A stretch of 36,041 bases of DNA from Bacteroidota bacterium. Lineage in GTDB: Bacteria; Bacteroidota; Bacteroidia; Palsa-948. Where the stretch lies: assembly GCA_023251675.1 (NCBI GenBank), contig JAHEYJ010000015.1, positions 1 through 36,041 of the forward strand. Reading direction: 5' to 3'. Position numbers and translations under genes: made by a program. The notes beneath the pieces were generated by a model. The model ran no database searches, was not told the DNA's origin, and worked only from the letters and a program-made list of their open reading frames with translations. Positions 1 to 36,041 of the stretch are shown piece by piece (position 1 is the first letter of the stretch; each line of letters begins with the position of its first letter).

Positions 1-53
1 ATCTGTTAAAGTGAGATGCTGATCCGCCAGGACGGACGGCATAACACAGCCAT

Positions 54-1022
54 TTAATATCCCAGTTTCTCTCTTACTCTTTTCAAAACAACATGCGCTG
101 TCTTTCTTGCTTTCTCCGCTCCCTGCAGAAGTTTTTTCTCCAGTTCGTCTTTATCCTTCATGTACCGGATAAAGGATTCGCGTTCTGTTTTGAATCTATC
201 CATGATGAGCTCGAACAAAGCGGTCTTCGCATGTCCGTACCCGTAGCCGCCTTTCAGGTATTTTTCTTTCATCTCATTGGCCTGCGAATCAGAGGCGAGA
301 AGTGCATATAGTTTGAATACATTACAAGTATCCGGATTCTTGGGAGCTTCAAGCGGAGTGGCATCAGTAACAATACTCATCGTAACTGTCTTCAGCTCTT
401 TTTCAGGAAGAAAGATATCAACGTAGTTGTTGTAGGATTTGCTCATTTTCTGTCCGTCAATTCCCGGAATGATCATCACCCGTTCGTCGATCAGCGCTTC
501 GGGCACGATCAGTGTTTCGCCGTATTGATTATTGAATGCCGCAGCAATATCCCGAGTCATTTCAAGATGCTGCTTCTGGTCTTTTCCTACGGGAACAAAA
601 TTTGCATCGTAGAGTAAAATATCCGATGCCATCAGAACGGGATAGGTAAAAAGTCCCGCGTTCACATCCGATAATCTTCCCGATTTATCTTTGAACGAAT
701 GGGCATTCGCCAGCATGGGAAACGGAGTGAAACAGGATAAATGCCAGGCTAGTTCGCAGACCTCTGTCACGTCGCTTTGCCTATAAAATGTATTTCTTGC
801 GATATCAAAACCGAAAGCCAGCCATGCGGCCGCCGTTGCATACGTATTATTTTTCCGGAGAATTGAATCCTTGATCGTGGTAAGGGAATGAAGATCGGCT
901 ATGAAAAAAAAGGAATCGTTACCTGGTTTTTTAGAAAGCTCGATAGCAGGAATGATCGCACCCAGGATATTTCCCAGGTGAGGAACGCCTGTGCTTTGTA
1001 CGCCGGTTAAAATTCTAGACAT
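54..1022 (-). CDS. trpS: Tryptophan--tRNA ligase
   Basis: 322 aa; class I signatures TGVQSTGVPHLGN (HIGH-like) and KMSKS. Confidence 0.96.
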   Translation of the reverse strand: MSRILTGVQSTGVPHLGNILGAIIPAIELSKKPGNDSFFFIADLHSLTTIKDSILRKNNTYATAAAWLAFGFDIARNTFYRQSDVTEVCELAWHLSCFTPFPMLANAHSFKDKSGRLSDVNAGLFTYPVLMASDILLYDANFVPVGKDQKQHLEMTRDIAAAFNNQYGETLIVPEALIDERVMIIPGIDGQKMSKSYNNYVDIFLPEKELKTVTMSIVTDATPLEAPKNPDTCNVFKLYALLASDSQANEMKEKYLKGGYGYGHAKTALFELIMDRFKTERESFIRYMKDKDELEKKLLQGAEKARKTAHVVLKRVREKLGY

Positions 1023-1032
1023 TCGTGTAAAA

Positions 1033-2415
1033 CTATTTCATCCCGTGTGTTTCCTTCCAGATCTGGTTGAAGGATTTCGGCGCCACTTTCGGAAGTTCAC
1101 GCCGGTGTCCCCACTGCTTCTTGAAAAACTGGTTGAGCATAAAGTTTTTCAGCTTCGCTCCTCCTTTTTCCATCGTACTTCTCTTCATCATTGCTTTTTT
1201 CCAGAAAACCCACATGAGATTTTCTGTTGATGTAGAAAGTTTCTCTTTTACAGAATCCCTTCGGTTATATAAAAGCAAATTATGCAGGTCTATTTTTACC
1301 GGACAAACTTCCGTGCATTTTCCGCAAAGCGAAGAAGAATAACTCAGGTGTTTGTATTCTTTCATTCCCCACAACTGGGGCGTAAGAACCGAACCGATCG
1401 GGCCACTGTATGGCGAAGCGTAGCTGTGCCCGCCCACTCCTTTGTAGATCGGGCAGGCGTTGAGGCAGGCGCCGCACCTGATACAATGAAGGGCTCTTCG
1501 TTGTTCCACTTGTTCCAGTACGTTGCTTCTTCCATTATCGAGCAGCACGACATACATTTCTTCGGGACCGTCTGTTTCTCCGTTCTGGCGCGGACCGGTG
1601 AGAATGGAATTGTAAACCGTAACGTTTTGCCCGGTTCCGTGTGTTGCCAGCAGCGACCAGAACAGTTCCATGTCTGCATAGGATGGAATAATTTTTTCAA
1701 TTCCAACGATCGCAATGTGCACTTTTGGAAAAGCCATCGAGAGCCATGCATTGCCTTCGTTCTCGGTGAGGCAAACGGCTCCGATATCAGCGATCAGAAA
1801 ATTCCCGCCTGTAATGCCGGCTTCAGCAGCAACATATTTCTCCCGTAAAAATTTTCTCACCCAAGCTGTGATCTGCTGAGGCGTATAATTTTCCGGTGTT
1901 CCTTTTTCTTCATGAAAAGTTTTGGCCACATCTTCTTTGGAAAGATGCATGGCGGGAGTCACAATATGATAAGGCGCTTCTTTCCGAAGCTGTACAATGA
2001 ATTCGCCGAGATCTGTCTCCAGCGATTCGATCCCTTCTTTCTCCAATGCATCGTTGATATGAATCTCTTCCGTGACCATGGATTTTGATTTCACCACGGT
2101 TTTAGTGTTAAATCGTTTAAGGATCTTCACGATCTCCTCCTGCGCTTCTTTCGCATCGCGTGCCCAGATGACTTTTCCTCCCCGCTTAATGAAATTGGCT
2201 TCGAACTCGATAAGATATTTATCAAGATTATCAATGACCTTGGCTTTCAGCGCTGATGCACGGTCACGGGCCAGTTCCAAGTTGGAAAATTGTTTCTTTC
2301 CTTCAACCACTTTTTTATCGTACTGCGAAATATTGAAAGTAAGTTTCCGCCGGTGTTCGGGATCGAACACTTTTTTTTCTGCGGCTTCTATAAATTTTTC
2401 TGCGGCTGTTGACAT
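1033..2415 (-). CDS. lutB: LutB-like LUD-domain iron-sulfur protein (lactate utilisation type)
   Basis: 460 aa; LUD-type N-terminus, then two ferredoxin-like motifs CIRCGACLNACPIYK and CGKCTEVCPVKI. Confidence 0.85.
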   Translation of the reverse strand: MSTAAEKFIEAAEKKVFDPEHRRKLTFNISQYDKKVVEGKKQFSNLELARDRASALKAKVIDNLDKYLIEFEANFIKRGGKVIWARDAKEAQEEIVKILKRFNTKTVVKSKSMVTEEIHINDALEKEGIESLETDLGEFIVQLRKEAPYHIVTPAMHLSKEDVAKTFHEEKGTPENYTPQQITAWVRKFLREKYVAAEAGITGGNFLIADIGAVCLTENEGNAWLSMAFPKVHIAIVGIEKIIPSYADMELFWSLLATHGTGQNVTVYNSILTGPRQNGETDGPEEMYVVLLDNGRSNVLEQVEQRRALHCIRCGACLNACPIYKGVGGHSYASPYSGPIGSVLTPQLWGMKEYKHLSYSSSLCGKCTEVCPVKIDLHNLLLYNRRDSVKEKLSTSTENLMWVFWKKAMMKRSTMEKGGAKLKNFMLNQFFKKQWGHRRELPKVAPKSFNQIWKETHGMK

Positions 2416-2573
2416 CTTCTTGATACCAATTAACGAATCATATACGAAAGTTACTAATCAGAATTGGGTCATCCTATTGTTTCAGCTTCGTTGAATCGTA
2501 TATGGGTAAAATTAAGAAGCAGATTCGTATTGATGATTAGGAATGAAAAAGAATTATCAACACAGCAGACTGC

Positions 2574-3062
2574 TTATTTGTTTTTCTTTTTCGCTTTCTC
2601 CACCCTCAGCCCCACATCCATGATGAAGGGTAGTTGTTCCGTGCGCATGGCCTGCTCCAATTCGAAGGTGTATTTTCCGGTGATCGGAAAACGTACGTTG
2701 GGCTTCCACAAGATCTGGTTGTCCCAGATATCGCCCATTCCTTCGCCTTTCCACTGTCCGTCGGGATTTGCAAAAACACATTCCATTGTATCCTTTGCAA
2801 GTTTTCCGTTAGGGAATTTAATCACGATGAATACGTAAAGATTAGCGTACTGATAATGGCTCGCATGGCGGACGTTTACATATAAATTATGCAAAGAGGT
2901 TGTATCTTCAATATTGACATCGAATGAGATTTTATTTTTTGCATCCCAAACATAATCCGGAATGTCAACATTATCTTCAAACACGCGGTTGCGGTCGCAG
3001 CCGGAAGCCAGTATCCAGCAACCAACGGCCAGCGGCAGAATTCTAGAAAAAGATAATTTCAT
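2574..3062 (-). CDS. gldH: Gliding motility lipoprotein GldH
   Basis: 162 aa; lipobox-like LASGC; GldH-like body (YANLYVFIVIKFPNGKLAKDTMEC...); sits directly after ricT as often seen in Bacteroidota. Confidence 0.88.
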   Translation of the reverse strand: MKLSFSRILPLAVGCWILASGCDRNRVFEDNVDIPDYVWDAKNKISFDVNIEDTTSLHNLYVNVRHASHYQYANLYVFIVIKFPNGKLAKDTMECVFANPDGQWKGEGMGDIWDNQILWKPNVRFPITGKYTFELEQAMRTEQLPFIMDVGLRVEKAKKKNK

Positions 3063-3071
3063 TTTACTTGA

Positions 3072-4259
3072 TTATCTCCGGTTGCGATTTCGGTTGCGGT
3101 TATTCCCTTTGCCGCGGTTCCGGTTATTGTTCCGGTCGCGGTTTTTACTTTTGTCGAAACGGGAGATGCTGTCCTGACCTACCACATTTTGATAGTCGGG
3201 CTCTTTTATTTTAGGAACAACATACTGAACGGTTGCTTTAAGTTCTTCCGGTTTCTTTCCTTCCTTGTTCATCGCTATGATCTCTTTCACGCGCTCTACC
3301 GATAATGGTACAAAAACACTTCGGTCGTTTTCAGAAGCGTACCATATTGTACGTCTGAAAATATCTGTCTTCATGTGAAAAGCCCGTCCGTTCACTGTTT
3401 CAAGCGGCGTTTCTGTATTGGGGAAATCTTTGATCGCATCGATGTACGAATCCAGTTCGTAGTTGAGGCAGCACTTTAATTTTCCGCACTGCCCTGCCAG
3501 TTTCACGGGATTGATGGAAAGCTGCTGGTATCGTGCCGCAGTCGTATTTACCGCACGGAAATCCGTGAGCCAGGTGGAACAGCAAAGTTCCCTTCCGCAA
3601 TCGGCAATGCCGCCTACGCGGCTGGCTTCAATGCGCAGGGTGATCTGTTTCATTTCAATCCTCACCTTAAACGTGCTGGCAAAATCCTTTATGAGCTGGC
3701 GGAAATCCACGCGCCCTTCTGCAGTGTAATAAAATATCGCCTTGCTTTTGTCTCCCTGGTATTCCACATCCGAAATTTTCATTTCAAGGCGCAGGAACCG
3801 CGCAATGGTTCGTGATTTCATCATCGTATCCTGTTCAAGCGCTTGCGCCTCTTTCCATTTGTCAATATCCGCTTGCTTCGCGATACGGTAAACCTTTTTT
3901 ATTTCCGGGGATTCAGAATTGACATTCTTTTTCTTCATCTGCGTACGCACGAGTTCACCCGTGAGCGATACAATGCCGATATCGTGGCCGGGAGAAGCTT
4001 CGGTAGCGATCACATCGCCAACTTTAAGCATGAGATTATTTACATTGCGGTAAAATTCCTTACGAGAATTCTTGAAACGCACTTCCACACAATCAAATTT
4101 AGTTTGTCCCGTTGGAAGTTCCAGGTCCGCAAGCCAGTCAAACACGTTGAGCTTGTTGCAGGCTCCCACGCCACAGGCGCCGTTATTACGGCAGCCGCCC
4201 GGCAGCTCCGTGCTGGCCGTACCGCATCCTCTTCCTGTTGAACAACCGCTGCAAGACAT
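3072..4259 (-). CDS. ricT: PSP1-domain protein RicT/YaaT-like, with Cys-rich N-terminus and Arg/Asn-rich tail
   Basis: 395 aa; PSP1 core (GRELCCSTWLTDFRAV..., QCGKLKCCLNYELD); N-terminus MSCSGCSTGRGCG...GGCRNNGACGVGACNKLNVFDWL. Confidence 0.88.
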   Translation of the reverse strand: MSCSGCSTGRGCGTASTELPGGCRNNGACGVGACNKLNVFDWLADLELPTGQTKFDCVEVRFKNSRKEFYRNVNNLMLKVGDVIATEASPGHDIGIVSLTGELVRTQMKKKNVNSESPEIKKVYRIAKQADIDKWKEAQALEQDTMMKSRTIARFLRLEMKISDVEYQGDKSKAIFYYTAEGRVDFRQLIKDFASTFKVRIEMKQITLRIEASRVGGIADCGRELCCSTWLTDFRAVNTTAARYQQLSINPVKLAGQCGKLKCCLNYELDSYIDAIKDFPNTETPLETVNGRAFHMKTDIFRRTIWYASENDRSVFVPLSVERVKEIIAMNKEGKKPEELKATVQYVVPKIKEPDYQNVVGQDSISRFDKSKNRDRNNNRNRGKGNNRNRNRNRR

Positions 4260-4267
4260 GGGGGAAA

Positions 4268-4304
4268 GTTAGAAGTTAGAAATTAGAGGTTAGACGTTAG
4301 AGGT
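4268..4304. repeat. Heptamer tandem array, unit GTTAGAN
   Basis: GTTAGAA GTTAGAA ATTAGAG GTTAGAC GTTAGAG GTT read directly, upstream of ricT. Confidence 0.85.
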
Positions 4305-4345
4305 TCTGAAAAACCATGTGCAAACCTAAGAAAAAAACAGCCATA

Positions 4346-4437
4346 AAGTCCCAAGTCGCAAGCACCAAATTCCAAACACCAAAAAGGTGATTATTCTTGC
4401 CTTGGGATTTGGGACTTAGAAATTGAGACTTTGGACT
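4346..4437. repeat. Inverted pair of heptamer arrays
   Basis: Left arm AAGTCCC AAGTCGC AAGCACC AAATTCC AAACACC (4346-4380); right arm TGGGATT TGGGACT TAGAAAT TGAGACT TTGGACT (4403-4437), roughly complementary to the left arm. Confidence 0.8.
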
Positions 4438-4438
4438 T

Positions 4439-4591
4439 TTATTCCTTGATAAATCTCTTTGTAAAAGACAGATCACCATCCGTAACTTTCAGAAGATACA
4501 CTTCCTTGGGAAGATTTGAAATATCAATTTGTTTTTGAATCTGAGAAATTATTTTTTTATTCCCCAAAAATATTAATTCAAATTCAATTTT
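4439..4591 (-). pseudogene. Remnant of a T9SS type A C-terminal sorting domain
   Basis: Frame without a start codon translates as KIEFELIFLGNKKIISQIQKQIDISNLPKEVYLLKVTDGDLSFTKRFIKE*, resembling the (I/V)D(I/L)S.L..G(V/I)Y.L......TKKFI(K/V) ending of T9SS cargo. Confidence 0.72.
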
Positions 4592-4602
4592 TTACAAACC
4601 AA

Positions 4603-5571
4603 TCAATCCAATGTTTTTAATTGTGTTTTGAAATCATTGGTCGTGGTTTCTGTCAAAGAAAAATTTACGGTTTGATTTGCCGCTATGGTAACCGGAACAA
4701 AGGAAGAATAAAGTTTTCCGCCTTTCACTCCAATTGCAACCAATGTGCATTGAAGTCCCTGGGGCGCATACCAATACGAAAAATCAGGCCCGGACCTGTA
4801 TACATGTACCATGCTGTTCACATTTTTGAATACAAGGAAAACATCGGTTTGAAAATTAGCAGGATCATCATAGGGGTGCAGGATCAGATGTGTTTGCGAG
4901 AAACTTGAAAAGAAACTTGGATTGTCACTATTGCCCCACGTTCCGGAATCAACGGGGCTTGAAAAATAATAAAGTCCAAATATGTAATTTGAAGCGGAAT
5001 ATAATAATGTATCGTAAGGTGCATCGGACCATCCGCCGAGATTACCTCCCTGATTCACCAATGAATCGGGAAGAACAATAAATGGGATCATGGCTGAATC
5101 CAACCCGCCGGTAAGTTGGATAGGTTGTGATACTGAGATTTTTTTTCCGGCAGCAATATTTACTGCCTCATTTCCTGAGATTGCTTTTATGTAGAATTCT
5201 CCTGCAGATCTTAATGGCTCCCAGTTAATCGTTATCGTAGGCCTGTCTGACATCAGCATATCACTTTTCTTATAAATGTCTTTGAACTGAATGGTTACAT
5301 TTCCGCTAACCGTTACATTATTATGGTTTACAAAAGCATTTGCCGGAATGGATACCGTTGTTCCCTGTGGTGTAGTAAAACTTCCTCCTGTCGATCCGTG
5401 TATTGTAAATGTCTGCATGGGTACTGCGTTTTGTGCGAAGAAATCTCCAACGGAAGAGTAGTTATTCGTTTCCTGAGATAAAGGAGGAATCGTTGAATTT
5501 ACATGGTCCTTTTTACATGCTGCAAATGTTATTATACAAATAACCGCTGCTGATCTTAATTGTGTTTTCAT
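4603..5571 (-). CDS. Hypothetical lipoprotein
   Basis: 322 aa; signal peptide and lipobox MKTQLRSAAVICIITFAACKKD. Confidence 0.75.
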   Translation of the reverse strand: MKTQLRSAAVICIITFAACKKDHVNSTIPPLSQETNNYSSVGDFFAQNAVPMQTFTIHGSTGGSFTTPQGTTVSIPANAFVNHNNVTVSGNVTIQFKDIYKKSDMLMSDRPTITINWEPLRSAGEFYIKAISGNEAVNIAAGKKISVSQPIQLTGGLDSAMIPFIVLPDSLVNQGGNLGGWSDAPYDTLLYSASNYIFGLYYFSSPVDSGTWGNSDNPSFFSSFSQTHLILHPYDDPANFQTDVFLVFKNVNSMVHVYRSGPDFSYWYAPQGLQCTLVAIGVKGGKLYSSFVPVTIAANQTVNFSLTETTTNDFKTQLKTLD

Positions 5572-5593
5572 TTTATTTGTTTTAGGAAGCTTT

Positions 5594-5645
5594 CACCGGC
5601 AGGAAGGACAACATCCCCATGTTTCCTGACTGTTCCCTGCCGGTG
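5594..5645 (-). promoter_or_regulatory. Structured 5' leader (hairpin) of the lipoprotein gene
   Basis: CACCGGCAGG (5594-5603) / CCTGCCGGTG (5636-5645), with inner AACAT-CCCC-ATGTT (5610-5623); lies between the candidate -7 box and the ATG. Confidence 0.55.
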
Positions 5646-5659
5646 TGCCCGTTGTTCTT

Positions 5660-5676
5660 GCCAAATATACTTTGGC
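5660..5676 (-). promoter_or_regulatory. Candidate -7 box inside a 17-bp dyad
   Basis: Minus strand reads GCCAAAGTATATTTGGC: TATATTTG matches TAnnTTTG within the dyad GCCAAA-N5-TTTGGC. No good -33 TTG. Confidence 0.45.
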
Positions 5677-5777
5677 GCCACCGGCTTTGTTAACGGGTTT
5701 TAGTAAGTGGAGGCCGGCCTTGAGCAAATGGTTGGATTTTCAAGCTTTTAGCAGTTACATTATCCGGGGATTTCCTA

Positions 5778-5807
5778 TTGCTATCTCCCTGAAAAAAAGT
5801 ATATTTG
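5778..5807 (+). promoter_or_regulatory. Candidate Bacteroidota promoter of the suf operon
   Basis: TTG (5778-5780) - 19 bp - TATATTTG (5800-5807), about 25 bp before the sufA ATG. Confidence 0.65.
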
Positions 5808-5831
5808 TAATGATTATAAATAAGGAATAAC

Positions 5832-6158
5832 ATGATAACTGTATCAGAAAACGCAAAACAACGGGCTCTTTCCCTAATAAAGGAAGAAGGCAAACCGGCT
5901 GACACGTTCATCCGGGTGGGTGTGGAAGGAGGAGGGTGCTCCGGACTTTCCTACAAAATGGAGTTCGACAATCGGATCAAGGAAGGCGACCAGGTCTTTG
6001 AAGACAAAGGGATCAGGATCGTGGTGGACAAAAAAAGTTTCCTCTACCTGGTCGGAACCGAACTGGATTTTTCAGGCGGCCTGAACGGAAAAGGATTTGT
6101 TTTCAAAAATCCGAACGCGCAGCGCACGTGTGGATGCGGAGAAAGTTTTGCTGTGTAA
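5832..6158 (+). CDS. sufA: HesB/IscA-family Fe-S carrier (SufA-like)
   Basis: 108 aa; conserved Cys motifs GGGCSGLSY and CGCGESF; first gene of the suf cluster. Confidence 0.9.
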   Translation: MITVSENAKQRALSLIKEEGKPADTFIRVGVEGGGCSGLSYKMEFDNRIKEGDQVFEDKGIRIVVDKKSFLYLVGTELDFSGGLNGKGFVFKNPNAQRTCGCGESFAV

Positions 6159-6291
6159 AAACCAGGGCAAAAAAAATTTGCCTACAAAAATAGTTGGAAC
6201 AATTCTAAATAGGAAGGAATACAGGTAACGAATATCATTTATTACGAGTCGCTTGAAATCATAAATTAGTAATTCGTAGAGATAGATTGAA

Positions 6292-7752
6292 ATGGCTGAC
6301 AAGAACGAAATATTAGAAGAACATATTTCCTCGGAATACAAGTACGGATGGTCGAGTGATATTAAAATGGACAGCGCGCCAAAAGGGTTGAGCGAAGACA
6401 TTGTCCGTTTTATTTCCAAAAAGAAAAATGAACCCGCATGGATGCTGGAGTGGAGACTGAAAGCGTATCGTCACTGGCTCACAATGAAAGAGCCGCATGA
6501 TTGGGCGCATCTCGAATACCCGAAAATAAATTACCAGGATATTATCTTCTATGCCGCTCCCAAACAGAAAAAAGAACTGGCATCACTTGATGAAGTGGAT
6601 CCCGAACTTTTAAAAACATTTGAGAAGCTCGGTATTTCGCTGGAAGAACAAAAGCGCCTGAGCGGTGTGCAGAGTACCATTGCCGTGGATGCCGTGATCG
6701 ATTCGGTTTCTGTAAAAACCACATTCAAGGAAACGCTGTCAGAGAAGGGAATCATTTTCTGTTCGTTCAGCGAAGCGGTGCAGGAGCATTCCGAACTCAT
6801 AAAAAAATATATGGGCTCGGTGGTTCCTTACACCGATAATTATTTTGCTGCTCTTAATTCCGCTGTGTTCACAGACGGCTCGTTCTGTTATATACCAAAA
6901 GGTGTTCGCTGCCCGATGGAACTCTCCACCTATTTCCGTATCAACACCGCCGGTACCGGGCAATTTGAAAGAACACTGATCATTGCCGATGAAGGCGCTT
7001 ATGTTTCCTATTTAGAAGGGTGCACCGCTCCCCAGCGCGATGAGAACCAGCTTCACGCGGCGGTGGTGGAAATTGTAGCGCATAAGAACGGTGAAGTAAA
7101 ATATTCCACCGTACAGAACTGGTATCCCGGAGATAAAGAAGGCAAAGGCGGCATTTATAATTTCGTAACCAAACGCGGAATTTGTTTGGAGGCAAATTCA
7201 AAAATTTCCTGGACGCAGGTCGAGACCGGTTCTGCGATCACGTGGAAATATCCGAGTGTTATTTTAAAGGGCGATAATTCCATCGGTGAATTTTATTCCG
7301 TGGCGGTCACCAACAATCACCAGCAGGCGGATACAGGAACAAAAATGATCCATATCGGGAAAAACACACGCAGCACGATCGTGAGCAAAGGAATTTCAGC
7401 CGGAGTGAGCAATAATTCTTACCGCGGGCTTGTCCGTGTAAGTAAAGGAGCAACGAACGCCCGCAACCATTCGCAGTGCGATTCTCTTTTGATCGGAAGT
7501 ACCTGCGGAGCGCATACGTTCCCTTATATCGAGATAAAAGATAAATCAGCAATAGTCGAACACGAAGCCACAACAAGTAAAATAGGAGAAGATCAAATAT
7601 TCTATTGCAACCAGCGGGGAATAGAAACTGAAAAGGCTGTGAGCCTGATCGTGAACGGATATTGTAAAGAAGTATTAAATCAATTGCCCATGGAATTTGC
7701 GGTGGAAGCGCAGAAGCTTCTTGCTGTGAGTTTGGAGGGAAGTGTAGGATGA
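6292..7752 (+). CDS. sufB: Fe-S cluster assembly protein SufB
   Basis: 486 aa; SufB hallmarks ([37 protein letters not shown]). Confidence 0.97.
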
Positions 7753-7760
7753 TTATTTAC

Positions 7761-7836
7761 TGTCATTGCGAAGGAGGAACGACTGAAGCAATCTCCCTTT
7801 AGAAAATAAGATTGCTTCGCTTCGCTCGCAATGACG
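7761..7836. repeat. Dispersed palindromic (CATTGCGA-type) repeat
   Basis: TGTCATTGCGAAGGAGG...GAAGCAATCT / AGATTGCTTCGCTTCGCTCGCAATGACGA inverted repeat in the sufB-sufC gap. Confidence 0.85.
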
Positions 7837-7850
7837 ATAAAAAATAAAAT

Positions 7851-8615
7851 ATGTTAACCATTAAAAATTTACACGCTGGGATCTCTGAAAAAGAAATTCT
7901 AAAAGGTTTTAACCTGGAAGTGAAAGCCGGAGAGGTCCATGCCATCATGGGGCCGAACGGTTCGGGAAAAAGCACACTGTCAAATGTTCTTGCAGGAAAA
8001 AAAGAATACGAGGTCACCGCCGGCGAAGTAAAATTCAAAGGCAAAGATCTGCTGGTGATGAGTCCGGAAGATCGCGCCCGCGAAGGATTGTTTCTCGCGT
8101 TCCAGTACCCGATAGAAATTCCGGGAGTGAGCAACATTAATTTTCTGAAGACCGCGATCAATGAGATCCGCGCCTACAAAAAAATGCAGCCCATCGATGC
8201 AAAAGATTTTCTGAAATTGGTAAAAGAGAAACAGGCGCTGGTGGAATTACAGGTCACGCTTGCCAATCGCTCGGTGAACGAGGGATTTTCCGGCGGAGAA
8301 AAAAAGCGAAACGAGATCTTTCAGATGGCCATGCTGGAACCTACGCTCTGCATCCTGGATGAAACTGATTCAGGTTTGGATATCGATGCATTGCGGATCG
8401 TGGCGAACGGCGTGAACAAACTTCGTTCTAAAAACCGTTCGTTCGTGGTGATCACGCACTATCAACGATTGCTGGATTACATTATTCCTGATTTTGTCCA
8501 TGTAATGTATGACGGCAGAATTGTAAAATCCGGGGCGAAAGAACTGGCGTTGGAGCTGGAAAAGAAAGGATATGATTGGGTTAAAGAAAAGTTGGCAGTG
8601 GGCAGTGGACAGTAG
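7851..8615 (+). CDS. sufC: Fe-S cluster assembly ATPase SufC
   Basis: 254 aa; Walker A GPNGSGKST; SufC-type ABC ATPase. C-terminus AVGSGQ* is encoded by a heptamer array. Confidence 0.96.
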   Translation: MLTIKNLHAGISEKEILKGFNLEVKAGEVHAIMGPNGSGKSTLSNVLAGKKEYEVTAGEVKFKGKDLLVMSPEDRAREGLFLAFQYPIEIPGVSNINFLKTAINEIRAYKKMQPIDAKDFLKLVKEKQALVELQVTLANRSVNEGFSGGEKKRNEIFQMAMLEPTLCILDETDSGLDIDALRIVANGVNKLRSKNRSFVVITHYQRLLDYIIPDFVHVMYDGRIVKSGAKELALELEKKGYDWVKEKLAVGSGQ

Positions 8616-8621
8616 GCAATA
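8594..8621. repeat. Heptamer tandem array GGCAGTG x4
   Basis: GGCAGTG GGCAGTG GACAGTA GGCAATA, overlapping the sufC 3' end and stop. Confidence 0.85.
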
Positions 8622-8663
8622 AATGTCAAAAACTTTGCGCTCTTTGCGCCTTTGTGTGAAAAA

Positions 8664-9974
8664 ATGATAGCAACAAAAGAAAATAAGGCGACGATCCCCG
8701 CACAGCTGGAAGGAGAATTCCAAACCCTTCTTTCTAAAACATTTTCGTCAGAGCCCGAATGGCTGAAAGAAAAAAGAAAGGAAGCGTTTGATTCATTCTG
8801 CCAAACCGGACTTCCAACCAGAAAAAATGAAGAGTACAAATACACGGATTTAAAAAAAATATTCTCAGGAAATTTTACTGCCGTTCATAACGAATCACAC
8901 GCGCTCAACTTTATTCCTGCCCCAATTGCAGAAGGAAGCATCCGTCTTGTTTTCATCAATGGATGGCTTCACAAGGATTCTACATTGAGTTCGAAACTTC
9001 CAAAAGGAGTTCTAATTGGCAATTTGGCTACCGACGGGCTGCTGAAACATGCGGATTTTTTGAAAAAAAATTTTTCCTCCAATGAGGATGCTCTTTCACG
9101 TCTCAACGATGCTTTGTGGACAGATGGCGCCTTCGTTTATGTTCCTGAAAATATTCGGCTGGAAATTCCCGTCGAGATCATTCATATTTCCACCGGAAAA
9201 AAAGAATTGCTTTCAAGTCCGCGGCATTTGATCATTGCCGAAAAAAATTCTTCCGTCAGTATCATTGAAAACAATATCTCTGTTGATACCTTCGCGCCGA
9301 TGATCATTAATTCTCAAACCGATATTTTCTCGGGTGAAAATTCCAACGTGCAGTATTATCGTTTGCAGAACGACTGCAGGAATGTTTCCCTGATCTCTTC
9401 AACGCATGTGAAGCAGGAAAAAAATTCACACTTTGATACCAATACGATCACGCTGGGAAATGAATGGACAAGGAACAATCTGCGTATTGATCTCGAAGGA
9501 GAAAATTGTGAATCCCATCTGAACGGATTGTTCGTCACCAACGGAACCGCCCATACCGATAATCATACTTCTGTTCTGCACAACAAACCAAACGGACAGA
9601 GCAATCAGCTGTATAAAGGAATCCTTGACGGAAGATCCACCGGCATTTTCAACGGAAAAATATTTGTTGAACGTGATGCGCAGAAAACAAATGCGTACCA
9701 GAGTTCAAAGAACATCCTGCTGAGCGACGACGCCACCATCAATACAAAACCCCAGCTGGAGATCTATGCCGATGATGTGAAATGTTCGCACGGTTCCTCT
9801 ACAGGAAAACTGGATGAGGATGCTTTGTTCTATCTCCGCACACGAGGATTAAGCGAGGATAGCGCAAGACGATTGCTTTTATATGCGTTTGCAAATGATG
9901 TGTTGAATACAATTAAAAACGAATCGTTGAAAAATTATCTGGAAGAGTTGGTGAATGAACGGCTTGAAAAATGA
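8664..9974 (+). CDS. sufD: Fe-S cluster assembly protein SufD
   Basis: SufD-like; ATG at 8664 preferred over the upstream TTG at 8652 given in the ORF track. Confidence 0.92.
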   Translation: MIATKENKATIPAQLEGEFQTLLSKTFSSEPEWLKEKRKEAFDSFCQTGLPTRKNEEYKYTDLKKIFSGNFTAVHNESHALNFIPAPIAEGSIRLVFINGWLHKDSTLSSKLPKGVLIGNLATDGLLKHADFLKKNFSSNEDALSRLNDALWTDGAFVYVPENIRLEIPVEIIHISTGKKELLSSPRHLIIAEKNSSVSIIENNISVDTFAPMIINSQTDIFSGENSNVQYYRLQNDCRNVSLISSTHVKQEKNSHFDTNTITLGNEWTRNNLRIDLEGENCESHLNGLFVTNGTAHTDNHTSVLHNKPNGQSNQLYKGILDGRSTGIFNGKIFVERDAQKTNAYQSSKNILLSDDATINTKPQLEIYADDVKCSHGSSTGKLDEDALFYLRTRGLSEDSARRLLLYAFANDVLNTIKNESLKNYLEELVNERLEK

Positions 9975-11236
9975 TAACCAAAGAAAAAAATATAGCACTT
10001 GATGTTCAGAAGGTCCGGAAGGATTTTCCCATTCTTTCACGTAAAGTGAACGGCAAGCCGCTTATTTATTTCGACAGCGGCGCAACGGCTCAGAAACCGA
10101 AGCAAGTGATCGATGCCATTACAAAATACTATTCGGAACAGAACGCAAATATTCACCGCGGCGTTCATACGCTCAGCCAGGAAGTGACCATGGCTTATGA
10201 AAATGCAAGGGAAACCATTCAAAAACATCTTAACGCAAAATATTCTCACGAAATTATTTTTACCCGCGGAACTACTGAATCCATCAACCTAGTTGCATCT
10301 TCATTCGGAAAGAAATTTATTAATGCATGTGATGAAATTATTATTTCCGAGATGGAGCATCACAGCAATATTCTTCCCTGGCAGCAACTATGTGAAGAGA
10401 AAAATGCTGTGTTGAAAGTCGTACCAATAAATGAAAAAGGCGAGTTGCTTTTGGATGATCTCAAAAAATTACTTTCATCCAAAACAAAACTGGTTGCTGT
10501 GACGCATGTATCAAATACACTTGGAACAACAAACCCGGTAAAAGAAATTATTCAGGTGGTGCATTCTTTTCCTTCTCCCTTTAGGGACGGGGCACCTATT
10601 CCTGTTTTGATTGACGGTGCACAGTCGATCCCTCATATGAATGTGGATGTGCAGGAACTGGATGCAGATTTTTATTGTTTCAGTGGACATAAAGTTTACG
10701 GGCCAACCGGTGTAGGAATACTTTACGGAAAAGAAGAATGGCTGAAAAAACTTCCCAACTACCAGGTGGGCGGAGGAACCATCAAAACCGTTTCCTTTTT
10801 GAAAACCGAGTACGCAGATCTTCCGCTTCGGTTTGAAGCCGGCACGCCACATATTGCAGGAGGAATCGGTTTGGCGGTTGCTATTGATTATATAAATGCA
10901 ATCGGTTTACCGGCTATTTTTGCTTACGAACACGAATTGACCGGATACGCAACCGAAAAACTTTCAGCGATCGAAGGATTGAAGATCATCGGCACCGCAA
11001 AAAATAAAGCAAGTGTTCTTTCATTTGTTCTCGATGGAATTCATCCTTATGATGCAGGCGTGATCCTCGACCAGCTTGGCATTGCCGTCCGAACCGGGCA
11101 TCATTGCACCCAGCCGATCATGGAAAAATTCGGAATTGCCGGAACAATACGGGCTTCTTTGGCTTTTTATAATACGAAAGAAGAAATTGATGAACTGGTA
11201 AAAGGGATAAATAAAGTAAACCAAATGCTGAAATAA
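9971..11236 (+). CDS. sufS: SufS-like cysteine desulfurase
   Basis: 421 aa; PLP motif FSGHKVYGPTG and catalytic RTGHHCTQP; ATGA overlap with sufD. Confidence 0.95.
   Translation: MITKEKNIALDVQKVRKDFPILSRKVNGKPLIYFDSGATAQKPKQVIDAITKYYSEQNANIHRGVHTLSQEVTMAYENARETIQKHLNAKYSHEIIFTRGTTESINLVASSFGKKFINACDEIIISEMEHHSNILPWQQLCEEKNAVLKVVPINEKGELLLDDLKKLLSSKTKLVAVTHVSNTLGTTNPVKEIIQVVHSFPSPFRDGAPIPVLIDGAQSIPHMNVDVQELDADFYCFSGHKVYGPTGVGILYGKEEWLKKLPNYQVGGGTIKTVSFLKTEYADLPLRFEAGTPHIAGGIGLAVAIDYINAIGLPAIFAYEHELTGYATEKLSAIEGLKIIGTAKNKASVLSFVLDGIHPYDAGVILDQLGIAVRTGHHCTQPIMEKFGIAGTIRASLAFYNTKEEIDELVKGINKVNQMLK
10571..10596. repeat. In-frame short palindromic insert in sufS
   Basis: CCTTCTCCCTTTAGGGACGGGGCACC encodes part of FPSPFRDGAP between EIIQVVHS and IPVLIDGAQ, where SufS normally has only 2-3 residues; core TCCCTTTAGGGA. 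Confidence 0.65.
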
Positions 11237-11242
11237 TACATT

Positions 11243-11310
11243 CACCACTAAGACACTCAGCGCACTAAGAAACACTTAGTGGATCTGAGTGGCCTTAGTG
11301 CCTTAGTGGT
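11243..11310. repeat. Dispersed palindromic repeat (CACTAAG type)
   Basis: CACCACTAAGACACTCAGCGCACTAAG...CTTAGTGGATCTGAGTGGCCTTAGTGCCTTAGTGGT in the sufS-sufE gap. Confidence 0.8.
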
Positions 11311-11315
11311 AAAAA

Positions 11316-11735
11316 ATGAGAATAGAGGAAACAGAAAAAGAAATCGCCGAAGAGTTTTCCATGTTTGAGGATTGGATGGGAAAGTACGAGCACATCATTG
11401 AACTTGGAAAGTCATTACCGATGATCGATGCAAAATATAAAACCGATGATCGCCTGATAAAAGGATGCCAGAGCAAGGTATGGCTGCATTCGGAATTCAA
11501 AGAAGGGAAAATATTTTTCACTGCCGACAGTGATGCGATCATCACAAAAGGGCTGGTTGCCCTGGTGATCAGGGTTCTTTCAGGCCACACGCCGGATGAG
11601 ATCGTAAATGCAAAAATGGAATTCATCAACCAGATCGGGCTTACCCGGCATCTTTCACCAACACGTGCAAATGGTTTGGTGAACATGATCAAACAAATGA
11701 AACTGGATGCATTAGCATTAAAAGCAAAAGTATGA
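11316..11735 (+). CDS. sufE: SufE-like sulfur acceptor
   Basis: 139 aa; IKGCQSKVWLH motif; position in suf operon. Confidence 0.93.
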   Translation: MRIEETEKEIAEEFSMFEDWMGKYEHIIELGKSLPMIDAKYKTDDRLIKGCQSKVWLHSEFKEGKIFFTADSDAIITKGLVALVIRVLSGHTPDEIVNAKMEFINQIGLTRHLSPTRANGLVNMIKQMKLDALALKAKV

Positions 11736-12061
11736 GCGCAATAATTATATCAGAGAATGCGGCTTTGGCCCAGACGGTTATCGATATCATCAAAACCTGT
11801 TACGATCCTGAGATACCGGTCGATATCTGGGAACTTGGCCTGATCTACGAAATCAAAATAGATGAACAGAATAACCTGTCAGTTAAAATGACCCTGACCT
11901 CACCTTCCTGCCCGGTAGCCGAATCCCTGCCCCCGGAAGTAGAACAGAAATTAAAAAAGATCTCAGGTATCGCATCGGCAAAAGTGATCCTGACCTTTAA
12001 TCCTCCCTGGACAAAAGATATGATGAGCGAAGTAGCGCAGGTAGAACTTGGTTTCATGTAA
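11732..12061 (+). CDS. sufT: MIP18/DUF59-family Fe-S protein (SufT-like)
   Basis: 109 aa; DPEIPVDIWELGLIYEI and TSPSCPVAESLP motifs; overlaps sufE. Confidence 0.9.
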   Translation: MSAIIISENAALAQTVIDIIKTCYDPEIPVDIWELGLIYEIKIDEQNNLSVKMTLTSPSCPVAESLPPEVEQKLKKISGIASAKVILTFNPPWTKDMMSEVAQVELGFM

Positions 12062-12062
12062 A

Positions 12063-12569
12063 ATGGAAAAAGAGATCGTCAATAGAGTTGCCGAAAGTGA
12101 TCTGGTGGAGATCAATCTTGAAGATCACTATCCGAAAGGCGAACGCATGCTGATCGATATGAAAGAAAATTTATTCCAGGGACTGATTCTGAAAGAAAAA
12201 GATTTCCGCGAATTTGTAAAGAATGAGAACTGGAGCAGGTACAAAGACAAATTCGTTGCCATCACCTGTTCGGCGGATGCTATTGTTCCGACATGGGCCT
12301 ACATGCTGATCGCCGCATCGCTTCAACCCTTTGCAAAAAAATTCGTATTCGGTGATCTGAAAGCGCTTGAGACAATATTGTTCATTGAATCACTTTCAAA
12401 ATTTAATCCTGAGATCTTCCGAGATAAAAAAGTGATGATTAAAGGCTGCGGAAACCTTCCTGTCCCTGAATCCGCCTATGTAGAACTAACACGGCTCCTG
12501 ATGCCGGTAGTTAAAAGCATCATGTATGGCGAAGCGTGTTCCGCCGTTCCGGTTTACAAGCTAAAATAA
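12063..12569 (+). CDS. DUF2480-family protein
   Basis: 169 aa from ATG 12063, adjacent to sufT; looks like the Bacteroidota DUF2480 family. Confidence 0.8.
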   Translation: MEKEIVNRVAESDLVEINLEDHYPKGERMLIDMKENLFQGLILKEKDFREFVKNENWSRYKDKFVAITCSADAIVPTWAYMLIAASLQPFAKKFVFGDLKALETILFIESLSKFNPEIFRDKKVMIKGCGNLPVPESAYVELTRLLMPVVKSIMYGEACSAVPVYKLK

Positions 12570-12574
12570 TTTAT

Positions 12575-13486
12575 TTAAAAATACACTTTGATGAATTCCT
12601 GCACCGCGGGAAATGCCACTGCTAATGCAGCAAGCATCAACGAACCCCAAAGTTTCCATTTCTCTTTAGAAGTAAGCGCCAGAACGGATTCCTCGATCCA
12701 ATAAGCCAGCCGAATGGGAGGAAGTGCCAACAATGTCATTGCGAGGTAAATGAAAAATAAAAGGCAGCCCGTTGTCAATGCCGGATCTCCGCCTACAAAC
12801 GCATCATGGATAAATTGTTTATTGCCCTCGTTGATGGGCGTCCAGAACGCAGTAAACAGCATGAAGGCATATAAATGCAAAACAACATCTGAAACAAATT
12901 CTTTCTTTTTATATTCCCCTGAATTCAGTTTGGGAAGATTTTTATTCAGCCATTCTTTTTTTGCTGTTTCTTCTTTTTCCTTATCCCATTTGTCATCCTG
13001 TGCCGTGCTTCCGAACACTCCGGATTCCGCATACGTGTACGCAAGTACGCCGCATTCAAACAGCAGCGCGGCAACCATAACCCTTATAAAGAAAGGTGAT
13101 TGGTTCTCTTGTTCCGGATCGAAACCGAATCCGGTCATGGCGAGCATAACGAAACCAAAACGAAACAACATCCTGGAAACAACTCCATAACTTATGACAC
13201 AGCCGGGCTGCGGAATAACATAATCTTTACCGGTTTGTTTTATTATTTGCAGGCGCTTTTCATTTGCCCTGAGCCGGATTATTTTTGTTTTGAAGATGAA
13301 TGAATAGAGTTCGGCTACATAAATGATCAATCCGAATACCGCTACCAAAATATTTCTGTTGCCTTGAAAAACATATTCATTTATAAAGGGAGCAATGAAA
13401 AAGTAATATAGTGCAAACAGAATATTGAAGTAATATCCGTTCGGCCGGACCTCATTTTCCAAAACCTTGTTTTGAAACAGTTTCAT
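12575..13486 (-). CDS. Hypothetical multi-pass membrane protein
   Basis: Several hydrophobic segments; ATG at 13486 overlaps the upstream stop as ATGA, so the track's longer N-terminus is unlikely. Confidence 0.7.
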   Translation of the reverse strand: MKLFQNKVLENEVRPNGYYFNILFALYYFFIAPFINEYVFQGNRNILVAVFGLIIYVAELYSFIFKTKIIRLRANEKRLQIIKQTGKDYVIPQPGCVISYGVVSRMLFRFGFVMLAMTGFGFDPEQENQSPFFIRVMVAALLFECGVLAYTYAESGVFGSTAQDDKWDKEKEETAKKEWLNKNLPKLNSGEYKKKEFVSDVVLHLYAFMLFTAFWTPINEGNKQFIHDAFVGGDPALTTGCLLFFIYLAMTLLALPPIRLAYWIEESVLALTSKEKWKLWGSLMLAALAVAFPAVQEFIKVYF

Positions 13487-13821
13487 AAACCGACCTTTTG
13501 AAAATACAGAACGATCGCCTGTTTGATCAGCCGCTCCTGTTCCGCCGGTTTGAGCAAGGGAAGTTTTGCTGATGATGTCCAGTGAGGCCATCCGTCCTCA
13601 TCTTTTCCCGCAAACACATAATAGCCGTATTCTTCCAGCAGCGTACAAACTGCAATATGCATAATACCTAGTTTTTCGTCCTTGGAAAATATTTTATGCC
13701 CTTTGCCCAGTTCTTGTACGCCGATGAGGAATAAAACACCCTTCATATCGATTTCCTCACCGAATTGAAGCGATAGCTGCTTTACAATTTTTATTAATTC
13801 GATTTCTACCTCTGCATCCAT
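13483..13821 (-). CDS. Hypothetical protein (112 aa)
   Basis: Complete ORF, translationally coupled to the membrane protein downstream. Confidence 0.7.
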   Translation of the reverse strand: MDAEVEIELIKIVKQLSLQFGEEIDMKGVLFLIGVQELGKGHKIFSKDEKLGIMHIAVCTLLEEYGYYVFAGKDEDGWPHWTSSAKLPLLKPAEQERLIKQAIVLYFQKVGL

Positions 13822-13824
13822 TTT

Positions 13825-13953
13825 GTTCGAATAACGAATTCTTGCGAATATACCAATGATTATTTTTCAATACCTGTTTGTGAACAGAATCTTCCTGTGA
13901 CGTTGATCCGCCATGTGTGCATTCGTAAATTCGTACCGATTAGTTATCCGAAC
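13825..13953. repeat. MITE-like inverted repeat, ATTCGTA-rich
   Basis: GTTCGAATAACGAATTCTTGCGAAT (13825-13849) / ATTCGTAAATTCGTACCGATTAGTTATCCGAAC (13921-13953). Confidence 0.6.
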
Positions 13954-13954
13954 C

Positions 13955-14500
13955 ATGAACTATATCGATATCATTCTCATCATTCCTCTCCTTTGGGGAT
14001 TGTATAAAGGTTTTTCGAAAGGACTTATCATTGAAGCGGCCACGCTCATCGCATTCGGACTAGCAGTTTGGGGGGCGGTCAAGTTCCATGATTTCCTTTC
14101 CGGATGGATGAAAAATTCGATGGGATGGGATTCAAAGTACATTCCGTTGGTCTCTTTCGCACTGATCTTCATAGGAGTTTTACTGACTGTGTTCGGAATT
14201 GCAAAGCTTCTTGAAAAAATTGTCAAATCTGTTTCGCTTGGCTTTGTGAATAAACTGGGAGGAGCTATCTTTGGAATGCTGAAATTCGGGTTGATCCTGA
14301 GCATGCTTATTTTTTTTCTGGAAGCAATAAACAAAACCGTTCCTTTTATTCCGGCGGAGACAAAAAAGAACTCCCTGCTCTATGTACACGTACAGAAAAT
14401 TGCGCCGTTGGTAATTCCCGGGTTGAGTGAAAGCGATCTAAGCCGGATGATACCAAATACTGATTCGTTGAACGTTAAGGTGAACGTAAAAGTAAAATAA
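13955..14500 (+). CDS. CvpA-family membrane protein
   Basis: Hydrophobic MNYIDIILIIPLLWGLYKGFSKGLIIEAATL, typical CvpA N-terminus. Confidence 0.85.
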   Translation: MNYIDIILIIPLLWGLYKGFSKGLIIEAATLIAFGLAVWGAVKFHDFLSGWMKNSMGWDSKYIPLVSFALIFIGVLLTVFGIAKLLEKIVKSVSLGFVNKLGGAIFGMLKFGLILSMLIFFLEAINKTVPFIPAETKKNSLLYVHVQKIAPLVIPGLSESDLSRMIPNTDSLNVKVNVKVK

Positions 14501-14507
14501 CGTTAAA

Positions 14508-15698
14508 CTATTTCTCCACAGCTTCCACACCCGGCAATGTTCCGCTCTCAATATATTCAAGCAGCGCACCTCCGCCGGTAGAAACATAGCTCACTTTATC
14601 CGCCAAATGATATTTATTGATTGCCGTAATAGAATCCCCACCACCGATCAATGAGAAAGCTCCCTTAGAAGTTGCTGCTGCCACTGCTACTGCCACTGAC
14701 TTTGTCCCATGTTCGAAACTGTTCATTTCAAAAACGCCCATCGGTCCATTCCACAGAATGGTCCTGGACTTTGCAATAACATCAGTGAATATTTTTTCAG
14801 ATTTTTCACCGATGTCAAGCCCGATCCATCCATCCGGAATGGCATTGATGTCGGTCGTTTTTTTATTGGCATTGTCTGCAATGGCATCGGCGGCAATAGC
14901 ATCAACCGGAAGATAGATATTCACTCCGGATTTTTTTGCGTCTTCAAGGATCTTCTTTGCATTTTCGATCCGGTCTTCTTCCAGCAGCGACTTTCCTATT
15001 TTTCCACCCATTGCTTTTGCAAAAGTGAATGCCATCCCTCCGCCAATTATAATATTGTCGGCTTTCTTCATCAGCTGTTCGAGTATCAGAATTTTATCAG
15101 AAACCTTCGCACCGCCCATAATGGCTGTGAATGGTTTTGCTGCATTGTTCATCACTTTATCGATGCTCGCCAGCTCTCCGCTCATTACATACCCAAAACA
15201 TTTTGCATTCGGAAAAAATTTAGCGATGACAGCCGTGGAAGCATGCGCGCGGTGAGCCGTACCGAAAGCATCGTTCACATAAAAAGTTCCCAGTTCAGAT
15301 AATTTTTTTGCAAAACCTTCATCTCCTTTTTCTTCCTGTTTATAGAAGCGCAGATTCTCCAGCAAAAGGACTTCCCCGCTTTTAAGTCCTGCGGAAAGAT
15401 TTTTTGCATCCTCACCAATGCAGTCGCCTGCAAATTTTACATTGACCCCCAGAAGTTTACCCAGGTGGCTGACGATATGCTTCAGAGAATATTTCTCCGC
15501 CGGGCCTTCCTTCGGCCGGCCCAAATGCGACATCAACACAACACTGCCGCCATCTTTCAGAATCTTTTTTATGGTTGGGATGGCTGCGCGGATACGTGTA
15601 TCGTCCGTAATGTTGAACTGCCCATCCAACGGAACGTTGAAATCCACACGTATGAGCGCATGTTTACCTGAGAAATTAAAATTATCTACTGTCTTCAT
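14508..15698 (-). CDS. pgk: Phosphoglycerate kinase
   Basis: 396 aa; [45 protein letters not shown]. Confidence 0.98.
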
Positions 15699-15721
15699 AG
15701 ATAAAAGGTTTTTGTTTTGCG

Positions 15722-15751
15722 CAAAAGTATTCTTTTGAGCTTACTGAACAA
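15722..15751 (-). promoter_or_regulatory. Candidate pgk promoter
   Basis: Minus strand TTG (15751-15749) - 19 bp - TACTTTTG (15729-15722). Confidence 0.6.
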
Positions 15752-15787
15752 ATGATTTTTCCACGTTTAACGATCACATTCTCTGGC

Positions 15788-15795
15788 TATATTTG
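15788..15795 (+). promoter_or_regulatory. Candidate -7 box of holB
   Basis: TATATTTG ending 5 bp before the holB ATG at 15800; -33 weak (TTT at about 15766). Confidence 0.4.
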
Positions 15796-15799
15796 ATAA

Positions 15800-16942
15800 A
15801 TGCTTTTCGGCAATATCATAGGGCAAAAGGAGGTTAAAAACAGGCTTGTAAGAACAGTGCAGGACGGACGAGTAAGTCATGCCCAGCTTTTTTTGGGGCA
15901 TGAAGGAAGCGGTGCCTTGCCGCTGGCAATTGCCTATGCACAGCTGCTGCTTTGCAAGAATAGAGCCGAAAAAGACTCCTGCGGAAAATGCCCATCGTGC
16001 CTAAAAGCAGAAAAACTGATTCACCCGGATATTCATTTTGTTTACCCGATCGCTTTATCAAAAGAAGTCAGGATGAGTACGAACGTTGCCTCCCAGTGGC
16101 GTGAAGCGTTCCTGCAAAATCCCTACCTGAACCTGCACGACTGGTTCAGCCACTTGTCAGCCGAGAACAAACAACCCGTGATCGGTGTTGAAGAAAGCGG
16201 GGAGATCCTCCGAAAACTGTCTCTTACCACTTACGAAGGAGAATTCAAGATCATGATCGTATGGCTTCCGGAAAAGATGAATGTTCAGGCTGCCAATAAA
16301 CTTTTGAAAATTCTTGAAGAACCGCCCGATAAAACCGTTTTTCTTCTTGTTTCGGAAAACGAAGAATCCTTGCTGCGAACCATTGTTTCACGCACACAAC
16401 TCATAAAAGTCAACCGGGTTGCGGATTATGAAATTAAAAAAGCGCTGATTGAAAAATATCAACTCTCTGCTACCGATGCTTCACGCATCACTTACCTGGC
16501 AGACGGCAACTACAACACCGCCGTTAAACTGATCACTGAAAAACAGGAAGAAAATTTTTATCTGCACCAGTTCAAAGAATGGATGCGCATGTGCTTTACG
16601 GTAAATATTTCGGGAATTGTTTCCTGGGTAGAAGAAATTGCAAATGCAAAAGTGGGCAGAGAAAAACAGAAAGAATTTCTTTCCTACGGAATGAATATCA
16701 TCCGTGAATGCCTGGCAGGAATGTACGGAGATAAAAAACTTTTACGCGTGGACGGCGAAGAGCTGGATTTCGTTCAAAAGCTCTCCACCAAACTAGACGG
16801 AAGCATGTGCCATCGGTTATCGGATGAACTGAACGAAGCCATCCTTCACATTGAAAGAAATGGCAGCGGGAAAATTATTTTTACAGATCTGTCTTTAAAG
16901 TGTATTAGGATTGTGAGACAAACTCAAGCGCAAACAACATAA
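15800..16942 (+). CDS. holB: DNA polymerase III delta' subunit-like ATPase
   Basis: 380 aa; FGNIIGQKEVKNRL, zinc module CGKCPSC, LLKILEEPPDKTVFLL. Confidence 0.9.
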   Translation: MLFGNIIGQKEVKNRLVRTVQDGRVSHAQLFLGHEGSGALPLAIAYAQLLLCKNRAEKDSCGKCPSCLKAEKLIHPDIHFVYPIALSKEVRMSTNVASQWREAFLQNPYLNLHDWFSHLSAENKQPVIGVEESGEILRKLSLTTYEGEFKIMIVWLPEKMNVQAANKLLKILEEPPDKTVFLLVSENEESLLRTIVSRTQLIKVNRVADYEIKKALIEKYQLSATDASRITYLADGNYNTAVKLITEKQEENFYLHQFKEWMRMCFTVNISGIVSWVEEIANAKVGREKQKEFLSYGMNIIRECLAGMYGDKKLLRVDGEELDFVQKLSTKLDGSMCHRLSDELNEAILHIERNGSGKIIFTDLSLKCIRIVRQTQAQTT

Positions 16943-16981
16943 TCTGGATTCATACAGATAATCCGTTTGAATCTGTATTTA

Positions 16982-17599
16982 ATGAAAAAACAAAAAATAA
17001 TAGTAGGAATTACCGGCGCCAGCGGTGCTATTTACGCAAAGGTGTTGCTGGATAAACTTGCTGCTTTGAAAGATCAGGTGGAAGAAGTCGGCATTGTGAT
17101 GAGCGATAATGCAAAGCAGGTCTGGGAAACAGAATTACACCCCACCCCTGTCCCCTCCCCAAAAGGAGAGGGGAAGTTGGACGTGAAAATAAATTTCTAT
17201 AATAAAAATGATTTCACGGCTCCCTTCGCATCCGGCTCTTCGGATTTCAGGACCATGATCGTTTGTCCCTGCTCGATGGGAACGCTGGGAAGAATTTCAG
17301 GCGGCATTTCCAACGATCTGATCACGCGTGCTGCGGATGTAATTCTGAAGGAAAGAAGAAAATTAATTTTAGTCGCCCGTGAAACTCCGTTGAGTTTGAT
17401 CCATATCAACAACATGAAAGCCATCACCGAAGCAGGTGGAATCATTTGCCCTGCCACGCCTTCGTTCTACAGCAAGCCAAAAGATTTTGAAGCCCTTGCC
17501 GCTACCGTGATCGACCGCGTGCTGGATCTTTGCGGACTGGATGTGAAGATGTATCGGTGGGGCGCCCCACCTAAATCCTCCCCGAAGGGGAGGACTTAA
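16982..17599 (+). CDS. ubiX: UbiX-family flavin prenyltransferase, carrying two repeat-derived segments
   Basis: GITGASGAIYAK, CPCSMGTLGRISGG, RETPLSLIHINNM; ATG at 16982 preferred over 16967. Confidence 0.93.
   Translation: MKKQKIIVGITGASGAIYAKVLLDKLAALKDQVEEVGIVMSDNAKQVWETELHPTPVPSPKGEGKLDVKINFYNKNDFTAPFASGSSDFRTMIVCPCSMGTLGRISGGISNDLITRAADVILKERRKLILVARETPLSLIHINNMKAITEAGGIICPATPSFYSKPKDFEALAATVIDRVLDLCGLDVKMYRWGAPPKSSPKGRT
17139..17173. repeat. In-frame palindromic element in ubiX (internal)
   Basis: ACCCCACCCCTGTCCCCTCCCCAAAAGGAGAGGGG; arms CCCCTCCCC/GGAGAGGGG; encodes HPTPVPSPKGEG. Confidence 0.8.
17560..17597. repeat. Palindromic element forming the ubiX C-terminus
   Basis: GGGCGCCCCACCTAAATCCTCCCCGAAGGGGAGGACTT; arms CCTCCCC/GGGGAGG; encodes GAPPKSSPKGRT just before the stop. 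Confidence 0.8.
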
Positions 17600-17667
17600 T
17601 ATTCTATTGCAGAATTATTTTTCTGGAAAATGTTTTCTCTTCCAAATTTTATTTACCAAAATCTTTT

Positions 17668-18708
17668 CTACGCGCTCTTGAACTGATTCAGGAACCGGAT
17701 ATCATTCTCGTAGAAAAAACGAATATCGTTGATCTGGTACTTGAGCATGGCGATGCGTTCAATGCCCATGCCGAACGCAAAACCATTATATTTCTTGCTG
17801 TCGATCTTACAATTTTCTAACACTTTCGGATTCACCATTCCGCAGCCGAGTATTTCCACCCAGCCGCTGCCTTTGCAGATCGAACATCCCTTGCTTCCGC
17901 AGATGAAACAGGTCACATCCACTTCCATGCTTGGCTCAGTGAACGGAAAATAAGAAGGGCGCAAACGTATGTCTGTCTTCTCACCGAACATTTCCCGGGC
18001 AAAATACAAAAGCGTTTGTTTTAGGTCAGCAAATGAAACATTCTCATCCACATACAATCCTTCTACCTGGTGAAAGAAACAATGTGCCCGCGCTGAAATA
18101 TTTTCCTTGCGGTAAACCCTTCCAGGGAAAATACTGCGGATGGGCGGCTTTGAATTTTCCATCACACGGATCTGCACAGAGGAAGTGTGGGTACGTAGAA
18201 CAACTCCTCCCCCTTCACCCCCTCCAGAGGGGGACATCTTTACAAAAAAAGTATCCTGCATATCTCTTGCCGGATGGTCTTCGGGCATATTGAGCGCGGA
18301 GAAATTATGCCAGTCGTCTTCCACTTCCCGGTCTTCCTTGACTGTGAAACCGATGCGGGAGAAGATTTCTACAATTTGATTTCGCACAATAGAGATCGGG
18401 TGGCGGGAGCCAAACGCAACCGGGTTAGCCGGTTTTGTCAGGTCGATATCCGCAGATACCGTTTCTTCTCCTCCTTCCAGTTTTTCCTTGTAATGATTAA
18501 ACTTGTCCTGAATCTTATTTTTCAGTTCGTTCAGATTTTTGCCCACCTCTTTCCGCTCTTCATTCGCTATGACCTTGAAATCATCGAACAACGCCGTGAG
18601 CTTCCCTTTCTTTGTCAAATACTTCAAACGGAATTCTTCCAAATGTTCTTTGGATTTGATTTCCATTTTTTCAATTTCTGAAAGGAGGTTGTCTATTTTA
18701 TCCTTCAT
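17668..18708 (-). CDS. pheS: Phenylalanine--tRNA ligase alpha subunit
   Basis: 346 aa; RTHTSSVQIR, EVDVTCFICGSKGCSICKGSGWVEILGCGMV, GFAFGMGIERIAML. Confidence 0.97.
   Translation of the reverse strand: MKDKIDNLLSEIEKMEIKSKEHLEEFRLKYLTKKGKLTALFDDFKVIANEERKEVGKNLNELKNKIQDKFNHYKEKLEGGEETVSADIDLTKPANPVAFGSRHPISIVRNQIVEIFSRIGFTVKEDREVEDDWHNFSALNMPEDHPARDMQDTFFVKMSPSGGGEGGGVVLRTHTSSVQIRVMENSKPPIRSIFPGRVYRKENISARAHCFFHQVEGLYVDENVSFADLKQTLLYFAREMFGEKTDIRLRPSYFPFTEPSMEVDVTCFICGSKGCSICKGSGWVEILGCGMVNPKVLENCKIDSKKYNGFAFGMGIERIAMLKYQINDIRFFYENDIRFLNQFKSA
18203..18236. repeat. In-frame palindromic element in pheS
   Basis: Minus strand GTCCCCCTCTGGAGGGGGTGAAGGGGGAGGAGTT; encodes MSPSGGGEGGGVV before RTHTSS. 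Confidence 0.8.
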
Positions 18709-18715
18709 CTGTATT

Positions 18716-19185
18716 GGCTGTTATTCCCCCTTTGAAGGGGGATTAAGGGGGATGTCTTTAGTTTTTAATTCCTGAATCTTATTTTCCAATGCCCAAATTA
18801 CAATATTTATTCTTTGCTTTACTTCTCGATCGCCAAATCGGATAAAATTAACTCCAAGTTTTTCTAATTTTTCCTGCCTCTTCTTGTCATATGCTTCGAC
18901 TTCATCAGAAAAATGACTGCTGCCGTCAACTTCTACCGCCAGAAATAATTCGTGGCAGTAAAAATCAACGATGTAATTATCTATCGGAACCTGGCGATGA
19001 AACTCCACGCCAAGAGATTTATTCTTTATCTGCTTCCATAACAACACTTCAGAAAGAATCCCCTGCTTACGAAGTTTTCTTGCAAGTCGCTTAAGTTTTG
19101 GATTGTATAGAAGGATTTTGTTCTTCATAAACATCCCCCGTCCGTCAGCTGACGGACACCCCCTTGAAAGGGGGAATTAACAGCC
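18716..19185. mobile_element. Candidate mobile unit: DUF559 gene between inverted palindromic element copies
   Basis: Left GGCTGTTATTCCCCCTTTGAAGGGGGATTAAGGGGGATGT (18716-18755); right, reverse complemented, GGCTGTTAATTCCCCCTTTCAAGGGGGTGTCCGTCAGCTGACGGACGGGGGATGT (19131-19185). Confidence 0.6.
18721..19134 (-). CDS. DUF559-family endonuclease-like protein
   Basis: 137 aa; LSEVLLWKQIKNKSLGVEFHRQVPIDNYIVDFYCHELFLAVEVDGSSHF (D...ExD nuclease-like pattern). C-terminus IPLNPPSKGE is repeat-encoded; the second ATG (19128) may be the true start. Confidence 0.85.
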   Translation of the reverse strand: MFMKNKILLYNPKLKRLARKLRKQGILSEVLLWKQIKNKSLGVEFHRQVPIDNYIVDFYCHELFLAVEVDGSSHFSDEVEAYDKKRQEKLEKLGVNFIRFGDREVKQRINIVIWALENKIQELKTKDIPLNPPSKGE

Positions 19186-19187
19186 GG

Positions 19188-20018
19188 TCATTTCACAACA
19201 GTAATCTTCATCATTATATTCTCCATCGGCCGGTCGGCTCCATCGCGGGGAGATAAAGCAATTTTATCCACCACGCCCATCCCTTCAATCACTTCTCCGA
19301 AAACCGTATAGCTGCCGTCCAGGTGCGGAGTTCCTCCGACTGTTGTATAGGCTTTCCGCTGTTCGGCAGAAAATTTATAGGGCGGAACGTTTGCCAGTTC
19401 TGACAAAGTAAGGCGGTCAATAATTTTTTTAATTGCAAATACACTGTCGGCAATACCTTGTTTCTGAAAATCAATGAATTTTTCAAAAAGGATTTTATTG
19501 TCTTTGTTACGGGCAACATTATTATAAGCCTTCATCGAGGTAATTCTTTTTTCAATCAGGTTAAGCAAGCTGTCGTTAAAAACTTTGCCTTGCGTAATAT
19601 AGAACTGGCATCCTGACGAAGCCTGTTCCGGATTTATTTCGTCACCGTCGCGCGCAGCAGCCAGCACGCCGCGTTTATGAAAAAGCCGGGGATTGAATTC
19701 CGCCGGAATGGTATAACCCACATCTCCCTCTCCCAGCGTTTTTCCTGCAGGTGCATTTTTAGAATCCGGATCGCCACCTTGTATCATGAAGGTATTGATC
19801 ACGCGGTGAAAAAGCAAAGAGTCATAAAAGTGTTTCTGCACCAGCTTCAGGAAATTATCGCGGTGAAGCGGAGTTTCATTATAAAGTTTTATTTTGATGT
19901 TCCCGTAAGAAGTCTCAATAAGTACGATTCGGGATGAATCCTGAGAAAGACAATGGGCAGTAGGCAGTAGGCAGCAGGCAAAAACCACAAGATAATAGGA
20001 TAAAAGGAATTTCTTCAT
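19188..20018 (-). CDS. Secreted cyclophilin-type peptidyl-prolyl isomerase
   Basis: 276 aa; signal peptide; LIETSYGNIKIKLYNETPLHRDNFLKL, FHRVINTFMIQGGDP. Confidence 0.92.
   Translation of the reverse strand: MKKFLLSYYLVVFACCLLPTAHCLSQDSSRIVLIETSYGNIKIKLYNETPLHRDNFLKLVQKHFYDSLLFHRVINTFMIQGGDPDSKNAPAGKTLGEGDVGYTIPAEFNPRLFHKRGVLAAARDGDEINPEQASSGCQFYITQGKVFNDSLLNLIEKRITSMKAYNNVARNKDNKILFEKFIDFQKQGIADSVFAIKKIIDRLTLSELANVPPYKFSAEQRKAYTTVGGTPHLDGSYTVFGEVIEGMGVVDKIALSPRDGADRPMENIMMKITVVK
19951..19980. repeat. Heptamer array GGCAGTA in PPIase signal-peptide region
   Basis: CAATGGGCAGTAGGCAGTAGGCAGCAGGCA; antisense encodes CCLLPTAHC. Confidence 0.85.
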
Positions 20019-20063
20019 AAAGCGAAACTACAAGGAATTTTTGAATCTTCAGCAGGTGAGATC

Positions 20064-21314
20064 CTACTGATATTTTTTCACGATCAGCGACGCATTATGT
20101 CCGCCAAAGCCGAAGGTATTGCTGAGGGCAGCGCGGACCACTCTTTTCTGCGCTTTGTTGAAAGTGAAATTCAATTTCGTATCGAATTCCGGATCATCAG
20201 TGAAATGATTAATGGTAGGCGGAACAATATCATTTTTCACAGCCAGGATGCAGGCCATCGCTTCAATTGCTCCGGCGGCTCCCAGCAGGTGGCCGGTCAT
20301 GGATTTGGTGGACGAAATATTTAATTTATACGCGCTGTCGCCGAAAACACCTTTGATGGCTTTTGACTCAGCAATATCTCCCAGCGGAGTGGAAGTTCCG
20401 TGAACGTTTATATAATCGATATCCTCCGGTTTCAAATTTGCATCGACCAGGGCATTTCGCATAACATTGAGCGCACCCAGTCCTTCCGGATGGGGAGCGG
20501 TAATATGATGCGCATCCGCAGTCATTCCCCCGCCAACTATTTCCGCATAAATTTTTGCTCCACGGGCTTTCGCATGTTCCAGTTCTTCAAGTATCAGGGC
20601 GCCGCTTCCTTCTCCCAAAACAAATCCATCACGGTCTTTATCAAAAGGGCGGGAAGCGGTTTCGGGTGAATCATTTCTTACAGACAGAGCGTGCATGGCA
20701 TTAAATCCTCCTACACCCGCTTCATTTACGGCTGCCTCGGATCCTCCGGCAATAAACACATCGGCTTTACCAAGGCGGATATAATTGAAGGCATCGATCA
20801 GCGCATTGGTAGAAGAAGCGCACGCAGAACAGGTAGTGAAATTCGGTCCGCGGAAATTAAAAATTATGGAAATATGGCCTGAACAGATATCAGCGATCAT
20901 CTTTGGAATAAAAAAGGGATTGAAGCGGGGTGTACCGTCGCCTTTGGCAAATCCGGAAACTTCCATTTGAAATGTTTCCAGTCCGCCAATGCCAGAACCC
21001 CAGATCACACCGCACCGGTCGTGATTGATCTTGTCTTTATCTAAACCCGAATCCGTATAGGCCTGCTGGGCAGCAACAATTCCGTAATGGGAAAAAGGAT
21101 CCAGCTTGCGGGCTTCTTTCCGGTCAAAATGATCTTCCGCCTTAAAGTTCTTTACTTCACAGGCAAACTGGGTTTTAAATTTTTCGGGATTGAACCGGGT
21201 AATGCGAGCGCTTCCGCTAACGCCATTGATCAACCCGTTCCAGTAATCATTTACATTATTACCGAGCGGGGTGATTGCGCCTAATCCCGTTACAACAACT
21301 CGTTTGAGCTCCAT
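20064..21314 (-). CDS. fabF: Beta-ketoacyl-ACP synthase II
   Basis: RVVVTGLGAITPLGN, CSACASSTNALIDA, NVHGTSTPLGD, SNTFGFGGHN; ATG at 21314 (MELKR). Confidence 0.97.
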   Translation of the reverse strand: MELKRVVVTGLGAITPLGNNVNDYWNGLINGVSGSARITRFNPEKFKTQFACEVKNFKAEDHFDRKEARKLDPFSHYGIVAAQQAYTDSGLDKDKINHDRCGVIWGSGIGGLETFQMEVSGFAKGDGTPRFNPFFIPKMIADICSGHISIIFNFRGPNFTTCSACASSTNALIDAFNYIRLGKADVFIAGGSEAAVNEAGVGGFNAMHALSVRNDSPETASRPFDKDRDGFVLGEGSGALILEELEHAKARGAKIYAEIVGGGMTADAHHITAPHPEGLGALNVMRNALVDANLKPEDIDYINVHGTSTPLGDIAESKAIKGVFGDSAYKLNISSTKSMTGHLLGAAGAIEAMACILAVKNDIVPPTINHFTDDPEFDTKLNFTFNKAQKRVVRAALSNTFGFGGHNASLIVKKYQ

Positions 21315-21325
21315 GGTACTATAAA

Positions 21326-21367
21326 TCAAAAGTCAAAAGCCAAAAGAGGTTCCTCTGACTTTTGACT
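21326..21367. repeat. Heptamer array with inverted arm (TCAAAAG / CTTTTGA)
   Basis: TCAAAAG TCAAAAG CCAAAAG AGGTTCCTCTGA CTTTTGA CTT in the acpP-fabF gap. Confidence 0.8.
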
Positions 21368-21392
21368 TTGAAATAATTCTTCAAAAAGAAAC

Positions 21393-21638
21393 TTATTTAA
21401 TGTTCTTTTTAATATACTCGATAGCCTCTCCAACCGTGCTGATTTTCTCAGCCTGTTCGTCAGGGATAGCTATGTTGAATTCTTTTTCAAACTCCATGAT
21501 AAGTTCAACGGTATCCAGAGAGTCGGCTCCTAAGTCGTTAGTGAAACTTGCCTGGGGAGTGATTTCTTTTTCATCCACTCCGAGTTTATCGGCAATGATG
21601 GCCTTAACTTTTGCGTCAATGTCTGCAACTTTTGTCAT
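21393..21638 (-). CDS. acpP: Acyl carrier protein
   Basis: 81 aa; [18 protein letters not shown] phosphopantetheine site. Confidence 0.98.
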
Positions 21639-21652
21639 TTTATAAGTTTTTG

Positions 21653-21671
21653 TCCGAAGGTCTCCTTCGGA
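21653..21671 (-). promoter_or_regulatory. acpP 5'-UTR hairpin
   Basis: TCCGAAGG-TCT-CCTTCGGA, perfect 8-bp stem between the predicted TSS and the ATG. Confidence 0.6.
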
Positions 21672-21678
21672 GAATTAG

Positions 21679-21711
21679 TTGGCAAAGATATAAGTTCCCT
21701 TATATCTGCAA
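21679..21711. promoter_or_regulatory. Overlapping divergent promoters with a 22-bp perfect dyad
   Basis: Dyad AGATATAAG-TTCC-CTTATATCT (21686-21707). Minus: TTG (21711-21709)-N18-TATCTTTG (21690-21683). Plus: TTG (21679-21681)-N19-TATATCTG (21701-21708). Confidence 0.65.
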
Positions 21712-21777
21712 AAAAAGATTTTTTGGCCTTTTATGGTTAATATGCCGAGGATATTAATTCGTACTTTAGAGAGTGTT

Positions 21778-22347
21778 ATGAAACGAATTGTTGTTTTTGC
21801 CTCTGGTGAAGGGACGAATGCCCAGCGCCTGATTGATTATTTCAAAGGGAAAGCCGTTGAGGTATCGCTTATTATTTCCAATAATCCGGATGCTACTGTT
21901 CTGAAGCGGGCTGAAAAAAGCGGTATTCCTTCGCTGATCATTAATAAGGAAGGGTTTTATAAAACAGACGATGTTTTGAAAAAACTGATCTCTGAAAAAC
22001 CGGACCTGCTGGTATGCGCTGGTTTTTTATGGAAGGTTCCGGATAATATTGTTCATGCCTTCCCTAATAAAGTCATAAACATACACCCCGCCCTGTTGCC
22101 TAAATTCGGCGGAAAGGGCATGTACGGTTCGTATGTACACCAAGCGGTTATTGAATCAGGAGAAAAAGAAAGCGGCATCACCATTCATTACCTGAATGAG
22201 AATTATGATGAAGGCAAAATCATCTTCCAGGCGAGATGCGAAGTGAAAAAAGAGGATACCCCTGAAACGCTGGCACAAAAAGTGCATGGGCTGGAGTACG
22301 AGCATTTTCCTAAAACAATAGAGCAATTATTAAATCCAAAAAAATGA
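21778..22347 (+). CDS. purN: Phosphoribosylglycinamide formyltransferase
   Basis: VVFASGEGTNAQRLID, NIHPALLPKFGGKGMYG; ATG at 21778 preferred. Confidence 0.94.
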   Translation: MKRIVVFASGEGTNAQRLIDYFKGKAVEVSLIISNNPDATVLKRAEKSGIPSLIINKEGFYKTDDVLKKLISEKPDLLVCAGFLWKVPDNIVHAFPNKVINIHPALLPKFGGKGMYGSYVHQAVIESGEKESGITIHYLNENYDEGKIIFQARCEVKKEDTPETLAQKVHGLEYEHFPKTIEQLLNPKK

Positions 22348-22751
22348 AAAAAATAGTATTGGTAATCGGTATTCAGTTATCGGTGATCGGCGGGATTGTT
22401 GCACAAGAAAAAACTGCCGATAAATCTTCGGTGGATAAGCAAAATATGACTGTTACCACACAGGATGCCTTTTATCCGAAAGGCGAACAGGCGCTTTATA
22501 CTTATGTAATGATGAATACAAAATATCCCGAGGAGTCAATAAAGAAATATGTGACAGGAAACGTATCGCTCAGCTTTGATGTGATGGCTGACAGCACCGT
22601 CTCCAACGTGAAAATAATCAGCGATGTGGGCTACGGAGTTGGCGAGGAAGTAAAAAAGCTTTTGGAAAAACTAAAATTCGCTCCGGCAATAATGATGGGC
22701 GTTAAAGTGAAATCAAACCTGATCATGGATTTTCCCGTTAAAGCGCATTAA
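22344..22751 (+). CDS. Secreted TonB C-terminal-domain-like protein
   Basis: 135 aa; signal peptide then YPEESIKKYVTGNVSLSFDVMADSTVSNVKII...LKFAPAIMMGVKV; no separate membrane anchor. Confidence 0.75.
   Translation: MKKIVLVIGIQLSVIGGIVAQEKTADKSSVDKQNMTVTTQDAFYPKGEQALYTYVMMNTKYPEESIKKYVTGNVSLSFDVMADSTVSNVKIISDVGYGVGEEVKKLLEKLKFAPAIMMGVKVKSNLIMDFPVKAH
22362..22389. repeat. Heptamer array encoding a signal peptide
   Basis: GTAATCG GTATTCA GTTATCG GTGATCG, encoding part of VIGIQLSVIGG. Confidence 0.75.
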
Positions 22752-22768
22752 AGGGGAAAAGCGCCTAA

Positions 22769-22801
22769 TTCAAAAGCAACAGCCGGCTGTCCTCTTTTGA
22801 A
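22769..22801. terminator. Hairpin between convergent genes (possible bidirectional terminator)
   Basis: TTCAAAAG-CA-ACAGCCGGCTGT-CCT-CTTTTGAA between the + CDS ending 22751 and the - CDS ending 22824. Confidence 0.55.
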
Positions 22802-22823
22802 TTTTGACTTGTAAACTTTTAAC

Positions 22824-23708
22824 TTAGTTTTTTAACGCTTCCGCTCCGCCGACAATCTCCAGGATTTCTTTGGTGATGGTCGCCTGGCGCGCTTTGTTGT
22901 AAGTGAGGCGAAGCTCTTTGAGCATTTCCTGCGCGTTATCGGTCGCTTTGTGCATGGCGGTCATGCGCGCCCCGTGCTCAGACGCATTTGAATCAAGAAG
23001 CGCTTTGTAAAGCTGAACTTTCAGCGCTTTAGGAATAAGGTCTTTTACTATCTCTTCTTTATCAGGTTCGTAGATATAATCGATCGATGTTTTCTTGACT
23101 GTTTTATCCTGCACCGGTTTTACCACCGGAAGGTATTGTTCGGCTGTTACAACCTGGGTAGCGGTATTTTTAAACTGGTTATAGAAAAGTTCCACCACAT
23201 CAAACTTTCCGGCTGCATACTCGGCCATAATGGTTTCGACAACCGCAGAAGTTTTATCGTAACTCATGCCGTCGAACAATTCGCTGTGATTGGCAAAGAT
23301 CCTGAAATTATTTTTCCGGAAGAAATCCGCTCCCTTCTTTCCAATAGCGAGAACCTGTATGTTGCCCGCCTTTTTCTGCTCAGCATATTTTTCAATGATC
23401 GTACGCATCGCCAGCCGGATTGGATTTGAGTTAAAGGCACCGCATAATCCGCGGTTGGACGTAACCATAACAAAAAGCACATTTTTAACAGGCCGTTCTT
23501 TTGCAAACTGGCCCCCTGCCGATGCTTCCAGTGAAGAAGTTACGTTGGCAAGAATTTCTTTCAGTTTGTTCGCATACGGCCGCATTTGCAGAATGGCATC
23601 CTGTGCCCTGCGAAGTTTGGCAGCACTTACCATTTTCATGGCACTGGTGATCTGCTGTGTAGAAATAGTGGAGGTTATTCTGGTGCGGACTTCTTTAAGG
23701 CTCGGCAT
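22824..23708 (-). CDS. atpG: ATP synthase F1 gamma subunit
   Basis: 294 aa; MPSLKEVRTRI...ITSAMKMVSAAKLRRAQ, SNRGLCGAFN, ITKEILEIVGGAEAL. Confidence 0.97.
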   Translation of the reverse strand: MPSLKEVRTRITSTISTQQITSAMKMVSAAKLRRAQDAILQMRPYANKLKEILANVTSSLEASAGGQFAKERPVKNVLFVMVTSNRGLCGAFNSNPIRLAMRTIIEKYAEQKKAGNIQVLAIGKKGADFFRKNNFRIFANHSELFDGMSYDKTSAVVETIMAEYAAGKFDVVELFYNQFKNTATQVVTAEQYLPVVKPVQDKTVKKTSIDYIYEPDKEEIVKDLIPKALKVQLYKALLDSNASEHGARMTAMHKATDNAQEMLKELRLTYNKARQATITKEILEIVGGAEALKN

Positions 23709-23776
23709 AATCTTATATATGATTTAAGATGCGAGCGAAGATAATATTTTCTCTGTTTCCACATCCGGTTTTTAGT

Positions 23777-23845
23777 TATTGGTCTTTAGTTTTAGTTGCG
23801 GGTTGCCGGTTATAGTTCCCAGCCCTGATAACTAAACCAATAAAC
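23777..23845. repeat. Inverted repeat, TTAGTT-rich
   Basis: TTATTGGTCTTTAGTT / AACTAAACCAATAA with GTTGCGG GTTGCCG GTTATAG heptamers between. Confidence 0.6.
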
Positions 23846-23985
23846 CATTAAAACCATAAACTAAACTATTCAGATACCGGGATAAAATGTATTTTAGCAC
23901 TAGGTAATAAATAGGCTGCTGTTCGCACCTGCGAGTCCGTCCATTGGCGGACTGCAACTGCGGCTGCAACTGCCAACTGAATTTT

Positions 23986-25779
23986 ATGGGTCCCCGGCTT
24001 CTTGAAGTAAAAAACCTTGTTACAGAATTCCGAACAGAAGACGAAACGGTGAAAGCCGTTAACGGCATCAGTTTTACGTTGCACAAAGGCGAGATCCTGG
24101 GCATCGTGGGAGAATCCGGTACCGGAAAATCGGTCACGGCGCTTTCCGTCATGCAACTGGTAAAAAGCCCTGGAAGAATAACCGAGGGCGATATGATGTA
24201 CAATAGTAAGAAATTCGGTACGGTCAATCTCCTGAAGCTGACCAATGAACAATTCCGCCATTACCGCGGAAATGAAATTGGAATGATCTTTCAGGAGCCG
24301 ATGACCTCGCTGAATCCGGTCTATACCTGCGGAGATCAGGTGGCGGAAGCCATTCTTCTTCATCTCAAGTGTACTGCAAAAGCAGCCAGGCAAAAAACCA
24401 TAGACCTGTTCAAAGAAGTTCAGCTCCCGCGCCCCGAAGTGATGTACAACACTTACCCGCACCAGCTTTCGGGAGGGCAGCGGCAGCGGGTAATGATCGC
24501 CATGGCTATTTCGTGCAATCCCAGTATTCTTATTGCCGATGAACCCACCACGGCACTTGACGTGACGGTCGAACATACGATCCTTGACCTTCTGAAAAAA
24601 CTTCAGAAAGAGAGAGGCATGTCCATCATGTTCATCACACACGACCTGGGTGTTATTGCCGAGTTGGCCGACCGGGTGATCGTAATGTATAAAGGAAGAA
24701 TTGTTGAAGAAGGAAGCGTTTGGAAGATCTTTGCCAATCCACAGCATCCTTACACCAAAGGATTGTTGGCTTGCCGTCCGCCGCTCAACAGGCGGTATCA
24801 TATGCTGCCCACCATTTCCGATTTCATGATCACTCGCGACGACGGAAGCATGACCCAGAGTCCGACCACCATTGAGCAGGTGACCAGCAAATTGCTTGTT
24901 TCGCCGCGCGAGCGTTTGGCGCGGCACAAAGAGATCTATGCCGGGGAACCGGTTTTGAAAATAAAAAATCTTCAAACCTATTTCCCGATCCGGAAAGGCA
25001 TCTTTGGCCGGTCGAAACAATTCGTGAAAGCAGTTGATGATGTTTCGTTTGAAGTTTATTCCGGAGAAACACTTGGCTTAGTGGGAGAATCCGGATGCGG
25101 AAAAACAACTCTGGGGCGAACCATTTTACGGCTGATCGAACCTACCGGCGGAGAAATAATTTATAAAGGGAATGACATCACCCGGCTCAGCAGGGGCGAA
25201 CTGCGGCCGTTACGCAAAAATCTGCAGATCATTTTCCAGGATCCGTATTCATCGCTTAATCCCCGCATCACTATCGGTGAATCCATTGTGGAGCCGATGC
25301 GCGTTCATCATTTACACGAACACGACAGCCTGAGAAAACACAAAGCGATGGAGCTTCTGAAAAAAGTAAACCTGGATGAAACGCATTTTTTCCGTTACCC
25401 GCACGAATTTTCAGGTGGCCAGCGGCAGCGCATCTGCATCGCCCGCGCCCTGGCGCTCAATCCTGAATTCATCATCTGCGACGAATCCGTTTCCGCATTG
25501 GATGTTTCCATTCAGGCACAGGTGTTAAACCTGCTGCGCCAGCTTCAAAAAGAATTTAAGTTCACTTATATTTTTATTTCGCACGATCTATCCGTAGTAA
25601 AATTCATGAGCGACCGCATGATCGTTATGCAGAGCGGAAAGATTGTGGAGATGGGAGAATCCGATTCCATTTACGCCAATCCCCAGACCGAATACACCCG
25701 GAAACTCATTAACGCTATTCCCAAAGGAGAGCTGGACGATATCAAAAAGAGGATGGTTGGCAGCGAACAGGATTCCTAA
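23986..25779 (+). CDS. Peptide/nickel-type ABC transporter, two fused ATPase domains
   Basis: Two Walker A ([16 protein letters not shown]) and two LSGGQRQR / FSGGQRQR signatures; DppD-DppF-like fusion. ATG at 23986 preferred over TTG at 23944. Confidence 0.93.
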
Positions 25780-25891
25780 ATAACAAAATTAAAAGACGGG
25801 TTCTGCGGTATGTATTTCTTTCCTGTTGTGAAGTACTTCTATTTTTTATCTTCGCATGCTTCTCTGCAATCATCTGCGAAAAAAATCTGCA

Positions 25892-26605
25892 ATGTATCTC
25901 AGCATCATCATTCCTCTCTATAACGAAGAATCGCTGATAGGCGAATTGCTCAATGAATTGAAGCGTGTAAATTTTCCATCTTTTGTAGAAAAAACGGAGA
26001 TCATTATTGTTGATGATCAGTCCACTGACAAATCCTATGCTTTGGTGCAGGAATATGGTAAAGATAAAGCCGGCATTAAACTGATACGCCAGCCTGCTAA
26101 TAAAGGAAAAGGGTTTGCCGTGAAAACCGGAATTCAACAGGCGGCAGGTGATGTTATTCTTATCCAGGATGCGGACATGGAACTTGTTCCTGCGGATATT
26201 CCTTCGATGCTGAATGCCATGCACGAACTCCAGGTTCCGTTCATCAACGGTTCGCGGTATTTGCCGGGCGTGTTACGGCCGCAGGCCGCTTTCAGAAGGT
26301 ATTTTGCGAATAAAACATTTACCCTGCTCACTTCTCTCTTCATTAATGTTCATCTTACGGATATGGCATGCGGATATAAATTATTCCGAAAAGATCTTTT
26401 TGAGAAATTAAACCTCAACGAATCCCGTTTCGGATTTGAAGCGGAACTGATCATCAAATGCGGCCGCCTGCGGAAAAACTGGATCGCGGAGGTCCCGGTC
26501 CGTTATTTCCCGAGGAACGAAGGCGAAGGAAAAAAATTAAGAAGCTTTGACGGATTCAGAATTCTCAAAACTATATTTCTTTACGGCCTCTTACGGCTAA
26601 AATAA
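25892..26605 (+). CDS. GT2 glycosyltransferase, ALG5/DPM1-like polyprenyl-phosphate sugar synthase
   Basis: MYLSIIIPLYNEESLIGELL, VDDQSTDKS, DADMELVPADIP, GSRYLPGV; ATG at 25892 preferred. Confidence 0.82.
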   Translation: MYLSIIIPLYNEESLIGELLNELKRVNFPSFVEKTEIIIVDDQSTDKSYALVQEYGKDKAGIKLIRQPANKGKGFAVKTGIQQAAGDVILIQDADMELVPADIPSMLNAMHELQVPFINGSRYLPGVLRPQAAFRRYFANKTFTLLTSLFINVHLTDMACGYKLFRKDLFEKLNLNESRFGFEAELIIKCGRLRKNWIAEVPVRYFPRNEGEGKKLRSFDGFRILKTIFLYGLLRLK

Positions 26606-26659
26606 TACCCGTTAGCTTCGCTAAATTGCATTTAATAATGATTTTATAATTCCTTTTTA

Positions 26660-28819
26660 ATGACGACCCTCTCCAAAACAATTTCCCGGTACCTGCTGCT
26701 CCTGTTACCATTCACCAGCTCCTGCACGCATCACCCGGAAATAGAAAATGTGTCTTACGATTTAGGACCTTTTAAAAATGGCATGATGACGGCCGATCTG
26801 ACAGAAGCTGTTTTTAAAGGAATAGAAATTCCGACCAGCCGCCAAATTCCATCCGGGTATTTCAAAATAGCGTTCCGGTTTAATAACCCGGGAAGTAAAA
26901 AATATTTTTATAAAATCTATTATCAGAACGAAACCTACAAATTCCCCGAAGAAAATGATTCCCTTTATAATCCATGTGCTGAAGAGAATTTTTACGGTTC
27001 ATGGGAAGATGTTTCGATCGGTTTTAAACCCCTGCCCGGCACTACCGAAGCAATTACCGATTCAATAAAAATATCCGGAAATCCCCGTGATGAAAAAAAA
27101 TATTACGGTGCCTTATTTGAGAGCTCCTTCTGGGGCAAAGAAGACATTGATGATGAAATGAAAAAAATAAAATCAAATCCCGAATGGTATGCCGGTATTA
27201 AAAAGAAAGCGGAGCAAAACAAAACAAGCACAGAGGATCAGTTGATGCTGGATGCAAAATGGATATTGAAAACCAGCGCAGGCACCCGGCTGCTCTTTTC
27301 GAAAGAGGACCTGCATAGTACCGCGCAACACATCCAATCTGACAGCACGTGGTATGCATCCATAAAGGGAAAAGCATTAAAAAACAAGATCGGTGCAGAC
27401 GAGCAGCTTCTGCGTGATGCGCAGTGGGTCCTGGAAAATGATACCAACCGGGCGAAACAAAATAACCGGTGGAAAAGAAATCCCCGGATGGGAAAATACA
27501 GCCTGATGATCGTGGTTGCTTCTGAAGATGATTTAGCCAACATCCCCGGGCATATCCAGCATCTTAATTTAACTTCTGACAGCGGGCTTTACATAAATCC
27601 ATATTATTTCTTCAAAAACAAAAAAAACCTTGAAAAACTTCCTGATACAAAAGTTTTTATTGACACCGCCTTCATTACCGTTTCCGCCTCGCTTGATCCG
27701 GCTTCCGGCATTTATGCAAGCGGAATAGATTATCCCGAAGCGGGCGAAATCCCTTCCTCTGAAAAATACGGATGGACAAAAAATCTATACATGAATGCCC
27801 AGTTCTCCCAGTTCTTTTCTGCACTTGCAAAAGACCTGCGCTTAAATACAATTCCGCTGATAAAGGATGTGAACGATTCAAGCTATACGCTGGAAGAGTA
27901 TATGAATGCGCTGAAAAAATTCCCGGAAAAAGATTTTATCCATGATTACATCCGAAATACGGATAAGCCCGGCGACTATATAAAATACAATGAAGCAAAA
28001 AAGGCCATTGAAATAATTACTCCCGGTAATAAAGATTTATCCAAAGCGCACAAAACCAACATGGGTGTTAAAACCAGGATTGGATTTACGTACGGAAAGA
28101 TCACGGCTAAAGTTAAATTTCCTGAGCTGATCAATAAATACAATGTGTGGAATGGATTGACGAATGCCTTCTGGCTCCTCTTCCAGGATGAACACGAATG
28201 GAACAGCCGAAGAACCTGCAAAACCGGGTATACGACCAAGGGCGACAACCGGGAAGACGCGCCACGGTTTCCAACAACCCATTATTCTGAAATTGATTTT
28301 GAAATGGTGAAGACGAGTCCGTATTGGACAAAAGAATATTATAATAAAAGTAAAGTGGTTCCGGATGAAGATGCACAGAAAACAGATGACATTGTTGTTG
28401 CCTGTACGAATTGGGATATGACCTGCAAAGACTGTAAAAAATATACGGTCGGCATTGATACCATCCATTACGGAAAACAGCCGTTTGAAACCAATCGCTG
28501 GTTTACCGCTTACCAGGCGCTTACGACACGAACACCGCAAAAAGATGATGAATTATTTAAAGGTTCGTTTTACTATTACCAGTTTGAATGGACGCCTACT
28601 CATATTATCTGGAGGATCGGCCCGGATAAAAATAATCTGCGGGTGGTTGGTTATATGGATTCAACCGTTACCTGTATTCCCAATAATCAGATGATCGCTG
28701 TTCTCACGCAGGAATATCATTTATCGGAATGGTGGCCCCCGATACCTTTCCGGCAGGAATATATACCGTTTCCCAAAAATGATATCAAAGGAGAATTATA
28801 TGAACTTACAATTGAATAA
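26660..28819 (+). CDS. Large lipoprotein with GH16-like C-terminal domain
   Basis: 719 aa; signal peptide/lipobox FTSSCTHH; YGKITAKVKFPE, AFWLLFQDE, catalytic-type EIDFE, FEWTPTHIIWRIG. Confidence 0.72.
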   Translation: MTTLSKTISRYLLLLLPFTSSCTHHPEIENVSYDLGPFKNGMMTADLTEAVFKGIEIPTSRQIPSGYFKIAFRFNNPGSKKYFYKIYYQNETYKFPEENDSLYNPCAEENFYGSWEDVSIGFKPLPGTTEAITDSIKISGNPRDEKKYYGALFESSFWGKEDIDDEMKKIKSNPEWYAGIKKKAEQNKTSTEDQLMLDAKWILKTSAGTRLLFSKEDLHSTAQHIQSDSTWYASIKGKALKNKIGADEQLLRDAQWVLENDTNRAKQNNRWKRNPRMGKYSLMIVVASEDDLANIPGHIQHLNLTSDSGLYINPYYFFKNKKNLEKLPDTKVFIDTAFITVSASLDPASGIYASGIDYPEAGEIPSSEKYGWTKNLYMNAQFSQFFSALAKDLRLNTIPLIKDVNDSSYTLEEYMNALKKFPEKDFIHDYIRNTDKPGDYIKYNEAKKAIEIITPGNKDLSKAHKTNMGVKTRIGFTYGKITAKVKFPELINKYNVWNGLTNAFWLLFQDEHEWNSRRTCKTGYTTKGDNREDAPRFPTTHYSEIDFEMVKTSPYWTKEYYNKSKVVPDEDAQKTDDIVVACTNWDMTCKDCKKYTVGIDTIHYGKQPFETNRWFTAYQALTTRTPQKDDELFKGSFYYYQFEWTPTHIIWRIGPDKNNLRVVGYMDSTVTCIPNNQMIAVLTQEYHLSEWWPPIPFRQEYIPFPKNDIKGELYELTIE
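27146..27436 (+). repeat. Coding duplication: two copies of a ~42-aa module
   Basis: IDDEMKKIKSNPEWYAGIKKKAEQNKTSTEDQLMLDAKWILK vs HSTAQHIQSDSTWYASIKGKALKNKIGADEQLLRDAQWVLE. Confidence 0.8.
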
Positions 28820-28831
28820 TTTTTCCATTTA

Positions 28832-30811
28832 ATGTGTCAACGGTTAAAAACTGAAAATTATTTTTTACTCTGCTTCCTTTTCATCGTTGGCATTGTTCTT
28901 TTTTATACTTGCTTCCATGCGGAGTCTGTTTATGATTCCGGTGACGGAATTACGCATTACCTGATTTCAAAATATTCATGGAAACATCCTGAATTATTGA
29001 TTCATCTATGGGGAAAACCGTTTTTTACTTTATTAAGTTCCCCCTTCTCACAGTTTGGATTACTGGGAATAAGGGTTTTTCAGGTTTTTTGCGCGCTGGC
29101 AACTTCTTATTTTACCTTTCGGGTCGCCAAAAAACTGGATCTTAAATTTGCCTGGCTCCTTCCGTTATTTATTTGTTTCTCTCCTATCTATTTTGCGGTC
29201 ATAAACAGCGGCCTTACTGAAATCTTTTTCGGATGTGTGTTTATGTTCTCCGTTTGGATGATCTTTGAAAATAAATTCATCCTTGCCGCCCTGGCCGCCT
29301 CCTTTCTTCCGTTTGTACGTTCAGAGGCCTATGTAATCCTTCCGCTCATTGCCTTATTATTTCTTTTCAGGAAAAAATGGATTTGCCTGCCCTTACTATT
29401 ATTTGCGCCCATTGTTTATTCGATAGCCGGTACTAGTTACTACAACGATTTTTTTTGGATAATTAATCAAAGCCAATCCTTAACAGATGAAGGATATACC
29501 GGGGGAAAAGGCGAATTCCTTCACTACATAAACCATTATGAAGAAATTACCGGGACCATTTTATATTATTTAATTTCAATAGGACTCATTGCAGTACTTT
29601 ATAAACTTTTCATTTATCTTAAAAACAGAGCCGATAACTCCAGGTCGTTTTTTGTTTTAGAAGAATCGGTTTTAATTTTTGGTTCCTTCCTTGCTGTTTT
29701 GTTCCTTCATTCATTCCTGTTTTGGTACAAAGGCTTTTCCTACACGAACCTGGGAATGATGCGGTACATGGCCGTTTTGATACCTTCCGCTTCCCTGATC
29801 GCGCTGAGAGGGATGAATGCGATCTTGTTTCCACTGAAAAATCATCTGGTTGCTTCCGTCTTGATTGCAGCATCGGCTGCTGTTCTGATTATGAAAGCTC
29901 CTTTTCAGCAGAATTATTTTCCTTTTCGCCTTGGCGCTGAAGAAAAAGTGGTGGATACGGCCGGCCGCTGGTTCCTGCATTCGGATTTTAAAAACAATAT
30001 GCTTTATTATTCACAGCAATTTTTAATTACTCTCGCCGATAAAGATCCCTTTGATAAAAAAGAAGCGGAAGAACTTATTTATGTTGACAAAAATAATTTC
30101 ACATCCAATATAAAAGACAGTGCCGTTGTCATCTGGGATGCGCATTACAGTCCTGCAGAAGGCCGGTTACCGCTTGATTCATTACGGGGCAATCCGCATT
30201 TCGAATTGCTCCGGGAATTTGTACCGGCGCATGAATTTACAGTGCTGGGAGATCATAAATTTATCATTTGTGTTTTTCAGAAACACAATTTCCTTCCTGC
30301 CGGCAACAGCAACCCAACGGCACCACCGGATGCACTTTGCGTTGATTGGAATGGTTTTGAGGCCGGGGAAAAATCACAGCAGCCCGAAATGCTTTCAGCA
30401 GAAAAATATTATTCCGGAAAACAAAGCGCTAAATCCACTGCTGCTACAGAATTCGGACCGGGTATTCAAAAGCCGCTTGCTGAAATCAATCAATGGGAAT
30501 CGCTGAAAGAAATTCAGATGCAGCTGAAATTATTTGCTTCCGCGCAACCGAAAGACCTGTACGGTGTTATGGAAATTATGGGGACGGACAATAAGCAGCT
30601 AAACTGGCAGTCGGTTAAGATTCAGCTGCAGGATACATCAATGTCCAGGTGGGCATCTGTCTCCTGCGGTTTTTTTATCGATCCGGTTTATTTAATAAAA
30701 GGGAATTACCTGAAACTATATGTATGGAACAGCGGGAAAAATAACTTTTACACGGACGACATGAAAATTTCTTTTCTGAAGAACGATCCAAAAAAAATAA
30801 TTGTCTGGTAG
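28832..30811 (+). CDS. GT-C-like membrane protein with C-terminal beta-sandwich-like domain
   Basis: 659 aa; multiple TM helices, luminal SVYDSGDGITHY; soluble ~155-aa C-terminus. Confidence 0.65.
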   Translation: MCQRLKTENYFLLCFLFIVGIVLFYTCFHAESVYDSGDGITHYLISKYSWKHPELLIHLWGKPFFTLLSSPFSQFGLLGIRVFQVFCALATSYFTFRVAKKLDLKFAWLLPLFICFSPIYFAVINSGLTEIFFGCVFMFSVWMIFENKFILAALAASFLPFVRSEAYVILPLIALLFLFRKKWICLPLLLFAPIVYSIAGTSYYNDFFWIINQSQSLTDEGYTGGKGEFLHYINHYEEITGTILYYLISIGLIAVLYKLFIYLKNRADNSRSFFVLEESVLIFGSFLAVLFLHSFLFWYKGFSYTNLGMMRYMAVLIPSASLIALRGMNAILFPLKNHLVASVLIAASAAVLIMKAPFQQNYFPFRLGAEEKVVDTAGRWFLHSDFKNNMLYYSQQFLITLADKDPFDKKEAEELIYVDKNNFTSNIKDSAVVIWDAHYSPAEGRLPLDSLRGNPHFELLREFVPAHEFTVLGDHKFIICVFQKHNFLPAGNSNPTAPPDALCVDWNGFEAGEKSQQPEMLSAEKYYSGKQSAKSTAATEFGPGIQKPLAEINQWESLKEIQMQLKLFASAQPKDLYGVMEIMGTDNKQLNWQSVKIQLQDTSMSRWASVSCGFFIDPVYLIKGNYLKLYVWNSGKNNFYTDDMKISFLKNDPKKIIVW

Positions 30812-30813
30812 TT

Positions 30814-32202
30814 TCAGTTCCATATTTTTTCAATATGCGAATCCTCTTCCCATCCTCCCTTTTCCACCTCCGGGCATTTCAGCAGCTTCTCATAGTTCGC
30901 CGGATACTGCATGGAGCCAAATGCTTTCAGGTATAATTCCTTCGACGTGCATTCATAATGCAAAACGCTGATGCTGTATTGATTCGATTGGAATAAATTA
31001 AGCCACACAAAAAAGCCAAGGCAAACGGCGAGCGCCGATCTTACCAGGTAATTTTTTTTCTCCCAAACAAACCGGATAAAAGCGGCCAGGGGGAAAACCA
31101 TCAGCGCATACGATTCGATCATGGGCCGCATGCCAAAACATCCGCCGTACCACCAGCACCACCAGCTCAATAAGACCCAGGTGTTCAGCAATGTAAAAAT
31201 CAATAAAAGCCAGAAAAGATCTTTTGCAAACTTTCGCAGAAGAAATATGCCGATAAGCGCCAATGCCATAACCGGGGTATACAACAGCCATCCTTTGCGG
31301 TAACTGAAAAGCCCGCTAAGCAAGTGTGGTTTCAGAAAATAAAACCGCTCCACACCGTACGAATACATGATCCAGTGGCCGGAAATATACTTCCAATACA
31401 AAAGTTGCGGAACAAAAACCAGGAACAGGCAGAATCCAAATACAACCATATGTAACTTGTGTTTCCAGAATAAGTTTAACCGCCCGGCAAATTGCTTCCA
31501 TGATAAGATGCCGAAAAGCAACGGGACCAGTAAAACGATGATATCGGTAGGGCGAATGAGGACGATCCATCCGGCAGTAAAGCCCGCTGCAATAATTATT
31601 TTGTAATTGGGTTTTTCAATCCACTTTATTGTTAAATAAAGAAAAATGGAGATCAGCATTAACAGGTAAGGATGTGTTAATCCCGGCTCGAACAAAGTGC
31701 CCGACCATAGATTTGTGCCAAAAACCAACACCGCCAGCGATACGGAGGTAATAACCTCATCGAAATATTTTAGCAGGATCTTTCGCAGCACACACAGCCC
31801 GATGAACGCATAAAAAACACAACTGAAAGCTATGGCCGCCTGGTACGGCAGCGTAAAACCATCTCGCGCATATCCCAGCCAGCCGGCGGTTATATGGGCA
31901 ACAAGAAAAAAAGGAAGATAAAGAAAAGAAAGGCCCATCGTCATTCTAACGCTGTGCTTTCCGTTCTCCTGAGGAGTTGTCCATAAATTTTTCCAATGAG
32001 AGTCCTCCTTTTCAGAATCCAGAAATTTAAGCGACAGGTCATGTTTAATAAATGTAGCCGGCAGGTAAGAATAATACTCAAAAATATCCCACTGAATCAA
32101 GTGATAACTTTCCCACCGCCTTACTTTCCCAAAACAAAACACCCATATTAACAGAAGTACCATTAAGGTTCTTCCGGACAGACTTGAAAGCGTTTTAATC
32201 AT
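30814..32202 (-). CDS. Polytopic membrane protein, possible GT-C glycosyltransferase
   Basis: 462 aa; many TM helices; paralogous to the 33855-35702 product. Confidence 0.65.
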   Translation of the reverse strand: MIKTLSSLSGRTLMVLLLIWVFCFGKVRRWESYHLIQWDIFEYYSYLPATFIKHDLSLKFLDSEKEDSHWKNLWTTPQENGKHSVRMTMGLSFLYLPFFLVAHITAGWLGYARDGFTLPYQAAIAFSCVFYAFIGLCVLRKILLKYFDEVITSVSLAVLVFGTNLWSGTLFEPGLTHPYLLMLISIFLYLTIKWIEKPNYKIIIAAGFTAGWIVLIRPTDIIVLLVPLLFGILSWKQFAGRLNLFWKHKLHMVVFGFCLFLVFVPQLLYWKYISGHWIMYSYGVERFYFLKPHLLSGLFSYRKGWLLYTPVMALALIGIFLLRKFAKDLFWLLLIFTLLNTWVLLSWWCWWYGGCFGMRPMIESYALMVFPLAAFIRFVWEKKNYLVRSALAVCLGFFVWLNLFQSNQYSISVLHYECTSKELYLKAFGSMQYPANYEKLLKCPEVEKGGWEEDSHIEKIWN

Positions 32203-32246
32203 GCTATGAAAATAATCAAATAAGGGATAATTGTAAATTTACAGAA

Positions 32247-33845
32247 ATGTTTAAGACCTACTTCGATTCAGAAAATCTTTTCTGGCTTCTTTCCGGACTT
32301 TTATTTATTCTTTTCAGTCTGCTGTCCTTTTTTGTTTTTAAAAAACACAAGACCGGTGTATTTCTTCTGGTTTTAGGAGGATTTCTCGTGAGAATATTTA
32401 TGGCGCTACTTGATCCGTATGTTAATATGTGGGACGAACAATTCCATGCTGTTATTGCAAAAAACATGCTGGAGACTTCATTCTTCCCTATGCTTTTCAA
32501 GGAACATGCAATTCCTTTAGCACATGGCAACTGGGCGCTTGACCATATTTGGCTTCACAAACAGCCCCTTTATTTATGGCAAATTGCTTTATCATTTAAA
32601 TTATTGGGGATCAACGAATTTACCTTGCGACTGCCAGACATACTGATGACAACATTAATTATTGTTTTTATTTATCGAATAGGTAAAATTACAGTGAATG
32701 AAACCGCCGGATTTATTGCTGCATTTCTTTTTGTGCTTGCACGATTCCCTCTTGAAATGGTGAGCGGTTCTATTGCAACCGATCATAATGATACGGCCTT
32801 TCTGTTTTATATTTCTGCAAGCTTATGGTCTTGTATAGAATACTTCCGTTCGGGAAAAACCTACTGGCTTTTTTTCATAGGAGCTTTTGCAGGGATGGCC
32901 GTATTGGTTAAATGGGTGATGGGTTTTCTTGTATTTATTGGCTGGGGTTTTGTAATTCTATCCGACAAAGAGCGGAGAAGATTATTACGCTCCTATTGGC
33001 AAATCGCTTTATCCTTTATCCTTTCATGTTGCGTTTTTATTCCCTGGCAAATTTTTATTCTTTTAAAATATCCTGCTGAAAGCGCTTTTGAATATCATGA
33101 AACCAGTAATCGGCTTTTTGAGGTTTCTGAGGGGCACGAAGGTCCCTGGTGGTACTATTTTGACGCACTCCACGAACATTATGGTTCGGGTGATTTATTT
33201 CCTTATATAATTGGAATCAGCTTTATTCTTTTGCTTTTTTCAGTAAATAAAATATATAAAGTGTTCTTCTTCGCCTCTATAGTTGTTGTTTATGGGGTAT
33301 TTTCTTTTGCCGCAACAAAAATGATTTGCTACACGATCATTGTCTGCCCCATCGTGTTTGTCGGTTTGGGAAATTTGGTAGAAAAGATTTTCGCTTTCTT
33401 TGAACAACGATTAAAACAAAAAATGATTTATATGTTTGGAGTTATCGCCTTTATGTTAGCCGCCGGTTATTTAAGCTTAGACATTGAGCAAATCCAGGAA
33501 AATCATACCACCTGGAAGGTAAAAGAACATCCCTATAATTTCAGGGAGTTACGAATGGTTGACAAAAAAATTTATCAAATGCTTCCTGATACTTTAGGAA
33601 AAGGCAAATGGGCTATTTTTTACTGCAGGCAATTCGATAATCCCATGGTTATGTTTTATACGGACTATACCGCTTATGATTTTATGCCTAATGAAGAACA
33701 AATTGCCTATGCAAAAAAGGCCGGCTGGAAGATCGCTGTATTTACAGACTATAAATTACCTGACTTTTTGAAAAACGACCCTGAAGTAAAAAAAATATAC
33801 GAACCTGTCGAAAAAGTATATTTTCAGTATTTCAAAGGCAAGTGA
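32247..33845 (+). CDS. PMT/ArnT-like GT-C glycosyltransferase
   Basis: 532 aa; NMWDEQFHAVIAKNM (DE motif), HKQPLYLWQIALSFKLLGINEFTLRLP. Confidence 0.8.
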   Translation: MFKTYFDSENLFWLLSGLLFILFSLLSFFVFKKHKTGVFLLVLGGFLVRIFMALLDPYVNMWDEQFHAVIAKNMLETSFFPMLFKEHAIPLAHGNWALDHIWLHKQPLYLWQIALSFKLLGINEFTLRLPDILMTTLIIVFIYRIGKITVNETAGFIAAFLFVLARFPLEMVSGSIATDHNDTAFLFYISASLWSCIEYFRSGKTYWLFFIGAFAGMAVLVKWVMGFLVFIGWGFVILSDKERRRLLRSYWQIALSFILSCCVFIPWQIFILLKYPAESAFEYHETSNRLFEVSEGHEGPWWYYFDALHEHYGSGDLFPYIIGISFILLLFSVNKIYKVFFFASIVVVYGVFSFAATKMICYTIIVCPIVFVGLGNLVEKIFAFFEQRLKQKMIYMFGVIAFMLAAGYLSLDIEQIQENHTTWKVKEHPYNFRELRMVDKKIYQMLPDTLGKGKWAIFYCRQFDNPMVMFYTDYTAYDFMPNEEQIAYAKKAGWKIAVFTDYKLPDFLKNDPEVKKIYEPVEKVYFQYFKGK

Positions 33846-33854
33846 CGAACTGTT

Positions 33855-35702
33855 TTACGGATTTTCCTGCGGTTCGAAAATTTCAATTGAAACGTCGTCT
33901 ATAGCATAAAGGCTTTTGCCTCTGTTCCAAATATAAACCTGGAGACGATCGTTGCGTGACCTGATTTCAGGTGTAAGGTAATCTGATTGCAGGTCATGCC
34001 AGCTGTATAAGAGTGAGGAATCATTTGCAATTGGATAGGTCCTGTATTGATAAGCCCGGTCGATATGAAGAAAAGAAATTACAAGCAGTGCATCAATTTT
34101 TTTTATCGGCTTCAAAGGCATTATTTTGACTTTAACACGCACCCAGAAAAAATACTTGTCGGGAAGGTTTTTTAAACGCGTATCAAAAAGACTATAAAAC
34201 TCTGAAGAAGAGTCGATCTTCCCGGCAAGGTTTGAAAAATTAATCACCGTATCCTTAACCGCTATTTTCCTTGCGGTTCGATCGTCCTTTTCAAAGTCTG
34301 TGCTAAAGATGCTGCTTTTAATAAATTTGTATTCATTTTGTAATTTCGGATATGCTTCATCCCTCGGTATCAGAAGAAGGCTGTCTGCGCCTTCCGGTAC
34401 TGCTGTTTTTAAAAAAACTTTCCAGTAATATTTTTTAGTCATCCGTTCACCGTCGATGATGCAGTTATCGTGCTGCCAGATTTGAAATAAATTTAAAAAC
34501 ACAAACAATAAAATAACAGTAAGCAGACTTAGCTTCAAAATATTTTTCCGGCTTACGCTCCATTGAATAAAAAAACCAAGTGTTACACATAGAAGAGGAT
34601 ACACCTGCACCATGGTTCGCTGGCTAAAGCTGGAAGCATACCACCAGTAAGTCCAGGAGGAAACCACCAGTAAAAAAGCAAGAAAGAAAATAAAGCAAGA
34701 AAAAAATATTTCTCTTTTTTGTTTATACAGCATGGTAAATCCTATAATTGCAAAAATCATAAGCGGAGTGTATAAGAGCCATCCTTTTCTGTAGCTGAAA
34801 AGAAACTGAAACAGATAGGGGGGGAAATCAAATCCTTCTCCTGCATTGGCCTTATAGCTATCATAAAAAAAATGACCGGTGATGGCTTTCCAGTATCCTA
34901 ATTGAATGCAGACAAAGAAAAAAATTATTCCTGACGCAATAAATAAATGAGATCGGAAATCCCTGAAAATAATTTTTATTTTCTCCCTTATCTCATTAAT
35001 ACTTTTTATTCCCCACAATACCGGAATAATCATATATAAAATTTCTGTGGGCCTTGTTATAGCCGCCAACCCGAGTGAAATCCCGATAATAATTGCAGCG
35101 GAAAGTTTATGTTCAGTATGCCACTTAATAGTATACCATAACATGATCGAAAACAACGTAAGTAAATAAGGATGAACAAGTAATATTCCCCAATGTGTTG
35201 AAATATGCAAAAAATTTGTTCCGAAATAAAATATCAATAAAACAAAAGCAGAAATTTTATCGCTGAAAAAATGCAGCAGGATGCGGCGTAAGTAATACAG
35301 TCCGACAAACAGAAAAACAACACTCCAGCTAAGTAAAGCATATTGATAGGGTGCAGAAAATCCATCCATGGGATAACCAAGTAAATAAGCAAATAAATGA
35401 CCAGCAAAAAAACCCGGGCTGTAAAGAATGGCCAGGCCCGAAGTATAGCGAATGACCCACGATCCGTCTTCTAATTGAATACCCTGGTAAAAATAATCGA
35501 CGGGCTGGTAAATATGGATTAGATGTTCCACCACTGAAAAATCTTTCATACCCAGGTCATGGTATATAAACGTTAATGGCAGGTAGAGGTAATAACCGAA
35601 CTGGTCCCAGGCAATAAGCTGCGCGGGTGGGTCTTTAAAATTAAAAAAAGCGATGGCAAGGATGACCAGCAGAAAAGCAATAAAAGAAATTTTGTTTTTC
35701 AT
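33855..35702 (-). CDS. Polytopic membrane protein with C-terminal beta-sandwich-like domain
   Basis: 615 aa; shares YLYLPLTFIYHDL, RPTEIL, SYRKGWLLYTP, WYAS motifs with the 30814-32202 product. Confidence 0.68.
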   Translation of the reverse strand: MKNKISFIAFLLVILAIAFFNFKDPPAQLIAWDQFGYYLYLPLTFIYHDLGMKDFSVVEHLIHIYQPVDYFYQGIQLEDGSWVIRYTSGLAILYSPGFFAGHLFAYLLGYPMDGFSAPYQYALLSWSVVFLFVGLYYLRRILLHFFSDKISAFVLLIFYFGTNFLHISTHWGILLVHPYLLTLFSIMLWYTIKWHTEHKLSAAIIIGISLGLAAITRPTEILYMIIPVLWGIKSINEIREKIKIIFRDFRSHLFIASGIIFFFVCIQLGYWKAITGHFFYDSYKANAGEGFDFPPYLFQFLFSYRKGWLLYTPLMIFAIIGFTMLYKQKREIFFSCFIFFLAFLLVVSSWTYWWYASSFSQRTMVQVYPLLCVTLGFFIQWSVSRKNILKLSLLTVILLFVFLNLFQIWQHDNCIIDGERMTKKYYWKVFLKTAVPEGADSLLLIPRDEAYPKLQNEYKFIKSSIFSTDFEKDDRTARKIAVKDTVINFSNLAGKIDSSSEFYSLFDTRLKNLPDKYFFWVRVKVKIMPLKPIKKIDALLVISFLHIDRAYQYRTYPIANDSSLLYSWHDLQSDYLTPEIRSRNDRLQVYIWNRGKSLYAIDDVSIEIFEPQENP

Positions 35703-36041
35703 TACCTGTCCAATCCCAACCCGGTTGATTCTACTTCCGACCGCTCCTGGTATTCCGTATCGGTATTAATGCTCCATAAATTTTCTTTGTTGCCGGAAAT
35801 AATTTCGCGGGCAGCAAGAAGCCCCATAAGAATGGAGTGATCCTGGTTATTGTATTTGAACGCCCCGTACCTGCCAATGGCCAGCAGATTAGGAATTGTA
35901 TCAACGTAGTCCTGTATTACGGAAAGATGCTTTGCATAGCCGGTTTCATATACCGGGTAGCATTTGGGCAAGCGCATAACAAACGAATTGATCACTTTGG
36001 CATCGGAAGGAATAAGTTTTATTTTTTTTACTTCTTCCTTT
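35702..36041 (-). CDS. FAD-dependent oxidoreductase, UDP-galactopyranose mutase/amine-oxidase-like (partial; 5' end outside window)
   Basis: Frame stays open to the window edge (KEEVKKIKLIPSDAKVINSF...); C-terminal IPNLLAIGRYGAFKYNNQDHSILMGLLAA. TAATG overlap with the next gene. Confidence 0.75.
   Translation of the reverse strand, partial: KEEVKKIKLIPSDAKVINSFVMRLPKCYPVYETGYAKHLSVIQDYVDTIPNLLAIGRYGAFKYNNQDHSILMGLLAAREIISGNKENLWSINTDTEYQERSEVESTGLGLDR

Follow-up and report, generated by a model that had tools for sequence, protein, structure and literature searches.

The stretch of Bacteroidota DNA analysed here (36,041 bp, in the following the window) contains, between the genes for a cyclophilin (PPIase) and PheS, a small open reading frame with palindromes at both ends, and the question arises whether its product moves both itself and these palindromes. 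The original prediction described inverted palindromic ends around a DUF559-like frame; the arms are present where they had been placed, and a profile search assigns the frame to DUF559 (PF04480) with 91.2 bits against a cut-off of 20.6 (E 5e-26). The whole unit comprises 470 bp (18716–19185) and consists of a hairpin arm, the DUF559 nuclease gene and an inverted hairpin arm. The gene (18721–19134, minus strand; 136–137 aa), identified by the profile match, a fold match and invariant residues, is small, has the same direction as its neighbours and is the sole coding content between the arms; no DDE, HUH or serine/tyrosine transposase is encoded there. The left arm (18716–18755, plus strand) is composed of the outer motif GGCTGTTATT, the hairpin CCCCCTTTGAAGGGGG (18726–18741), the spacer ATTAA and the inner purine run GGGGGATGT. 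It has the pyrimidine-purine-purine (Y-R-R) design of triplex motifs and also codes for the C-terminal NPPSKGE of the DUF559 frame. The right arm (19131–19185, minus strand) is an inverted copy with the order GGCTGTTAATT-CCCCCTTTCAAGGGGG-T-GTCCGTCAGCTGACGGAC-GGGGGATGT and has its hairpin at 19159–19174. Both arms are mutually inverted over 26 nt (77% complementary) with a core of 19 nt (95%), and as single strands they fold better than shuffled sequences (z −2.1 for the left and −3.4 for the right arm). Within the window the perfect sequence CCCCCTTNNAAGGGGG is present in the two arms only; one further site exists in the 3.4-Mb genome, and the reversed-pattern control yielded 0.

In two details the predicted anatomy stands only in part. 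The inner motif was thought to overlap both the C-terminal codons and the start codon of the gene. The former is correct (NPPSKGE followed by the stop codon), the latter probably not: the ATG inside GGGGGATGT lies upstream of the aligned start and is probably not used, since homologues align from the next ATG (19126–19128, MKNKI...), the likely start. Likewise, the right arm exists, and the GTCC..GGAC element that had been read as part of its motif order is a second, different hairpin (GTCCGTCAGCTGACGGAC, 19140–19157) nested in the spacer. This hairpin is like the palindromes beside RAYT genes of the same genomes, and a RAYT-like hairpin is also nested in the spacer of one solo arm (L014).

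The pairing of the genes for PheS and the PPIase (17668–20018) is conserved in many relatives. In two genomes of the same genus they are separated by TAATT (5 bp, stop codon included), while the junction in the window (18706–19190, minus strand; PPIase stop, unit, pheS start) measures ≈480 bp, of which all but 9 bp and the stop codon belong to the unit. As relatives inside and outside the genus have an empty junction, the unit is an insertion peculiar to the window genome among those compared. In genome G005 the pheS and PPIase genes are convergent. A target-site duplication had not been visible before and was not seen on re-examination of the window unit by comparison with same-genus genomes (one genome per species). 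Two probable solo arms are located nearby. One lies in frame inside pheS (18204–18238, minus strand; SPSGGGEGGG), in a loop that varies among relatives; its hairpin alone folds no better than shuffled sequences. The other lies within the gene of a UbiX-like flavoprotein (17135–17173, plus strand; HPTPVPSPKGEG), and alignment spans indicate that two same-genus orthologues are shorter by ≈8 residues.

The arrangement is not restricted to this locus. The window genome contains four DUF559 genes, and all four are located between inverted hairpins, each pair being of a different sequence. Homologues were collected together with their flanks, and inverted arms (score of 26 or more) were found in 116 of the 169 units with usable flanks; inverted ends are thus the rule in this clade, and ≈30% of the units are without clearly matched arms (decayed or different). 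Strong hairpins on both flanks were present in 67 of the 169 units but in none of 1512 control windows of the same loci. The two arms of a unit are more alike than arms taken from different units of one genome (medians 31 and 17; Mann-Whitney p 8e-21 over 72 units). Co-variation of the ends with the protein, which the original prediction had named as a check, is apparent from a Mantel rho of 0.43 (0/300 permutations) and, within genomes, of 0.41 (31/1000). Arm polarity distinguishes the two main clades of the protein tree: in type A (window, Mucilaginibacter) the hairpin is the outer and the purine run the inner element, in type B the order is reversed. Polarity clusters on this tree with 11 changes compared to 21.8 after shuffling (0/500), and the value of 11 is an upper estimate because polarity was assigned automatically and a few units received the wrong label (L127, L132 and L142 are type B by eye). 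Neither homologues lacking such ends as a rule nor a conserved placement at pheS across genera was encountered.

Outside of Bacteroidota, armed DUF559 units are present in named records of Hydrogenedentota, Neomarinimicrobiota, Chloroflexi and Ignavibacteriota, and a Deinococcus plasmid carries a unit with near-identical 70-bp arms between paaD and paaZ. The DUF559 gene of Neisseria gonorrhoeae (3hrl family) has similar hairpin and purine repeats on both sides, but in direct and not in inverted order. Carriage by phages or plasmids was considered as well; phages gave 2 weak matches and plasmids 34 records, all below 60% identity and several of them really chromosomes, and no sign of a vector was obtained. 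The widespread and apparently undescribed element family is real. That its units are mobile is very probable from the comparative evidence, most of which comes from species at ≈70–80% protein identity.

How could such a unit move? The core of the nuclease follows the pattern E-D-ExDG-H-D, with E29, D57, E68, D70, G71, H74 and D83 invariant or nearly so, units inside host genes included. A median dN/dS of 0.076 (51 pairs) indicates that the DUF559 nuclease is under purifying selection. The model of the window nuclease (pLDDT 88) has its best fold match in 3hrl, a DUF559 protein, and the second in 3r3p, the catalytic domain of the homing endonuclease I-Bth0305I (E 6e-4); Vsr and TnsA match more weakly. 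Enzymes of the EDxHD type are grouped with PD-(D/E)xK enzymes by their active site (review, PMC3943268). The units are probably undescribed small selfish mobile elements with the nuclease itself as the mover. A full unit would comprise a DUF559 gene for a nuclease with a single domain of Vsr/EDxHD fold, enclosed by two inverted pyrimidine-purine-purine hairpin arms. Solo arms or gene-less pairs of arms would represent non-autonomous copies of it, although arms without the gene may just as well have remained after deletions in full units. The substrate that the nuclease recognises or cuts would presumably be the hairpin/triplex arms, perhaps in single-stranded form, or the target DNA, and host repair would then copy the unit or a single arm into the break. 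Since we know of no strand-transfer chemistry for a restriction-type fold, such a cut-plus-repair pathway appears likelier than a classical transposition. In one clade the unit inserts between genes and has its own start and stop codons. In another clade, arms and nuclease are open in one frame, and the unit survives in permissive loops of host proteins as a plug-in domain.

Insertion in frame inside essential proteins had not been part of the original prediction. In 59 related genomes, about a third of the good DUF559 matches (≈39 of ≈106, hand count) are situated within open frames of at least 300 aa. Pfam detects domains of the host protein on either side of the unit in LeuRS (two sites), RecJ, RecG, SpoIIE, TsaD, TsaB, TsaC, MutS, acetyl-CoA synthetase (Acs), MetH, HsdR, IcmF and others. 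The same situation was found in single-contig genomes in LeuRS, MetH and HsdR (hosts named by motifs), and a search of the same genus with the joined flanks retrieved uninterrupted orthologues. At the RecJ site, genomes G000, G004 and G006 are empty, G002 has two arms without a gene, and G001, G003 and G005 have the full unit. At the Acs site, G001, G003, G004 and G006 are empty; the window genome has one arm there, G005 the opposite arm, and G002 the full unit. The reading frame is kept in all of these RecJ and Acs inserts. Note that the same site is occupied in several species or families in the cases of LeuRS (site 1), SpoIIE, RecJ and MetH. Loops of TsaB and LeuRS contain units in some genomes and unrelated short tandem repeats (AAATCTC-like runs) in others; judged from these occupants, such loops would be permissive hot spots that accept any insert in frame. 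In genome G013 a large SpvB/Tc-toxin-like ORF has one DUF559 unit at its start. A selfish nuclease as a translated, unspliced insert in LeuRS, RecJ, MutS, TsaB and TsaD has apparently not been described, and the DUF559 inserts and hairpin-encoded linkers that protein databases contain should be regarded as mobile DNA rather than as host domains.

The number of dispersed palindromes follows that of the nuclease genes. Solo hairpins were counted as CCCCT-N2-12-AGGGG with the reversed pattern as control. Genomes without DUF559 had 262 hairpins (control 350), those with one or two copies 483 (control 271) and those with three or more copies 1465 (control 180). The excess correlates with DUF559 (Spearman 0.79) better than with RAYT (0.46); the partial coefficients are 0.73 for DUF559 given RAYT and 0.18 for the reverse, and with one genome per family rho is 0.66 (n 47). 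The trend was replicated in 240 further Bacteroidota genomes, where the ratio of hairpins to control rose from 0.86 to 1.68 and 3.43 with rising DUF559 copies. The outer motif GGCTGTT-TCCCC has ≈97 occurrences in seven genomes compared to ≈4 by control. The RAYT (Y1) genes of this genus have palindromes of their own in their flanks (such as GTCCCGTAGGGAC). Comparison of the genomes shows that the unit is a discrete insertion, that the ends belong to it, that the nuclease is under selection and that palindromes multiply in step with its copies. The copy-number correlation could reflect a shared genome plasticity, although RAYT-only genomes are without excess (154 vs 191).

The latter result also bears on the possibility that RAYT/Y1, replication slippage or triplex recombination moves the palindromes and that DUF559 is either cargo or a repair nuclease with structure specificity that repeat-rich genomes retain. 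RAYT genes are indeed present in 45 of the 59 genomes, and triplex repeats have been associated with genome instability without the involvement of any mobility gene (PMC4666352). However, the hairpin excess follows DUF559, the palindromes of RAYT genes are different, with 0 of 20 RAYT flanks of the same genus carrying DUF559-type hairpins, and RAYT was rejected as mover of the hairpins. The nuclease is, moreover, physically inside the arms, and paired arms occurred in no control window of the loci; a passive role of DUF559 is therefore quite improbable. That only ordinary features are present, namely terminators or chance GC palindromes next to a normal orthologous gene, has in its favour that gene-end hairpins are common and that the gene is short and has the direction of its neighbours. 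It is contradicted by the empty junction in relatives and by the 0/1512 control windows, and a terminator role is impossible for in-frame copies inside protein-coding genes, which makes this explanation hardly tenable.

A homing endonuclease gene proper would cut the empty allele and be copied by homologous recombination of the flanks, the palindromes being passive ends or repair scars. The fold nearest to the I-Bth0305I catalytic domain, the sites shared across species or families and the existence of three-state sites are in agreement with homing. Yet units are found at very many unrelated sites, solo arms are dispersed far from a nuclease, and co-variation of arms and protein is unexpected of passive scars. 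The shared sites may themselves be permissive loops and not homing sites, because empty TsaB and LeuRS loops often carry unrelated tandem repeats. We thus consider homing in the strict sense unlikely. Inside host genes, the unit might be removed or skipped by intein-like splicing or ribosomal bypassing instead of being translated as a domain. LeuRS, RecJ, TsaD and TsaB should suffer from an insert of 150 aa, and the hairpin-containing bypassing elements of yeast mitochondria provide a precedent. Against this, Pfam found only host domains and the nuclease domain, and no splicing domain, in 19 host fusions, the frame is kept, and the DUF559 coding sequence is under purifying selection. The AlphaFold model of TsaB with the insert has a folded DUF559 between disordered, arm-encoded linkers (mean pLDDT 68). 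Removal or skipping is accordingly very improbable.

The preferred reading, a nuclease that moves its own unit, can be compared with known systems. The proposed analogy to REP/RAYT (TnpA-REP, REPtron) holds at the genomic level in that dispersed palindromes track the copy number of DUF559, not of RAYT: both systems have a small nuclease gene, inverted palindromes at its borders and related palindromes dispersed singly or as inverted pairs. They differ in the enzyme (DUF559 with Vsr/EDxHD fold here, Y1 HUH there) and in the absence of a GTAG/CGTC foot tetranucleotide, in place of which the window arms have GGCTGTT and GGGGGATGT. The DUF559 gene is itself mobile, multi-copy and in frame in proteins, in contrast to TnpA-REP, which is mostly single copy and without evidence for mobility (PMC8266576). 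With EDxHD homing endonucleases such as I-Bth0305I the unit shares the fold, the acidic/His active-site pattern and the character of a selfish nuclease gene; it lacks an intron, an intein or a long DNA-binding extension, and it has hairpin arms and non-autonomous copies. Like inteins and group I introns, the unit interrupts conserved essential genes and carries a nuclease, but Pfam finds no splicing machinery, and the insert stays open and is apparently translated. In-frame palindromes in protein genes, as they occur here, are known as Rickettsia palindromic elements, for which we know of no linked nuclease; these have another sequence, and the arms of the DUF559 unit measure 35–55 nt. Insertion sequences and MITEs have terminal inverted repeats together with a target-site duplication; in the unit the ends are inverted and no duplication was visible, and no DDE, HUH or serine/tyrosine transposase is encoded between the arms. 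The unit works like REP/RAYT and like homing genes and falls outside the definitions of REPtrons, inteins and classical IS elements. This proposes a function for DUF559, a widespread domain of unknown function.

The arms finally resemble BoxC/PIT/intrastrand-triplex repeats, which are present in >260 genomes and for which a survey of 2015 reported neither transposase or integrase remnants nor mobility genes close by (PMC4666352). The arms combine a block of pyrimidines and the complementary purines with a mirrored third strand, likewise of purines, and a mirror match of 85% or better was found on the 3′ side of 42% of 206 arms compared to 2% on the 5′ side. Y-R-R design, inverted pairs and a common sequence pattern, GAGAGGGN1-6GGGTGAGG, are shared with these repeats; the pattern matches arms of DUF559 units and E. 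coli BoxC (31 copies in one chromosome, control 0). The repeats are described as intergenic, whereas the arms of DUF559 units bound and track a nuclease gene. DUF559 may be a candidate mover for repeats that have had no known one. Tentatively, DUF559 elements could form a separate class that moves through the action of a restriction-fold nuclease on triplex-forming hairpins and spreads within essential proteins as a translated non-splicing domain. They would also supply the mover so far missing for BoxC/PIT/triplex-motif repeats, from Bacteroidota to E. coli, cyanobacteria and Deinococcus.

The question of the mover becomes testable in E. coli via ycjD, a gene annotated as DUF559 that is present in 3370 of 5426 genomes and absent in ≈2050. 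The open-access literature yielded no paper tying DUF559 or ycjD to repeats or mobility. The nearest exact copy of the pattern (BoxC) lies ≈180 bp downstream of ycjD, a closeness expected by chance in an estimated ≈0.5% of cases (31 copies in 4.8 Mb); this link between DUF559 and BoxC is suggestive only. The PF04480 profile had no match in the E. coli control genome, although RefSeq annotates ycjD as DUF559. In K-12-like E. coli, sapF-ycjD with BoxC is located upstream of fabI. Strains without ycjD do not provide a clean empty site, as the two genomes viewed have an RND efflux operon upstream of fabI instead. BoxC of E. coli often forms inverted pairs 24–50 bp apart (near 113070, 637248, 855834 and 3883477), resembling the gene-less pairs of arms.
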